From NCBI GenBank assembly GCA_902727935.1, contig CACVAX010000001.1, forward strand, positions 1-57,328: a stretch of 57,328 nt of DNA, read 5' to 3'. The first letter of the stretch is position 1; every line of letters starts with the position of its first letter. Shown here in pieces: positions 1 to 57,328 of this stretch. This DNA comes from an uncultured Sulfurovum sp. (GTDB taxonomy: Bacteria > Campylobacterota > Campylobacteria > Campylobacterales > Sulfurovaceae). A program made the translations under genes and the position numbers. The notes under the pieces are model-generated. The model saw only the letters and a list, made by a program, of their open reading frames with translations, had not been told where the DNA came from and did not search any database.

Positions 1-1767
1 GAGGGAGAGACAGAACTCTCAACTAGTTCCAGTTTCTCAAAAAGTGACTTTAGTGTAGGAGAGCATACGCTTACATTAACCGTGACCGATGATGATGCTG
101 CGACAGCGACAGATGAAGTGATTATTACCATTGAAAAACAACCATTCATAACAACATGGAAAACAGATAATTCTGGTGTATCTTCTGATACAGAGATTAT
201 TATTCCTACGCAAGGAGAGGGGTATGATTATAGTATTGATTGTGATAATGATGGCATTTATGAGGCAACGAGTCAAACGGCTAACTATACTTGTACTTAT
301 GCTAATGCTGGAACATATACGGTTCGAATTACAGGAGAGTTTCCACGAATCTATTTTAATGATGAAAAAGATAAAGAGAAAATTCTTTCAGTTGAACAGT
401 GGGGAGCTATACAATGGACATCTATGAGTCGAGCTTTTTATGGTTGTAGCAATATGCTTATTAATGCAATAGATAGCCCCGATTTATCATTAGTAACTAA
501 AATGGATAGCATGTTTGAAAATGCTGAAAGTATGAACAGTTCTTTAAGTGGTTGGGATGTGTCTAACATTGATGATATGAGCAGTTTATTTAGTGGAGCA
601 AGTAATTTTAATCAAAATTTGAGTGCTTGGAATGTTTCTAATGTTGTTGATATGGCATCACTGTTTGAGAATGCGACTGGTTTTAATGGTGAATTAAGTT
701 GGGGAGTGAGTGTGAGTAATGTTTTAGATATGGAGAGTATGTTTGATGGTGCTTCAAGCTTTGACCAAGACATAAGTGCATGGGATGTAAGTAGTGTAGG
801 TGATATGTTCCGTATGTTTAAGGGAGCAACATCGTTTAATCAAAATATAAGTACATGGAATGTGAGCAGTGTAAGCGATATGCTAGGGATGTTCAATGGG
901 GCATCGGTATTTAATCAAGATATAGGAAGCTGGAATGTTTCATCGGTAAGCGATATGTTTCGTATGTTTAAGGATGCAGTGGTATTTGACCAAAATATTG
1001 GGGCATGGGATGTAAACAATGTCGAAGATATGGATGCTATGTTTAATGGAGCTAAACTATCGGTAGTGAATTACACAGCATTACTTGTAGGATGGAAAGA
1101 TAAAACGCTTCAATCTAATGTAACTTTTGATGCTGGTAAGAGTAAATACACGGCTACAGATGGAAAGACATCCAGAGAAGTCATTACAAATAGCTACAAT
1201 TGGACAATTATAGACAGAGGCGTAACTTCTGTTAATGATGTTAAAAAAACAGGACAAACTAAAAGTTATGAGCAAGATGGAACAGAAGTAACCGATGGAA
1301 GTGTTAAAGATGATGGTTTTTATCAAAAAGGATTAGACTCCATCTATACGAGAGATGATACGAATAAGATTGTAACCGATCATCTTACAGGGCTTATGTG
1401 GCAAGATGATGAAGCTGTTGCTTCGGTAACCAAACCGTGGGTTACCCAAGACAATTATGATGCAGGTGATTATAGTGATACAACTGGTGATACAGCGACT
1501 ACCTATTGTAGTGAGTTGGTGATGGGTGGGCATGAGGATTGGCGATTGCCAACCATACAAGAGTTAGGAGGTATTGGTGATTATGGTCAACATGATCCAG
1601 TTATTAATGTGGTTTTTTTAAATACCAACTCTAGCTATTATTGGAGTTCGACTAGCCATTCTTACTATTCTGGAAATGCGTGGATTGTCAATTTCTTTTA
1701 TGGGAATCAGGACCACAGCTATAAGGGCAATAACTATTATGTTCGCTGTGTTAGAGCAGGACAGTAA
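1..1767 (+). CDS. Surface protein: PKD-like, DUF285 repeats, C-terminal DUF1566 (5' partial)
   Basis: The frame is open from base 1, so the gene starts before the window; 588 residues are visible. The first ~40 residues end like a PKD domain (LTLTVTDDD), followed by a strand-rich segment starting [11 protein letters not shown]. Roughly residues 130-385 are ~25-residue DUF285/BspA-like repeats of the type [20 protein letters not shown]. Residues ~455-588 form a DUF1566 domain ([35 protein letters not shown]). This is an extracellular, probably adhesive, protein; its ligand is unknown. The last 141 bases before the penultimate codon match the next gene in a hypermutation-like pattern (see the variable-region entries). 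The domain calls are family recognition; the export signal lies outside the window. Confidence 0.9.
1621..1761 (+). other. Candidate DGR variable region VR1 (3' end of first DUF1566 gene)
   Basis: These 47 codons align without gaps to 2110-2250. Nineteen codons differ at 25 nucleotides. In 20 of the 25 one copy has A; the other five (T/G, C/T, T/G, C/T, G/T) can both come from a template A. Only one mismatch is at a third codon position. Most variable codons fit an AAY template codon (pairs TAC/AAC, TAT/AAT, GGC/AAC, AAT/GGT, TAT/AGT). The last 21 bases, coding VRCVRAG, are identical, as expected for the 3' initiation end of a variable region. The DGR interpretation is inference from this pattern. 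Confidence 0.75.
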
Positions 1768-1783
1768 TTCTGCGTTAGCAGAA
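1768..1783. repeat. Hairpin directly after the VR1 stop codon
   Basis: TTCTGC-GTTA-GCAGAA is a perfect 6-bp stem with a 4-base loop that begins right after the stop codon, six bases past the end of VR1. In the Bordetella phage DGR a short hairpin/cruciform just downstream of VR aids target recognition. No run of T follows, so it does not look like a terminator. The loop GTTA does not fit the GRNA-type loop I recall for such hairpins, and no equivalent is seen after VR2. Confidence 0.55.
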
Positions 1784-1821
1784 CTTTGATAGTATTTTAA
1801 TATAAAAAATAGGAGTTTTAA

Positions 1822-2256
1822 ATGAAGATGATTTGCTTGTTGTTGATAAGTTTGAGTGGTATTGTCAATGCTGAAGGCTTGAGTAGGGGTAATGGTGTGG
1901 TCATTGATAGTAGCACCTACTTGGAGTGGCAAGATGATTATAGTGATAATGGTGGAGATATTAAAAATACTGCTTGGAATGATGCGATAGATTATTGTGA
2001 AGATTTAATCTTAGATGAGAAAAGTGATTGGAGGTTACCTACTCTAAAAGAGCTAAGCTCTTTGGTTGATTATGTTGAAAATAATCCTGCCATAAATGCC
2101 ATATTTGAAAATACCTACTCTAACAGTTATTGGAGTTCGACTAGCCATTCAAACAATGTTGAAAGTGCGTGGATTGTCTATTTCTATGATGGGTATCAGG
2201 ACTACCTCAATAAGAACGGTAACAGTTATGTTCGCTGTGTTAGAGCAGGAGAGTAA
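1822..2256 (+). CDS. Small secreted DUF1566 protein
   Basis: 144 residues with an N-terminal signal peptide (MKMICLLLISLSGIVNA) and an RBS AGGAG eight bases upstream of ATG. The mature part is a single DUF1566 domain: [30 protein letters not shown] and the end [10 protein letters not shown]. It equals the C-terminal domain of the preceding gene without its PKD and DUF285 parts, so it is a stand-alone secreted paralogue. Upstream of the last 141 bases the two genes differ at many synonymous sites (Arg CGA/AGG, Pro CCA/CCT, Thr ACC/ACT); inside them synonymous sites are almost frozen. DUF1566 is placed by fold with C-type-lectin-like domains, the usual scaffold of DGR-diversified proteins. Binding partner unknown. 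Confidence 0.88.
   Translation: MKMICLLLISLSGIVNAEGLSRGNGVVIDSSTYLEWQDDYSDNGGDIKNTAWNDAIDYCEDLILDEKSDWRLPTLKELSSLVDYVENNPAINAIFENTYSNSYWSSTSHSNNVESAWIVYFYDGYQDYLNKNGNSYVRCVRAGE
2110..2250 (+). other. Candidate DGR variable region VR2 (3' end of small DUF1566 gene)
   Basis: This is the counterpart of 1621-1761, with the same length and reading frame. Conserved blocks (TATTGGAGTTCGACTAGCC, GCGTGGATTGTC, CAGGAC, and the final GTTCGCTGTGTTAGAGCAGG) alternate with codons that differ only where a template adenine is possible. Eighteen of 47 residues differ between the two encoded proteins. The template repeat and reverse transcriptase were not seen in the window, so they would have to lie elsewhere. 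Confidence 0.75.
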
Positions 2257-2273
2257 CTTGATACTTTGTCTTT

Positions 2274-2295
2274 AGAGCCACCAAAGAGCCACCAA
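2274..2295. repeat. Tandem 11-bp direct repeat
   Basis: AGAGCCACCAA occurs twice back to back, 18 bases after the stop codon of the small DUF1566 gene and before the RBS of the next gene. Its GC content is higher than the surroundings. Function unknown. Confidence 0.7.
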
Positions 2296-2338
2296 GAAGG
2301 AGTAAACTACGATTATCTTAAAAAGAAAAGGAATTAAA

Positions 2339-2692
2339 ATGAAAACAGTATCAATAATTGTAGCAGGACTTTTAACACTTGGAGCATCAACACTAATGGC
2401 AGACAGTGAAGTAAATGCCAATGAGAACTTGAATGTGAATGTAGTATCAGATAGTGAAGTTGTAGATTCAGTAATTGGAACATCAATTGATGCAGCAGAT
2501 AGTACAATAAATGCAAATAATAACTTAAATGTTAATGTAGTCAATGACAGTACGATAGAAGATTCTGTTGTAGGAACATCAATTGAAGCTTCAGACAGTA
2601 CAGTTAATGCTAATGATAACTTAAATGTAAATGTAATTCAAGATAGTGAAATTTCAGGTTCAACAGTAGGAACACAAATTAAAGCTAGATAA
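2339..2692 (+). CDS. Secreted protein made of three 32-residue repeats
   Basis: 117 residues, preceded by RBS AAGGA. Residues 1-21 are a signal peptide ending STLMA. The whole mature protein is three repeats of exactly 32 residues with no spacer, of the form DSTxNANxNLNVNVVxDS followed by xIEDSVVGTSIEAx. The alternation of small, Asn/Asp and Val/Ile residues suggests a beta-solenoid or surface fibre, but I do not recognise a named family. A shorter version of the motif (DSxIxxSxxGTxI) recurs in the secreted proteins at 5412, 11826 and 12602. It sits downstream of the DUF1566 genes and ends at a strong terminator. Function not assigned. Confidence 0.8.
   Translation: MKTVSIIVAGLLTLGASTLMADSEVNANENLNVNVVSDSEVVDSVIGTSIDAADSTINANNNLNVNVVNDSTIEDSVVGTSIEASDSTVNANDNLNVNVIQDSEISGSTVGTQIKAR
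2402..2689 (+). repeat. Three in-frame 96-bp tandem repeats
   Basis: Units 2402-2497, 2498-2593 and 2594-2689 each encode one 32-residue repeat and are similar at the DNA level (for example AACTTAAATGTTAATGTAG against AACTTGAATGTGAATGTAG). They are coding repeats, not CRISPR repeats. Confidence 0.85.
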
Positions 2693-2724
2693 GTAACATT
2701 TTCGTTTAACAGGCTTCTCTTTTC

Positions 2725-2760
2725 AGTGACTTAGTAAAGACTTTTACTAAGTCACTCTTC
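2725..2760 (+). terminator. Strong Rho-independent terminator
   Basis: A perfect 14-bp stem (2725-2738 with 2743-2756) with loop GACT is followed by CTTCTTC. It ends transcription of the repeat protein and probably the DUF1566 genes. Confidence 0.8.
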
Positions 2761-2884
2761 TTCAAAAAATATTTTTTAAAGTTATAAATCACTTTTTGTA
2801 ATCTTTTATTATGACTTCTTTTTAGCAGTTTTCTTAACTAAAAATTGCTATAATATGTTAGAATAATTAAGGAAATATTGAGCA

Positions 2885-3265
2885 ATGAAATACATATATA
2901 TATTATCTTTTGCTACCATTAGTTGTATTTATGTTTTCTCAAATGAGAACAATGTAAGCAATGAAAACAATGTTTCTACAGATAGTGAAAAACTTTGTTT
3001 TGCTATTCTTGAAAAAAATGTAAAATATTGTATTGCTATTGAAAGTCATGACCACAAAAGTGCATGTTTTGGAATTGTCAAGCAAAATACTGGTTATTGT
3101 GATATGGTTAAAGATATGGATTTCAAAAATAAATGTTTAGCCATAGCACTTGATGATATTAGTGCTTGTAATAAAATTCGGGACAAAGAACTTAAAGCAA
3201 GTTGTATAACTTTTTATACTAAAATTACTAAAGATATCTATACCCAAGATGACTGTACTCCTTAA
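2885..3265 (+). CDS. Secreted protein with strictly periodic cysteines
   Basis: 126 residues with a signal peptide (residues 1-19), then a short Asn-rich stretch containing NENNVS twice. Cysteines fall at residues 38, 49, 61, 72, 84, 95 and 107, strictly alternating C-x10-C and C-x11-C, a 23-residue period; an eighth is at 124. Each unit reads roughly C-x-x-I-x6-Y/A-C-x-x-I then an acidic/Lys stretch. The pattern suggests helical hairpins clipped by disulfides or a metal/redox site in the periplasm. No named family is recognised. The stop codon is three bases before the histidine kinase start, so it probably shares its transcript and could be a ligand or accessory sensor (inference). Confidence 0.75.
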   Translation: MKYIYILSFATISCIYVFSNENNVSNENNVSTDSEKLCFAILEKNVKYCIAIESHDHKSACFGIVKQNTGYCDMVKDMDFKNKCLAIALDDISACNKIRDKELKASCITFYTKITKDIYTQDDCTP

Positions 3266-3268
3266 GAA

Positions 3269-4702
3269 ATGTTAGAATTAAAAAAAATTTTTACGAAGCA
3301 TCTTTTAGTTATTACCATCATTTTCCCCTTAATTATTATTTTACTATATGGATTTTCTATCTCTTTAGCACTAAAATATAAACACAACTTATATGTTGGT
3401 AAAGAACTTAAACGATATGAAAAAGAACTAAAAAGTAAACACAAAAAGTTTTTAATTGAAAAAGCTAAATATATAGAATCTTTTATGAATTATATTTATA
3501 CTAAAACATCTAATAATCCTTCAGTTTCAACAGAAGGTATCTTAGACTTTATTGATTCTATTAAAAAATATGATAGTGGTTTTATTTTTATTTTTGATAA
3601 AAATGGAAATGTTATTAAACACCCTTGTACCGAAACACTTGTGAACTTGGTACACTCTAATCAGGAAAAAACTTTGGTTTCTCGTTTGATTACGGCTGCG
3701 AATGAACATAAATTTGTCTATTATGAAGGAACTAATTGCATTGACAATAAAGGGATTAGAAAAATTGCTTTTGTACATCATATTAAAACAACGGATTTAT
3801 ATATAGTCATTAGTAAAAATGAAAAAGATATTTTATATTCGATTGCAGAAAAGAAAAAAATATGGGAAGCAAAGTTAGATGACGAAACGGAAGAAAATAT
3901 AAGACTTCTGATTTTATTAAGTTTTATATCAATAATTTTTTCTATAATTTTTTCTAAAATTATTAATAGATTAATTAAAGATTATGAAAAAGAGATTAAA
4001 GAAAGCAATGAAGCGATGTTTTCACAGTCAAGACTTGCTCAAGCAGGTGAATTAATTAGTATGATTTCACATCAATGGCGACAACCTATTAGTAAAATTG
4101 CTTCAATTTCTTCTAATTTAAGATTTAAAATAATGATGGATAAAGAATTGGATTCAGCTTATTTAGATAAAAAAATTGAAGAAATTGAAGAGTATACAGA
4201 GTTTTTATCTGAAACCATTGATGATTTTAGAGAATTTTATAAACCTAAAAAAGACAAACAAAAAATGAATGTTTTACCGTTAATTGATAAGTCTTTACAG
4301 TTTTTAGAAAATAGTTTAATGAAGAAGAATATTAACTTAATTAAAGAATATGATAAAGATAGCAAAGTATTACTCTATCACAATGAATTTATGCAAGTTG
4401 TTATTAATATTGTTCAAAATGCTATTGAGTTTTCAAGAAAGGGAGCTTTTATTAAAGTTAAAACTAAATTAAAACCTAAAGAATATGTTATTGAAATAAG
4501 TGATGAAGCAGGAGGTATTAAAGATGAAAATATAGAAAAAATTTTTGATGCACATTTTTCGACTAAACTAAATACTAACTCTACGAATTTAGGATTAGGT
4601 TTATATGTTTCAAAAGTCATTATTGAAACACATTTTAATGGAAAATTAGAAGTAGAAAGTAATAATAAAAACACTACATTTACAATAAGGTTGATACGAT
4701 AA
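3269..4702 (+). CDS. Membrane sensor histidine kinase
   Basis: 477 residues. TM helix at ~9-31, extracytoplasmic sensing region ~32-205 (Cache-like in length and predicted topology), second TM ~210-230, then the dimerisation and phosphoacceptor domain with H268 in MISHQWRQP, the H-box style common in Campylobacterota. The HATPase domain has an N-box (NIVQNAIEF), DEAGGI and the glycine-rich LGLGLYVSK. It autophosphorylates and passes phosphate to the response regulator, which starts directly after its stop codon (TAAATGAAT). Signal unknown; the extracytoplasmic gene 2885 just upstream makes an envelope signal plausible. Confidence 0.92.
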   Translation: MLELKKIFTKHLLVITIIFPLIIILLYGFSISLALKYKHNLYVGKELKRYEKELKSKHKKFLIEKAKYIESFMNYIYTKTSNNPSVSTEGILDFIDSIKKYDSGFIFIFDKNGNVIKHPCTETLVNLVHSNQEKTLVSRLITAANEHKFVYYEGTNCIDNKGIRKIAFVHHIKTTDLYIVISKNEKDILYSIAEKKKIWEAKLDDETEENIRLLILLSFISIIFSIIFSKIINRLIKDYEKEIKESNEAMFSQSRLAQAGELISMISHQWRQPISKIASISSNLRFKIMMDKELDSAYLDKKIEEIEEYTEFLSETIDDFREFYKPKKDKQKMNVLPLIDKSLQFLENSLMKKNINLIKEYDKDSKVLLYHNEFMQVVINIVQNAIEFSRKGAFIKVKTKLKPKEYVIEISDEAGGIKDENIEKIFDAHFSTKLNTNSTNLGLGLYVSKVIIETHFNGKLEVESNNKNTTFTIRLIR

Positions 4703-5389
4703 ATGAATAATGAAAAATATGCGTTATTAAAGAACAAAACACTTCTATATGCAGAAGATGATTTAGAACTACAATCTGAGGTAGAAGAAATATTAAATAA
4801 TTTTTTTAAAAAAATCTTCATTGCTTCTGATGGAGATGAAGCATTAGATATCTTTATTGAACATCAAAATAATATAGATTTGATTATTACAGATATCACC
4901 ATGCCCAATACAGATGGTATAGCACTGTCTAAATATGTACGAGAGTACAATAAAAACTTACCTATTATTATCATGTCAGCCTATACAAATACTGATTACC
5001 TCTTAGATTCAATTGATTTAAATATTATTACCTATATTACTAAACCTTTTACTACTAAAAAAGTATTTGTATTATTAGATAAACTTCTTGATTTTTTCAA
5101 TCTGAACAATCAATTTACTTTCAAGGATAATAGTATTTTTAATTTTGAGTTAGGCACAATTATTATTGGTCAAGAGAAAATCTCTTTAACCAATAAAGAG
5201 AGCAATTTTATTAAACTTTTAATAGAAAACAATATTGTTACCTATGATATGATGTATGAATATTTATGGGACTATGATAGCCCTCCAACCAGTAATGCAG
5301 TCAAATCTTTTATTAAAAAAATTAAGAAAAAAATTCCAATGGATTTCTTTAAAAATAAACAAGGTATTGGTTACTATTTAAATCAATAA
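4703..5389 (+). CDS. OmpR-like response regulator
   Basis: 228 residues. Receiver domain ~12-125 with acidic residues AEDD, phosphoacceptor D64 (ITDITMPNTDG), the conserved Ser in IIMSAY, and Lys in ITKPF. The C-terminal winged helix (~140-228, SNAVKSFIKKIKKK and GIGYYLN) marks a DNA-binding transcription factor. It is coupled to the kinase immediately upstream. The convergent envelope operon 5412-8998 is a natural but untested target. Confidence 0.92.
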   Translation: MNNEKYALLKNKTLLYAEDDLELQSEVEEILNNFFKKIFIASDGDEALDIFIEHQNNIDLIITDITMPNTDGIALSKYVREYNKNLPIIIMSAYTNTDYLLDSIDLNIITYITKPFTTKKVFVLLDKLLDFFNLNNQFTFKDNSIFNFELGTIIIGQEKISLTNKESNFIKLLIENNIVTYDMMYEYLWDYDSPPTSNAVKSFIKKIKKKIPMDFFKNKQGIGYYLNQ

Positions 5390-5411
5390 AAATCCAAGAA
5401 TTGTTAAAGCT

Positions 5412-5858
5412 TTATTTTAGTGCTGTTATTTTTAAATTAGTTTCAGCAATTTTATCTTTATAAGAATTAATTTTTTCAAAATATCTTTCGATTTTATCTT
5501 GATATCGTTCTTTATATTTTGGTTTATCTATAATTTTCTCTTTATACTTGTCAATTTTATCGTGATAAGAATCTATTTTACTTTTATAATAAATAATACG
5601 CTTATTATAAAAAGCAATACTCTCTTCTTTTGTTCGAGGAGTACTTTGATTAATATTAATATTAGTACCAATTGTAGAATTTATAATTTGACTATCTTTA
5701 TCTATATAAATATAATCTTTATTCCCATTTTTATCTGTTGAGACCACAACATTACTCTTTTTATTGGGATCATCATCAGATATCGAAATAAGTACTTCCG
5801 ATGCTGAAAAAGTACTTAACGTAATTGTTAGAGAAAGTATGTAAGGATATTTTTTCAT
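5412..5858 (-). CDS. Secreted coiled-coil protein with DS..GT motif
   Basis: 148 residues with a signal peptide (residues ~1-19) and RBS AAAAGG. Residues ~45-70 carry KDSQIINSTIGTNI, close to the repeat of the protein at 2339. From residue ~75 the sequence is a highly charged Lys/Tyr/Asp coiled coil with recurrent KIDSYHDKIDKYKEKI and KIERYFEKINSYKDKI. It is the last gene of a four-gene minus-strand set that starts with a caspase-like lipoprotein; the gap to its upstream neighbour is 11 bp. No named family; probably a periplasmic or surface structural part. Confidence 0.75.
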   Translation of the reverse strand: MKKYPYILSLTITLSTFSASEVLISISDDDPNKKSNVVVSTDKNGNKDYIYIDKDSQIINSTIGTNININQSTPRTKEESIAFYNKRIIYYKSKIDSYHDKIDKYKEKIIDKPKYKERYQDKIERYFEKINSYKDKIAETNLKITALK

Positions 5859-5869
5859 GATATTACCTT

Positions 5870-6838
5870 TTAAGCTCCTATAAGACTCATATAAAGTCGT
5901 GTGTCAATAATGTCATTTGCTGACATCCCATGAGTTGATTTATATTGAATAATGGCTTGTTTTAAATCGCTATTCATCATTCCTGTTGGTTTTATCTTTG
6001 AATTTTGCAAAGAAAGAAGATAACTAACTTTTTGAATTTTTCTACTTAAATTATCTCGTAAAAATCTTGTTTTTAAATGGGCGACTATGTCTTGATTAAC
6101 ACTACCACCTGTTAAAACCCAATACGGATACTTAGCCAACCTACCTAGAACCTCAACAACACTCAATTCAATTAAAATAGTAATAGATGAATGAACACCT
6201 TGGGCTTTAGTTAAGGCATTATTAATCCCTATACCACTACCAAGAATGGAGAAAGCCAATTCATTACCACTACTTTCTTGATTAATGGTAATCTTATTTT
6301 TTGTAGAAGTACGAGGAACAAAGTTTCCTGTTCTAATGTTTACAGGGTTAAAAGTGATAGCCAATTTAGTAACCTTACTTTCTCTGTCTAAACTCGCATC
6401 AATTGTACCTTGTTGACCGTTATAGGTCCCCTGACCAGCTGCATCTACTCCACTACCTGATGCCTCAATTAAATCAAACTCTGTAATAGCTCCCTTAATG
6501 ATAAACACTGAACCTTTTGGTAGTTTTTTTGTATTAATTGCTGACATGGTTATGATATTTCGTCCAATTGAATTAAAACTCGATTGGACTATGGTTGAAA
6601 TATTTTTAGGTAACTTTCCTCCAGATGCTGTTTCATCTGTAATTTTATTAACATAGACATTAATAGGCTGTCCATTAAATATAGCAACCATACTATTAAC
6701 ATTTTTTAAAGCATTCGTATAATTTGTTTTTACAGCTGTTATTTCTCCTCCATCTTGTGAAAGATTAATTTCTGGAGCAGCACAAGCTCCAAAAAGTATT
6801 GCTACAACCACTGTTGATAATTTAATAATTTTTTTCAT
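5870..6838 (-). CDS. CsgG-like lipoprotein with peptidoglycan-binding-like tail
   Basis: 322 residues, RBS AGGAG. The lipobox LFGAC gives a mature Cys at ~19. The body (~35-250: INVYVNKITDET, FSILGSGIGINNALTKAQGVHSSI, SVVEVLGRLAKYPYW) resembles CsgG/HfaB/FlgO-type outer-membrane or periplasmic lipoproteins. The last ~45 residues (GMMNSDLKQAIIQYKSTHGM and LYMSLIG) look like a PG_binding_1-type helical domain. It probably sits in the envelope and may form or gate a secretion pore or anchor the complex to the wall (inference). It is 10 bp downstream of the DUF4384 lipoprotein, so the two are likely co-translated. Confidence 0.7.
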   Translation of the reverse strand: MKKIIKLSTVVVAILFGACAAPEINLSQDGGEITAVKTNYTNALKNVNSMVAIFNGQPINVYVNKITDETASGGKLPKNISTIVQSSFNSIGRNIITMSAINTKKLPKGSVFIIKGAITEFDLIEASGSGVDAAGQGTYNGQQGTIDASLDRESKVTKLAITFNPVNIRTGNFVPRTSTKNKITINQESSGNELAFSILGSGIGINNALTKAQGVHSSITILIELSVVEVLGRLAKYPYWVLTGGSVNQDIVAHLKTRFLRDNLSRKIQKVSYLLSLQNSKIKPTGMMNSDLKQAIIQYKSTHGMSANDIIDTRLYMSLIGA

Positions 6839-6848
6839 TCGTTTTCTC

Positions 6849-7430
6849 CTATTTTACAAAAAATTCTATTTTTCCAATATTGATGTCACTACGTGCAACA
6901 CCTGAAGGTCGTAAATTCATAGATAAACCTTTTGATTGGGTAGAGTTTGTTAAATCAGTTAATTTCAAATTATTAATATCTGAAATTTGTTCTTTACTTA
7001 ATATCGCATATACTGTAGTTTTTTCTTGTTGACAACCTTTACAATCTTTAGTGGCATTGATATTCATACCTCCAAAATCTCTAGGAAAAATATATTTTCC
7101 ATTTAATTCCGTCAGAGGAGATTGTGCATTAGGATAAAGTAAGGCAGTATTCCCTTTATTATCAGCATAAACAATGTATAAATAACCTGTTTTCCCTTTT
7201 GTATCTACAATAAACTGTATTGACTGATTTTGAGAATATTCAGTTTTTCCTTTTAACTGTATGCTCCCAAACTGTGCATATTTTAAGGCTGCAATGGTTT
7301 TTTCTGAAGACTGAACCTCTGTTTTTACTGGAGTAGGAACTGGTGCCTCCTTTTTACCTGGCACACACCCTGTAATAATAATTGATGATAATACCAACAA
7401 TGAAACTTTATACCTTTTTGTTATACTCAT
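6849..7430 (-). CDS. DUF4384 lipoprotein
   Basis: 193 residues with a lipobox (IITGC, Cys ~22) and RBS AGGAGAAAG. Residues ~55-190 form a DUF4384 domain: YLYIVYADNKGNTALLYPNA, YIFPRDFGG, a C-x2-C pair (CKGCQ) and the end GKIEFFVK. The domain is clearly paralogous to the C-terminal domain of the caspase-like protein at 7499 (matching YPNS, FPKDFSGG, CHNCQ, GKYQFIVK). A lone DUF4384 next to a DUF4384-caspase fusion suggests assembly of the two in the outer membrane or periplasm. Confidence 0.82.
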   Translation of the reverse strand: MSITKRYKVSLLVLSSIIITGCVPGKKEAPVPTPVKTEVQSSEKTIAALKYAQFGSIQLKGKTEYSQNQSIQFIVDTKGKTGYLYIVYADNKGNTALLYPNAQSPLTELNGKYIFPRDFGGMNINATKDCKGCQQEKTTVYAILSKEQISDINNLKLTDLTNSTQSKGLSMNLRPSGVARSDINIGKIEFFVK

Positions 7431-7498
7431 AGCTCTTTCTCCTAGTTTAATTTTTTTATTTTAACATAAATATGTGTCCAAAAAATGTGATAAAAAAT

Positions 7499-8998
7499 TT
7501 ATTTTACGATAAATTGATATTTTCCTAATTTTGGACTACTATTTGTATTTTTTGATATTGCTTTCAACCTAACAGCTCGGGTGACAACCTGAGACTTTTG
7601 AGACCCTTTAGCAAAACTTAACAATCCATCCTTACTTTTAAATACACTACTTTGTAAAATTGGTTCTGAAGATAATAAAGTATAAATAGTGGTTTGTTCT
7701 TCTTGACAATTATGGCAACTCTTATAAGCTTCAAGTTCAAATTTTCCTCCTGAAAAATCTTTAGGAAAATGGTAAGAACCTTCTATTATTTTTGGTTGCA
7801 CAAACGAATTAGGATACAATAAGGTCACATCATTTTTGTCAACATAAAAAATTGTTAAGTAGCCTCTTGCACCTTGAGTATTTAAAGAAAACTCTACAGA
7901 TTGACCAACAGTATAAGTTGTATTATCATAGTTTAAACTCATTTTTTCCATTTTACCTTCTTGAATAAATCCCTCTAAGGTCTCCTGTAAGGTGATTTCT
8001 TTGGCAGTATTAGAAGTATTAGACGATATTGGCGTATTAGCCGATGCTATTTTGGACTGACTTTGGGTAAAGTCTTTTAAAGTACTGGAACTTGAATATG
8101 ACTTTGAATAGGAAATATTGGGATGATGCTCTTTAGCAGAGTTTTCTCTGGCATAGCGTAGTACATCGCTTGTTAAAGATTTTTTTATATCTGAAAAAGG
8201 TTGATTAAGCGAATTTTGGTTGGAAAATAATCTATAAAGTGAATTTGTAAACAGACTTCCATTTGGTGTTGCCAATGCTTCTTCATCATCTCGAGCTGAA
8301 GAGAATACGATGAAATCACTATTGTTTTCAATGATATCCTTACTGGTACTAATGTTTAAACCCTTTGAAAGAGTTCTATTTACGGTGGCTGCATCAATGG
8401 TTTTAGATTGAACTTTTCCATTTAAACTTCTAAAGACCGTGCCACTGTGACAAGAATCAAAAAAAATCATTTTTTTAGCTTTAATCGTATTAAACTTAGC
8501 ATATAAAACATCATCTAAAAGATGTATGTTCTCTTTTCCATTACTTAACACTAACGTTTCATCTGAACCATCAGACTCATCATTATTTTCATCTTTTTTA
8601 TGCGAACCATGACCACTGTAATAAAAGGCAAAATAATCATTATTGCTTAAATCTCTTCCATAGTTACTTAAATAATCAACTATTTTTAAAGCTTCAGCAT
8701 CATAAAGTGTTGTCACCTCAAAGCCCCATGATTCAAACATATTTTTCATTTTTTCAACATCTCGCTCAATACCATTAAGATCGGCATTTTCTCCAGCATA
8801 ATCACTCACACCGACGACAAGGGCTTTTTTATTATTTTGAATATTTTTAGAAAAAAGTACATTGCTCATAGCATTTGATTGAGCCAATGCTAAACCTTTA
8901 GATTGTCCATTTACTTTCTCAGATACACAAGCTTGAAAAAATATCAAAAAAAATAAACTCAGTGTAGATTTGAGCAGAAGTTTATTAAATAAAGTCAT
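7499..8998 (-). CDS. Lipoprotein caspase-like (C14) peptidase with DUF4384
   Basis: 499 residues, RBS AAAGGAT. Lipobox IFFQAC gives lipid attachment at Cys ~24. The caspase-like domain (~55-300) has the dyad H130 (YYSGHGSH) and C183 (FFDSCHSG), the acidic run DENNDESDGSDE after the His and FSSARDDEEA, typical of C14/metacaspase-like enzymes that cut after basic residues. The C-terminal DUF4384 domain (~340-499) contains a C-x2-C pair (CHNCQ). It is the first gene of the minus-strand set ending at 5412 and diverges from the barrel gene at 9094 across 95 bp. The lipid anchor implies action in the periplasm or at the outer membrane, unusual for caspase-like enzymes discussed in defence. Substrate unknown. 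Confidence 0.9.
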   Translation of the reverse strand: MTLFNKLLLKSTLSLFFLIFFQACVSEKVNGQSKGLALAQSNAMSNVLFSKNIQNNKKALVVGVSDYAGENADLNGIERDVEKMKNMFESWGFEVTTLYDAEALKIVDYLSNYGRDLSNNDYFAFYYSGHGSHKKDENNDESDGSDETLVLSNGKENIHLLDDVLYAKFNTIKAKKMIFFDSCHSGTVFRSLNGKVQSKTIDAATVNRTLSKGLNISTSKDIIENNSDFIVFSSARDDEEALATPNGSLFTNSLYRLFSNQNSLNQPFSDIKKSLTSDVLRYARENSAKEHHPNISYSKSYSSSSTLKDFTQSQSKIASANTPISSNTSNTAKEITLQETLEGFIQEGKMEKMSLNYDNTTYTVGQSVEFSLNTQGARGYLTIFYVDKNDVTLLYPNSFVQPKIIEGSYHFPKDFSGGKFELEAYKSCHNCQEEQTTIYTLLSSEPILQSSVFKSKDGLLSFAKGSQKSQVVTRAVRLKAISKNTNSSPKLGKYQFIVK

Positions 8999-9093
8999 TA
9001 ATTATCCTTTTATGTTTAATTATAATAAAATTTACTTCTTACTAAGCTTAGTCAAGTTATACTTTATTAAATAAAGATTATGAGGATGGTTTT

Positions 9094-9594
9094 ATGAAAT
9101 TTCTAAAAAGTACATTAAGTTCGCTACTGATATTATCTACATTGAGTACAGCAAATACATTTGAACAAAATGGTGTAAAAGAAGGAAACAATCGAATTTC
9201 TGCTTCGGCTCGATTCAGTGTTCCAGATGAAGGGGATAATACCCTAACGCTTTTAGCTCAATATGGTCACTTTTTAACGGATGATATTGAAGTTATGGTT
9301 GACCTTTTTAGTAGTTCTGCGAATGGAGATACCTTTTACCTTCTTGGTTTAGGAGGAAACTATTACTTTGCTAAAACACCTACTTTAACACCTTATGTTG
9401 GTGGACAATACTATAATAGTGGACTTACAGGTAACAGTGACACCACAGCAAATGGTACAAAGTTTTATGTTGGTGCACATCAATTTTTAAGTGAAAACTT
9501 TGCCATTACGCCTGAAGCTGGTGCTCAGTTTTTTGACTTTACAGACTATTCTGAATCTTATTTAAATGTATATTTAACTTACTTCTTCGATTAA
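9094..9594 (+). CDS. Small outer-membrane beta-barrel protein
   Basis: 166 residues with a signal peptide (~1-20, ending STANT). The rest alternates hydrophobic and polar residues in strands typical of an eight-stranded barrel (LLAQYGHFL, YLLGLGGNYYF, TPYVGGQYY, KFYVGAHQF) and ends in LTYFFD with an aromatic near the C-terminus, as outer-membrane proteins do. An OmpX/OmpA-like barrel family is the best guess. It lies between the two caspase-like genes and is transcribed with the WD40-caspase gene (76-bp gap), so it may be the membrane component of this system (inference). Confidence 0.78.
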   Translation: MKFLKSTLSSLLILSTLSTANTFEQNGVKEGNNRISASARFSVPDEGDNTLTLLAQYGHFLTDDIEVMVDLFSSSANGDTFYLLGLGGNYYFAKTPTLTPYVGGQYYNSGLTGNSDTTANGTKFYVGAHQFLSENFAITPEAGAQFFDFTDYSESYLNVYLTYFFD

Positions 9595-9670
9595 GGTTAC
9601 TATGTAAATATTAGAGTCAAATTTAAAAATGTGGCTCTATTCTTCAATATTTTAAACTAAGGAAATAAAA

Positions 9671-11725
9671 TTGAAAAGACAATCTTTTTATATTCAAACC
9701 TCACTAAAATATGTTTTTTTTTCCCTAATATTTTTTGTGTTTCTTGCTTGTCAAAACAGTACTAATCCTATTCCAAGAAATTCTTCTTTTACCAAAGCTG
9801 TTGACCCTAAAAAACCTCTCTCTATTATTGGAGGAGAATTAAACTATGAGCTACTGCAAACCCTTGGAAGTTCCTATGCATTAAATGGAATTAGATTTAA
9901 TCCTAAAAACAATAATATTATTACTTATGGTGATAGTAGTACTATTTCTATTTATAATATGAACTTAGAGCTTATTGGAAAAATAAAAAGCAAAAATGAT
10001 GAAGTTAATGCTTTAGATATTAGCAGTGATGGAACTTATCTCGTCTGTTCAGGAGATGATGGATATGTTGAAGTATGGAATTTAGACAACAATCAACTAC
10101 GTCATCGTATGCAAAGTAATTCAGATGATATCTTTGCCATTGCATTAAGTTCCAATAATAAACTCGTTGCCAGTGCTGGAGGAGGGAAAGTGATTGATGT
10201 TTGGAGTGTTAACAGTGGAGAACAAATCGCTCGACTTGAAGGACATCAAGATGATATTACCAATCTTTCTTTTATTGACTATGATAAAAAACTGGTTTCG
10301 TCAGCCAAAGATAACCATACCAAGATATGGGCATTAAATAAAAAAAAGTTACTTTATTCTTACTTAACCCCTTCAAATGAATACGGGAAAATTCAAAAAG
10401 CCAAATCTTTTGATGACTATACCATATCAGCAATGACAGAAGTAGAAAGTGCTGAAGGAAACAGTAGAAAACGAAATGGACCACCTGTATGGGTTTATAG
10501 TATTAAATTTAAAGATAATCAAGGAAACACATTAAGCGAATTTGAACAACATCGTGGACCAATTACTGACATTAGTCTTTCAGAAAATAAAAGCTATATG
10601 GCTTCTAGTTCAGAAGATAAAACCATTCGTTTATGGGATTTAGAAAAAAAGAGACCTATCTCAAATATCGTCCTAAAAGATAAAGGTTATGGTGTTGCTG
10701 TTAATAAATCTGGTCATCTACTCGTAGCACTCGAAGGTAATCAAAAAATTAAACTTTTTCAAATTAAAAATCCCTACTCTTCAAGCAATAGCAATAGCAA
10801 TAGCAATAGCAATAGCAATACATTAAGTACTAGTAGTGGAAATAATACTAACATCTCCTCTTGGTACAAAAACCAATATGCGATTGTAATAGGTATAGAT
10901 TATTATAAACGTCTCTCTTTACCTAAACTCAATAATGCTGTAGCTGATGGACGTAGTATTGCCAAACTTTTAAAACAAAAAGGCTTTTCTGTAATTGAAC
11001 TTTATAATGAAAATGCTACTAAAGAACGTATTGTTGATGCATTAAAAGAAATCAAAAATAATGCCAGTTCAAGTGACTCGACACTATTTTATTTTGCAGG
11101 TCATGGAGATGGGGTATCAGGGAATAATAATGTTAGAGAAGGTTATATTTTACCCTATGATTTTAATTCAGATTTAAATAATCCTAATCCTGATGTAATG
11201 TATTATGATAAATCAGCATTAAGTATTAGTTCTCTAGTAATGTACTCGAGAGATACTAAAGCAAAACATATTGGTATTATTTTAGATTCATGTTTTTCAG
11301 GTTTAGCCATGGAATCAAAATATACAACTAAATCACTTTCTAACAATGAAGAGAATCTGGACAGTGTTGAATATGATACTCAAATGCGTTCGGTAAGAAT
11401 TAAGCCTACTATGATAAATTCAAGTTCCAACTCAAATAATACTACACATACTGTTGTAAGTCTATTTCAAAAGCTTTTAGATAAAAAATCTATTAATATA
11501 TTAACAGCTGGTGATGATCAACCTGTTTCCGATGGTAGTGGACATTCTCCCTTTACACAAGCATTTTTAAATGCATTAACATCAAAGGATAATAATCAGT
11601 ATATACGATTTACAACGCTTGCAGAGTATATTAAAAAGTATGTTCAAGAAAAAACTAAAGAGCGACAAAAGCCTCAATATAAAAATGAGAGTTTAGAAAA
11701 TGGAGATTTTATCTTTAGACTCTAA
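9671..11725 (+). CDS. Lipoprotein WD40 propeller-caspase-like (C14) fusion
   Basis: 684 residues; TTG start after AAGGAAATAAAA. Lipobox FLAC gives lipidation at Cys ~27. About six WD40 blades cover ~55-370 (SDGTYLVCSGDDGYVEVWNL, ASSSEDKTIRLWDL). A Ser-Asn linker follows (~372-395, six SN units from a hexanucleotide repeat), then a C14 domain (~398-684) with H478 (YFAGHGDG) and C541 (LDSCFSGLAM). In other bacteria WD40-caspase proteins are mostly cytoplasmic; here the anchor points to the envelope. The propeller likely recognises a partner. The second caspase-like lipoprotein is encoded divergently at 7499. Function unassigned: envelope surveillance, protein processing or regulated lysis are options. 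Confidence 0.9.
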   Translation: MKRQSFYIQTSLKYVFFSLIFFVFLACQNSTNPIPRNSSFTKAVDPKKPLSIIGGELNYELLQTLGSSYALNGIRFNPKNNNIITYGDSSTISIYNMNLELIGKIKSKNDEVNALDISSDGTYLVCSGDDGYVEVWNLDNNQLRHRMQSNSDDIFAIALSSNNKLVASAGGGKVIDVWSVNSGEQIARLEGHQDDITNLSFIDYDKKLVSSAKDNHTKIWALNKKKLLYSYLTPSNEYGKIQKAKSFDDYTISAMTEVESAEGNSRKRNGPPVWVYSIKFKDNQGNTLSEFEQHRGPITDISLSENKSYMASSSEDKTIRLWDLEKKRPISNIVLKDKGYGVAVNKSGHLLVALEGNQKIKLFQIKNPYSSSNSNSNSNSNSNTLSTSSGNNTNISSWYKNQYAIVIGIDYYKRLSLPKLNNAVADGRSIAKLLKQKGFSVIELYNENATKERIVDALKEIKNNASSSDSTLFYFAGHGDGVSGNNNVREGYILPYDFNSDLNNPNPDVMYYDKSALSISSLVMYSRDTKAKHIGIILDSCFSGLAMESKYTTKSLSNNEENLDSVEYDTQMRSVRIKPTMINSSSNSNNTTHTVVSLFQKLLDKKSINILTAGDDQPVSDGSGHSPFTQAFLNALTSKDNNQYIRFTTLAEYIKKYVQEKTKERQKPQYKNESLENGDFIFRL
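10784..10819 (+). repeat. Hexanucleotide microsatellite (AGCAAT)6
   Basis: Six perfect AGCAAT units encode (Ser-Asn)6 in the linker between the WD40 propeller and the caspase domain. Slippage would change linker length by two residues per unit without breaking the frame. Confidence 0.9.
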
Positions 11726-11825
11726 ATAGCTTTTTATCGTTTAGACACTTTAGTACCACATATATATGTTATACTTTTCTTAATGTTTTAAAGTAAAATA
11801 AATTAATTAAAATAGGAAGAAGACA

Positions 11826-12590
11826 ATGTTTAAAAGAAAAAAAATACCTCTATTTTTACTATTTGTATTTCTAGGACTTAATTTAAATGCAAATAGTGAA
11901 CAAATGGAGATAAGGGTTGTAAAAAGTTTAAATCAAGGACTTAAAGCAACTGAAAACTTTTTAGAGCAAGTTCCAACATATTATGTATATGAAGAGGATA
12001 AAACTATTTTACATTATGCTGTTGAATTAGATAAATATGAAATTGTTGAATTCTTAATTTCTAAAAATGTTGAACTTAACCGACAAGGAGGTGTCTATTT
12101 TCAAACAGCCCTTCAAGATGCTATTTTTTATGAATATTTTAGAATTGCACGACTGCTTATAAATAGTGGAACTCAATTAGATATTCAAAATATTGATGGA
12201 GAAACAGCCCTTCATATCGCTGCAAAAAATGGTTACTATGATATGATTACTGTATTGATTAATAATGGAGCTTCTAAAGACATTCTTAATCTAGATGGAC
12301 AAACACCTTATGACTTAATTCCTAATTTTTCAATGTCTAATACAAAAAAAATGCAATCTATTTTAAAACCTAGTCCCATATCGACTAATAGAACGAGAAG
12401 AAATGATTATTTTCCTTTAGATAGTATGGAGTATGGTCAAGCTACATTTACTTTAGATCAAATGAATTTTGATACTGATAAAGTAAGAAATGACTCTTCA
12501 GTGAGAAGTAAAGGTATTGATTTAAACATTGTTAATGAAGATACAGAATCAATCAATAGCAATATTGGTGATATTATTAAATCAAAATAA
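11826..12590 (+). CDS. Secreted ankyrin-repeat protein
   Basis: 254 residues with a signal peptide (~1-22, ending LNANS) and RBS AGGAAG. Three ankyrin repeats cover ~55-160 (TILHYAVELDKYEIVEFLI, GETALHIAAKNGYYDMITVL). The C-terminal third is polar and ends with LNIVNEDTESINSNIGDIIK, a version of the motif in the 2339 repeat protein. The next gene follows 11 bases later with a similar motif. Probably a periplasmic scaffold of the caspase-like locus (inference). Confidence 0.8.
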   Translation: MFKRKKIPLFLLFVFLGLNLNANSEQMEIRVVKSLNQGLKATENFLEQVPTYYVYEEDKTILHYAVELDKYEIVEFLISKNVELNRQGGVYFQTALQDAIFYEYFRIARLLINSGTQLDIQNIDGETALHIAAKNGYYDMITVLINNGASKDILNLDGQTPYDLIPNFSMSNTKKMQSILKPSPISTNRTRRNDYFPLDSMEYGQATFTLDQMNFDTDKVRNDSSVRSKGIDLNIVNEDTESINSNIGDIIKSK

Positions 12591-12601
12591 AAGGATTGAT
12601 T

Positions 12602-13159
12602 ATGAACAATAAAATAAAACTATTGAGTATTCTTACTCTATTTAGCTATAACTCTCTACTTCTAGCAGATGCAGATGCAGACTTTGTGACAATTCATGGA
12701 GCCGTTAACCATTCTTTCGTTGAAAGTATTTCTAAAAATTTAGCACATGTAGATGATAAAAGAGGTGAATATACCAAAATTGATGGTGATGAAGAGTTTA
12801 AAGAAGCTCTTAAAGAAGGAAAATTTGATGAAAGTGATTTGAAAGACGGTAGTAAGATCTCAAAAAGATACATTTCTAGAGAAATTAAAAATGTTAATTT
12901 AGATGATTCAGACCTTTCGAGTTTGGAAGGGGATACTTTAAACTTAGGTTCAGATATAGAAGGTGGTAATGTTGTTCAATCTTTAAATATTGAAGACAGT
13001 AAAATTGAAACAGATAGACATATTAATGCAGGAATCATTTCATCTGGAGATGATGTCAGTAACATTACCAATGTTACCAATATTGAAGATAGTCAATTAA
13101 TGGGTCAATCAAAAGAAAAAGATGACAGCACAATAAGTACTTCACAATACTTTGATTAG
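12602..13159 (+). CDS. Secreted acidic protein with DS-type motifs
   Basis: 185 residues. I start at ATG 12602 because AAGGA (12591-12595) is well spaced from it; an in-frame TTG at 12596 touches the RBS. Signal peptide ~1-22 (ending LLLADA). The mature protein is very acidic (DADADF, KIDGDEEFKEALKEGKFDES) and has two IEDS motifs (SLNIEDSKIE, VTNIEDSQL) related to the repeats at 2339. No named family. It is co-directional with the ankyrin protein, 11 bp downstream. An imperfect hairpin around 13173-13208 could terminate both this gene and the convergent L,D-transpeptidase gene. Confidence 0.7.
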   Translation: MNNKIKLLSILTLFSYNSLLLADADADFVTIHGAVNHSFVESISKNLAHVDDKRGEYTKIDGDEEFKEALKEGKFDESDLKDGSKISKRYISREIKNVNLDDSDLSSLEGDTLNLGSDIEGGNVVQSLNIEDSKIETDRHINAGIISSGDDVSNITNVTNIEDSQLMGQSKEKDDSTISTSQYFD

Positions 13160-13184
13160 TTAATACATATATAAAAAAAGAGTT

Positions 13185-14000
13185 TTAGTAGGTTACCATC
13201 TCTTTTTTTATTTGAGTATATAACTCTCTTAGCCAAGGGTGTTTGTTTTTTTTGTTAATACTTACCTCCATTCTTCTAAAATCGACAGGGGCTAAAATAA
13301 CTTTGATATTATTTATTCCTACTTTTTGGGCCAAGAAGTAGAGTTCTTCTATTTTATCATCACCAATGGGTATACATCCAACGGTAACAGCATTTCCATG
13401 TATCATGATGTCTCCTCCTAAATTGCTTCGTTTCTCTTCTCTTGCTTTTCTTTTATCAAAAGCATTAGGGTAGTTTATACGCATTGAGAGGTGGTATTTA
13501 CTGTTTGGATTTAAGTAGCTAATACCATAGATTCCCTCAGGTATTTGTCGGTCTCCTTCTTTAACCTTTGGACCTAAAATACCTGAAAAAGCTGTGAAGG
13601 GATAGCTTGTAATATGAATGTTCTTTCCATTCTTCTTTGTCCAAACTTCTAAAACTTTTTCATGTTTAAGTCCAATAAGGGTTAAGTTGTTAGGGTAAAC
13701 AATAAAATCACTGTCAGCTAAATGACGTTTGAGTTTTTGTTTAGAACTTAATATTTCTGTTGGAGGAGTTGGTTTTTGTTCTGGACATTCTTTTTGAACA
13801 ATAGTGGGCTGTTGTAGTGGTTCAACATGTGTTAAGGTACATTCATCACAAGGAACAATAGGTTGTGGTGTAAGGGTTTCTTTATAGGAGTGTTTTTTAT
13901 AGTAGGGATACCATATATTTTTTCCATAAAAGTAAAAGAGACTGGCAAAGCCAAAAAATAAAACTGTAAAAAGTAAAAAATGGGGAATAATATTTTTCAT
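13185..14000 (-). CDS. L,D-transpeptidase (YkuD family)
   Basis: 271 residues. One N-terminal TM/signal anchor (~5-25) is followed by a Pro-rich linker with a short Cys cluster (VPCDECT). The YkuD domain (~90-260) carries the signature IMIHGN-x5-GCIPIGDD with catalytic His and Cys. It acts on peptidoglycan in the periplasm: 3-3 cross-linking, protein anchoring or, as for the Campylobacterota Csd6/Pgp2 relatives, peptide trimming linked to cell shape. Which of these applies is not visible. It is convergent with the accessory region and ends the housekeeping block containing glnA. Confidence 0.85.
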   Translation of the reverse strand: MKNIIPHFLLFTVLFFGFASLFYFYGKNIWYPYYKKHSYKETLTPQPIVPCDECTLTHVEPLQQPTIVQKECPEQKPTPPTEILSSKQKLKRHLADSDFIVYPNNLTLIGLKHEKVLEVWTKKNGKNIHITSYPFTAFSGILGPKVKEGDRQIPEGIYGISYLNPNSKYHLSMRINYPNAFDKRKAREEKRSNLGGDIMIHGNAVTVGCIPIGDDKIEELYFLAQKVGINNIKVILAPVDFRRMEVSINKKNKHPWLRELYTQIKKEMVTY

Positions 14001-14029
14001 GCCATAAGTTTAGCATAAATATGAAGAGT

Positions 14030-14053
14030 AGGGCAATCTTTTATGATTGCCCT
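14030..14053 (-). terminator. Terminator-like hairpin after glnA
   Basis: A 9-bp stem (AGGGCAATC with GATTGCCCT, 6-base loop) sits five bases beyond the glnA stop codon, between glnA and the L,D-transpeptidase gene. The T-tract is weak. Confidence 0.6.
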
Positions 14054-14058
14054 TAATA

Positions 14059-15489
14059 TTAACAAGAATAAGTAGAACTGAACTCAAATCCTGTTGGTCT
14101 AGCTTCATCTGGATGAACTTGACTTCTAAACATGTATTGTCTGTAAGTTGTAATAAACTCATCTGACATAACAGGTCTAAGGAAATCAAAGTCTGAACGA
14201 AGACCTTCAAGTGCTTCTCTAAGAGTACGAGGCATTTGAGGAATATTCTTCTCTTTAATCTCATCAAGAGAAAGTTCAAACAAGTCAATGTCCATAGGTC
14301 CTACAGGTACATCAGCATTTTTAATACCATCAAGACCAGCTAACATAAGAACAGCAAAACAAAGATAAGGACAAGCTGTACTGTCTGGGAATCTTGTCTC
14401 AATTCTGGTTGCCATTTCACCAGCACCGTAAGGAATACGACACGCAGCTGAACGGTTTTGACTAGAGTAGGTTAAGATACTTGGTGCCTCAAATCCAGGA
14501 ACCAATCTCTTGTAAGAGTTGGTACTTGGGTTGGTAAATGCTGAAACAGCATTTGAATGTCTAAAGATTCCACCAAGGTACTGTAAAGCAGTTTCAGAAA
14601 GATTCGCGTATGCTCCTTCTTTATAGAACATGTTTTTACCATCTTTCCAAATTGATTGGTGTACGTGCATACCATTTCCATTGTCACCGTAAAGTGGTTT
14701 TGGCATAAAGGTTGCTGATTTACCATTTAGGTGAGCTACCATTTTGACAACATACTTATATTTTTGTACATTATCGGCTGCTTCAATAAGGTTTCCAAAT
14801 TTAATTCCGATTTCACCTTGTCCTTGTGCAACTTCATGGTGACCTAACATTACGGTTAAGCCAATATCATCCATAACTTGCATCATTTCTGCTCTTAAGT
14901 CTACCATAGAGTCGATTGGCATTACTGGGAAGTAACCACCTTTTGTTCCTGGACGGTGACCCATATTTCCAAATTCTCCATAAGAGGTAGAAGCATTCCA
15001 TTCACCTTCATCAGTATCGACACGATAACCTGATTGGTTAACCCCTGTCCAAATTTGAACGTCATCAAAAATAAAGAATTCATTTTCTGGACCAAAATAA
15101 GCATCATCCCCAATTCCAATTTCTTCCATATATTTTAATGTTTTTTTAGCAATAGAACGAGGACATCTTTCATAAAGATCATTTTTGTAAATATCATAAA
15201 CATCACAAATAACAACTACCGTAGAGTCAGCTGTGAATGGGTCAAGGAAGGCTGTTTCGATATCTGGCTTAAGAATCATGTCAGACTTGTTGATTGGTTG
15301 CCAGTTTTCAATTGAAGAACCATCGAATGGTAATCCACCTTCAATTTGTTCAGCATCTACAGCGTCTATTCTGTAAGAAATATGGTGCCATGCACCTTTA
15401 ATATCTGTAAATCTCCAGTCTACGTACGCTACTTCATTCTCTTCACAGAATTTAAAAAATTCATCTACATTGTTCACAAATTTACCCAT
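14059..15489 (-). CDS. glnA: Glutamine synthetase type I
   Basis: 476 residues, full length. It makes glutamine from glutamate, ammonia and ATP in the cytoplasm. Visible signatures: beta-grasp ADVKWR-like region ([12 protein letters not shown]), [52 protein letters not shown] and the [19 protein letters not shown] arginine region. At the position where enterobacterial GlnA has the adenylylated Tyr (NLYDLP) this protein has DLFELS with Phe404, so GlnE-type control is not expected; H. pylori GlnA is reported to lack this Tyr too. A single gene with its own terminator-like hairpin. Confidence 0.97.
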
Positions 15490-15561
15490 TTGTTTGTCTC
15501 CTAAAGTTTTATGTTGCAGTCATTGTATCGGAATAGCTTTTAAAGCAGTAGTAAAAACTGC

Positions 15562-16341
15562 TTAAAAATTAACCAATTTCTGCTCTCGTTCTTTAAAGGT
15601 AACAGCTTTTGTATAGCCAATATTTTTAGCTAGTTTTATGGCTTCATCATATTTAAAGCCTATTTGACCAATAGCATGGGCATCAGATGAAAAAGTAATG
15701 GGGATATTAAGTTCATAACCCACTTCTAGTAGACTTTGGCTTGGATAAATCTCTTTACAGGGTTTACGTAGTCCAGCTGTGTTAAGTTCTAAAACCATAT
15801 TAGATTTTTTGATGGCTTTGAGTGCATTATTTGCAATGAATCGAATGTCTTTTGTTGGCATATAGTTGAAAATCTTAATTAAATCTAAATGACCAACAAT
15901 GTCAAATTTTTGTGTTTTTGCCATGGCTTCAATATTATCAAAATACTCTTGCCATATTGCGTCAATGTTTCTGTTATTGTATTCTTTTTTAAATTCAGGA
16001 TTATCAAACCCCCACTCATCTAAAAAATGGATTGATCCAATCAAGTAGTCCACTTCAGCGTTAAGGACACGTTTATCCATATGACCTTTTAAATAATCAA
16101 CTTCATAACCGAGTAGAATTTCAATGTCACTTTTGTATGTTTCTTGTAAAGTTTTAACATCTTGAACATAGTTAGACATTTCAGAAAAGTTTAGACGGTA
16201 GTATTGGTCAAAGTCCATAGGAGCATGTTCAGAAAATCCATAAATATCAATGCCTAACTCAATAGCACGTTCAACATAGCTTTGCATTGAGCCTTTAGCA
16301 TGATTACATCGAGTGGTGTGGTTGTGTAAATCTATTCTCAT
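15562..16341 (-). CDS. PHP-domain phosphatase, histidinol-phosphatase-like
   Basis: 259 residues. The N-terminal metal motif DLHNHTTRCNHA, the second FSEHAPM, IGSIHFLDEWGF, IVGHLDLIK and the C-terminal SSDAHAIGQIG are those of the PHP superfamily, closest to HisJ-type (HisK) histidinol-phosphatase. The likely reaction is dephosphorylation of L-histidinol phosphate in histidine synthesis, but PHP specificity cannot be read from sequence alone. No his genes are adjacent. Start chosen at ATG directly before the first metal motif. Confidence 0.85.
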   Translation of the reverse strand: MRIDLHNHTTRCNHAKGSMQSYVERAIELGIDIYGFSEHAPMDFDQYYRLNFSEMSNYVQDVKTLQETYKSDIEILLGYEVDYLKGHMDKRVLNAEVDYLIGSIHFLDEWGFDNPEFKKEYNNRNIDAIWQEYFDNIEAMAKTQKFDIVGHLDLIKIFNYMPTKDIRFIANNALKAIKKSNMVLELNTAGLRKPCKEIYPSQSLLEVGYELNIPITFSSDAHAIGQIGFKYDEAIKLAKNIGYTKAVTFKEREQKLVNF

Positions 16342-16407
16342 GAAAAGTATTTTAGCAGAAGAGAATTATAAAGAGGCTGTAGGGTCGGCTTTAGCCGACC
16401 AAGAAGA

Positions 16408-17325
16408 TTAGTAGTTTGCAGTTAATTCAAACTTATCAAATTTTCTTAATTTATTTTGAACAATAAACTTTTTTAGTTTACTTGGGTAATTATCTAACTC
16501 ACAATAGTTTACTAAATAGTTTACAAGCACTAATGGATTGTTCGTAATATTTCTCTGTTTTCTAAAGCTTTTATAGGCACCTCTACCAATAACAACAAAG
16601 TAGTCATCAATGGCATCTGAAATATTGGCATACTTTTTAACATAAATGGCTTTACCATTTCTGTTCCCAAGTGCTTTTATACGAGGTTCATTTTTAGAGA
16701 ATGACCACATTCCAAAGATGTTATTACCTTTTTTGAAAAATCTTGATTCTCCCCATGCTGATTCTATGGCTGCTTGTGCCAAGATAATACTCACAGGATG
16801 TGTTTTTAATCTGTTGGCAAGTTTTTTATTACTCTTTGTTTTATATTTTTTATACAAAGCATTTAAAAAGTCAACATCATCTTCATCCATTGTTTCAACA
16901 GGGGTATTCATCAGTGAAAGAACTCTTTCACGTTTAAGTCTTAGATTCTCTTTTGAAATTAAAATAGCAGGAAGAATCATATGAAAAAATTTCTGTTTTT
17001 TTTCTGATACCTGTAATTTATTCAAAGAAATCGTATTCGTGTAGTTGATTGGGGGAACTTCATTTGAGGTAAAGATTTTAATATCTTTATGCGTCTTGAT
17101 TTTTTTGTTTACAGTAGAAACTTTATCATCTACAATAAAAGGAGCTGTGAGTGGCTCACTTTTTTGAGCATCAAGTGTTTTGGGTTTTGAAGGTTCTGGA
17201 ACATTATAACTTATATCGTGAACATTATAACTCTCTACTTCTTGTGAAACAGTATCTAAATACACATTATCCAGTGCAGATAGAGATAGCGTGAAAACAA
17301 AAAATATTTTTATATGTTTAATCAT
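16408..17325 (-). CDS. Bax-like exported glucosaminidase
   Basis: 305 residues with a signal peptide (~1-17). The C-terminal ~150 residues are a Bax/GH73 (N-acetylglucosaminidase) domain: PVSIILAQAAIESAWGESRF with the predicted catalytic Glu, NNIFGMWSF and a long helix after IGRGAYKSFR. The N-terminal half is low complexity and probably a spacer. It would cut glycan strands of peptidoglycan in the periplasm. Together with the L,D-transpeptidase at 13185 it is one of two wall enzymes here, but PHP and glnA separate them, so no operon is claimed. Confidence 0.83.
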   Translation of the reverse strand: MIKHIKIFFVFTLSLSALDNVYLDTVSQEVESYNVHDISYNVPEPSKPKTLDAQKSEPLTAPFIVDDKVSTVNKKIKTHKDIKIFTSNEVPPINYTNTISLNKLQVSEKKQKFFHMILPAILISKENLRLKRERVLSLMNTPVETMDEDDVDFLNALYKKYKTKSNKKLANRLKTHPVSIILAQAAIESAWGESRFFKKGNNIFGMWSFSKNEPRIKALGNRNGKAIYVKKYANISDAIDDYFVVIGRGAYKSFRKQRNITNNPLVLVNYLVNYCELDNYPSKLKKFIVQNKLRKFDKFELTANY

Positions 17326-17819
17326 ATTGTTTATTCCTTTTTTAAAAATTCCGAAATTATATCTTTAAAAACTTAAAAAAAGATTAATACTATTTATTTT
17401 ATTAGGAATTATTTTTATAAAGGACTATTTAGTGGCTTTTGGAACGCATCTAAAAAAATAATTATTTTTTTAGATAGAAGTGGAGTAATTGTGGAGTATT
17501 CTTTTTGGGAAGTTTGTAGCCTTTTTATAGATATTCTTTTATGTTATAAATTTTACTTATTTATCAGTTATTTTTAGTATTATATTTACTTACATTATAT
17601 ATTATAAACTTTTTCCTAAAAATAAAATTACTTTTCAGTGCTTTGGGAAGCATGATTATTTATCATAGTAAGTATTTTTATAAAATTATTTTTGTTCTAT
17701 TATATGCTGATATTTTTCCATATAATTATTTTAAAACTTGAATGAAGAATAAGAGAGAACTAATTTTATATTTTTTAGCTATACTTATAGGCATAAAATT
17801 AAACAATTAGGAGAGTGTC
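17326..17819. other. AT-rich intergenic region before acpP
   Basis: 494 bases without a supportable gene. It holds a 28-bp perfect palindrome (17448-17475), two loosely similar stretches (near 17431 GTGGCTTTTGGAACGCATC, near 17636 GTGCTTTGGGAAGCATG) and at its end the acpP RBS AGGAGAG. The acpP promoter must lie here; I cannot place it with certainty. Confidence 0.6.
17448..17475. repeat. 28-bp perfect AT palindrome
   Basis: Two 14-base arms (ATCTAAAAAAATAA and its exact complement) meet with no loop. It lies about 120 bp upstream of the Bax-like gene and 345 bp upstream of acpP, so it is not a simple terminator for either. Confidence 0.8.
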
Positions 17820-18053
17820 ATGGCACTATTTGATGAAGTAAAAGAAGTTGTGGTTGAACAATTAAGCGTAAATGCAGATGAAGTAAAAGAAGAATCAAAG
17901 TTTGTAGAAGATCTTGGAGCAGATAGTCTTGATGTTGTTGAATTGGTAATGGCACTTGAAGAGAAATTTGATATTGAAATTCCTGATGAAGATGCTGAAA
18001 AAATTGCAACAGTAACCGATGCAATTAAGTTTATTGAAAATATTCAGGCATAA
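17820..18053 (+). CDS. acpP: Acyl carrier protein
   Basis: 77 residues, acidic, with the phosphopantetheine site Ser in [12 protein letters not shown]. It carries growing acyl chains in type II fatty acid synthesis. RBS GGAGAG precedes ATG. FabF and AccA follow on the same strand, the usual Campylobacterota arrangement. A hairpin just after the stop may set a higher level of acpP than of fabF. Confidence 0.98.
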
Positions 18054-18060
18054 AGCTTTA

Positions 18061-18085
18061 AACCCTCTTGTGAGGGTTTGTATTT
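18061..18085 (+). terminator. Terminator or attenuator after acpP
   Basis: AACCCTC-TTGT-GAGGGTT forms a 7-bp GC-containing stem followed by TGTATTT, seven bases after the acpP stop and about 70 bases before fabF. Partial termination would give the excess of acpP transcript usual in bacteria. Confidence 0.65.
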
Positions 18086-18147
18086 AAATTATATTTGAAA
18101 TTATATCTGTAGTTTGATATATATCTTAAGACGGCATAGGAGATAGT

Positions 18148-19365
18148 GTGAAAAGAGTAGTTGTTACTGGTTTAGGAATGATCAATAGTGTAGGGCATGA
18201 TAAAGAGAGTTCGTTTGCTGCCATTTTAAATGGTGAATGTGGAATTAAAGAGATTGAGCTTTTTGATGCTGAAAAATTTTCTGTAAGAATTGCAGGTGAA
18301 ATTGTTGGTTTTGATCCTAGTGAAGTAATGGATGCTAAAGAGATTAAAAAAGCTGACAGGTTTATTCAACTTGGTATGAAAGCAACTAAAGAAGCAATGG
18401 CTGATGCCAATATTGGTGAGGATGTAGATATGGAACGTTTTGGTGTTTCTTCTGCTTCAGGCATTGGTGGTTTACCAAATATTGAAAAAAACTCGGTTGT
18501 TTGTAATACACGTGGGCCTAAAAGAATTTCTCCATTCTTTATTCCTTCTTCTTTAGTTAATATGCTGGGTGGATTTATTACCATTGAACATGGCATTAAA
18601 GGTCCAAACCTCTCTTGTGTAACTGCCTGTGCAGCAGGAACGCACGCAATTGCAGAAGCTACTAAAACAATTATGTTAGATGGTGCTGATACCATGCTTG
18701 TTATTGGTGCTGAATCTGCTATTTGTGGTGCTGGAATTGGAGGATTTGCTGCTATGAAAGCATTAAGTACTAATAATGAAAACCCAAAAGAAGCATCAAG
18801 ACCTTTTGATGCTGATAGAAATGGTTTTGTTATGGGTGAAGGAGCTGCAGCATTAATTTTAGAAGATTATGATAAAGCTCTTGCTCGTGGGGCAAAAATT
18901 TATGGTGAAGTTGTTGGATTTGGCGAGAGTGGTGATGCGAATCATATTACAACACCTGTAATAGATGGACCACTACGTGCAATGAAAGCTGCAATGAGAA
19001 TGGCTGGTGATGTGAAGATTGATTATGTAAATGCACATGGTACTTCAACTCCTGCTAATGATAAAAATGAGACAGCTGCTGTGAAAGAGTTATTTGGTGG
19101 AGCAGAGAATTGTCCTCCTATGAGTTCTATTAAGGGGCAAATTGGTCACTGTTTGGGAGCTGCTGGAGCGATTGAAGCTGTTGTTTCTCTTATGGCAATG
19201 CGTGATGGGAAACTTCCTCCAACGATTAATTATACAACACCAGATGAAAATTGTGATTTAGACTATGTAACTGCTGGTGTACGTGATGCAGAGGTTAATG
19301 TTGTAATGAGTAACTCCTTTGGTTTTGGTGGAACTAATGGGGTTGTAATCTTTAAAAAAGTATAA
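18148..19365 (+). CDS. fabF: 3-oxoacyl-ACP synthase II
   Basis: 405 residues; GTG start with GGAGA upstream. It condenses malonyl-ACP with acyl-ACP during chain elongation. The KAS catalytic triad is visible: Cys in SCVTACAAGTH, His in VNAHGTSTPAND and His in GQIGHCLGAAGA; the glycine-rich SNSFGFGGTNG lies at the C-terminus. Length is usual for FabF. It sits between acpP and accA, nine bases before accA. Confidence 0.97.
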   Translation: MKRVVVTGLGMINSVGHDKESSFAAILNGECGIKEIELFDAEKFSVRIAGEIVGFDPSEVMDAKEIKKADRFIQLGMKATKEAMADANIGEDVDMERFGVSSASGIGGLPNIEKNSVVCNTRGPKRISPFFIPSSLVNMLGGFITIEHGIKGPNLSCVTACAAGTHAIAEATKTIMLDGADTMLVIGAESAICGAGIGGFAAMKALSTNNENPKEASRPFDADRNGFVMGEGAAALILEDYDKALARGAKIYGEVVGFGESGDANHITTPVIDGPLRAMKAAMRMAGDVKIDYVNAHGTSTPANDKNETAAVKELFGGAENCPPMSSIKGQIGHCLGAAGAIEAVVSLMAMRDGKLPPTINYTTPDENCDLDYVTAGVRDAEVNVVMSNSFGFGGTNGVVIFKKV

Positions 19366-19374
19366 AGGCATTAT

Positions 19375-20310
19375 ATGGCAACTTATTTAGAGTTTGAAAA
19401 AAGAATTGAACAGATTAAAAATGATATAGATTCAGCTCGTGCAAAAAATGATGAAGTTGCCATTGAGTCTTTAACAAATGACTTAGAAAAAGAGACCATA
19501 AAGAGTATGAAGGGTCTCTCTGACTATCAAAAACTTCAACTTGCACGTCATCCAGATAGACCTTATGCATTAGACTATATTCGTTTTATGATGGATGATG
19601 CTTATGAAATTCATGGAGACAGAGCTTTTAGAGATGATCCTGCTATTTTATGTTATATCGGTTATATTGATGGTCAAAAGACAATGCTCATTGGTGAGCA
19701 AAAGGGTCGTGGAACAAAGCATAAACTTAAAAGAAATTTTGGTATGCCAAATCCTGAAGGTTATAGAAAAGCTTTACGTGCTGTAAAACTTGCTGAAAAA
19801 TTTAATATTCCTGTGTTGATGTTGATAGATACTCCTGGTGCTTATCCTGGCTTGGGTGCAGAGGAGCGTGGACAGAGTGAAGCCATTGCGAAAAACCTTT
19901 TTGAATTCACCAATATTAAAGTTCCTATGATTTCAGTGGTTATTGGAGAAGGTGGCTCTGGTGGTGCATTGGCGATTGGTGTTGCTGATAAGCTAGCAAT
20001 GATGCGTTATTCGGTTTTTGCTGTTATTTCTCCTGAGGGATGTGCAGCCATTTTATGGAATGACCCATCCAAAGTTGAACAAGCTGCTAAAGCTCTAAAA
20101 ATAACAGCACAGTCTTTACTTGAGTATGGACTTATTGATGATGTCCTAGAAGAACCTTTAATTGGTGCACACAGAACCAAAAGGAAATCAGCTAATATTG
20201 TGAAAGCATATTTTTTAGAAAATGTAAAAGCTTTAAAAGAGTTAAGTACTGAAGAGATGTTGGAGCAGCGTTATAAACGTCTTACTTCAGTTGGTGCATT
20301 TAGCGAATAA
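19375..20310 (+). CDS. accA: Acetyl-CoA carboxylase carboxyltransferase subunit alpha
   Basis: 311 residues, usual length. With AccD it transfers the carboxyl group from biotin-AccB to acetyl-CoA to give malonyl-CoA. Diagnostic stretches are [41 protein letters not shown] and [15 protein letters not shown]. It follows fabF by nine bases and ends at a hairpin, so acpP-fabF-accA is one fatty acid unit. accD is not in the window. Confidence 0.97.
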
Positions 20311-20333
20311 AATCTTCATAAAATAATAATCTA

Positions 20334-20359
20334 AAAGTAAAGTCTCTGAACTTTACTTT
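20334..20359 (+). terminator. Terminator-like hairpin after accA
   Basis: A 10-bp perfect stem (AAAGTAAAGT with ACTTTACTTT, loop CTCTGA) 24 bases past accA is followed by a pyrimidine-rich CCCCTTCTTTTT. Confidence 0.65.
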
Positions 20360-20500
20360 CCCCTTCTTTTTCTAAAATTTTTCTGCTTTTTTACTTGTTA
20401 TTTTACTGTTTAAAACAGACTTTTATTCGAAGCTAATTCAGATATATATACTCCAAATTATAATTTAAACGAAATTATAGCCATAATATAAAAAAAAACA

Positions 20501-20542
20501 TTGATATAGGTCAAGATTTTTTTTTATTCTAATTGTTATAAT
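20501..20542 (+). promoter_or_regulatory. CRP/FNR-type site and -10 box for the cytochrome gene
   Basis: TTGATATAGGTCAA (20501-20514) fits the TTGAT-N4-RTCAA site of the CRP/FNR family. A TATAAT at 20537-20542 would place the start near 20549, with the site centred near -41.5, the classic class II activator position. The regulator (FNR-, NssR- or CRP-like) is not in the window. Confidence 0.6.
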
Positions 20543-20569
20543 TATCCATAAATTTGAGGAGAAAATGAA

Positions 20570-20965
20570 ATGAAAAAAGTATTATTAATGAGTATTATGG
20601 CGACTAGCTTTATGTTTGCAGAAGGTGTTGTTGATAGAGAAAATATGAAAGTTATGCAAGATTTGGAAACTGCTGTTGCTGTTATTCAAAAAGGTTTTTT
20701 TTATAATAATGAAGGAACTGTAGCTAATGGTGTTAATGATGTTAAAGCACTTATGAAAAATATTGATGCTTTTAAGATTCAGAATGAAGATGATTTGAAA
20801 TTTGACTCTCATAAATATGCTAAAGATGAGTCTGAAAGTATTTCAAAAATGGCTGATACACTTTTAAATCAGTTTAAAGGTAATAAAAAAGATGATGCTA
20901 CTAGAACATACAGTACTATTTTAAATAAATGTATAGCATGTCATAAAATTATTCGTAAGTGGTAA
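20570..20965 (+). CDS. Class II-type c cytochrome (cytochrome c'-like)
   Basis: 131 residues with a signal peptide (~1-18, ending SFMFA) and RBS GAGGAG. The mature part is mainly helical, and the single heme site CIACH lies six residues before the C-terminus (NKCIACHKIIRKW), as in cytochromes c' and c556 with four-helix folds. It is periplasmic; roles in this family include NO binding and electron transfer, and which applies here is not visible. A CRP/FNR-like site lies 56 bases upstream of the start. It is transcribed convergently with dbpA. Confidence 0.85.
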   Translation: MKKVLLMSIMATSFMFAEGVVDRENMKVMQDLETAVAVIQKGFFYNNEGTVANGVNDVKALMKNIDAFKIQNEDDLKFDSHKYAKDESESISKMADTLLNQFKGNKKDDATRTYSTILNKCIACHKIIRKW

Positions 20966-20996
20966 TTTCCCTTCTTTTGTTTGGTTCGTTAGGTTC

Positions 20997-22355
20997 TTAG
21001 CCTAACCACCAAACACGTAATTTCTTTCCTTTAATCTTTCCATTTTTTAAACTATTAAAAGCTTTTTTAATAACAGATTTTTTGATAGCCACATAAGAAT
21101 GTGTCGCATAAACATTTATTTTCCCAATATCTTTATTATCAATACCAATATCTTTACAAAGTGTACCTAAAATATCTCCTGCACGTACTTTTTTCTTTTT
21201 TCCACCATCTATACATAGGGTAGCTACTTCACCTTGCATGTAAAAATTCTTATTTGGAGAGAGTATGGAGATTTTTTCTGCTTTAAGTTTTGGTTTAATT
21301 TCAGAGAGTTTACGCAGTCCATATTCATCACAAAGGGTTACAGCCAAACCAGATTTATCAGCTCTACCTGTACGACCTATACGGTGGGTGTAGTCTTCGG
21401 TCTTCATGGGTGTGTCATAATTAATAATTAAATCAATACCCTCTATGTCTAAACCCCTCGCTGCTAAATCTGTAGCGACCAAAACAGGTAACGATCCATT
21501 AGCGAATTGTAAGAGCATCTCTTGGCGTTCATATTGTTCCAAATCTCCATTCATGGTAGCAACATCAAAACCTTTTTCATTTAGAATTTTAGAAACTTCT
21601 GTTGTTTTAACTTTAGTATTACAAAAAATTAATGCAAGGCTTGGTTGAAAATGTTTAAGCACAGTTAATAAATCTTTATCTTTATCGTCTACACGATAGA
21701 CAAACTCTTCAATGGCAACTTCTTTTTCTTTAGTGCCTATTTTAACGTCGACTGGCTGATTTAAAATAACCTTAGTAAGTTTCTCAATATTGTCAGGGTA
21801 AGTAGCTGAAAATAGAATAGATTGACGTTGTTTCGGTAGGTTAGAAACCAGTTTTAAAATATCATCGGCAAAACCCATATCAAGCATTCTGTCTGCTTCA
21901 TCTAAAATTAAGGTATTAATTTGACCTAAATGAATTGTTTCTCTTGAAAAATGGTCAAGCAGTCTACCTGGTGTACCAATGAGAATATCTGCACCTTTTT
22001 CTAAAGAGGCTACCTGTTTAGTGAGGGAAGTTCCTCCATAAAGGGTAGTGACTTTAACATCTTTCTTATAACGAGCCAGTTTATTAGCTTCACCTGCTAT
22101 TTGTTCACAAAGTTCACGTGTTGGAGCGATAATCAATGCTTGAGGAAAATGTTCTTTTTCATCTAGTTTTAGAATAAGAGGTACAAGAAAAGCCAAAGTT
22201 TTTCCAGAACCTGTTTTTGCTTGGGCAATGATGTCTTTATTTTCTAATAATAGAGGAATGCTTTGTGTTTGTATGGGTGTTGGATTTATATAGCCTAATG
22301 CATTTAGGTTTTCTAGTAGGTCAGTTGGTAGGGTTAAGTCTTTAAAAGTTGTCAA
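20997..22355 (-). CDS. dbpA: DEAD-box RNA helicase, DbpA type
   Basis: 452 residues. Helicase motifs in order: Q motif (NPTPIQTQSIPLL), AKTGSGKT, PTRELCEQ, DEADRMLDMGF, SATYPD, RGLDIEGIDLIINYD and HRIGRTGRA. The last ~75 residues (VRAGDILGTLCKDIGI and NGKIKGKKLRVWWLG) match the DbpA RNA-binding domain, which in E. coli directs the enzyme to hairpin 92 of 23S rRNA during large-subunit assembly. Monocistronic. Confidence 0.92.
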   Translation of the reverse strand: MTTFKDLTLPTDLLENLNALGYINPTPIQTQSIPLLLENKDIIAQAKTGSGKTLAFLVPLILKLDEKEHFPQALIIAPTRELCEQIAGEANKLARYKKDVKVTTLYGGTSLTKQVASLEKGADILIGTPGRLLDHFSRETIHLGQINTLILDEADRMLDMGFADDILKLVSNLPKQRQSILFSATYPDNIEKLTKVILNQPVDVKIGTKEKEVAIEEFVYRVDDKDKDLLTVLKHFQPSLALIFCNTKVKTTEVSKILNEKGFDVATMNGDLEQYERQEMLLQFANGSLPVLVATDLAARGLDIEGIDLIINYDTPMKTEDYTHRIGRTGRADKSGLAVTLCDEYGLRKLSEIKPKLKAEKISILSPNKNFYMQGEVATLCIDGGKKKKVRAGDILGTLCKDIGIDNKDIGKINVYATHSYVAIKKSVIKKAFNSLKNGKIKGKKLRVWWLG

Positions 22356-22393
22356 AGTAGGCTCTTTTGAGGTAAAATATGAAGAAAGTATAG

Positions 22394-22837
22394 CTAAAAG
22401 AGACTCTCTTCCTTATAAAACTCAATGTTAGAGATTAATACAATGTTGGTCAAAAATGCATTAATAAGAATGATATAAACAGAACCCCATAGTGTAATTT
22501 GTGCAAGGGTGGCATTAAATAAACTGTAGTATAAATAGTCATAAGGAAGCATAAGGTTAATGATACTAATATTGAACCATGCTGAAACAATAATGAGTAT
22601 AGAGGTTAAAAGGTAAACTCCTAGTTTACTCATAAGGTGTGGATAAACATAGAGAATAAAAGGATGAAAAACAAGAATGCTCCCTACCGTCCATATTATG
22701 GTAGCCATAAAAATCCAAGAGTTTGTAGCAGAAGTTAAAAAGAATAGGATAGGAATAAGGGTTAATGCTAAAATGACAGCAATAATAATGGATTTAAACA
22801 CATTAATAGTCAATGGTGAAATTTGAGCAAGAGTCAA
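22394..22837 (-). CDS. Four-TM membrane protein, unknown
   Basis: 147 residues, about four hydrophobic helices (~12-35, 42-62, 70-95, 105-138) with few charged residues and a short polar end EFYKEESLF. I recognise no family and see no catalytic motif. It lies between dbpA and argJ, 38 bp upstream of dbpA, and could share its transcript. About 150 bases of nearly pure AT separate it from the argJ end. Confidence 0.65.
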   Translation of the reverse strand: MTLAQISPLTINVFKSIIIAVILALTLIPILFFLTSATNSWIFMATIIWTVGSILVFHPFILYVYPHLMSKLGVYLLTSILIIVSAWFNISIINLMLPYDYLYYSLFNATLAQITLWGSVYIILINAFLTNIVLISNIEFYKEESLF

Positions 22838-22988
22838 AACTAATTCCTATATTTAATTATTTTTTAATATTTAAATTATAGTATAGAATTAGTTTAAAGT
22901 AATTTAAAAATATATTTAATTTTAAATTATATATTTAAATTAAATATATATTAAGTTTTTATATATTTTTTTTTATTAAAAATATATT

Positions 22989-24176
22989 TTAAGTTCGATA
23001 TTCAGCATTTATTTTTACATACTCATAAGAGAGATCACAACCATAAGAGGTATAGCTACCATTACCTAGTCCTAAATCACAGCTAACTTTAAAAGAGGAG
23101 TTTTTCATGATACTATAGGCTTTATTTTCACGTTCTTTATCCAATTCTCGTTCTTCATTTGAATAAATCAGTAAATTATCATAATGAATGCTTAAGCTAG
23201 AGTCATTACATTCTACGCCAGATGCACCAATGGTAGAGGCGATTCTTCCCCAATTGGGATCTTCTCCAAAGAGGGCTGTTTTTACTAAAAGAGAATTGGA
23301 GAGTGCCATAGAAGCTTTTTTGGCCTCTGCATCATTTTTTGCTCCTTTGACTTCAAAAGCTACGAGTTTGTTTGCTCCTTCTCCATCTTTTAAAATCATC
23401 ATGGCGAGTTCAAAAGTAATTTTATTAAGAGCTTCTCTAAAAGCCTCTTTGTTATAGGCATTTGAAAGTTTATTGGCTAAGAGCATAATACTATCATTGG
23501 TTGAAGTATCTCCATCAACAGATATTCTATTAAATGAACCTTCCGTTGCTTCTGTTAATAATGCTTCCATATCAGCTTTAGGAATGTTTGCATCGGTTGT
23601 TATAAAGCAGAGCATTGTTGCCATGGCAGGATTTATCATTCCTGCACCTTTACAAATTCCTGCAACATTAAAGGATGTTCCATCGTCTAGTTCTATTTTA
23701 AAAGCCAATTCTTTTTTGAAAGAGTCAGTTGTCATAATAGAACGAGCTGTTTTGTCTGAATTTTTAGCATTGTAGTCAAATTTTGAAAATGCTGAAGTAA
23801 TTTTTTCTTGATTTAAACGGTAGCCAATAACACCAGTAGAAGACATAATGGGATTTTTAACTTGATAATGTTCTTTAAGATTTTCAAAAATATTTTCTAT
23901 GTCTTCTATGCCTTTTTCTCCTGTCATAGCGTTAGCATTTTTAGCATTCATCAAGATGAAGTCTGTTTTAAAATCTTTTTCATAGTTTAGATAGTGTTTG
24001 ATAGGTGCTGCTTGAAATTTATTAGAGGTAAAACGTGCAGTAATGTCACAAGGAACTTCTGAGCGAATAAAAGCAACATCCCCATCTTCACCTTTTTTCA
24101 TCCCTACATTAACACCATCACAGAAGAACCCTTTTACATTATTGAGTCCACCTTTTAGTGAAAATAGATTAAACAT
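22989..24176 (-). CDS. argJ: ArgJ ornithine/glutamate N-acetyltransferase
   Basis: 395 residues. It recycles the acetyl group from N-acetylornithine to glutamate in arginine synthesis and may also use acetyl-CoA; the two activities cannot be separated by eye. The self-cleavage and nucleophile site is in GMINPAMATMLCF (Ala-Thr junction), with upstream GICKGAG and SVDGDTSTND. FGEDPNWGRI is also typical. ATG directly follows the stop codon of the potassium channel gene (TAAATG), so the two are co-transcribed. Confidence 0.95.
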   Translation of the reverse strand: MFNLFSLKGGLNNVKGFFCDGVNVGMKKGEDGDVAFIRSEVPCDITARFTSNKFQAAPIKHYLNYEKDFKTDFILMNAKNANAMTGEKGIEDIENIFENLKEHYQVKNPIMSSTGVIGYRLNQEKITSAFSKFDYNAKNSDKTARSIMTTDSFKKELAFKIELDDGTSFNVAGICKGAGMINPAMATMLCFITTDANIPKADMEALLTEATEGSFNRISVDGDTSTNDSIMLLANKLSNAYNKEAFREALNKITFELAMMILKDGEGANKLVAFEVKGAKNDAEAKKASMALSNSLLVKTALFGEDPNWGRIASTIGASGVECNDSSLSIHYDNLLIYSNEERELDKERENKAYSIMKNSSFKVSCDLGLGNGSYTSYGCDLSYEYVKINAEYRT

Positions 24177-25301
24177 TTACATCTCCTCTGGTTTATTGGT
24201 TTTTCGGATAATTTTTCTGGTTTTTTTAATACCATCACTTGGTCCTATTAGTAAGAGTTTTGAACCTGCTGTAATGGTTGTATCCCCTTTTGGCATGGGA
24301 ATAAATTGACCATCTTTATAGCGTAGTCCAATGATAGTTACATTGGCAATTTCTCTAAAGAAGGCAGCATCTTTAATCTTTTTGAGTGTGAGCCAGGAAG
24401 TTTTAGTCACACGTGCTTCTTCCATATCTAAAGGAGTATCTTGTTTATAAAGAAACTCTTGAAGTAAGTTTTCCATATCAGGACGAATTGCCATGGCATT
24501 AATACGTTGTGCCATGATGTTTGTAGGGGTAACAACTTTGTCAGCTCCCAATTTTAACAGTTTTTCTTCATCTGAAACGGTGGGTGCATTAGAAATAATA
24601 AGATAAGGTCGTCGACGGTGAATTTCTTTTTCATAAAGACGTACAGAAGCAATGGTAGCAATATTATCAGCGATATTATTAGCAAGACTAATAATACCTT
24701 TTGCTGATGAGAGATGAGACTTTAAAATGGCTGTTTGTGTATGTGGTTCAGCTTGAACAAAATAAGGGTAAGCATACTTTTCAGCCAATTCTTTTAAGTT
24801 TTCGTTGGGGTCTATAACCACAAAAGGAATATGACTTTCACGTAAATGTTTGGTGACTTGAATGGTAAATTCATTGTGGTAACAAATGACAAAGTGTTGT
24901 TTTAGTCGGGCAATGTCGTAGAGCATTCTTCTCTCCTTTAGAATTTTAAAGAGTTCACCTTTATTAAGTACATCAACAATAATACCAATTGCTACCGAGA
25001 AGACTAAAAATCCAAAGATAATCAATGAAATGGTAAAAATACGACCTACATCAGAAATAGGGGCTATTTCCCCAAATCCAACGGTTGTAAAGGTAATTCC
25101 TGTTTGATATAGTGCATCAAGTAGTGACATATTGTCAATGAGTATGTACCCAAAAGTTCCAAACATCATGGTTAGAACAGTTAAAATAAGAGGGAGTCTA
25201 AAAGGTGCTAGTAGTACATATAACTCATCATTGAGTGTTATGTGTGGTTTTGAAGTTTCTCGCCAATTGAGAAACTTTAAAATTCTATTTTGCGTTGCCA
25301 A
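24177..25301 (-). CDS. Two-TM potassium channel with RCK (TrkA-N/TrkA-C) domains
   Basis: 374 residues. Two TM helices (~33-52, ~85-110) flank a pore with selectivity filter TVGFGE. The cytoplasmic part (~130-250) is a TrkA-N/RCK domain (HFVICYHNEFTIQVTKHLRE), and ~290-365 a TrkA-C domain (VTIIGLRYKDGQFIPM and KLLLIGPSDG). The glycine signature of the nucleotide fold is changed (CYHNEFT instead of GxGxxG), so ligand binding may differ from classical NAD-binding RCK domains. Related to MthK/Kch channels. Linked to rpmB upstream and argJ downstream. Confidence 0.9.
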   Translation of the reverse strand: MATQNRILKFLNWRETSKPHITLNDELYVLLAPFRLPLILTVLTMMFGTFGYILIDNMSLLDALYQTGITFTTVGFGEIAPISDVGRIFTISLIIFGFLVFSVAIGIIVDVLNKGELFKILKERRMLYDIARLKQHFVICYHNEFTIQVTKHLRESHIPFVVIDPNENLKELAEKYAYPYFVQAEPHTQTAILKSHLSSAKGIISLANNIADNIATIASVRLYEKEIHRRRPYLIISNAPTVSDEEKLLKLGADKVVTPTNIMAQRINAMAIRPDMENLLQEFLYKQDTPLDMEEARVTKTSWLTLKKIKDAAFFREIANVTIIGLRYKDGQFIPMPKGDTTITAGSKLLLIGPSDGIKKTRKIIRKTNKPEEM

Positions 25302-25308
25302 AATAGTG

Positions 25309-25329
25309 AAAGTCTTTTAAAAAGACTTT
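25309..25329 (-). terminator. Hairpin after rpmB
   Basis: AAAGTCTTT-TAA-AAAGACTTT, a 9-bp stem between the rpmB stop and the channel start codon. It could terminate or attenuate rpmB transcripts; the T-run is poor. Confidence 0.5.
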
Positions 25330-25333
25330 TTGC

Positions 25334-25552
25334 TTATGCTTCTGCTGTTTCAGCCGTAGCTTCTGCAGCTTTCTTTTTCATTGTTCTAAGTGTAGAAGCA
25401 GCGACTTTAATTTTTTTACTTGTTCCATCTTCTAAAGTAATCTTTACTGATCTTAAGTTAGGAAGTTGTCTTCTTTTTGTTTTGTTGTTTGCATGAGATA
25501 CATTGTTTCCAACCAATGGACCTTTTCCTGTTACATCACATCTTCTTGCCAT
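25334..25552 (-). CDS. rpmB: 50S ribosomal protein L28
   Basis: 72 residues. I start at ATG 25552, giving the standard N-terminus [16 protein letters not shown]; the frame extends further upstream but that part is not L28-like. The body ([36 protein letters not shown]) is typical. The end [10 protein letters not shown] is an Ala/Glu tail beyond the usual ~62 residues. Confidence 0.96.
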
Positions 25553-25692
25553 AATAATACCTTTGTAATAAATAGTGTTTATGTTGCACAAATAATATGG
25601 CACATAAAAAGTTTCGCAATTATAGGGAATAATTACTTAATTAGTGGTGTAACATTAGCTATAATACAAAAAGTTTAACCATAGGACAATAA

Positions 25693-26337
25693 ATGTTAGT
25701 AGCACCAAGTATTCTTTCAGCAGATTTTGGAAATTTAGCACGTGATGTAGAGGCAATTTGTGAGGCAGGGTGTGACCTTGTACATGTAGATGTGATGGAT
25801 GGTCATTTTGTACCCAATTTAACCATAGGTCCAGTTGTGGTTTCTGCTGTAGCAAAAGTAGCCACAAAGCCTTTAGATATTCATTTAATGGTAGAAAATA
25901 ATAATTTTTTTGTTGATTTATTCGCCCCTTTGAAGCCAGAGTTTATCTCTTTTCATATTGAGGAAGAGAAGCATCCTCATAGATTGGTGCAAAAAATTCG
26001 TTCTTTAGGAATTCGTCCTGCCATTACTTTAAATCCTCATACCCCACCTGAGAGTGTGGAGTTTTTATTGAAAGAGATAGAGATGGTTCTTTTAATGTCA
26101 GTTAACCCTGGTTTTGGTGGACAGAAATTTATTCCTTCTGTTTTAGAGAAAGTAAAACGTTTGAAAGCACTCATTGAGAAGCATAATCCTACTTGTCTTA
26201 TCGAAGTAGATGGAGGAGTTGGTGCTAAAAATATAGCGTCATTAAAAGAAGCAGGTGTGAACGTAGTAGTCGCAGGGTCTTATGTTTTTGGAAATAAAGA
26301 GGGTTATAAGCATGCTATAGAGTCATTAAAGGTATAA
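25693..26337 (+). CDS. rpe: Ribulose-phosphate 3-epimerase
   Basis: 214 residues. It interconverts ribulose 5-phosphate and xylulose 5-phosphate. TIM-barrel signatures: APSILSADFGNL, VHVDVMDGHFVPNLTIGP, DIHLMVEN, MSVNPGFGGQKFIP, EVDGGVGAKN and the phosphate site VVAGSYVFG. It heads a three-gene cluster with trpF and an exonuclease gene. Confidence 0.96.
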   Translation: MLVAPSILSADFGNLARDVEAICEAGCDLVHVDVMDGHFVPNLTIGPVVVSAVAKVATKPLDIHLMVENNNFFVDLFAPLKPEFISFHIEEEKHPHRLVQKIRSLGIRPAITLNPHTPPESVEFLLKEIEMVLLMSVNPGFGGQKFIPSVLEKVKRLKALIEKHNPTCLIEVDGGVGAKNIASLKEAGVNVVVAGSYVFGNKEGYKHAIESLKV

Positions 26338-26363
26338 TTTTTCATTACTTGAGGGAGTATTTA

Positions 26364-26954
26364 ATGCGAGTTAAGATATGTGGAATTACTAATTTTAAAG
26401 ATGCGATACAAGCGATTGATGCTGGTGCAGATGCCTTAGGCTTTGTTTTTTATAGAGAGTCACCACGTTATATTAAACCTTCTGATGCTAAAAAGATTAT
26501 CGAAAAGATGCCACCTTTTATAGGTAGGGTAGGGCTTTTTGTGAATGAAGGAATTGATACCATTGATACCATTTCAAAATATTGTGACTTGACTTTGTGT
26601 CAAATTCATTTTGATGTGGATGAAGAGGGTTTGAATATGATTGGTTCAAAAGCCATGCCTGTTATTCGTGCAAAAGAGCCTAAAGATATTTTGCAATACA
26701 AGAATAGATACCGTTTAGTTGATGCCTATTGTGAAGAGTATGGTGGTTCAGGAAAACGATTAAACTTGGAGTGGTTTGAAGGTATAGATTGTTCCAAAAT
26801 TATTTTAGCAGGTGGTTTGAACGCTAATAATTTAAAAGAATTAAAAAAGTATAATTTTTATGGCGTAGATGTTAGTTCAGGTGTTGAGCGTATTAAAGGT
26901 AAAAAAGATTATAAAAAGGTAACAGAGTTTATTAACAATGCGAAAAGTTTATGA
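26364..26954 (+). CDS. trpF: Phosphoribosylanthranilate isomerase
   Basis: 196 residues from ATG 26364, which gives the normal start MRVKICGITNF; GAGGGAG upstream is its RBS. It performs the Amadori step of tryptophan synthesis. Motifs: GADALGFVFYRESPRYI, GLFVN, CQIHFD, ILAGGLNANN and GVDVSSGVER. It lies 26 bp after rpe and overlaps the next gene by 17 bp. No other trp genes are in the window. Confidence 0.95.
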   Translation: MRVKICGITNFKDAIQAIDAGADALGFVFYRESPRYIKPSDAKKIIEKMPPFIGRVGLFVNEGIDTIDTISKYCDLTLCQIHFDVDEEGLNMIGSKAMPVIRAKEPKDILQYKNRYRLVDAYCEEYGGSGKRLNLEWFEGIDCSKIILAGGLNANNLKELKKYNFYGVDVSSGVERIKGKKDYKKVTEFINNAKSL

Positions 26955-27738
26955 AGAGTTAACCTCTGCATTTAGAAGAAATGAGGGCTACCTATCCGTA
27001 CCTGCATATGAAAGAATAGTTCAAAAAAACAGTAGCTTTCCTGAAGATTTTGATACCTTATTTATTTTATTACAAGCTGCTGGTTATCCTATTATAGAAG
27101 TAGATGGTCGTTATCGTTTAGAGACTTTTTTTACGCCTTATAGTGAACAAAAGTACTGTGTAATTGATATTGAAACCAATGGTTCTAAACCTGAAACAGC
27201 TCAGGTGATTGAAGTGGGTGCTGTGATGATACAAAATGGAAAAGTTGTTGACCGTTTTGAAAGTTTTGTGGCGTGTGCCTTTTTACCTGAGTATATTTCA
27301 AAAATCACAGGTATTTTACCTAAAGACCTTATAGAAGCACCCAGTCAGCTAGAAGTTTTAACCAATCTAAGAACTTTTATGGAAGATGCTATTTTTGTTG
27401 CACATAATGTAAATTTTGATTATGGGTTCTTAAATCACTCTTTTGACCGTTTTGGTTTGGGCAGTATTGGTAATCCAAAACTTTGTTCTATTGAACTTGC
27501 ACGAAGAACCATTAAGAGTGAGCGTTATGGTTTAGCCTATTTAAGTGAAACTTTAGAATTGGGTAATCACATACAACATAGAGCTTTTTCTGATGCCTTA
27601 GTGACTTCGAAACTTTTAGAGTTAACGTTTAAAAATTTACCTAATCATGTTCAAGTAGTAGATGACTTATTACGTTTTTCGACATCGAGCAGGAAAGACA
27701 GAACCCTTATTAAGTTAAATTCTGAAAATAAAAAATAA
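26938..27738 (+). CDS. DnaQ-like 3'-5' exonuclease
   Basis: 266 residues. An N-terminal ~70-residue helical part precedes a DEDDh exonuclease domain: CVIDIETNGSKPETAQVIEVGA (Exo I, D and E), HNVNFDYGFL (Exo II) and HRAFSDALVT (Exo III with His). Possibly the epsilon-like proofreading exonuclease, or a repair nuclease of the polC/dnaQ group; the N-terminal extension is characteristic of Campylobacterota homologues as far as I recall. The start lies 17 bases inside trpF, suggesting translational coupling. Confidence 0.87.
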   Translation: MRKVYEELTSAFRRNEGYLSVPAYERIVQKNSSFPEDFDTLFILLQAAGYPIIEVDGRYRLETFFTPYSEQKYCVIDIETNGSKPETAQVIEVGAVMIQNGKVVDRFESFVACAFLPEYISKITGILPKDLIEAPSQLEVLTNLRTFMEDAIFVAHNVNFDYGFLNHSFDRFGLGSIGNPKLCSIELARRTIKSERYGLAYLSETLELGNHIQHRAFSDALVTSKLLELTFKNLPNHVQVVDDLLRFSTSSRKDRTLIKLNSENKK

Positions 27739-27821
27739 CAGTATATTTTAAATTAGTACAAATATTAATATTTATAATATCAATAGATTGTTATAATAAG
27801 AAAAATTTAAAAAGGGAATTT

Positions 27822-28736
27822 ATGAAAAAATTCAATATTTTAATGATAACAGCAGTTTTTGCACTATTAGCCACAGGGTGTGTTAAACCAGCACAAGATA
27901 CTCAACCTATTTATACTGATACCAGCACAGCACAAGGTGTTTATAATGCAGGTCAACCTGTTGTGTATGAAACGGCACAACCCATTGTATATGAAACAGC
28001 ACCCTCTGGTACCGTCTATCAAGATGTACAAGCTGATGGTACAGTTATCATGCCTGTTACCCAACCAGTTACCCAACCTGCAATGACTGATACTACTTAT
28101 CCAGACCCTTATGCCAATGGTGTTGGCACAGAAGTTTATCAAGATCCTTATGCCAGTCAACCCATAGATAATTATCCTATTAACAATTATCCTGTAAGCA
28201 CACCAGCTGTGTCTCAGTCTGGTAGTGGTATTCATTTACAAATTGCTGCGTTAAAGAATTACAGTACAGCAGTTGATTATAAAAATAGACTTTCATTAGC
28301 CCCTGGGCTTTCAGCTTATGTTCAACAAGGTGCAATGAATAAAGTGATTGTTACAGGTATTCCATCTCTTGCTGAAGCCAATAGACTTAAAGAGAGCCGT
28401 TTCCCTGGTGCATTTATTGTTCAAGGTGCATCAACTGGTGGTTATACGCCTCCTGTACAACCAAACTATGATACTTCAAGTGGGGGTGTTTATACCATTA
28501 ATAATCCTTATGGTACAACAGCCGTCAGTGGAAACAGTGGAATAGGGGTACAAATTGGTGCATTTGGTTCACAGTCTAAAGCACAAGCTGTTGCCAATAC
28601 ACAAGGTGCTCAATATCCTGCTGTTGTAAGAAAGATTGGTCAATATTATAAAGTAATTCTAACAGGTTTCCCAAGTCGAACAGCAGCCAAAGCACATGCG
28701 AGTCGAGTGGGTGGATTTGTGGTAAGTAGTTATTAA
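27822..28736 (+). CDS. Lipoprotein with two SPOR domains
   Basis: 304 residues. Lipobox LLATGC gives Cys ~20. A Pro/Thr/Gln/Tyr-rich linker (~25-130) has repeated YETAQPIVYETA and PVTQPVTQPA units. Two SPOR domains follow: ~137-200 (IHLQIAALKNYSTAVDYKNR) and ~240-304 (GVQIGAFGSQSKAQAVAN, YYKVILTGF). SPOR domains bind denuded glycan at the septum. RlpA-type lipoproteins are related, but no RlpA double-psi barrel is seen, so this is a SPOR-only cell-wall lipoprotein. Confidence 0.85.
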   Translation: MKKFNILMITAVFALLATGCVKPAQDTQPIYTDTSTAQGVYNAGQPVVYETAQPIVYETAPSGTVYQDVQADGTVIMPVTQPVTQPAMTDTTYPDPYANGVGTEVYQDPYASQPIDNYPINNYPVSTPAVSQSGSGIHLQIAALKNYSTAVDYKNRLSLAPGLSAYVQQGAMNKVIVTGIPSLAEANRLKESRFPGAFIVQGASTGGYTPPVQPNYDTSSGGVYTINNPYGTTAVSGNSGIGVQIGAFGSQSKAQAVANTQGAQYPAVVRKIGQYYKVILTGFPSRTAAKAHASRVGGFVVSSY

Positions 28737-28748
28737 GTAAGACGCTCA

Positions 28749-29693
28749 TTAAAGGGGTAGATAGATTTTATCTATCAACTCTTCATATTCACTTCGAGCA
28801 TCACTGTCTATGGTGATGCCACCACCACTTTTATAGTAAAGCTTTTCATCTTTTTTTTCGATAAACCGTATCATAACAGCAGAGTATAAATTTTTACCAT
28901 CAAAAAGTCCAAATACTCCTGTATAAAAATCACGATGATAATCTTCAACATTATTAATAATATTAACCGTACTGCGTTTAGGTGCTCCTGTAATTGAACC
29001 AGCAGGTAAAAGTGTGAAGAGTAAATTTTCCAAATTATTAGACCATTTTTTAGGAAGTTTAGCAGTGATTTTAGAGCTTACTTGTAGCAGTTCCTTTTCA
29101 CCAGCTTGTATTTTCTCAACATAACGAAATTTTTCTACTTGAACATCTGTACCCACCATCGCTAAGTCATTTCGCATTAAATCGACGATCATGACATGTT
29201 CAGCCATCTCTTTTTCATTGGTGAGTATCTTTTCTTTTGCATTAGGAAGTGAAGCTTCAATAGTTCCTTTCATAGGATAGGTAGAAATTTTATCATTAAC
29301 AATTTCAATAAACTTTTCAGGAGAGAAGCAGATAAATTCATCTTTAAAGTAGAGCTTATATTTTGCTTTGGCATAGGTGAAAACTTCTTTTAAAGTGAGG
29401 TCAGTCTCTATGGGTGTTTTAAAGGTAAGGTTAAGTAAATAGGTATTACCCGAACGTATCTCTTCTAAAATTTTTTTTAAAGACTTTTGATAGTTTCTAA
29501 AAGAGAGAGGATTTTTTTTAAAGAAAAAATCTTTTTGTAGAACTGTTTTAGGATAGTTACGCTGATTGCCAATTTTATATAAGATATCATCATCAAGTTG
29601 TTTGAGGGGTTGAATGAACTGTTTTTTTAAATCATAAGAGAGAACAAATAAAAAAGGTTCTTTCTTTGAAGCGAGTTCATTAATTTGTTGCAT
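28749..29693 (-). CDS. pabB: Aminodeoxychorismate synthase component I
   Basis: 314 residues, essentially only the chorismate-binding catalytic domain, as in other short PabB proteins. Motifs: SGNTYLLNLTFKTPI, FSPEKFIEI, YPMKGTIEA, EMAEHVMIVDLMRNDL, PAGSITGAPKRST and the Mg site near SGGGITIDSD. It makes 4-amino-4-deoxychorismate for folate; a glutaminase and PabC are not seen here. ATG overlaps the pyrB stop (TAATG), so it is coupled to pyrB. TrpE-type function is less likely given the short length. Confidence 0.9.
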   Translation of the reverse strand: MQQINELASKKEPFLFVLSYDLKKQFIQPLKQLDDDILYKIGNQRNYPKTVLQKDFFFKKNPLSFRNYQKSLKKILEEIRSGNTYLLNLTFKTPIETDLTLKEVFTYAKAKYKLYFKDEFICFSPEKFIEIVNDKISTYPMKGTIEASLPNAKEKILTNEKEMAEHVMIVDLMRNDLAMVGTDVQVEKFRYVEKIQAGEKELLQVSSKITAKLPKKWSNNLENLLFTLLPAGSITGAPKRSTVNIINNVEDYHRDFYTGVFGLFDGKNLYSAVMIRFIEKKDEKLYYKSGGGITIDSDARSEYEELIDKIYLPL

Positions 29694-30580
29694 TAACTCT
29701 CCAAAACAAGTTTCAGAATGGCCATTCTAACATAGACACCATTTTTTACTTGTTCCAATACCTTTGAGCGTTTATCTTCAAGCATTTCATCAGAGATATC
29801 AATATTTCGCATCACAGGACCTGGGTGAAGGAGTAAAATATCCCTTTGAGCCATCCGTTCTTTAGTAATACAATACTCTTTCGCATATTCATCATAATCT
29901 TCAAAAATAGGTGCTTTGTGCCGTTCTAGCTGGGCTCTAAGACTCATAATAACATCAACATTATCAATAACGTCTGCTAGGTTTTCATATTTGGGTAGGT
30001 CATTTTTTGGCATAAAAGGCTGTGGGGCAACAAGCACAACATTAAGCCCCAAACGCGTAAACAGACGAATGCCTGATGAGGCAACACGTGAACTTACAAT
30101 ATCCCCTACAATGGCAATGGTTTTGCCTTTAAGTTCATGAGGGCTTGTTAAGTTAAAATGCTCCATAATGGTAAAGCAGTCAAGCAGTGCTTGTGTTGGA
30201 TGTGCCGTGTTTCCTGCACCTGCATTGATAATAGGGGTTAAACCTTTTTTGGCAAGTTTTTTAGGGGTATTGTTAAATTCATGACGAATAATGACGCCAT
30301 CAGGTTCCATGGCTGCCAAGTTTTCAAAGGTGTCTTCAAGACTTTCTCCTTTATTGGTAGAACTTTTTGAGGGGTCAAGATGCACTATGGATGCCCCCAA
30401 ACGTTTGGCTGCAACCTCAAAAGAGCTACGTGTTCGTGTTGAGTTTTCAAAGAAAAGCGTGACAAAGAGTTTGTCTTGTAAAAGTCGTGATGGCATTTTT
30501 ATTTTAAATGCCCTTGCATCATTCATAATTTGAATTAATTGCTTATCGTTAAAATCATTGGTATCAACAAGGTGTTGCAT
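29693..30580 (-). CDS. pyrB: Aspartate carbamoyltransferase catalytic subunit
   Basis: 295 residues from ATG 30580, which has AAGGGGA at good spacing; an ATG five codons earlier lacks this. It joins carbamoyl phosphate and aspartate in pyrimidine synthesis. Motifs: FFENSTRTRSSFE (carbamoyl phosphate loop), DPSKSSTNKGES, HPTQALLDC and LLHPGPVMRNIDIS. Coupled to pabB by a one-base overlap. Confidence 0.96.
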   Translation of the reverse strand: MQHLVDTNDFNDKQLIQIMNDARAFKIKMPSRLLQDKLFVTLFFENSTRTRSSFEVAAKRLGASIVHLDPSKSSTNKGESLEDTFENLAAMEPDGVIIRHEFNNTPKKLAKKGLTPIINAGAGNTAHPTQALLDCFTIMEHFNLTSPHELKGKTIAIVGDIVSSRVASSGIRLFTRLGLNVVLVAPQPFMPKNDLPKYENLADVIDNVDVIMSLRAQLERHKAPIFEDYDEYAKEYCITKERMAQRDILLLHPGPVMRNIDISDEMLEDKRSKVLEQVKNGVYVRMAILKLVLES

Positions 30581-30775
30581 AAATCCCCTTTGCATTTAAG
30601 TACAGGATTATAGCCAATAGATAGTAAAAATTTCGTTGTTCTATTTATCCCTTATTATAATATATAACTAATTTAATAAAATTATATATTTTATTTAAAA
30701 TATTTATTATTTATTAATAATAATATGATAAAATAAAATGTAACAAAAAGTATTAGACTTTAAGGAGTAAACTCT

Positions 30776-31150
30776 ATGTTAAATAACGAAGAATTAGCTT
30801 ATTTTAAACAAGAACTCGAAAAGATGAAACAACAAATTGAGCGTAATTTAGATAATACCTCATTGGAAATGAATGGACTAAGTGATACTTGTCCACGTGA
30901 TGAAGGTGACCATGCTTCTGTTGAAAGAGGAAACAGTGTGGGTAATACAATTATTACCAAACAGTCCGAAAAGCTTAAAGCCATTGAACGCAGTTTAAAA
31001 CGGATTAATAATGGGACTTATGGTATTTGTGAGGCTTGTGGAGTACCTATTCGTACGGAAAGGCTTAAAGTAAAGATTTTTGCAGATTATTGTATCGCCT
31101 GTAGAGAGATAATAGAGAAAGAAACAGCCAGAAGTCAAAACACTCCTTAA
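30776..31150 (+). CDS. DksA/TraR-family zinc-finger protein
   Basis: 124 residues. An N-terminal coiled coil (~5-75, ELAYFKQELEKMKQQIERNL, with an acidic turn CPRDEGDHASVE) precedes a four-Cys zinc finger C-x2-C-x17-C-x2-C (CEACGVPIRTERLK, YCIACRE). Such proteins insert the coiled-coil tip into the secondary channel of RNA polymerase and adjust transcription, with or without ppGpp. The acidic DEGDxA at the tip resembles DksA. It stands alone and ends at a strong bidirectional hairpin. Confidence 0.9.
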   Translation: MLNNEELAYFKQELEKMKQQIERNLDNTSLEMNGLSDTCPRDEGDHASVERGNSVGNTIITKQSEKLKAIERSLKRINNGTYGICEACGVPIRTERLKVKIFADYCIACREIIEKETARSQNTP

Positions 31151-31170
31151 AATAGGAGTGTTTTAGGTCT
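31137..31170. terminator. Bidirectional terminator between dksA-like gene and peroxidase gene
   Basis: A perfect 11-bp stem (AAAACACTCCT with AGGAGTGTTTT, 6-base loop) has A- and T-rich flanks on both sides. It overlaps the dksA-like stop codon and serves both converging transcripts. Confidence 0.85.
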
Positions 31171-32417
31171 TATGGAATCAAACTTTCATACTTTGCATCG
31201 GTCAAAGTCTTCAAGAAAGCTTCAAGTGCTTCAATCTTTCGGTCAGTTAACTCAACACCTTGTTGTAGTAATTCATGATTGATGGTATCTTCCACATCAG
31301 TTTCACCCCATGGGGCATTGGTTTCGGGGTTTATTGCTTTGTTTCCAGCACCTCTTAGATGTTCATAGAACTCCAGTACCGTGGTAAGGTCAGCAAAAAC
31401 ACCATTGTGCATGTAGGGCCCTGTAACAGCAACATTTCTTAGTGTTGGTACTTTTATTGCTCCATCAGCAGCACCTTGTGCTAGTCCACCATGGTCAGTT
31501 ACCTCACTCTCTCCTTGTCCCAAATCAAACCGTGCTTTAATAGTTGCTAAGTTTTTGGGTGTACCAATGTTTTCAAATTTGTAGTTACTAAATGTCTCTC
31601 CTGATACTTCTGAAGTGTTTTGTAGTTGATGACAAGAGGCACAGTTGGTATTGGCTTCAGAGAAAAATAAATCCATGCCTAGCTGTTCATCCACACTCCA
31701 GTTTCCAGCTTGTAAACAGGCTGAAGTTTTGCCTCCATCTTCTTTACATTTGACATAGACATCATATTTGGAATCAAATGGAGCAAAGAGGTCTGTTTTC
31801 TCAAAATTTCCAATCGCTTCACCCATGGCATTATAGGCTTTTTCTGTATCTTCAAAAATAGTATCGCCATAGAGGTTTTTAAAAGCAGTTACATATTCCG
31901 TATTTTCTTTTATTCTTTCAATAACAGATTCTTCATCGGGCATCATCATCTCAGCCCCATCAAGAGGTGGACGCATCGCTTGGTCTTTGAGGGTGGCAGC
32001 TCTTCCATCATGAAATTGTCCACCTACTACCGTGGTGGCATTAAACTCAGGGGAGAACATTGCATAAGCAGCCGTTGGGGTATTTCTGCCTCCCAATGAA
32101 ACACCATCATCACCTACAGATAATGCACCATGCATAAAGATAGATTGATTGGCATCGGTTGCTTTAAATCGTGTATCCATAAAGGCATGGTCTGGGTCAT
32201 GACAGGTTGAACAAGAAGTATTCCGTGTCAATGATAAATTTTTGTCAAAGAAGAGTTGTTCTCCTAGCTCGGCTTTGGTGAGTTGGGTACTCACCTCTGG
32301 TGTTGGGGTAGGGGTTATAGGGGTGCTTGTACTCTCTGTTGACTCATAGGCATTGTCTCCACCACAACCAATTAACATTAAGAGTATTGAGAGCGATAAA
32401 ATTATTTTTTTTAACAT
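31170..32417 (-). CDS. Di-heme cytochrome c peroxidase family lipoprotein
   Basis: 415 residues. Lipobox LMLIGC is followed by a Thr/Pro-rich linker. Two heme c sites, CSTCHDPDHAF (~68) and CASCHQLQN (~258), and MauG/CCP family features such as RNTPTAAYAMFSPE and PTLRNVAVTGPYMHNG are visible. Family members reduce H2O2 with electrons from c cytochromes, or oxidise protein or other substrates (MauG). It is the last gene of a six-gene operon with imelysins, so it may defend against peroxide formed during iron handling or take part in iron oxidation (inference). Confidence 0.9.
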   Translation of the reverse strand: MLKKIILSLSILLMLIGCGGDNAYESTESTSTPITPTPTPEVSTQLTKAELGEQLFFDKNLSLTRNTSCSTCHDPDHAFMDTRFKATDANQSIFMHGALSVGDDGVSLGGRNTPTAAYAMFSPEFNATTVVGGQFHDGRAATLKDQAMRPPLDGAEMMMPDEESVIERIKENTEYVTAFKNLYGDTIFEDTEKAYNAMGEAIGNFEKTDLFAPFDSKYDVYVKCKEDGGKTSACLQAGNWSVDEQLGMDLFFSEANTNCASCHQLQNTSEVSGETFSNYKFENIGTPKNLATIKARFDLGQGESEVTDHGGLAQGAADGAIKVPTLRNVAVTGPYMHNGVFADLTTVLEFYEHLRGAGNKAINPETNAPWGETDVEDTINHELLQQGVELTDRKIEALEAFLKTLTDAKYESLIP

Positions 32418-32426
32418 AAGTATTCC

Positions 32427-33746
32427 TTAAAATATAAATCCAAGCGTTGCTTGAATTGCTTCTTCATCGGCAAGTTTTGAAAGCTTGTTATAGTCTTTTA
32501 GATTGTATTCTGCTTTTACCACTACCTTTGGGTCAGGATAATAGGCAATTCCAGCTGTGTATTCAAAAAACTTGTTGTTGTCCATAACGGCTGTTTCATC
32601 TTTTGCATCCATGTTAAGACGTTCTATCTCAGCAACGGCAAAAAGTTTTTGAGATGTTTTGACGGTATTGAGTACATCATATCCCACGGTTAAATATTGT
32701 CCATTGACTTCACCTGAGAGGGTTTCTGTATTTAGGTTTTGGTAGTCTCCTCCTAATTTTCCTGCAACAGCGAGTGCTTGAACATCAAAACCATGATTTT
32801 TGTAAGTAGCGTGTACTTCACCCATGGTCATGTCAATATCTGCTACATTACTACTCTCTCCATAAGAGACCGAACCTCCTATGTCTAAGCCTGGCATGAC
32901 GTTGTAACCCACTCTGGCTACATAAGTTAAATCATCGGTGTATTGTTTTGCTCCTAAACGACCCTGTTGTATAAAACGACCTTCTGTAAAGTTACTGGCA
33001 TCAGGTGAAGTTACCACTCCAGCATAGTAGTTCCATTTGTCTTTTTTTCCATAAACCAAAGCCCCATTGGTGTGCCAAGTAGAAGGGATAATATAACTTT
33101 CAACAAGAGGTCTTTGGGCTGTTAAGAATGACGTTGGTTCATGATTGAGGTTAATGTTTCCAAACGGCACTAACACATGTCCTACTCTTAGGTTATATTT
33201 CTCATCAAATAAAAAGTCAAGGTAAGAGAACTCTACAATGGCATATTTGTAGTTTTTAGTATTGTCTGACCTTGCTCCACCATCTTCAAACTCTATTTCG
33301 GTGTTCATAACAATCCAGTCGTTAAACTTGTACCCAAAGTACGGCACAAAACGAGCAACATTGCTAGTAGCCTTATTTAAGGTAGCATTGGTTGCTGCAT
33401 TTGAGTTGTTTTTGTAGTCCGAGTATTTTCTAAAAGTATACTCACCATACCCTCCAATGGAAACAGCTGAGTCTGAATGATAAACTTTTGAAGCAGCAAG
33501 ACCAAGGTCACTGACCGATTCATATTTACTTCCACTGTTGGTTGTGCTGGTAGTAGCACTTCCTTGCGTTTCTGCTCCTGCTACCTCTTCTACCAAGGCT
33601 TCATTGGTGGCTGTTTGCTCTTTTTTAAAGTTTTTAAATTCTGCTTTGAGTGTGTTGAGTTCTGCTTCAAGTTCGGCGTTGGTTGCTCCTAGTGTTAGAC
33701 TAGATGCTGTTACCATACTGAGTGTGATTTTTGTAATGTTGTTCAT
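32427..33746 (-). CDS. Outer-membrane porin with N-terminal coiled coil
   Basis: 439 residues from ATG 33746 (MNNITKITLSM), supported by AAAGGAG and by a signal peptide ending TLGATNA; the upstream in-frame extension overlaps the previous gene. Residues ~25-45 (LEAELNTLKAEFKNFKKEQ) form a trimer-type coiled coil, followed by a barrel of ~16 strands ending in QATLGFIF with a terminal Phe. It resembles phosphate-selective porin O/P-type proteins. Its start codon overlaps the hydroxylase stop (ATGA). In an iron-regulated operon it probably admits an iron chelate or substrate, but specificity is unknown. Confidence 0.82.
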   Translation of the reverse strand: MNNITKITLSMVTASSLTLGATNAELEAELNTLKAEFKNFKKEQTATNEALVEEVAGAETQGSATTSTTNSGSKYESVSDLGLAASKVYHSDSAVSIGGYGEYTFRKYSDYKNNSNAATNATLNKATSNVARFVPYFGYKFNDWIVMNTEIEFEDGGARSDNTKNYKYAIVEFSYLDFLFDEKYNLRVGHVLVPFGNINLNHEPTSFLTAQRPLVESYIIPSTWHTNGALVYGKKDKWNYYAGVVTSPDASNFTEGRFIQQGRLGAKQYTDDLTYVARVGYNVMPGLDIGGSVSYGESSNVADIDMTMGEVHATYKNHGFDVQALAVAGKLGGDYQNLNTETLSGEVNGQYLTVGYDVLNTVKTSQKLFAVAEIERLNMDAKDETAVMDNNKFFEYTAGIAYYPDPKVVVKAEYNLKDYNKLSKLADEEAIQATLGFIF

Positions 33747-34621
33747 AGTTTGACTCCTTTGAAAATGGGGTTTAAAAATGCCCCTAAAATTGAATGTTTT
33801 ACCTCTTCTTTGGGTAATCCAAAAACAATGTTCCTTTTTTTCCCTCTTAACAATGTTCCAAATAGTCTGTCCCAAACAGCCAAAAATGAACCAAAGTTTC
33901 GTCCATAGTATTTTTTACTATGATGTAACTGATGTTGATAGGGTGAAATAAACCAATTTTCCAACCACTTAGGGTAAGAAAAAGGAATATGTGAATGCCG
34001 TAAGTTTGACCCTACGAGAGAAAAACCTAAAACTAAAACATTTGCACCCATAAACTCTATGCTTGTGATACCTGCTCCAAAAAAGTAGATATAGATAGCC
34101 GTTACCACCCCTGTCACCAATGCATAACGTAAGCCAAAAAGTAAATTCTCTAAAGGGTGAACCCGATAAAAAGTTAAAGGGTTTAAAACTTCAGCCGAAT
34201 GGTGTACTTTATGGAAACGCCATAGAAACTTAACATTGTGCATGAGCCTATGTAACCAGTAGCGACTTAAATCACTAAGTACAAAAAGTACCAAGGTATA
34301 CGAGATTAATAATAACTCTTTTGCAACTCTTATTCTTTGGGTGTAGCCAAAGAGTTCATTGAGTCTCAATACCATCCAAAGTGTTACCTCATTGACCCCA
34401 ATGAGTAGGGGGACAATGAGTCCTATTTTTACAAACCAAGAGATAACAAAGTACGCATAGTCTAACTGTGCTGACTTGTGCCAAAGTACCTCTTTTGAAA
34501 ACTGTTTTTTAAAAGCCGTTCTAAAAAATAGAAAAGCAATTAAAAAAGCCACCAATACATAGCCGTAAAAAACCCGTTGATTGACATCAAAAAAGTAGTT
34601 TAAAGCGTAGTAGTTTTCCAT
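33743..34621 (-). CDS. Fatty acid hydroxylase/sterol desaturase superfamily protein
   Basis: 292 residues, membrane protein with ~5 hydrophobic helices and the histidine clusters of the di-iron family: HRLMH, HKVHHSAE, HPLEN, HSHIPF and HQLHHSKKYYGRNFG. Bacterial members modify lipids by O2-dependent hydroxylation or desaturation; the substrate cannot be read here. It starts two bases after the imelysin-like gene and overlaps the porin gene by four, so it is firmly part of the operon. A di-iron, oxygen-using enzyme in an apparently iron-controlled operon is unusual. Confidence 0.88.
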   Translation of the reverse strand: MENYYALNYFFDVNQRVFYGYVLVAFLIAFLFFRTAFKKQFSKEVLWHKSAQLDYAYFVISWFVKIGLIVPLLIGVNEVTLWMVLRLNELFGYTQRIRVAKELLLISYTLVLFVLSDLSRYWLHRLMHNVKFLWRFHKVHHSAEVLNPLTFYRVHPLENLLFGLRYALVTGVVTAIYIYFFGAGITSIEFMGANVLVLGFSLVGSNLRHSHIPFSYPKWLENWFISPYQHQLHHSKKYYGRNFGSFLAVWDRLFGTLLRGKKRNIVFGLPKEEVKHSILGAFLNPIFKGVKL

Positions 34622-34623
34622 GA

Positions 34624-35748
34624 TTAGTCGCCATCTGCCTCAATAATCTCAGCTGTTAAACTGAGTGACGCGATAAGAGAGGTAAAATAGTTCTCTTGCA
34701 GTTTCACCATTTCATTGTAAAGCGTTTCTATTTTGGAATCAACGGCTGTTGGGCTAATGGCATCTTCGATGGGTGTTGAAAACTCCTCTAAAATACCCAA
34801 TGCTGTTGTAATGTTGGTTCGAATATTACTCACAACCGTCAACGCACCATTATCAGCAGCAAAAGAGCCAAAGTTTTCATAACTCTGTTCTCCCATAATC
34901 TCATTGTGTGCTGTTAAAATGGCTTTCATTGCTTCGAGTGATTTTTTACTTTTATAATACTCTAAGCGTGTTGCATCGGGGTTGTCTTTGTATTTAACCA
35001 CCAGTCCAGCTGCTTCACCAATACGTTGTTCTTTTAGTTTGTAAGCACTGTCTACAAGGGCATTGACCAAGGTATTTAAGGCTTCGGTTTCATCCGATAC
35101 AAATTGTGTATCATGCTTATAAAAATCATTAATTGCTGTTATTTTACTTTGAATGTTATCAACCACAACTTTAATGGTTTCAATGCGTCTTTTACCATTG
35201 GTATTCATGGCTGTAACCAGTTGGGCAGTGCTACTCTGCTTTCCAAACACAAGGTACTCTAACGCTGTAATGCTTTTAGAAGAGTTGGTAAGTAGACTCG
35301 CTTGAACTGAACTTGATGAGTTTAACGCTTGGTCAATATCAGCAGCGATGTCGGCATTTTTTCCTGTGTTAAAAAAGTCTATCAGTTGAGGAGTGTCAAT
35401 GAGTGAACTGTTGTAGTCTCCAGCAATATAAGTCGCTTGAACACTTTTCCATTGGGTCATGACATTCACAAAGGCTGTTTGTAAACTCTCTACTTCACTG
35501 CTACTTAAGTTACTATCAAAACTTTCTATTAAGCTATGCATGGTGCTTAAGTTACTGGTTAGCTCATTGGCATTTTTGGCAAAAACATTGCTTTGCATCG
35601 AGCTAAAAGCATCGGCTGTTGTTGAGGTGTTGATGAGTCCATTTTCACCATCATAAGCATTTTCTCCTCCACCACAGGCTGTAAAAAAACTTAATATTAG
35701 TGAAATTAACACCATCAAGCTTATTTTTGAGGTAATTTTTTTTCTCAT
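34624..35748 (-). CDS. Imelysin-like (peptidase M75 family) lipoprotein
   Basis: 374 residues. Lipobox FFTAC gives Cys ~24, followed by a Gly/Asn linker. The helical body resembles imelysin/IrpA proteins: FVNVMTQWKSVQATY, LIDTPQLIDFF, SITALEYLVFG. The usual GxHxxE motif is reduced to ALEYLVFG without the His, so it is a divergent second copy next to the better conserved imelysin at 37161. The pair is typical of iron-acquisition loci in which imelysins bind iron in the periplasm. Confidence 0.8.
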   Translation of the reverse strand: MRKKITSKISLMVLISLILSFFTACGGGENAYDGENGLINTSTTADAFSSMQSNVFAKNANELTSNLSTMHSLIESFDSNLSSSEVESLQTAFVNVMTQWKSVQATYIAGDYNSSLIDTPQLIDFFNTGKNADIAADIDQALNSSSSVQASLLTNSSKSITALEYLVFGKQSSTAQLVTAMNTNGKRRIETIKVVVDNIQSKITAINDFYKHDTQFVSDETEALNTLVNALVDSAYKLKEQRIGEAAGLVVKYKDNPDATRLEYYKSKKSLEAMKAILTAHNEIMGEQSYENFGSFAADNGALTVVSNIRTNITTALGILEEFSTPIEDAISPTAVDSKIETLYNEMVKLQENYFTSLIASLSLTAEIIEADGD

Positions 35749-35764
35749 TATTTTTGGTTCTCCT

Positions 35765-37156
35765 TTAAATTGTTTCTAAAAACATAAGCAGTGAGGCTCT
35801 TTGTTTTTTAGAGAGTTTTCTAAACGCTTCTTTAGATTTTAACGCTTCTCCACCATGCCATAAAATCGCTTCTTGAATGGTTCTGGCTCGTCCATCATGA
35901 AGATAGTTGGCTTCACCACTTACTTTTTGGTAAAGACCAATCCCCCAAAGAGGGGTGGTTCGCCACTCTTTCCCATTGGCTAAGAACTCGGAACGTCCAT
36001 CAGCTAAAAGTTCTCCCATATCATGAAGCAAAAGGTCAGAGTATGGGGCAATGGTAATACCCTCTGGGGTGGTATGTTCTGAAACATGACAGCTTATACA
36101 GTTTAAAGCTGTAAATAAACTTTTTCCCTCTTCATAGGCCTCTTTGTTTTCTTCTGCTACCTCTCTGGCTTTAGGAACAGCCAAATGGCTTAAATAAAAA
36201 GCAATGGCATCGAGTCTTTGTTTCGGTAAGTCAAAGGTTTGCTCTTCGCTTTGGGCTTCTTTTAAACAGTCGGTCTGTTTCTCTGTACAGTTATGTCGAG
36301 GAAAAAGTGGATTGGAAAGTCCCATGTCATTGTGGGCTGCTGCTGCACTTTGGTGTTTAACGGAAGTGGCAGAGGCTTTCCACGTAAACCGTCCTAACTT
36401 TGTGGTATTGGTTTCTGGGTCAAAAGCATAGTTGGCTTTTCCTGAAATGCCGTCTTGGTTTTTGTCATCAATATCTTCATGTTTCAAAATATCATTTTCA
36501 GCAATTTTTTCCAATAGTCCAAGACCAACAAGTGCCGAACCAATTCTGGGTGCAATAATGGTTTGGGTATCTAACGCACCATAGTTTAACGCTTTAATCT
36601 CATAGCTAGGTTGACGTAAAGTAAAAGCTTCTCCATCAGCATAGTGACCTTTTATCTCTTGGTAACGGACATTGGGCGTTCCCTCGGCTAAGACATTGTG
36701 GTTACCATTTCTGCTTAATTGACTTCCATAAGTTGAGTCAGCTTCAAATCCATTTTTGTTTAAAAGCATTTGATTGTCTGAAGTTTTATGGGAAAGTCTT
36801 AAGAGTAATGAACGACTCATCTCTCCTTCTTGGGTTAAGGCAACTCCAGCACCATTTCTAGGGTGACAATGTTTACAAGTATTCGCCGAAAAGAGAGGAC
36901 CTAAACCATCTCTAGCTGTGGTAGAAGCAGGAGACTCCACCCAAGGAATGCTAAAAAAGCTTTTTCCCAAGATAAAAAGGTCTTCCTCTTCATGGGTTAA
37001 CGGTGTAATAGCTTTGGAAAAAGCATTTTTAGAGCTATCGGTTGTAAAGAGGTTAGCAGAAGTTTGAGAACTTTTTTGTTCAGCGTGTTCAGAGGGACTG
37101 TCTGAACACGCTGTGAGTATCAAAAGAGAGCAGAGGGCTAAAGTAAAATTTTTCAT
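35765..37156 (-). CDS. Di-heme oxidoreductase (DUF1111/thiol oxidoreductase-like) lipoprotein
   Basis: 463 residues from ATG 37156 (MKNFTLALCSLL); lipobox LILTAC. Two heme c sites, CKHCHPRNGAG (~100) and CISCHVSEH (~355), and the terminal region NYLHDGRARTIQEAILWHGGEA are those of the DHOR/DUF1111 family, often encoded beside imelysins. Its reaction is not established; a periplasmic redox role on iron is a reasonable inference. The upstream imelysin gene ends four bases before the start. Confidence 0.87.
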   Translation of the reverse strand: MKNFTLALCSLLILTACSDSPSEHAEQKSSQTSANLFTTDSSKNAFSKAITPLTHEEEDLFILGKSFFSIPWVESPASTTARDGLGPLFSANTCKHCHPRNGAGVALTQEGEMSRSLLLRLSHKTSDNQMLLNKNGFEADSTYGSQLSRNGNHNVLAEGTPNVRYQEIKGHYADGEAFTLRQPSYEIKALNYGALDTQTIIAPRIGSALVGLGLLEKIAENDILKHEDIDDKNQDGISGKANYAFDPETNTTKLGRFTWKASATSVKHQSAAAAHNDMGLSNPLFPRHNCTEKQTDCLKEAQSEEQTFDLPKQRLDAIAFYLSHLAVPKAREVAEENKEAYEEGKSLFTALNCISCHVSEHTTPEGITIAPYSDLLLHDMGELLADGRSEFLANGKEWRTTPLWGIGLYQKVSGEANYLHDGRARTIQEAILWHGGEALKSKEAFRKLSKKQRASLLMFLETI

Positions 37157-37160
37157 GGTC

Positions 37161-38456
37161 TTAAATAGAGGTTTCCTCTGAATCTGTGACATCTGAAGTG
37201 CTAATATTGATTCCATATTCTGCTGCTACAGCGACAATTTCATCACCTAAATCTCGCATCTCATTTTTAGTATTAATAATGTTTTGAAGTTTACCATTGG
37301 CTTCAATAATTTGATGGTCAAAATGATAGTCTGAAATCGCGACATCATTAATGATTTTGACTTTGGCATCAATCGAAGCCATTTGGGTATTGACTTCTGT
37401 TTGTTCTGCTGTGCTTAAGTTGTCTTTGAAAATGTTGAGTACGTTTTTAAATCCTTCATAGTTTAAAACAATATCTCTATGGGTATTATCAGAAAAACAT
37501 GAATGCTCATCCTCTTCACTAGGAGTTAACGCAGCAACAGCTATTCTTTCATTGGCAAGTTCTGACTTAATAAAGACTCCAATTCCAGCAAAAATTTGTT
37601 TTAGAGCAGTATTTTGTGTTAGGTTGTTCGCCATTGTAGAGTGTGTTCCAAGTAGAGCATCTCGGTAGGTGTCTCCTCCTTTTCCCCATGCATTAACAAC
37701 CGTTGTTAGGTCATCTACCAGTAAATCGGCAACAGCATTTAAGTAGGTTTTTCTTCGGTCTGCATTGTCAGCTGTGGTGTAGTCTGTTAGAGGTCTTGCT
37801 CCAGCAACCATTGGTCCAGAGGTAATGTTGTCGGCTACAAATGAGTTATAATCTTGGTCTTGTCCCCATAATAAAAATTCTATGGCGTGGTAACCTGTTG
37901 CTACATTTGTGTCTCCACCAACTTCATTGAGAGCAGCTAAAGAAGCTTTGGTAATGGTAGCTGTACCATCAATGATGTTTCCAGAAGTTATATTGTTATT
38001 TTTATCAGTGGTGTAGTCAATGTAGTTTTCATCTAAAGGCCAAGCATTTATTTGTCCCTCTTGTCCATCAAATGTTGCACCATATCCAGCTTCTGCATCA
38101 ATTGGTCCTTCTGAAAGTCTAAGAGCCTCTGTAATCCCATAGCTCTCTCTTGATTTTAACCAAGCCGTTTTAGCCGTTGCGAGTGTTGTCTCTGTTGGGG
38201 TTGCCGTAAACGCTCTTAAAGCAGTTTGTAAGGCTATGGCATCTATTTTGGCTGTTGAGTAGGAAGTAAAAGCATAGTCAGCATACGCTGTAAGGGCTGT
38301 TTGAATAACAGCTTCTTTTTGAGCTGTTGGTAAATCTTTGACTTGACTCGAACTGTTGGTTGAGGGGGTATCTGAGGCAGAAGAGCTTACTTCACAACCT
38401 GTTAATGCTAAGATGGCTACCAATGAGGTGGTTGCCAATGTTAATTTTAAATTCAT
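37161..38456 (-). CDS. Imelysin (IrpA/peptidase M75 family) lipoprotein
   Basis: 431 residues. Lipobox ALTGC gives Cys ~21. Strong family motif GYHAIEFLLWGQD (~190), with WLKSRESYGITEALR and INAWPLDENYIDY. Despite the peptidase label, imelysins are periplasmic or outer-membrane iron-regulated proteins (IrpA, EfeO/EfeM relatives) thought to bind iron. It is the first gene of the six-gene operon 38456 to 31170, and a Fur-like palindrome lies ~77 bp upstream of its start. Confidence 0.93.
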   Translation of the reverse strand: MNLKLTLATTSLVAILALTGCEVSSSASDTPSTNSSSQVKDLPTAQKEAVIQTALTAYADYAFTSYSTAKIDAIALQTALRAFTATPTETTLATAKTAWLKSRESYGITEALRLSEGPIDAEAGYGATFDGQEGQINAWPLDENYIDYTTDKNNNITSGNIIDGTATITKASLAALNEVGGDTNVATGYHAIEFLLWGQDQDYNSFVADNITSGPMVAGARPLTDYTTADNADRRKTYLNAVADLLVDDLTTVVNAWGKGGDTYRDALLGTHSTMANNLTQNTALKQIFAGIGVFIKSELANERIAVAALTPSEEDEHSCFSDNTHRDIVLNYEGFKNVLNIFKDNLSTAEQTEVNTQMASIDAKVKIINDVAISDYHFDHQIIEANGKLQNIINTKNEMRDLGDEIVAVAAEYGINISTSDVTDSEETSI

Positions 38457-38532
38457 TTGAATCCTTTGAGTTCATAAGTAGTAGTAATACTAAAAATAAT
38501 TATTACCAATAAAACTTATTTATACTTTAAGT

Positions 38533-38547
38533 TGATAGTTATTATCA
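38533..38547. promoter_or_regulatory. Fur-box-like palindrome upstream of the imelysin operon
   Basis: TGATAGTTATTATCA matches the 7-1-7 Fur consensus TGATAATNATTATCA with one mismatch. A further AATAATTATTA stretch lies at ~38496, closer to the gene. The fur gene itself is not in the window. Confidence 0.7.
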
Positions 38548-38650
38548 CTTTCAAATCGGATGTTATCCATGAAGTTATTTAATTCAGCTAAAAGTATCTA
38601 AAAATTTTTAAAAAAATGAAAAAACTTTACTTTTTGAAGAGAATTCAAGG

Positions 38651-39064
38651 CTAATAGTGTCTAAAAAGGACACGCCACATTGTCAAAAATGACAAAAGTA
38701 AAAAAAGTATTGTGGAAATAAGTTTAACCCAAATCATCCATGAGGTTAGCTCTGTAATAAAAAAGAGAGAAAAGTTAGAGATGAGCATCACCAAAAAAAG
38801 CAGCAGGGTCACTTTGGATTCAAAAGCAGAGTTTTTGTTCTTTAAAGAGAGAAGATGGGTTAAGATAAAAATAACCGTTCCCATGGCAAAGAGGTGAGGG
38901 GTGAGTACGTCTAAAATACCATAGAGGCTTTTTTTGACATAATAGTCGGTTAAACTTTCGATGCTTAAGCTATTGTGTAGCAATAACATCCATATGCCTG
39001 TAATGAGTAGCATAAGGAACATGAGTAGAAAGTAACGAATGGTTACAGTATAGAACGTATGCAC
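38651..39064 (-). CDS. Small membrane protein, possible heme-binding helices
   Basis: 137 residues if it starts at GTG 39064, which overlaps the upstream stop (TAGTG) and has GGAG upstream; an ATG at 39139 is in frame but would lie deep inside the upstream gene. About four TM helices. Two His within one helix (TPHLFAMGTVIFILTHLL, 12 residues between them) are spaced as in heme-b-binding helices of ferric reductase-like proteins. No family is recognised. It is encoded with the FMN-binding protein, so a role in electron transfer across the membrane is plausible. Confidence 0.6.
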   Translation of the reverse strand: MHTFYTVTIRYFLLMFLMLLITGIWMLLLHNSLSIESLTDYYVKKSLYGILDVLTPHLFAMGTVIFILTHLLSLKNKNSAFESKVTLLLFLVMLISNFSLFFITELTSWMIWVKLISTILFLLLSFLTMWRVLFRHY

Positions 39065-39522
39065 TAGCGAAGTCTCCAAATTATTATAAGACCCATAACA
39101 AAAGCAAAAACATGCCAAAGCATAAAAAAACCAATCCATAGAGCAATGAATAGGGTGTTACTTGTCAGTAGCAAAAGCACATGGCTTAAAATGGATGAGA
39201 TAAAAGCAAAATGAATAAGATATGGTGTAGATTTTGGGTTTAAACGAATAAGAATAAGAGCTAAAAGCATCAAGGTTATCATGGAGCTTAAAATATTTGC
39301 ATGGGTACGTTCTAAAAGGGTGTCAAATAAAATGGGGTCTAAAAACTCCTCTTCATTCCCTAAAATATTATTGGTCGCTGTGCTTAGTGTTAACCCAATT
39401 TGGTGTTGATGTAAAAAAATATCCACGCCTAAGTAGAGTAAAAGGGTTAAGACTAAAAAGAGAATAAGTTTTTTAAGTAGAGGATTTTTATGGAGTTCTC
39501 TACTCTTATCTAAAAATTGCAT
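39064..39522 (-). CDS. Small membrane protein, His-containing TM helices
   Basis: 152 residues with a short cytoplasmic start, TM ~18-35, a periplasmic loop, and three further TMs. His residues sit in or near helices (ERTHANILSS, PYLIHFAFISSILSHVLL, LWHVFAF). It starts 12 bases after the FMN-binding gene and overlaps the next membrane-protein gene by one base. No named family recognised; together the two could form a membrane cytochrome-like partner for the flavoprotein (inference). Confidence 0.65.
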   Translation of the reverse strand: MQFLDKSRELHKNPLLKKLILFLVLTLLLYLGVDIFLHQHQIGLTLSTATNNILGNEEEFLDPILFDTLLERTHANILSSMITLMLLALILIRLNPKSTPYLIHFAFISSILSHVLLLLTSNTLFIALWIGFFMLWHVFAFVMGLIIIWRLR

Positions 39523-39534
39523 GATTGCACTTGA

Positions 39535-40056
39535 TTATAATTTTTGCTCTACAATGGCTAACGCAACTCTGGCTGTATCGGCAATGGCACGTGCTGAAAG
39601 GGTCGCTCCTGAAATGGTAGGAATATCTTTTCCTGCAATGAGCATGTCTTCTCCTGTTTTACCTTCAAATACTTTCGTCCATTCGTCATTGGGTTTGTAT
39701 TCACTGGGTTCTTTAAACGAAACAATTTCAAGACCTTTCATGCTGTTGTTGGCATCTACCATGTATAAAATGGCTGCATTTTTGGTACGAATTTTTTGTT
39801 TTAAAAGAATGGCATTGCCTAAGAGTTCTTCATTTTTAGTGACCCTGTAATAACGTACTATTTTAGAACCTACTTTTGTATTGGCTAATTTTTGAATAGT
39901 TTCAACATCCTCTTTGGTTAAAATCAAAGATTTTTTTTCAATGGTTATGGTGCTATCGTCATAGTTTGTTTTGAGTAGTTCATCAATAGAAATATTCTCT
40001 TGAGCAAAAAGCGTGGTGATAAAAAGAGCAAAAATAAGGGTGATTTTTTGTGTCAT
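39535..40056 (-). CDS. Exported FMN-binding domain protein with flavinylation motif
   Basis: 173 residues from ATG 40056 (MTQKITLIFALF; AAGG upstream) with a signal peptide ending LFAQE. The C-terminal FMN-binding domain has the ApbE target motif TISGATLSARA; Thr152 is the predicted site of the phosphoester bond to FMN. NqrC/RnfG-like proteins use this covalent flavin for periplasmic electron transfer. The ApbE transferase is at 47184. Two Fur-like boxes lie upstream and two small membrane proteins are co-transcribed, which together suggest iron-responsive flavin-based electron transfer, perhaps iron reduction. Confidence 0.88.
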   Translation of the reverse strand: MTQKITLIFALFITTLFAQENISIDELLKTNYDDSTITIEKKSLILTKEDVETIQKLANTKVGSKIVRYYRVTKNEELLGNAILLKQKIRTKNAAILYMVDANNSMKGLEIVSFKEPSEYKPNDEWTKVFEGKTGEDMLIAGKDIPTISGATLSARAIADTARVALAIVEQKL

Positions 40057-40153
40057 GTTGGTTAACCTTTGTCTTGAAGTACACAAAATATAGTACATCA
40101 TTGTTTTGAAATTGTGAGAATAGTAATCAATTAAAATTAAAAGTAGTTAAAAT

Positions 40154-40217
40154 TGATAATAAGTATCGAAAAACACCATCTAAGTAAATAGTTTAATTAA
40201 AATGATAATAAATATCA
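40154..40217. promoter_or_regulatory. Two Fur-box-like sites in a divergent promoter region
   Basis: TGATAATAAGTATCG (40154-40168) and TGATAATAAATATCA (40203-40217) resemble the Fur consensus, with the second closer. They lie between the FMN-binding gene (minus) and the DUF2325 gene (plus), so both transcripts may respond to iron. Confidence 0.6.
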
Positions 40218-40282
40218 TATTCAATTAATTTTAATAAACCTTTGCTACTATTCGAGAATAAATATCAAAATAAGGATGAAAG

Positions 40283-40645
40283 ATGTCACTACTCATACTT
40301 GGTGGAGATAAGATTAACCCAATACGAGAAGTATTAAAGAGTTTAGGGGTAGAAAATATTATTCACTGGACAGCTCGGAATCAAAAGAGAGGTAGAAAAA
40401 AAGATAAAGTCATTCCTACTTCAGTTGATATGGTTTTGATGCTTACTAACTTTTTAAATCATAATGCCATGAAGCATTACAGAGCAGAAGCAAAAGATAA
40501 AGGTTTACCCATTGTTTATGCGACTAGAAGCGTTGATTGTGTTAAGAGCGAATTTATTAAAGTGGTTCAATCACTCGATAGTGATTCAGAGATTTGTAAA
40601 GCATGTCATGAATATGAAAGATGTTATGAGAGAAGCAATAAATAA
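40283..40645 (+). CDS. DUF2325 protein
   Basis: 120 residues, cytoplasmic. It starts with SLLILGGDKINPIREVLKSL, a Rossmann-like beginning, then IIHWTARNQKRGRKK and DMVLMLTNFLNHNAMKHYR typical of DUF2325. The C-terminus has a Cys pair (CKACHEYERC). The biochemical function of DUF2325 is not established. Located 65 bp after a Fur-like box and 16 bp before a Cys-tailed ankyrin gene, so a role in metal or redox response is plausible. Confidence 0.8.
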   Translation: MSLLILGGDKINPIREVLKSLGVENIIHWTARNQKRGRKKDKVIPTSVDMVLMLTNFLNHNAMKHYRAEAKDKGLPIVYATRSVDCVKSEFIKVVQSLDSDSEICKACHEYERCYERSNK

Positions 40646-40661
40646 AAATTAGGAGAAGAAA

Positions 40662-41105
40662 ATGACACAGGCAATGAATCAAATTTATTATTCACAACAG
40701 TTAATTGATATGGAGGGAGGTTCTTCACTTAGAGTAGAGCCTAAGGTACATGCTTTATTTTATGCGATAGAGGTCAATAATTTAAAGGCGTTGATGGTAT
40801 TAATAGAAAAAGGATTGAATATTAATATCTATAACAGTCAAGGGCAAAGCTTATTGATGAAAGCTTTAGAAAAAGAGTCCATAATGATTGTGCAATATTT
40901 GATTAACCATAACATTGATTTGTATATGATGGACGACAATTACGATATGGCGATTGATTATGCAACGCGATGTAAAAATAAAAGATTATTTGAATTGGTG
41001 TATTATAAACTTTTGAATGATGAAAAAAAAGAGTCTCAAAGTTCTTGTGTTGGTTGTGGTTGTGGCGTGACAGAAGTATCAACTTGTGCCAGTGTGTATT
41101 CCTGA
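40662..41105 (+). CDS. Ankyrin-repeat protein with Cys-rich tail
   Basis: 147 residues, no signal peptide. Two to three ankyrin repeats cover ~25-115 (HALFYAIEVNNLKALMVLIE, GQSLLMKALEKESIMIVQYL). The last 20 residues contain SCVGCGCG and a fourth Cys (STCAS), a likely metal-binding or redox tail. RBS AGGAGAAG. Co-transcribed with the DUF2325 gene behind Fur-like boxes. The partner protein is unknown. Confidence 0.78.
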   Translation: MTQAMNQIYYSQQLIDMEGGSSLRVEPKVHALFYAIEVNNLKALMVLIEKGLNINIYNSQGQSLLMKALEKESIMIVQYLINHNIDLYMMDDNYDMAIDYATRCKNKRLFELVYYKLLNDEKKESQSSCVGCGCGVTEVSTCASVYS

Positions 41106-41255
41106 AATGGTGCAAACATTGTGGGTGACAACTGGTCAAGAGAAGGGTATGAATATGAAGTCTAGCTCATTCAACAATTTTCATTTTTAAAATATTGGAT
41201 TAAGGGTTCCAGTAAAATAGTTTTAGACATAATGGCAGAGGTATGGCTTGGGATT

Positions 41256-42824
41256 CTATAATAGTTCAATTACCTGCATTTGTTGTTTTGGGTACGCACT
41301 GGTATCAAACAATAAGGTACCCTCTTTGTCAATAAGCCAAATCACTTGCACTTTATTTGGTATTTTCAGATGTTCAAATCTTTTTTCTATGTCTCCATCG
41401 GTAGCACAGATTATGATGTCAGGTATTTCACGGCTTGACTGTTTGAGTAAGGCATGAAAGCCTGGTTCCATAATCGTTCCACCACTACCATGTCGTACAA
41501 TGAATGTATCACGAACGCCAAATTTTTCTATCTTTTTTACCTCAGCATCCACTTGTACTAGGGTCACGTTTTTAATAGCATATTTTCGCTGGATTGCTTG
41601 GACTTCGGACATCAATGCTATTAACAGTGCTTCTTCAACCGAACCTGAGACATCAAGCACGACACCCAGTTTAGGTTTTTTGCTTGGTGTGTATCCATGC
41701 AAGTCCAAATCATCAGGATAAATAGGGTGCTGTCTGGATTTATTGGCTTCTCTGTATCGTAACGAGTTGCTTAAGTAGTTTCGCATCTTTTTATTGAATA
41801 TTTTTTTCCAGTCTTTGTGAGATTGTCGCTTTTCAAGTCTGCCCAATGCCTCCATGGCATCACTAGGGGTAAATCCTCGTGCAAAGCTTGTTGAATCATC
41901 AATCATCTCTTTTAAGGTAGTGTCCATGAAGGAGTCCAGCAAACCATCTTCAAGTCCCACGGCATCTTGAAGTTGCTCACCATAATTATGGTCATCAATA
42001 GTACATTCACCATTTTGTAAGGCTTCTAGGGTTTTATTGGATAAGGAGTCTGCTTCACCATGTTGGGATGATTGACTATGGTTATCATTTTCTTCTGACG
42101 CATTTGATTCCGTATTTGTTTCATTGTTAGAGCCATCTTCTTGATTGTTTTGGGGTGAATTATCACTCTCTTCTGAAGCGTCTGATTCCATACTTATCTC
42201 ATCCTCAAAATTATTTTCTAGGTCATTGGTGCATGATTGTGTACTTTCTTCTAAGGATTCTTCTTGAGCTGTTTGCATTAAGTCCACATAGTATTCAAAC
42301 TCTCTACCCATTTCATAATTTTCAACCCCATACTTTTCGGTTAAGGTCTGATAAAAAAGTGCTTTAAGAGGAGTATTTGTATAGTTACCTGTTTTGGGTA
42401 AATCTTTAATATAGGGGACATCTCTACTTCCATTAATCACGATGTCTTTGGCTGTTTCAATGATTTCTTTATTTGTACCATCATTTTGAGTGTTTCGGCT
42501 AAAGTGGTGGTTGATGATGTGTCCAGCATTGTGTTTGAGTATGGCAATAATTTGGTCTTTATGGATGAGTCCAAGAATCAAAGGATTGATAACAATAACA
42601 AAATTTTTAGCATTAAAATAAATGGCTGATACAAATAACTCATTAAAATGAAATTCGTATTCACATCGGCTTAAAAAATTTGCATACCATAACAAATCAT
42701 TTTTGTTAGAGGCTATCATGGAAATAATCATCTCTTTAAAGAGTGTTTTCCAACTACTATTAGGGTTAGCGATGATGGACTCAACTGTTTTAATTGAATA
42801 GATATAATCTTGATTAGTGTTCAA
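41256..42824 (-). CDS. VWA-domain protein with degenerate metallopeptidase domain (DUF2201-like)
   Basis: 522 residues if started at TTG 42824, which has AAGGA eight bases upstream and a short overlap with the preceding stop; an ATG at 42878 lies deeper inside that gene. The N-terminal domain (~1-200) resembles the DUF2201 putative metallopeptidase domain, but the expected HExxH reads HNAGH (LKHNAGHIINHH), so the catalytic Glu is missing. A Ser/Asn/Glu-rich acidic linker covers ~200-270. The C-terminal VWA domain has the MIDAS DVSGS (VVLDVSGSVEE). It probably works with the MoxR ATPase of the same operon, as ViaA does with RavA. Confidence 0.85.
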   Translation of the reverse strand: MNTNQDYIYSIKTVESIIANPNSSWKTLFKEMIISMIASNKNDLLWYANFLSRCEYEFHFNELFVSAIYFNAKNFVIVINPLILGLIHKDQIIAILKHNAGHIINHHFSRNTQNDGTNKEIIETAKDIVINGSRDVPYIKDLPKTGNYTNTPLKALFYQTLTEKYGVENYEMGREFEYYVDLMQTAQEESLEESTQSCTNDLENNFEDEISMESDASEESDNSPQNNQEDGSNNETNTESNASEENDNHSQSSQHGEADSLSNKTLEALQNGECTIDDHNYGEQLQDAVGLEDGLLDSFMDTTLKEMIDDSTSFARGFTPSDAMEALGRLEKRQSHKDWKKIFNKKMRNYLSNSLRYREANKSRQHPIYPDDLDLHGYTPSKKPKLGVVLDVSGSVEEALLIALMSEVQAIQRKYAIKNVTLVQVDAEVKKIEKFGVRDTFIVRHGSGGTIMEPGFHALLKQSSREIPDIIICATDGDIEKRFEHLKIPNKVQVIWLIDKEGTLLFDTSAYPKQQMQVIELL

Positions 42825-44313
42825 ATGATTTTTCCTTAGACATTTTAATAACATATGGCAATGAAGAAAGTTGGGCAATGCTTTTGAGTACTTCTTCTTT
42901 TTCTTTGCCTTCTACTTTTGGGTGAACCTCTTTGACCAGATGAAGCGTGTAATCAAAGATGTTTTTAAATCGTTTTTTTCGCATGTCAGCAAAAGAGGGA
43001 TATTTTATTTCGTATTCCAGTGGTAATTTTTTGACGTGGGTGATGTCTAGACCCAATTCAATAAGGTAAGAGACACTCTCATATGCCTTGTGCTGGTTCA
43101 TTGCCTCATCCAAATAAGCATTTAGCGAAGGGTCAAGTGATAGACCTGCCTCATAAAGGTATTTGAGTGAGGCTACTTGATTTTTATTGATAATTTCCAC
43201 AAGTGTATTGATATTGAGCATGGTTACTTTTGCTCCATCATTGACGGCATTTTGTAGGGTTTTGATATTTCCTTTAATGGCTGAAACTTTCATTTTAGCC
43301 AAGCTTTGAGCATCTTTAGAAACACCTCGCTTAGAAAAATAGAGTAAGTAATCATCATCTTCATAGTGATACGCCATTTCATAGGCATATTCTAAATCTT
43401 GCAGACGACTTAAAGCTTTTAGAAGAACGGTATATTTAAAACAAATTGCGTTTGAAATGCTAATTTTTTTAAAGGTTATATTAGTATTTAGCATGTACTC
43501 AAGTATCTCGTAGTCAACGGCTTTATAGTGGTGATTTTTAAACATTTTCGAATGGGTGCTATTCTCTTTTTTATGGGCGTAATAGCGATGAAGTGCTGAA
43601 TTAAGTGCTTCATTTTCATCAGCTCCTATTTGAAAGGCAAATTTCATCATTGTAATATTATTCATGCTTAGCCCCAGTCTAAAGAGACGTAATTTATCAA
43701 GTTGTCTCCAAGACTTAAATTTTTCGATGGAGGAGGGTTTTTCAAGATAATATTCAGAGATAAAAACTAAAAAATCTTCTCGTTTTGCACGTTTTCTTCC
43801 CCATTCATGGGTTAAACAAGAACCCATCCATTCAGTTAATAACATGTTGTTGTTAGCATGGATATCAAAACCATTTTCAATTAACAATTCTAATATTTCG
43901 GTTCGACCAAAATCTTGAATAGCAAATAAAAACAGTGACTTTGGTTTAGCCCCTTGGTCAATGGCTTGTTTGGCAAGGTGCAAGTCGTCGATATTCATGG
44001 CTGCTTGAAGCACTGCCATAAGAAGCGTTTCTTCTTTACAAGATTTAAAATTTGGAATTAAAAGGTGAAAATAGTGTTTATTTTTTTCAATGGCTCTTTG
44101 AAGCACAGCACCTTTAACGATTGCTCCATACTCTAAGAGTAGTTCAATAATTTGATGATGGTCTATTTGTATGGCTACATCCAAAGCATTGATGGCCGTT
44201 TTGATGTTAAAGTTGGGTTCAGCTCCAGACGCTAGTAAATTTTTTACATGATTTACATTGCCAGTTTTACATGCTTCCATGAGATGTTGATGAAGCTGTT
44301 GATTAGGTATCAT
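42814..44313 (-). CDS. Large ankyrin-repeat protein (paralogue 1)
   Basis: 499 residues, cytoplasmic. Ankyrin repeats cover ~10-175 (HQHLMEACKTGNVNHVKNLLAS, AINALDVAIQIDHHQIIELL) and degenerate repeats continue to ~450. From ~100 on it is a clear paralogue of the protein at 45657: shared FKKISISNA, ISYLIELGLDITHVK and AQLSSLPYV. It lies between the MoxR gene (10 bp upstream) and the VWA gene. Probably an adaptor that recognises a target for the ATPase (inference). Confidence 0.85.
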   Translation of the reverse strand: MIPNQQLHQHLMEACKTGNVNHVKNLLASGAEPNFNIKTAINALDVAIQIDHHQIIELLLEYGAIVKGAVLQRAIEKNKHYFHLLIPNFKSCKEETLLMAVLQAAMNIDDLHLAKQAIDQGAKPKSLFLFAIQDFGRTEILELLIENGFDIHANNNMLLTEWMGSCLTHEWGRKRAKREDFLVFISEYYLEKPSSIEKFKSWRQLDKLRLFRLGLSMNNITMMKFAFQIGADENEALNSALHRYYAHKKENSTHSKMFKNHHYKAVDYEILEYMLNTNITFKKISISNAICFKYTVLLKALSRLQDLEYAYEMAYHYEDDDYLLYFSKRGVSKDAQSLAKMKVSAIKGNIKTLQNAVNDGAKVTMLNINTLVEIINKNQVASLKYLYEAGLSLDPSLNAYLDEAMNQHKAYESVSYLIELGLDITHVKKLPLEYEIKYPSFADMRKKRFKNIFDYTLHLVKEVHPKVEGKEKEEVLKSIAQLSSLPYVIKMSKEKSFEH

Positions 44314-44323
44314 CTAAATCTCG

Positions 44324-45553
44324 TTATGCTTGAATGAGGGAGGCGATAAAGGGATTGGTCTGGTCAATATGTTTTACCAAGCCATCGGATACTTTTTGAC
44401 TGATACCTAAGTTATATTTTTTATCGATGTTATCAATAAATGTTTCAGCATCATCCAAACCAATTTTTATGGACATAATGTGTTCTTCCGAAGCGATTTT
44501 AAGAATAATGGCAAAGAAATCATCACTTATATGCACTGCTTTTAAGGCATAGAAAGCAGAGGTTAAAATATTCACCTGAGTGACGGGTTGTGCCTTATCC
44601 CAATTGGATTGTATGGATTCGATGAGGTCAAGGTAAGCAGGATTGTTACTTTTTTCTTTTAATAAATAGGAAGTAAACTCTTTTTCATCATTAGCACTTA
44701 AAAACCCTGCAAGTTGTTTTTCTATTTTTGAGAAACTTAATACATTCGATTTATTGATGTAGCTCATTAGCTTAGGGGCAACTTCTTTACTGGACACAGT
44801 CGAAAGAAGGGTGACTAAATTACTGGAGTGTTGATTGCTCTTTTCATAGGTATAGAGTAATCGGGAAATCATGTCCCATCTTCTTGGATCCATGCCTGGG
44901 TCACTCATATTATCTTCTGCACTCTTGAGTAAGAAATCAGCACGATTATCTTCAAGGTAGTTAATGATTAAAGGGTGTATGCGTTGTCGGTTTTGTTTGA
45001 TATCGTAGCTAAGAGCATAATTTTTTTTCCATGATTCCAGTGTCGCTCTGACTTTGACGATGGCCATTCGGCTTAGCATGGCTTTGTCCAGTGATTCAAC
45101 AAGATAGTCACCATCATCTATGGGATTTCCAGCTGCGACAATAAACAAAGAATCTGGTAACTGTATGCTGTCTGAACCAAACTCTTTTTTAAGGATTAGG
45201 TTCATTAAGCTTTGTAGATTTTGTGGTTCAGCACGGTTCAGTTCATCAATAAAAAGAAGGGTTTCTCTATTCTTTTGGTCATTTTGTAAGATTCTTGACA
45301 CCCAGCTAGGGATGGATTTATTGAATACGGTAAATTTTGTATCATTAAAACCAGCCACAATGTCCGTTGAAACAGTTCGACCATAAAATTCAATATGGTC
45401 TAATGATGCTACTCCCATAATGATGCAATCCATCTCTTTTGCTTTGGCATACTGCTCGATAATAGAGGTTTTCCCTATTCCAGATTCACCTTCTAAATAG
45501 GGAACAATTTGAGACTCTTTGTAGATATCTAAGTCTGAAAAACTGATATTCAT
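44324..45553 (-). CDS. MoxR-family AAA+ ATPase
   Basis: 409 residues from ATG 45553, with AAGGA six bases upstream. Walker A GESGIGKTS, Walker B LLFIDELNRAEP, sensor 1 VAAGNPIDDG, and SMNLILKKEF and LSRMAIVKV as in MoxR ATPases. The C-terminal ~150 residues are helical and unassigned. MoxR ATPases typically act as chaperone-like motors with a VWA partner; here the VWA gene is two genes downstream, with ankyrin genes on both sides. Confidence 0.9.
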   Translation of the reverse strand: MNISFSDLDIYKESQIVPYLEGESGIGKTSIIEQYAKAKEMDCIIMGVASLDHIEFYGRTVSTDIVAGFNDTKFTVFNKSIPSWVSRILQNDQKNRETLLFIDELNRAEPQNLQSLMNLILKKEFGSDSIQLPDSLFIVAAGNPIDDGDYLVESLDKAMLSRMAIVKVRATLESWKKNYALSYDIKQNRQRIHPLIINYLEDNRADFLLKSAEDNMSDPGMDPRRWDMISRLLYTYEKSNQHSSNLVTLLSTVSSKEVAPKLMSYINKSNVLSFSKIEKQLAGFLSANDEKEFTSYLLKEKSNNPAYLDLIESIQSNWDKAQPVTQVNILTSAFYALKAVHISDDFFAIILKIASEEHIMSIKIGLDDAETFIDNIDKKYNLGISQKVSDGLVKHIDQTNPFIASLIQA

Positions 45554-45656
45554 TGACAATCCTTGAAAATGCATTAATGCGATTAAGTTGCATTTATATT
45601 ATAGTAAACAGTTAAAAAATGGCTTAATTAGCTTATGATTAATGAAGTAGGTAGGC

Positions 45657-46865
45657 TTAGTGTGTTAACTTTTCCTTAGACCTGTGCATAACATAAGGCA
45701 ATGAAGAGAGTTGGGCAACTCTTTTGAGTACTTCTTCTTGTCTCTTCCCCTCTACTTTAGGGTAAACCTCTTTGGCAAGATGGAGCGTATAATCAAAAAT
45801 ATCGGTAAATCTTTTCTCCCACATATCAGCCAAAGAGGGATATTTTTGTTTGTATACTGTTGGCATGTTTTTTACATGGGTGATATCAAGTCCTAATTCA
45901 ATGAGGTAAGAGATGGTTTCATAAGCTTTGTGTTGTCGCATTGCTTGATCTAGGTATTGATTAAAAGAGGCATCCAACAGCAGACCTAAGTTATGCAGGA
46001 ATTTGAGTGATTCTATTTGGTTCTTATTTATAATGTCGACGATGATATCTTTACTAAGCATTTCTACATTAGCTCCATTATTTATGGCATTACGTAATGC
46101 TTTCATGTTCCCTTTAATAGCTGAAACTTTCATTTTAGCCAAGTGTTGGGCTTCTTTGGAAACCCCTCGGTCAGTAAAATCATTTAATAACTTTTCATTA
46201 TCATAGTTGAATGCCATTTCATAGGCATATTCTAAATCATGCATATGGCTTAGAGCATTTAAGAGTTCAGTGTATTTAAAACAGACTGCATTTGAAATTG
46301 TAATTTTTTTAAATTCTATATTTGAGTTGAGTAGATATTCAATTATTTCGTAGTCAACTTTCTCATGTTTATGCTTTATTTGTTCATGCGAATAATAGCG
46401 ATAAAGTGCCGAATTAAGTGCTTCATTTTTATCAGTTCCTATTAACAATGCAAATTTCATTACCTCAAGGTTATTATTGTTGAGTCCTATTTTAAATAAA
46501 AGTGATTTATCAGGTAGTCTTAAAGATTTAAATTTTGCTATTGACGCTGGTTTTTCCAGATAATAGTGTGCAATAAAAGCCAATAAGTCATGTCGTTCAT
46601 GTCTTTTGTTCCCCCATCCACTGATGACGGTTGATCCCATCCATTCGGTTAAAACCATGTTCTTATCAGCATGGATATTAAAACCATTTTCAAGTAATAA
46701 CTGGAGTATTTTAGTACTACCAAGATTTAGAATAGAAGAGATAAACAGTGACTTAGGGTTAGCACCTTGTTCAATGGCTTGTTTTACAAGATTAAAATCA
46801 TCTTTATTGATAGCTGTTTGAAGAGTATCCAGAAGAAGTTTTTGATGAAGCTGAGTTGTTGCCAT
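45657..46865 (-). CDS. Large ankyrin-repeat protein (paralogue 2)
   Basis: 402 residues, equivalent to residues ~100-499 of the protein at 42814 and lacking its N-terminal repeats. Shared stretches: QAIEQGANPKSLFI, NGFNIHADKNMVLTEWMGS, NSALYRYYSHE, AKMKVSAIKGNMKAL, ISYLIELGLDITHVK. It heads the operon, about 100 bp upstream of the MoxR start. Divergence is substantial but even along the length, so the duplication is not recent. No signal peptide. Confidence 0.85.
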   Translation of the reverse strand: MATTQLHQKLLLDTLQTAINKDDFNLVKQAIEQGANPKSLFISSILNLGSTKILQLLLENGFNIHADKNMVLTEWMGSTVISGWGNKRHERHDLLAFIAHYYLEKPASIAKFKSLRLPDKSLLFKIGLNNNNLEVMKFALLIGTDKNEALNSALYRYYSHEQIKHKHEKVDYEIIEYLLNSNIEFKKITISNAVCFKYTELLNALSHMHDLEYAYEMAFNYDNEKLLNDFTDRGVSKEAQHLAKMKVSAIKGNMKALRNAINNGANVEMLSKDIIVDIINKNQIESLKFLHNLGLLLDASFNQYLDQAMRQHKAYETISYLIELGLDITHVKNMPTVYKQKYPSLADMWEKRFTDIFDYTLHLAKEVYPKVEGKRQEEVLKRVAQLSSLPYVMHRSKEKLTH

Positions 46866-46925
46866 TTGAATACCTTTAGTTTTTAACTATTGTAACGAAA
46901 GTAAAGTTTTTTTACTGTTAATACA

Positions 46926-47177
46926 GTGTATCGGCATTTAAGTCTTTTTGTTAGCTGTGATTTGGTATTATTGGTGCAAGATGACAATAAGAAAGCGTAT
47001 TATATTTTGGTAGACAATGATGCCCCTGTCTTTAAGATATGTCCAAAATGTCAAATGGTTGGAGTAGAAGATGTAAGCAGTGAACAACGTAAGATTCTTT
47101 GTGAGATAATGAAGCCTAACAAGCATCAAAAAGCTCCTTTTGTGGTGTTGCATAAGGTTTGTGATAAATGTCAGTAA
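46926..47177 (+). CDS. Small protein with two CxxC knuckles
   Basis: 83 residues from GTG 46926; the start is uncertain because no good RBS is seen and a TTG near 46964 is also possible. CPKC and a C-terminal CDKC could bind one zinc or iron. The middle (AYYILVDNDAPVFKI, VEDVSSEQRKILCEIMK) looks like real protein, but I recognise no family. It sits between the divergent ankyrin gene and apbE. Confidence 0.5.
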   Translation: MYRHLSLFVSCDLVLLVQDDNKKAYYILVDNDAPVFKICPKCQMVGVEDVSSEQRKILCEIMKPNKHQKAPFVVLHKVCDKCQ

Positions 47178-47183
47178 AGATGG

Positions 47184-48116
47184 TTACTTAAGCCATTTAA
47201 TTCTTACTAACTCTGCAAAATTTCCATAAATAATATGCCCATTAGGTTTTACTAACACATAAGCGATATGAGGATTATTCACCAAAAAGCCTAAAGCCTC
47301 CTTTTCTGACATGACTCCAATAGCTGTAGCCATAGCATCTATAAGCGTGTTGTTTTGTTTGGTTATGAGTGTAATTGAAACAAAACTTCTGCCTTGTTTT
47401 TTTATTTTAGGGTTGATGAGATGATGGTGTTTTTTACTTTTTACATAACGCCTATATGTTCCTGAAGTACTTATGGAAATATTTGGATGTAAGGTTTGTA
47501 GTTTTGCAAAAGGTTTCTCTTTAAAGGGGGAATCGATATAAATCGTTGTAGGGTGAAGTGCTTGGATGTCACCAGAGAGAGCGATGAGTCCATAGCTTAT
47601 ATTTTGTTCTCGGTAGTAGTTCGCAACTTTGTCTACCCCATAGCCTTTACCCATGCCTCCTAAGTCCAGTGTGGTATTTTTATCGAGTGTAATAATATTT
47701 TTTTTAATATGAATTCCACTTATATTGGTATTGGCACTTTTTAGTGCTTTTTGACTAGGAATTTTTTCATCTTCTCCAAAGTTATAAAGTTTTTTTGTAA
47801 TCGAACCAATAGTAATGTTAAAAAAACCATTGCTTTTTGTGTAAAATACTTGACTTTTTTGAATGCTTTCTAGTAAATACTTATCTGCTTTTACAGTTTT
47901 GTTTTGATTAAGTTGATAAAGTAGAGCATGTTTATTATAAGAAGAGAGAGAGTGTTCTATCTCTTTTAAAAGTTTAAATCCATGACTAATGTTTTGTTCT
48001 TGTTTACTTTGAAGTGTTATGCTTGTAAAAGTACCCATGATTATTTGTTCTCTTTGGGTAGTTTCGGCTTTTATAAAAATGAAAATGATAAACATTATTA
48101 AAATTATTCGTTTCAT
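47184..48116 (-). CDS. apbE: FAD:protein FMN transferase
   Basis: 310 residues with an N-terminal signal sequence (~1-17). Family motifs: GTFTSITLQ, LGGMGKGYGVDKV, ALSGDIQAL, STSGTYRRY and the metal site DAMATAIGVM. In the periplasm it moves FMN from FAD to a Thr of target proteins. The only recognised target in the window is the FMN-binding protein at 39535 (Thr152); others such as Nqr/Rnf subunits may be elsewhere in the genome. It is transcribed divergently from the OprD-like porin. Confidence 0.93.
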   Translation of the reverse strand: MKRIILIMFIIFIFIKAETTQREQIIMGTFTSITLQSKQEQNISHGFKLLKEIEHSLSSYNKHALLYQLNQNKTVKADKYLLESIQKSQVFYTKSNGFFNITIGSITKKLYNFGEDEKIPSQKALKSANTNISGIHIKKNIITLDKNTTLDLGGMGKGYGVDKVANYYREQNISYGLIALSGDIQALHPTTIYIDSPFKEKPFAKLQTLHPNISISTSGTYRRYVKSKKHHHLINPKIKKQGRSFVSITLITKQNNTLIDAMATAIGVMSEKEALGFLVNNPHIAYVLVKPNGHIIYGNFAELVRIKWLK

Positions 48117-48162
48117 AAATATGATTTTAGCTAAAGTCTTATAAATAGTTTAGGAGTTACGT

Positions 48163-49299
48163 TTGAAAAATGTGATATTGGGATTAATTGTATTATTGAC
48201 GCTTGGAGTAGAAGCTGTTGAAAATAGTGATTATGAATTGAATGGCTATATAAGAGGAACTTACCATATACATGATATTAAAAATGATAAAAAATATGAA
48301 GATGATGCCATTGGTGGAAAACTTCATTATGAAACACCTTCTTATGAAGGAATGAAATTGGGTACTAGTCTCTATTTTACAAGTAAATTATTTAATGATG
48401 ATAACAGTGATATTATTCCTTTACGTGGTGAGTACGAAAAGTCTTATACTATTTTGGGTGAGCTTTATTTAGAAGGAAAGCTTGGAGAGACACGTTTAAA
48501 AATAGGTCGTCAAGAGTTAAATACTCCTTTTGCAGATATGGATGATATTGGGATGGTACCTAATACTTTTGAAGGACTTACTTTAGTTAATAATGATGTA
48601 GAAAATTTAGAACTTTTTGTAGGACAGATTAATAAAATGTCTGGGGTAGGGGCTGAAGTTGTTGATGAGTTTACACGTGTGAATGGTTCGGATAATATGC
48701 AAATTGTAGGAGCTACTTACAGTGGCATTGATAAGGTAACTTTAGATGCTTGGTATAACCGATTAAAAAATGCTGAAATTGATGGCATTGCTTATTTAGC
48801 GTCAAATTATGAAGATAATTTTCAAAACTATAATTATGCTTTGGGTTTACAATATGCTCATCAATCTTATTTACTAGGAGAAGATACTGAAGTGTTTGGT
48901 GCTAAATTAGACCTTGGTTTCCAAAATCTTGGTGTCATTCTTACGGGAGCTTATAATAAAATCAACGGTAATGTAGCCAGTAGTGGTTTTGGTGGAGGTC
49001 CATTTTTTTCTGCTTCAGAATTCTTAGTGATTGACAATGCTGGTAAAGATACGCATACAAAAAGCTTTGGTGTAGAACTTGATGCGTCAACTTTAGGAGT
49101 GAATGACTTGACATTAGGCTTAGGAAAAATGTATATTGAAACCGAAGATAAGAAAAAAGCCAGTGAATTTGATGTCTGTGCCTCTTATGCTATTAACGAA
49201 AAATTGATTATAGACATGGTTTATGCGTATTTAAAACCTGAAACGGTTGGAATTCGTAATGCAGAACATCTTCATGTGTATGTTAATTACAATTTTTAA
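48163..49299 (+). CDS. OprD-like outer-membrane porin
   Basis: 378 residues; TTG start with TAGGAG upstream. Signal peptide ~1-18 (ending GVEAV), then a barrel with features of the OprD-type porins common in Campylobacterota: YELNGYIRGTYH, ETPSYEGMKLGTSLYFTS, RLKIGRQELNTPFADMDD, PNTFEGLTLVN and the C-terminal HVYVNYNF. Substrate unknown. It lies just before feoAB, but a Fur-like box separates them. Confidence 0.87.
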   Translation: MKNVILGLIVLLTLGVEAVENSDYELNGYIRGTYHIHDIKNDKKYEDDAIGGKLHYETPSYEGMKLGTSLYFTSKLFNDDNSDIIPLRGEYEKSYTILGELYLEGKLGETRLKIGRQELNTPFADMDDIGMVPNTFEGLTLVNNDVENLELFVGQINKMSGVGAEVVDEFTRVNGSDNMQIVGATYSGIDKVTLDAWYNRLKNAEIDGIAYLASNYEDNFQNYNYALGLQYAHQSYLLGEDTEVFGAKLDLGFQNLGVILTGAYNKINGNVASSGFGGGPFFSASEFLVIDNAGKDTHTKSFGVELDASTLGVNDLTLGLGKMYIETEDKKKASEFDVCASYAINEKLIIDMVYAYLKPETVGIRNAEHLHVYVNYNF

Positions 49300-49332
49300 T
49301 TAGAATAAGTATGATTTTATGATTAATTAAGT

Positions 49333-49347
49333 TGATAGTGACTATCA
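49333..49347. promoter_or_regulatory. Fur-box-like palindrome upstream of feoA
   Basis: TGATAGTGACTATCA is a perfect 7-1-7 inverted repeat, close to the Fur consensus and to the box at 38533 (TGATAGTTATTATCA). It lies 32 bases before the feoA ATG, well placed for repression by iron. Confidence 0.78.
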
Positions 49348-49379
49348 TCTCCAAAATATTGAGTCAAGGAAAATAATTG

Positions 49380-49616
49380 ATGAAACTTTCAGATTTACAT
49401 AAGGATGATCAAGCCCTTATTATTGGTATAGGAACAGATGAAGAGTTAAAAGCACGTTTGTTTTCATTTGGTATTGCAAGAGGTACAAAAATCAGTATAG
49501 AAGCTTGTTCTTTAGGAAAGCAGACTGTTGAGATTATGGCTGAAGATACCTTGATTGGATTACGTATGAGTGAAGCCCAAAAGATAGAAGTTGAATTTCT
49601 GAAAGCAAGTAAGTAA
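49380..49616 (+). CDS. feoA: Ferrous iron transport protein A
   Basis: 78 residues from ATG 49380 (AAGGAAAATA upstream); a TTG directly before it is less likely. SH3-like FeoA: MKLSDLHKDDQALIIGIG, RLFSFGIARGTKI, TLIGLRMSEAQKIEV. It regulates or supports FeoB. Its stop overlaps the feoB ATG (TAATG). Confidence 0.95.
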   Translation: MKLSDLHKDDQALIIGIGTDEELKARLFSFGIARGTKISIEACSLGKQTVEIMAEDTLIGLRMSEAQKIEVEFLKASK

Positions 49617-51721
49617 TGGATACCATCAAAGTTGTATTGGCAGGTCAGCCCAATGTTGGTAAGTCAATGCTTATTAACACCATGTCTGGTTCAAATGCTT
49701 TAAAAGTTGGGAATTTTTCAGGGGTAACCGTAGAGAAAACAGAAGTATCATTTCATCATGATTCACATACTTTAGAAATGGTTGATTTGCCAGGGACGTA
49801 TTCGATTTCTGGTTTTACCCAAGAAGAGAAAGTTGCACATACGTATTTGCTCAATGAAGAGTATGATGTTATTATTAATGTTTTAGATTCTACGCATCTA
49901 CAAAGAAATTTACTTTTGACCTTAGAGCTTTTAAAACTCAATAAAAAGATGGTTTTAGCTCTCAATATGGCAGATGAAGCTCAAAAAGAGCATTTAGAGA
50001 TAGATATTGCTAAGATTGAAGCCATTACAGGTGTACCAACCATTTTAGTTTCTGCTAACTCTGGTGAAGGTATCGAAGAATTATTGCATCGGGTACATGA
50101 AGTTTATGATTCAAAAAACAGAAGCGTCTCCAATATTGTCTATTCCGAACCTTTGGAAGAAGAGATTTTGGAACTTTCAAATTTTATGGATGAAAAAGGT
50201 TTTCAATTACGTGATTTAACTTCACGTGAAATGGCAATTCGTATTTTATTTGAAGACAAAGACCTTTATGAAGAGTTGCATGTTCAGCCGATTATTGCTG
50301 AACTTCAACCACGTATTGTGGCTGCGTTGGAACATATTTATAAACATCACGAAACCAAAAATGTGTCTGACATTAAAGCCAATGAATACATTGCCATTGC
50401 TCGAGGTATTCGGATGGAAACAGTCAAATGTAAAAAAATTAAAAAAAGTAAAAATAGTACCCAAAAAATTGATGATATTTTACTTAATAAATTTATTGGT
50501 ATTCCCATATTTCTCTTTTTTATGTGGGGACTATTTCAACTTACCTTTGAGATAGGTTCTATTCCTATGGATTGGATCGAAGCTGGAATGGGGGCTTTTG
50601 GAGATTGGATAGGCTCACTCATTCCTCATGAAGCAACACGTTCTTTAATTGTTGATGGAATTATTGCTGGGGTAGGAGCTGTTTTACTCTTTTTACCAAA
50701 TATTATTATTTTATACATTGGAATTGCTCTTTTAGAAACCACAGGTTATATGAGTAGAGTAGCTTTTTTATTAGATGGTTTCTTTCATAAGTTTGGCTTA
50801 CATGGTAAAAGTTTTATTCCTTTGGTTACAGGTTTTGGCTGTTCTGTACCTGCCTATATGTCGACTCGAACGCTCAAAAATGAGAAAGATAGATTAATTA
50901 CTCTTTTCATTATAGGGTTTATGTCTTGTGGGGCAAAGATGCCTGTTTATGTTCTATTTGTAGGGGTCTTCTTTGCACCTGAAGAAGCTGGAAATATTTT
51001 ATTTATAATTTATCTTGCAGGAGCATTTCTTGGCTTGATTATGGCAAAGGCACTTAGACTTTTTGTTTTTAAAGGTGAAGCAGAACCATTTGTAATGGAA
51101 ATGCCAAAATATAGACTGCCTTCGTTCTCTCTGATTTGGCATACTGTTTATAATAAAGCTTTGAGCTATTTAAAGAAAGCTGGTACATTTATTTTGGCTG
51201 CTTCCATGTTAATTTGGTTTGCATCAACTTATCCAAAACAGCCTCTTTTTGATACTGAATACGCATCTAAAATAGAACAAGCTGGAGAAGATAAACTATT
51301 AGTCTCTTCATTAGAAAATGAATTAAAATTGAAGAAGCTTGAAAACTCTTATCTCGGACAAATAGGGAAAGCAACCGAACTGGTTTTTGCACCTCTTGGA
51401 TTTGACTGGAAAATGACGGTGGCATTAGAAACAGGTTTGGCAGCCAAAGAGGTTGTGGTTTCAACTTTAGGGGTTCTTTATGCCATTGGTGATGAAGTAG
51501 ATGCAGAAAATAGTACCTTACAAGAAAAATTACGTGAGAACATTAGTTTCGCTTCTGCTATGGCATTTATTGTTTTTGTAATGATTTATCTACCATGTTT
51601 AGCAGCCTCCATGGTGTTTGCTAAAGAAGCTGGAGGCTATAAATATTTGGTTTATCTTTTTGTATTTACTTCGGTGACGGCTTGGGTTCTTTCGTTTATT
51701 ACTTATAGGATTTTGGTGTGA
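49616..51721 (+). CDS. feoB: Ferrous iron transporter B
   Basis: 701 residues. The N-terminal G domain (~1-165) has G1 GQPNVGKS, G3 DLPGTYSIS, and G4 as ALNMADEA, where the usual NxxD is read as NMAD. The membrane part has Gate motifs (LPNIIILYIGIALLETTGYMS; PLVTGFGCSVPAYMSTRTL; GLAAKEVVVSTLGV). It imports Fe(II) across the inner membrane. Length is typical for Campylobacterota FeoB, slightly shorter than in E. coli. Iron control is expected from the box at 49333. Confidence 0.96.
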   Translation: MDTIKVVLAGQPNVGKSMLINTMSGSNALKVGNFSGVTVEKTEVSFHHDSHTLEMVDLPGTYSISGFTQEEKVAHTYLLNEEYDVIINVLDSTHLQRNLLLTLELLKLNKKMVLALNMADEAQKEHLEIDIAKIEAITGVPTILVSANSGEGIEELLHRVHEVYDSKNRSVSNIVYSEPLEEEILELSNFMDEKGFQLRDLTSREMAIRILFEDKDLYEELHVQPIIAELQPRIVAALEHIYKHHETKNVSDIKANEYIAIARGIRMETVKCKKIKKSKNSTQKIDDILLNKFIGIPIFLFFMWGLFQLTFEIGSIPMDWIEAGMGAFGDWIGSLIPHEATRSLIVDGIIAGVGAVLLFLPNIIILYIGIALLETTGYMSRVAFLLDGFFHKFGLHGKSFIPLVTGFGCSVPAYMSTRTLKNEKDRLITLFIIGFMSCGAKMPVYVLFVGVFFAPEEAGNILFIIYLAGAFLGLIMAKALRLFVFKGEAEPFVMEMPKYRLPSFSLIWHTVYNKALSYLKKAGTFILAASMLIWFASTYPKQPLFDTEYASKIEQAGEDKLLVSSLENELKLKKLENSYLGQIGKATELVFAPLGFDWKMTVALETGLAAKEVVVSTLGVLYAIGDEVDAENSTLQEKLRENISFASAMAFIVFVMIYLPCLAASMVFAKEAGGYKYLVYLFVFTSVTAWVLSFITYRILV

Positions 51722-51731
51722 AATTTAATTA

Positions 51732-52172
51732 ATGTACCTTTGGAAAATTAAAAACTTAAAACAAGAGATAATAGAAGGTAGTGTTACAAGTAAAGATTAC
51801 GTCTTATACTTGACACTATTTTTAGCTCTTTATATGGCATTATTTGTACAAGCCATTATTCAAATAAACAGTTTATGGAACATGGAAATGGTTGTGCTTC
51901 AAGTTATTATTTCTATTCTAGGTATAGCATACGCTTACTATAATAGTAAGAGAAAAGCACTTTTTATAAAAGATTTTACTTCAGTAGGTTGGGTATTTTT
52001 ACTGCGTTCACTTTTTTTTATGTCTATTGGAATGTTAAATCTTTATGTGATGACTTCGCTTTTTGGGCTTGATGAGTTATTTTCTGCGAAAAATGCTATA
52101 ATCGTTGCGATGATTTTTGAAATTTTGCTCTACTGGCGTATAGGGTCACATATAGCAAGTTTAAAATCTTAG
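51732..52172 (+). CDS. Four-TM membrane protein downstream of feoB
   Basis: 146 residues, start 10 bases after feoB. Four hydrophobic helices (~25-46, 53-70, 85-108, 118-138). No motif or family recognised. Position suggests co-transcription with feoAB, but whether it helps iron transport is open. Confidence 0.7.
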   Translation: MYLWKIKNLKQEIIEGSVTSKDYVLYLTLFLALYMALFVQAIIQINSLWNMEMVVLQVIISILGIAYAYYNSKRKALFIKDFTSVGWVFLLRSLFFMSIGMLNLYVMTSLFGLDELFSAKNAIIVAMIFEILLYWRIGSHIASLKS

Positions 52173-52196
52173 ATTTATAAAGTAAAAAGGTTTTTT

Positions 52197-52451
52197 ATGT
52201 GTCTCTCTTCTTTTGTTAAATACATGTTCTTATCTATTACGGTTGGAACTTTGGTTATTTTTGCTATCTTTTTTGAAAATATTTACTATTTTATTCCAGC
52301 GATGGTTGCTGCTATTATGCAGAGTAAAATGCTTTGTGCTAAATGTAAAACACCCATTTTAAAAGATAAAAATGGTTGGTATGTTTTTACTGTACGTCCA
52401 ACTTGTAGAACTTGTGGGCATGATACCATGATTTGTGATAAGAAGAAATAG
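52197..52451 (+). CDS. Small membrane protein with zinc-ribbon-like Cys pairs
   Basis: 84 residues. Two hydrophobic stretches (~8-25, 28-42) and a C-terminal ribbon CAKC-x22-CRTC followed by CGH..ICDKKK; four of the cysteines could bind Zn or Fe. Family not recognised. RBS AAAAAGG before ATG. Continues the feoAB direction, 24 bp after its neighbour. Confidence 0.68.
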   Translation: MCLSSFVKYMFLSITVGTLVIFAIFFENIYYFIPAMVAAIMQSKMLCAKCKTPILKDKNGWYVFTVRPTCRTCGHDTMICDKKK

Positions 52452-52472
52452 TTTAATGCAATGGGTACTTTA

Positions 52473-53288
52473 ATGAAGTTGGCATTTATTGGTGATATAG
52501 TTGGTAAACCAGGGCGTGATATTATTGCACAACATTTACCCAAGTTACGCAAAGACTATGGCTTAGATTTGGTCATTGCTAATTATGAAAATGCTTCACA
52601 TGGTTTTGGATTGACCAAAAAAAACTGTGAAGAACTTTTGAGTTATGGCATAGATGTTATGACAGGAGGTAACCATTCTTGGGATAAAAAAGAGGTTTTT
52701 TTATTGTATAAAGATTACCCTTTAATTCGTCCTATCAATTATCCTCGTAAAAGCCCTGGTGAAGGTTTATTAAAAATAGAAGTTTTAAATCATCAGGTTG
52801 CTATTATTAATGTGATGGGTCATTACACTATGCCCATGGTAGATAATCCTTTTATTATGATGGATGAGGTTGTGACGAAGTTAAAAGAAGAGGGTATTAA
52901 ACATATTATTGTAGACATACATGCAGAAGCAACAAGTGAAAAATTAGCGATGATGCACATTTTAAAAGAACGTGTTTCTGCTTTGTTCGGAACGCATACC
53001 CATGTAGGAACAGATGACCTCATGATAATAGATGGTTGTTGTTATGTTTCTGATGTTGGACTCACTGGATGCCGTGATGGTGTGATTGGGATGCAAAAAG
53101 ATATTCCAATGAACCGTTTCTTAACAGGAATTGGAGGGCATTTTGACATTGCTAAAAAATGTCAAAATATTTTACAAATAGTGGTTTTTGAATTGGATGA
53201 TGAGGGTCGTGGCGTTAAGGCTGAAAAGATTAAGATTTATGATAATGGGGAAGTGCGTAAATTTGATGCTAGGGAGGAATCGTATTAG
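52473..53288 (+). CDS. YmdB-type metallophosphoesterase (TIGR00282 family)
   Basis: 271 residues from ATG 52473 (MKLAFIGDIVGKPGRD); an ATG four codons earlier is possible. Metal ligands are visible in FIGDIVG, NYENASHG, TGGNHSWD, VDIHAEATSEK and FGTHTHVGTDD. Homologues such as B. subtilis YmdB hydrolyse cyclic nucleotides (2',3'-cAMP and others) and affect RNA and biofilm behaviour. Cytoplasmic. The role here is not visible from context. Confidence 0.9.
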   Translation: MKLAFIGDIVGKPGRDIIAQHLPKLRKDYGLDLVIANYENASHGFGLTKKNCEELLSYGIDVMTGGNHSWDKKEVFLLYKDYPLIRPINYPRKSPGEGLLKIEVLNHQVAIINVMGHYTMPMVDNPFIMMDEVVTKLKEEGIKHIIVDIHAEATSEKLAMMHILKERVSALFGTHTHVGTDDLMIIDGCCYVSDVGLTGCRDGVIGMQKDIPMNRFLTGIGGHFDIAKKCQNILQIVVFELDDEGRGVKAEKIKIYDNGEVRKFDAREESY

Positions 53289-53318
53289 TTTAATGGTATC
53301 TTAAACTAATTGCCTTTT
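53284..53318 (+). terminator. Terminator after the YmdB-type gene
   Basis: A 10-bp stem (ATTAGTTTAA with TTAAACTAAT, 7-base loop) overlapping the stop codon is followed by TGCCTTTTTAG. Confidence 0.7.
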
Positions 53319-53383
53319 TAGTGCTTCTTCGTTATAATTTCAACTATATTTCACGGAGCTATTTTTGCTTCGACTATTAAAGG

Positions 53384-53899
53384 ATGACTTTGCAAGGTAA
53401 AGTTTGGAAATTCGGTGATCATATTGACACCGACTTAATTATTGCTGCTAGATATCTGAATACATCTGAACCAAGTGAATTGGCGAAACATGTAATGGAA
53501 GATGCAGACCCTGAGTTTGTAAATAAAATGAGCGAAGGTGACATTATCGTAGCTGGTGAAAACTTTGGTTGTGGTTCAAGTCGTGAACATGCACCCATCG
53601 CACTCAAATCTGCTGGTGTTGCTGCGATTATTGCACCTACTTTTGCAAGAATCTTTTATAGAAATGCCTTTAACATGGGGCTGCCAATCTTCGAGCTGGA
53701 AGAATCAGCTGAAATTAATGAAGGTGATACAGTCAAAGTAGACATGGATAAGGGTGAAGTGATTAATATTACTCAGGCGAAAACTTATAAATTTTCGCCT
53801 ATTCCAGAGTTCATGCAAGAGTTAGTTGATGCTGGTGGGCTGATTGAGTTTGCGAAAAAAGAGATTCGTGAAAAAGAAATTGCAGAAGGTAAGGCTTAA
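53384..53899 (+). CDS. leuD: 3-Isopropylmalate dehydratase small subunit
   Basis: 171 residues. With LeuC it isomerises 2-isopropylmalate to 3-isopropylmalate. Motifs: [36 protein letters not shown] and [17 protein letters not shown]. The ATG used here overlaps AAAGGA; a TTG at 53390 would be better spaced from that RBS and shorten the protein by two residues. leuB follows after one base. leuC and leuA are not in the window. Confidence 0.95.
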
Positions 53900-53900
53900 G

Positions 53901-54971
53901 ATGACTAGAAATCATAAAATTGCTGTTATTAAAGGTGATGGAATTGGTCCAGAAATTATTGATGAAGCGATTAAAGTCTTGGATGCATTATCAGCGAATA
54001 TGGACTTTAATTTAGAGTATGATGAGTTTTTAATGGGAGGAGCTGCTTTAGATGAAGCAGGTGTGCCTTTACCAGATGAAACAATCCAAGGGGTAAAAAA
54101 GTCAGATGCTGTACTTTTTGGTGCTATTGGTGGGCCAAAATGGGATGGTGTTGAACGTCATTTACGTCCAGAATCTGGACTCTTAGCACTTAGAAAAGAG
54201 ATGGGTACTTTTGCAAACCTTCGTCCTGCAATAGTTTACGATGAACTTGTAAATGCTTCAACACTAAAACCCGATGTGGTTAAGGGTGTCGATATTATGG
54301 TAGTACGTGAATTAACAGGGGGTATCTATTTTGGAAAGCCAAGAGAACTTCTTGCAGACAGAGCTTATAATACAATGGTATATACACGTGATGAAGTAAT
54401 AAGAATCGCACATGTTGCTTTTGAAATTGCCATGAAACGTAATAAAAGAGTCTGTTCGGTAGATAAAGCAAATGTATTAGAAGTAAGTCAATTTTGGAGA
54501 GAAACGGTTATTGAAGTAGCTGAAGAGTATCCTGAAGTTGAGTTAACACACATGTATGTTGACAATGCAGCAATGCAACTTATTAGAGAGCCAAAACAGT
54601 TTGATGTTATTTTAACAGGAAATATTTTTGGTGATATTCTTTCAGATGCTGCTTCAATGTTAAGTGGTTCGATTGGACTTTTACCATCTGCGAGTACAGG
54701 AAAAGGGGTTGGTCTTTATGAGCCAATCCATGGTTCTGCTCCAGACATTGCTGGTCAAGGCATTGCGAACCCATTGGCAACAATTTCGTCGGCTTCGATG
54801 ATGTTACGTTATGCTTTAGGTGAAGAAGAAGCTGCGAATAAGATTGATGATGCGATTAAGAAGGCGTTGTCAAAAGGTTACAGAACAGGTGATCTTGGTG
54901 CTTATGATGCCAAAGAAGTATTATCTTGTTCTCAGATGGGTGATATTATTGCTAAATACGTTTCTAAGTAG
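53901..54971 (+). CDS. leuB: 3-Isopropylmalate dehydrogenase
   Basis: 356 residues from ATG 53901 ([19 protein letters not shown]); the frame stays open upstream but overlaps leuD. NAD-dependent oxidative decarboxylation in leucine synthesis. Motifs: [55 protein letters not shown] and [17 protein letters not shown]. leuD ends one base before, so the two are co-translated. Confidence 0.96.
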
Positions 54972-54986
54972 ACGTATTTTTACTTA

Positions 54987-55007
54987 AAGAGGAATTTTAT
55001 TCCTCTT
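54987..55007. terminator. Hairpin at the leuB / 54997 gene convergence
   Basis: AAGAGGAAT-TTT-ATTCCTCTT, a 9-bp stem 16 bases past the leuB stop, followed by CTTCTTTT. It overlaps the last codons of the convergent gene (its Glu-rich end), so it is a shared terminator for leuB. Confidence 0.7.
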
Positions 55008-55296
55008 CTTCTTTTATAGGTTTATCTACGGCTTTTGCCATAATTTCCACATAACACTCTTTCCATCCATCTTCAACTACTGAACTTAGTTTGCTTGAAA
55101 TCTCTTCAAAAGTACATTCAGTTGCAAGTTCAGCTGTTTTACCAAATTTACAGTCAAAATCCCAATACATTGTTTTCTTGTTAGGTAACTCTTTTTTCTT
55201 CTCACGCTTTGCATATTTACGTAGTTCATTTTTAATAGCATCTACAGCTCTGTCTGGTTTAAGTCGGTCTTGTTCTATTTGAAATACTTTTTTCAT
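54997..55296 (-). CDS. DUF6172-like small protein
   Basis: 99 residues, basic N-terminus and acidic end (KEEEE). Features: MKKVFQIEQDRLKPDRAVDAI, NELRKYAKREKKKELP, YWDFDCKFG, VEIMAKAVDKP, which fit the small conserved DUF6172 proteins as I remember them. Function unknown; the Trp-Asp-Phe-Asp-Cys stretch is the most conserved-looking part. Divergent from the patatin gene. Confidence 0.72.
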   Translation of the reverse strand: MKKVFQIEQDRLKPDRAVDAIKNELRKYAKREKKKELPNKKTMYWDFDCKFGKTAELATECTFEEISSKLSSVVEDGWKECYVEIMAKAVDKPIKEEEE

Positions 55297-55346
55297 CTTT
55301 GTCCATTCGGATTTAATTTTTGGTATTATACTAGAAAAGAGTATAG

Positions 55347-56102
55347 ATGAAAATTACATTATCTTTAAGTGGTGGTGGTCTTCGTGGCGCAGCTCATGTA
55401 GGAGCTATCAAATTTTTAGAAGAGCAGGGTGTTGAAGTAACAGCTGTATCAGGTTCGAGTGCTGGAGCGATAGTGGGTCTTTTTTTAGCAGCTGGGTTAA
55501 AGAGTGATGATATGTTAGACTTTTTGAATTCATTGGAAAAAAAAGAACTATTTGTTTGGGCAAGTGGTGATATAGGTATTTTTAAGATGGATAAACTGGA
55601 GCAAAAATTAGAAGAGACTGTAGGCATAAAAAATTATTCTGAATTAAACATTCCTCTTTATACCTGTGTCACTGATATTGCTACAGGAGAAAGTTATTAC
55701 ATAAATAAAGGAAATCCTATCTCTTATACGGTTGCTTCATCAACAATCACACCTTTGTTTCGTGCGAAAAAAATTGGAGAATATTCTTATATAGATGGTG
55801 GCTTTTCTGATAACTTACCCGTTAAACCATTACAACAATATCATGAAAAAACTTTAGCAATTAACATCAACCCATTAAGAGGCGAAAGTTTAGAGTCTTT
55901 TAAATCATTAACCATTCGTTCTATACTTATAATGATACGTTCCAATTCCATGTCAGCCAAAAAATTGGCTGATGCTTTTTTTGAAGTTAAAGGGGTAGCG
56001 AACATGCATCTGTTTGATTTTTCAGAAATTGAAATGGCGTATGAGGCTGGGTACAATGAGTTAAAAGAACAATGGGAAACATTATCTCAAAAATTGATTT
56101 AA
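55347..56102 (+). CDS. Patatin-like phospholipase
   Basis: 251 residues. Oxyanion motif SGGGLRGAAHVGA, nucleophile Ser in VSGSSAGAI (GxSxG), and catalytic Asp in YIDGGFSDNLPVKP. A cytoplasmic or membrane-associated acyl hydrolase of the RssA/YchK type; the substrate is probably a phospholipid acyl chain. No signal peptide. It has no adjacent nucleotide cyclase, so there is no reason to call it a CBASS effector. Confidence 0.92.
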   Translation: MKITLSLSGGGLRGAAHVGAIKFLEEQGVEVTAVSGSSAGAIVGLFLAAGLKSDDMLDFLNSLEKKELFVWASGDIGIFKMDKLEQKLEETVGIKNYSELNIPLYTCVTDIATGESYYINKGNPISYTVASSTITPLFRAKKIGEYSYIDGGFSDNLPVKPLQQYHEKTLAININPLRGESLESFKSLTIRSILIMIRSNSMSAKKLADAFFEVKGVANMHLFDFSEIEMAYEAGYNELKEQWETLSQKLI

Positions 56103-56142
56103 AAAATTGGTATAATTTTATAATATATAGTATAGGACAGAT

Positions 56143-56979
56143 ATGGAAAAGCGAGTAAGAGTATTAATTGATTGTAATGATGCAAAAGGTTTAGTGTATA
56201 AAATCTCAAAAGTCTTTTATGATAGAGATTTAAATATAGAGAACAATAGAGAGTTTGTAGATAAAGAACAGGGTAAGTTTTTTATGCGTACAGTTGTTTC
56301 AGGTAATTTTGAAGTCAAAGAGTTAGAAAATGAATTAACAAAAATAATTCCTATTGATGCAAATTTAAGAGTAGTAGAGCCTAAACGTAAAAAGATTGTT
56401 ATTTTAGTAACGAAAGAGTCACATGCATTAGGAGATATTTTAATACGCCATGAAGCTGGAGAGTTAGATGCAGATATAGAGGCTGTTATTGCCAATCATG
56501 ACACATTAGAACATTTGGTTAGACGTTTTGATATTCCTTTTTTTAAAGTATCTGCTGAAGGAATGACAAGAGAAGAACATGAAAACCAAGTTATGATGTT
56601 AATTGACGAACAAAAATTTGACTATATAGTGTTAGCAAAGTATATGAGAATTTTGACTTTTAAGTTTGTAGAGGCTTATCCTCAAAAAATTATAAATATA
56701 CATCATTCATTTTTACCAGCATTTATAGGGGCAAATCCTTACAAACAAGCACATAAGCGAGGAGTAAAGATTATTGGAGCAACAGCACACTATGTTACTG
56801 ATGATTTAGATGAAGGTCCAATCATTGCACAAGATGTTATTCCTGTAAATCATAGGTTAGAATGGAAAGATATGCAAAAAGCAGGTAGAGATGTCGAGAA
56901 AATAGTGTTATCTCGGGCTTTAAACTATGTTTTGAATGACCGAGTTTTTGTCCATGGAAATAAAACAATAGTCTTTTAA
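56143..56979 (+). CDS. purU: Formyltetrahydrofolate deformylase
   Basis: 278 residues. An N-terminal ACT domain (~1-80, RVLIDCNDAKGLVYKISKVFY) precedes the formyltransferase-like domain with HHSFLPAFIGANPYKQAHKRGVKIIGATAHYV-type active-site residues (His in NIHHSFLP and ATAHYV, Asp in LDEGPI). It hydrolyses 10-formyl-THF to THF and formate, balancing one-carbon pools. Last protein gene before the rRNA operon. Confidence 0.95.
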   Translation: MEKRVRVLIDCNDAKGLVYKISKVFYDRDLNIENNREFVDKEQGKFFMRTVVSGNFEVKELENELTKIIPIDANLRVVEPKRKKIVILVTKESHALGDILIRHEAGELDADIEAVIANHDTLEHLVRRFDIPFFKVSAEGMTREEHENQVMMLIDEQKFDYIVLAKYMRILTFKFVEAYPQKIINIHHSFLPAFIGANPYKQAHKRGVKIIGATAHYVTDDLDEGPIIAQDVIPVNHRLEWKDMQKAGRDVEKIVLSRALNYVLNDRVFVHGNKTIVF

Positions 56980-57031
56980 ACGTGACAAGTAAAATAAATT
57001 CGACAAATTACGCATAAATTGGAAGAAACCC

Positions 57032-57060
57032 TTGACATCGGATGAGCATTTGTCTATAAT
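57032..57060 (+). promoter_or_regulatory. rRNA operon promoter
   Basis: TTGACA (57032-57037) and TATAAT (57055-57060) are both perfect sigma70 consensus boxes with 17-bp spacing. AT-rich DNA upstream may act as an UP element. Transcription should begin near 57067. Confidence 0.9.
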
Positions 57061-57124
57061 ACGCGTCCAAGAACAATGGGGACGACTTAGAGTTTAAGTC
57101 AGAGAGTCAACAGGGTTTTAAGAG

Positions 57125-57137
57125 TGATCTTTAACAA
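57125..57137 (+). promoter_or_regulatory. rRNA antitermination boxA
   Basis: TGATCTTTAACAA differs by one base from the E. coli rrn boxA TGCTCTTTAACAA and lies in the leader between promoter and 16S, the expected NusB/NusE binding place. Confidence 0.8.
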
Positions 57138-57269
57138 CTGAATATAAGTAAAACAAAACAACGTCTATTTGAGTTTTTTTCGATGTTTTTAATATAAAAA
57201 CACGACAAAAAGAGAAACTTAATTAGAGATTTTTAAGTGATTCTTTGAAATAGGTTTAAACTATTTCCA

Positions 57270-57328
<59 letters not shown>

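Follow-up and report, generated by a model that had tools for sequence, protein, structure and literature searches.

At the left edge of the window analysed here, a stretch of 57,328 nucleotides from an uncultured Sulfurovum sp. (GCA_902727935.1, contig CACVAX010000001.1), lie two genes whose 3' ends differ in the amino acids they encode and scarcely at all at silent positions, which raises the question of whether a diversity-generating retroelement (DGR) wrote them and, if so, from where and whether it still does. Both ends fall within Lcl_C (DUF1566) domains, the first belonging to a multidomain protein cut by the contig edge and the second to a small protein. Their features are collected in Table 1, together with the two further copies of the repeat discussed below and a cassette from a related locus.

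Table 1. Target genes, variable repeats and associated elements; positions without prefix are those of the window.
Feature	Position	Strand	Remark or basis
Target gene 1, truncated at its 5' end by the contig edge (588 aa or more)	1..1767	+	Carries V1; PKD-like stretch (below Pfam's cut-off), DUF285/PARCEL repeats, C-terminal Lcl_C (DUF1566) with V1
Best DUF285 stretch, target gene 1 (residues 243-353)	727..1059	+	PF03382 E 5.4e-73, whole protein
Lcl_C (DUF1566) domain, target gene 1 (residues 457-585)	1369..1755	+	PF07603 E 3.9e-29
V1, variable repeat 1	1621..1764	+	Alignment of copies
Nearly invariant 3' block of V1, candidate IMH, ends CAG	1741..1764	+	IMH role suggested by position
Inverted repeat TTCTGC-GTTA-GCAGAA, immediately 3' of target gene 1 stop	1768..1783	+	Shuffle p 0.014
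Target gene 2, 144 aa, signal-peptide-like start (by eye), one Lcl_C	1822..2256	+	PF07603 E 5.3e-31
V2, variable repeat 2, ends GAG as relatives' templates do	2110..2253	+	Alignment of copies
Nearly invariant 3' block of V2	2230..2253	+	Alignment of copies
V3, end of 144-aa Lcl_C (DUF1566) gene	C44:1204-1347
V4, end of 495-aa caspase-domain protein	C18:33672-33808
L031 cassette	target end 6984; avd-like frame 7001-7360; template 7476-7614		RT frame, 380 residues, with the second target overlapping its end

The pattern itself is firm. A recount of 1621-1761 against 2110-2250 gives figures identical to those of the preliminary description, namely 25 mismatches in 19 of 47 codons without gaps, of which 20 have A in one copy and five lie between two non-A bases, with one mismatch at a third position and the amino acid changed in 18 of the 19 differing codons. 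When the gap-free alignment is carried to 1621-1767 and 2110-2256, there are 26 mismatches over 147 nt, distributed 15/10/1 over codon positions 1, 2 and 3, the additional one being a C/G difference at column 142, beyond the 141 nt compared originally; over 48 codons, 20 differ and 19 of these are replacements. The silent divergence claimed for the sequence upstream of the block (1537-1620 versus 2026-2109) is likewise present, with seven codons synonymously different and 29 of 84 bases changed, 11 of them at third positions. Third-position differences thus number 11 in 28 codons upstream versus one in 49 within the block, stop codon included (third versus other positions, repeat versus upstream, Fisher p = 0.0027). 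The observation on V1 and V2 is confirmed. The accompanying statement that all mismatches fit change of a template A holds as a count and fails as a test, which needs a template, because every base can derive from A.

The block recurs elsewhere in the genome. The assembly comprises 2.395 Mb in 60 contigs and is 84.6% complete with 5.8% contamination; it contains four copies at E < 1e-29, V1 to V4, and two extra matches at E 1.04 that are attributable to chance. Between the V2 and V3 genes, third-position differences number 39 across the 96 codons of the bodies and 2 across the 48 of the repeats. Pfam calls Lcl_C in the genes carrying V1, V2 and V3, and scores it at 32.3 bits, below the 34.9 cut-off, in the V4 gene, whose product has a Peptidase_C14 domain (E 3e-34) and a signal-peptide-like start (by eye). 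Modelling of this domain, a candidate for the C-type-lectin fold, gave two structures of a quality too low for a fold search (mean pLDDT 42.7 and 49.9). A profile search of solved structures returned HbP1 (8q4e) as the sole match of the A1 query (E 9.7e-4, limit 0.01), and HbP1 (E 1.8e-6) and the helicase 8jx6 (E 0.054) for the A2 query (limit 0.1). DNA resembling V2 occurs in 13 of the 175 genomes of the family, the present one included (E 1e-6), and an exact search of viral contigs with the 3' block gave no match. V3 was considered as a template and rejected: it is itself a variable repeat inside an open gene, and differences from it fall at A in only 10/24 (versus V1), 8/23 (versus V2) and 10/28 (versus V4) cases.

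Several genes in the vicinity of the targets or related to them are recorded here in their own right. Two caspase-domain genes lie near the DGR targets of the window, at 7499-8998 (- strand) and 9671-11725 (+ strand), the second with WD40 repeats, and 2339-2692 encodes a small exported-looking protein built of near-repeats with NANxNLNVNV. A paralogue of the caspase target on C18 is found on C56 of the same genome (G000:C56:24675-25733); it is 76% identical over residues 4-359, has a stop inside the match, which does not extend to the variable repeat.

A reverse transcriptase (RT) adjoins the third copy. The RT match on C44 ends ~485 bases before V3, the start of the V3 gene overlaps the end of the RT gene, and the RT, present from HDVYNNR onward only, carries the SQ-type motif LPIGNLTSQ together with YVDD. 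The former motif was found in 60 of 74 related loci, with the SQ ending in 60 of 60, the pattern or the selection of the longest frame having missed it in the other 14. In two other RTs of the genome, one with a Cas1-like part fused to it (by eye) and the other ~520 aa long, the motif closes with SP. Among solved structures the C44 RT is best matched by 8ub7, a 328-residue RT (E 3.7e-18), which we take to be that of the BPP-1 DGR, and it shares homology with Bordetella phage BMP-1 in a region close to the annotated VR1 of the tropism-switching cassette. The motifs, these two matches and the A-biased repeats beside its relatives assign the C44 RT, on sequence grounds, to the DGR clade. RT matches at E 1e-30 are found in 14 of the 175 genomes of the family, again including this one. 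Locus L007 (G000:C43:48377-51994) encodes a 745-aa RT whose C-terminal half is Cas1-like and which adjoins a RAMP-type gene (both by eye); it is probably a type III CRISPR adaptation module.

Relatives of the C44 RT occupy 47 loci in the species-genome collection, 16 of them with a Campylobacterota name. At 33 of the 47, there is a repeat pair in which more than 70% of the differences fall where one copy has A (or T, on the other strand), whereas the same criterion applied to C or G is satisfied at 2/47; 14 of the 47 have no A-biased pair by this measure. The order in the relatives is target, Avd, template, RT and second target. It is seen in L031, the nearest complete relative, which by its coordinates is the same place as G150 of the same genus, and also in L033 and L042, with the template lying upstream of the avd-like frame in L036. 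The repeat VRa of L031 differs from its own template at 20 positions, 18 of which are A in the template, and bAvd-like proteins are detectable in L031 (E 1.5e-7) and L033 (E 7.4e-8), both below Pfam's 40-bit cut-off. The second target overlaps the RT in L031, L032, L033, L036 and L042, as the V3 gene does, and C44 therefore has the appearance of a cassette of this kind reduced to its 3' half. In L042, the template and the RT are separated by what looks by eye like a transposase gene (6919-7482), and there are short repeats inside the RT frame (7713-9068).

The relatives supply the templates needed to examine where the copies vary. Columns 10-144 of V1 to V4 comprise 39 variable and 96 invariant positions, and eight blocks from the place of the template were taken as a selection from the relatives, the own template being absent from the assembly. 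In the L031 template, A occupies 32 of the 39 variable columns and 19 of the 96 invariant ones (p = 1.7e-11); six others have A at 28-31 of the variable columns (p = 7e-8 to 2e-11), and the L032 block, which is not A-rich (14/39), was excluded from these p-values. For the V1/V2 pair over the same columns, the L031 template reads A at 22 of 25 differences and at 29 of the 110 columns in which the pair agrees (p = 1.4e-8); for codon positions 1 and 2 alone the figures are 22/24 and 26/66 (p = 5.7e-6). Seven of the 39 variable columns are non-A in L031 (42, 50, 54, 60, 108, 126 and 142), five of them third positions. Changes at columns 60, 108 and 126 are silent and confined to V4; column 50 is G in the L031 template; the silent column 42 reads T/A/G/A in V1 to V4, and this column and column 54 could be A in the missing template. 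Column 142 is the CAG/GAG difference that separates variable from template repeat in L031, L033 and L036, the GAG end being found also in VRa of L032 and in V2. Judged against the templates of relatives, the variable repeats thus appear to differ from their template at A.

Orthologues of the V4 caspase target in related species display the same partition of change. Third positions account for 126 of 218 differences outside the repeat versus 6 of 34 inside in G173 (82.6% identical DNA; p = 1.2e-5), and for 133 of 227 versus 5 of 32 in G143 (p = 5.5e-6), where the alignment consists of two pieces with an internal part omitted and the second piece, adjoining the repeat, has only 26 third positions among 69. 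G174 retains the last part only of such a gene, with 39 differences inside, nine at third positions, and 13 outside, four at third positions. The G173 copy has an in-frame TAG within the repeat at column 88, which is non-A in the L031 template. An RT at E 1e-30 was not found in G143, G173 or G174, whose assemblies are 74 to 85% complete.

Downstream of V4, in the same place as the inverted repeat of V1, lies TCCTGC-GTTA-GCAGGA (shuffle p 0.005), in which the next-to-outermost pair is changed on both sides relative to V1. The G173 orthologue has a repeat identical to that of V4, and the caspase gene of G143 has TTCTGC-GTTA-GCAGGA with one unmatched pair, so that no stem of 5 results. Neither V2 nor V3 has a perfect inverted repeat (stem of at least 5, loop 3-7) in the next 50 bases. 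Across the 31 downstream stretches scanned, in which the starts for L038, L045 and L047 were set by hand and may be a few bases off, shuffle p < 0.05 was obtained after V1, V4, the G173 caspase gene, L036 VRb, L042 VRb, both repeats of L038 and L045 VRa, and also after two templates (L031, L042), the rest being weaker or lacking a repeat. Phage DGR hairpins, in the passages of Guo et al. that describe them (PMC3240598), have stems of 7-10 bp and a GRNA loop, compared with 6 bp and GTTA here, and the fit is accordingly partial.

Taken together, we regard it as highly likely that one DGR lineage has four or more variable repeats in this genome, V1 and V2 among them. The DGR reverse transcriptase would copy template RNA with misincorporation at template A, and each target gene would have its 3' end replaced by the cDNA. 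The Lcl_C domain, which presumably serves in ligand binding, would therefore be randomised at its AAY-type codons while other bases, silent ones included, are kept. The lineage of the C44 RT may have written V1 and V2 in trans, and a single template, now missing from the assembly, was likely common to all four targets. The interpretation first proposed, of DGR targets served by an RT outside the window, is largely borne out by the DGR-type RT beside V3: an RT and a third copy of the block, whose joint absence from the genome was to have told against it, are both present, as is a fourth copy.

As to the present state of this DGR, the first 125 bases of C44 are the end of a repeated insertion sequence. 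Twelve places in the genome match it (E 2e-58 or better), each of them, by coordinates and locus lengths, lying no more than ~100 bases from where its contig ends. Seven insertion-sequence ends that were examined have GTCGTGGAGTAAG in common and each runs into different DNA; ends with GTCGTGGAGTAAG stand at the breaks of C8, C10, C13, C32, C36, C40, C44, C51, C55 and C60. An Avd remnant at the start of C44 was rejected as a candidate, that DNA being the insertion-sequence end. This end joins the RT at HDVYNNR, before which L031 has ~90 further residues, and the DGR may therefore be broken here. Read most simply, this would mean that an insertion sequence entered the RT and that the DNA on its far side dropped out of the assembly. 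A search of the genome for the RT N-terminus gave no match apart from C44 and the RT of C43. Of the RT, avd gene and template for which a genome search had been advised, the RT alone was recovered: the template was not found in the 84.6% complete assembly, in which C44 breaks off short of the position that the template occupies in relatives, nor was Avd, with PF05635 and L031 protein queries that both lacked a good positive control, PF05635 scoring the relatives' Avd poorly and exceeding its cut-off in 0/14 control genomes.

It is consequently a serious possibility, though one to which we give somewhat less than even odds, that V1 to V4 were written earlier, that the insertion ended rewriting and that the repeats have since drifted, a refinement whose odds overlap those of the main reading. 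An insertion sequence that cuts the RT may have stopped rewriting in this cell line, and the truncated frame, the parts missing from the assembly and the three silent V4 changes that A does not explain are consistent with such a history. Against it, 27 of the 31 columns that vary among V1 to V3 are A in the L031 template, so that little else has changed since writing, and the assembly is incomplete and possibly mixed in strains. The cut RT could belong to one strain of a mixed population; indeed, the portions of Dore et al. (PMC10907252) that treat RT variants report intact and transposon-cut forms side by side.

Two explanations for a V1/V2 pair written by no retroelement fare far worse. Lcl_C paralogues under diversifying selection at ligand-contact residues, with young silent sites, would also yield an excess of replacements, yet the silent sites are almost frozen in the block while many differ in the gene bodies, the changes follow A of the L031 template even within positions 1 and 2, silent column 42 itself varies and a DGR-type RT adjoins the third copy, so that we consider this account very improbable. 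It is equally improbable that the gene ends were converted, or duplicated as a segment not long ago, and then mutated in the ordinary way. This would suit blocks near-identical apart from their variable codons, but conversion would erase replacements as well and the variable sites cluster in codons that are AAY-like in the relatives' templates.

The DGR lineage that we favour shares with the BPP-1/BMP-1 prototype the homology of the RT, a variable repeat at the 3' end of the gene, the succession Avd-template-RT (here in relatives) and an inverted repeat (here after V1 and V4), and differs from it in having several unlinked targets, Lcl_C targets and an interrupted RT. DUF1566 is a common DGR target domain according to the relevant parts of PMC4159848 and PMC6642488, where the variable repeat likewise lies in DUF1566/Lcl_C and several repeats are served by one template; the present case differs from those described there in belonging to the Campylobacterota and in having V1 and V2 on one contig and V4 on another, neither being that of the RT. 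The sections of PMC10907252 on Thiohalocapsa PB-PSB1 describe remote targets thought to be rewritten in trans, transposon-cut RTs and a link to caspase-type systems, all of which recur here, but the targets described there are CLec sensors of conflict systems, whereas here they are small Lcl_C proteins, a surface-type protein with DUF285 repeats and a protein that combines a caspase domain with a variable repeat of its own. An N-terminal caspase-type domain joined to a diversified region is also known from cyanobacterial orthocaspase variable proteins, and relative to those portrayed in the available portion of PMC7517822 the V4 protein is distinguished by a signal-peptide-like start (by eye), an Lcl_C-like end and repeat-bearing orthologues in two species.

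The literature thus already describes DUF1566 targets and remote targets of DGRs, as it does caspase-domain targets and RTs cut by transposons; that the DGR is now broken in this genome would be a plausible further twist. The literature searched contained no paper on DGRs naming Sulfurovum and, by title, none on Campylobacterota DGRs; one of the DGR papers matching campylobacter deals, in the part of its text that bears on this, with gammaproteobacterial DGRs, and the main text of Roux et al. mentions neither Campylobacter nor Epsilon. The large survey PMC8144416 is by its own account, in the section concerned, blind to targets without a nearby RT or template. We note that V1 and V2 were recognisable as DGR targets from a window that holds neither.

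The locus thus points to a DGR lineage in the Campylobacterota whose target set joins surface-type proteins with a caspase-domain protein, and it offers a natural candidate for a stopped DGR with four written targets remaining. More tentatively, and as a reading that we would not bet on at present, one template in this Sulfurovum-like lineage may have diversified an exported caspase and small secreted proteins alongside a large surface-type protein before an insertion sequence cut the RT and froze the repertoire. If so, adhesion and a death- or processing-type enzyme would have drawn on one shared binding repertoire.
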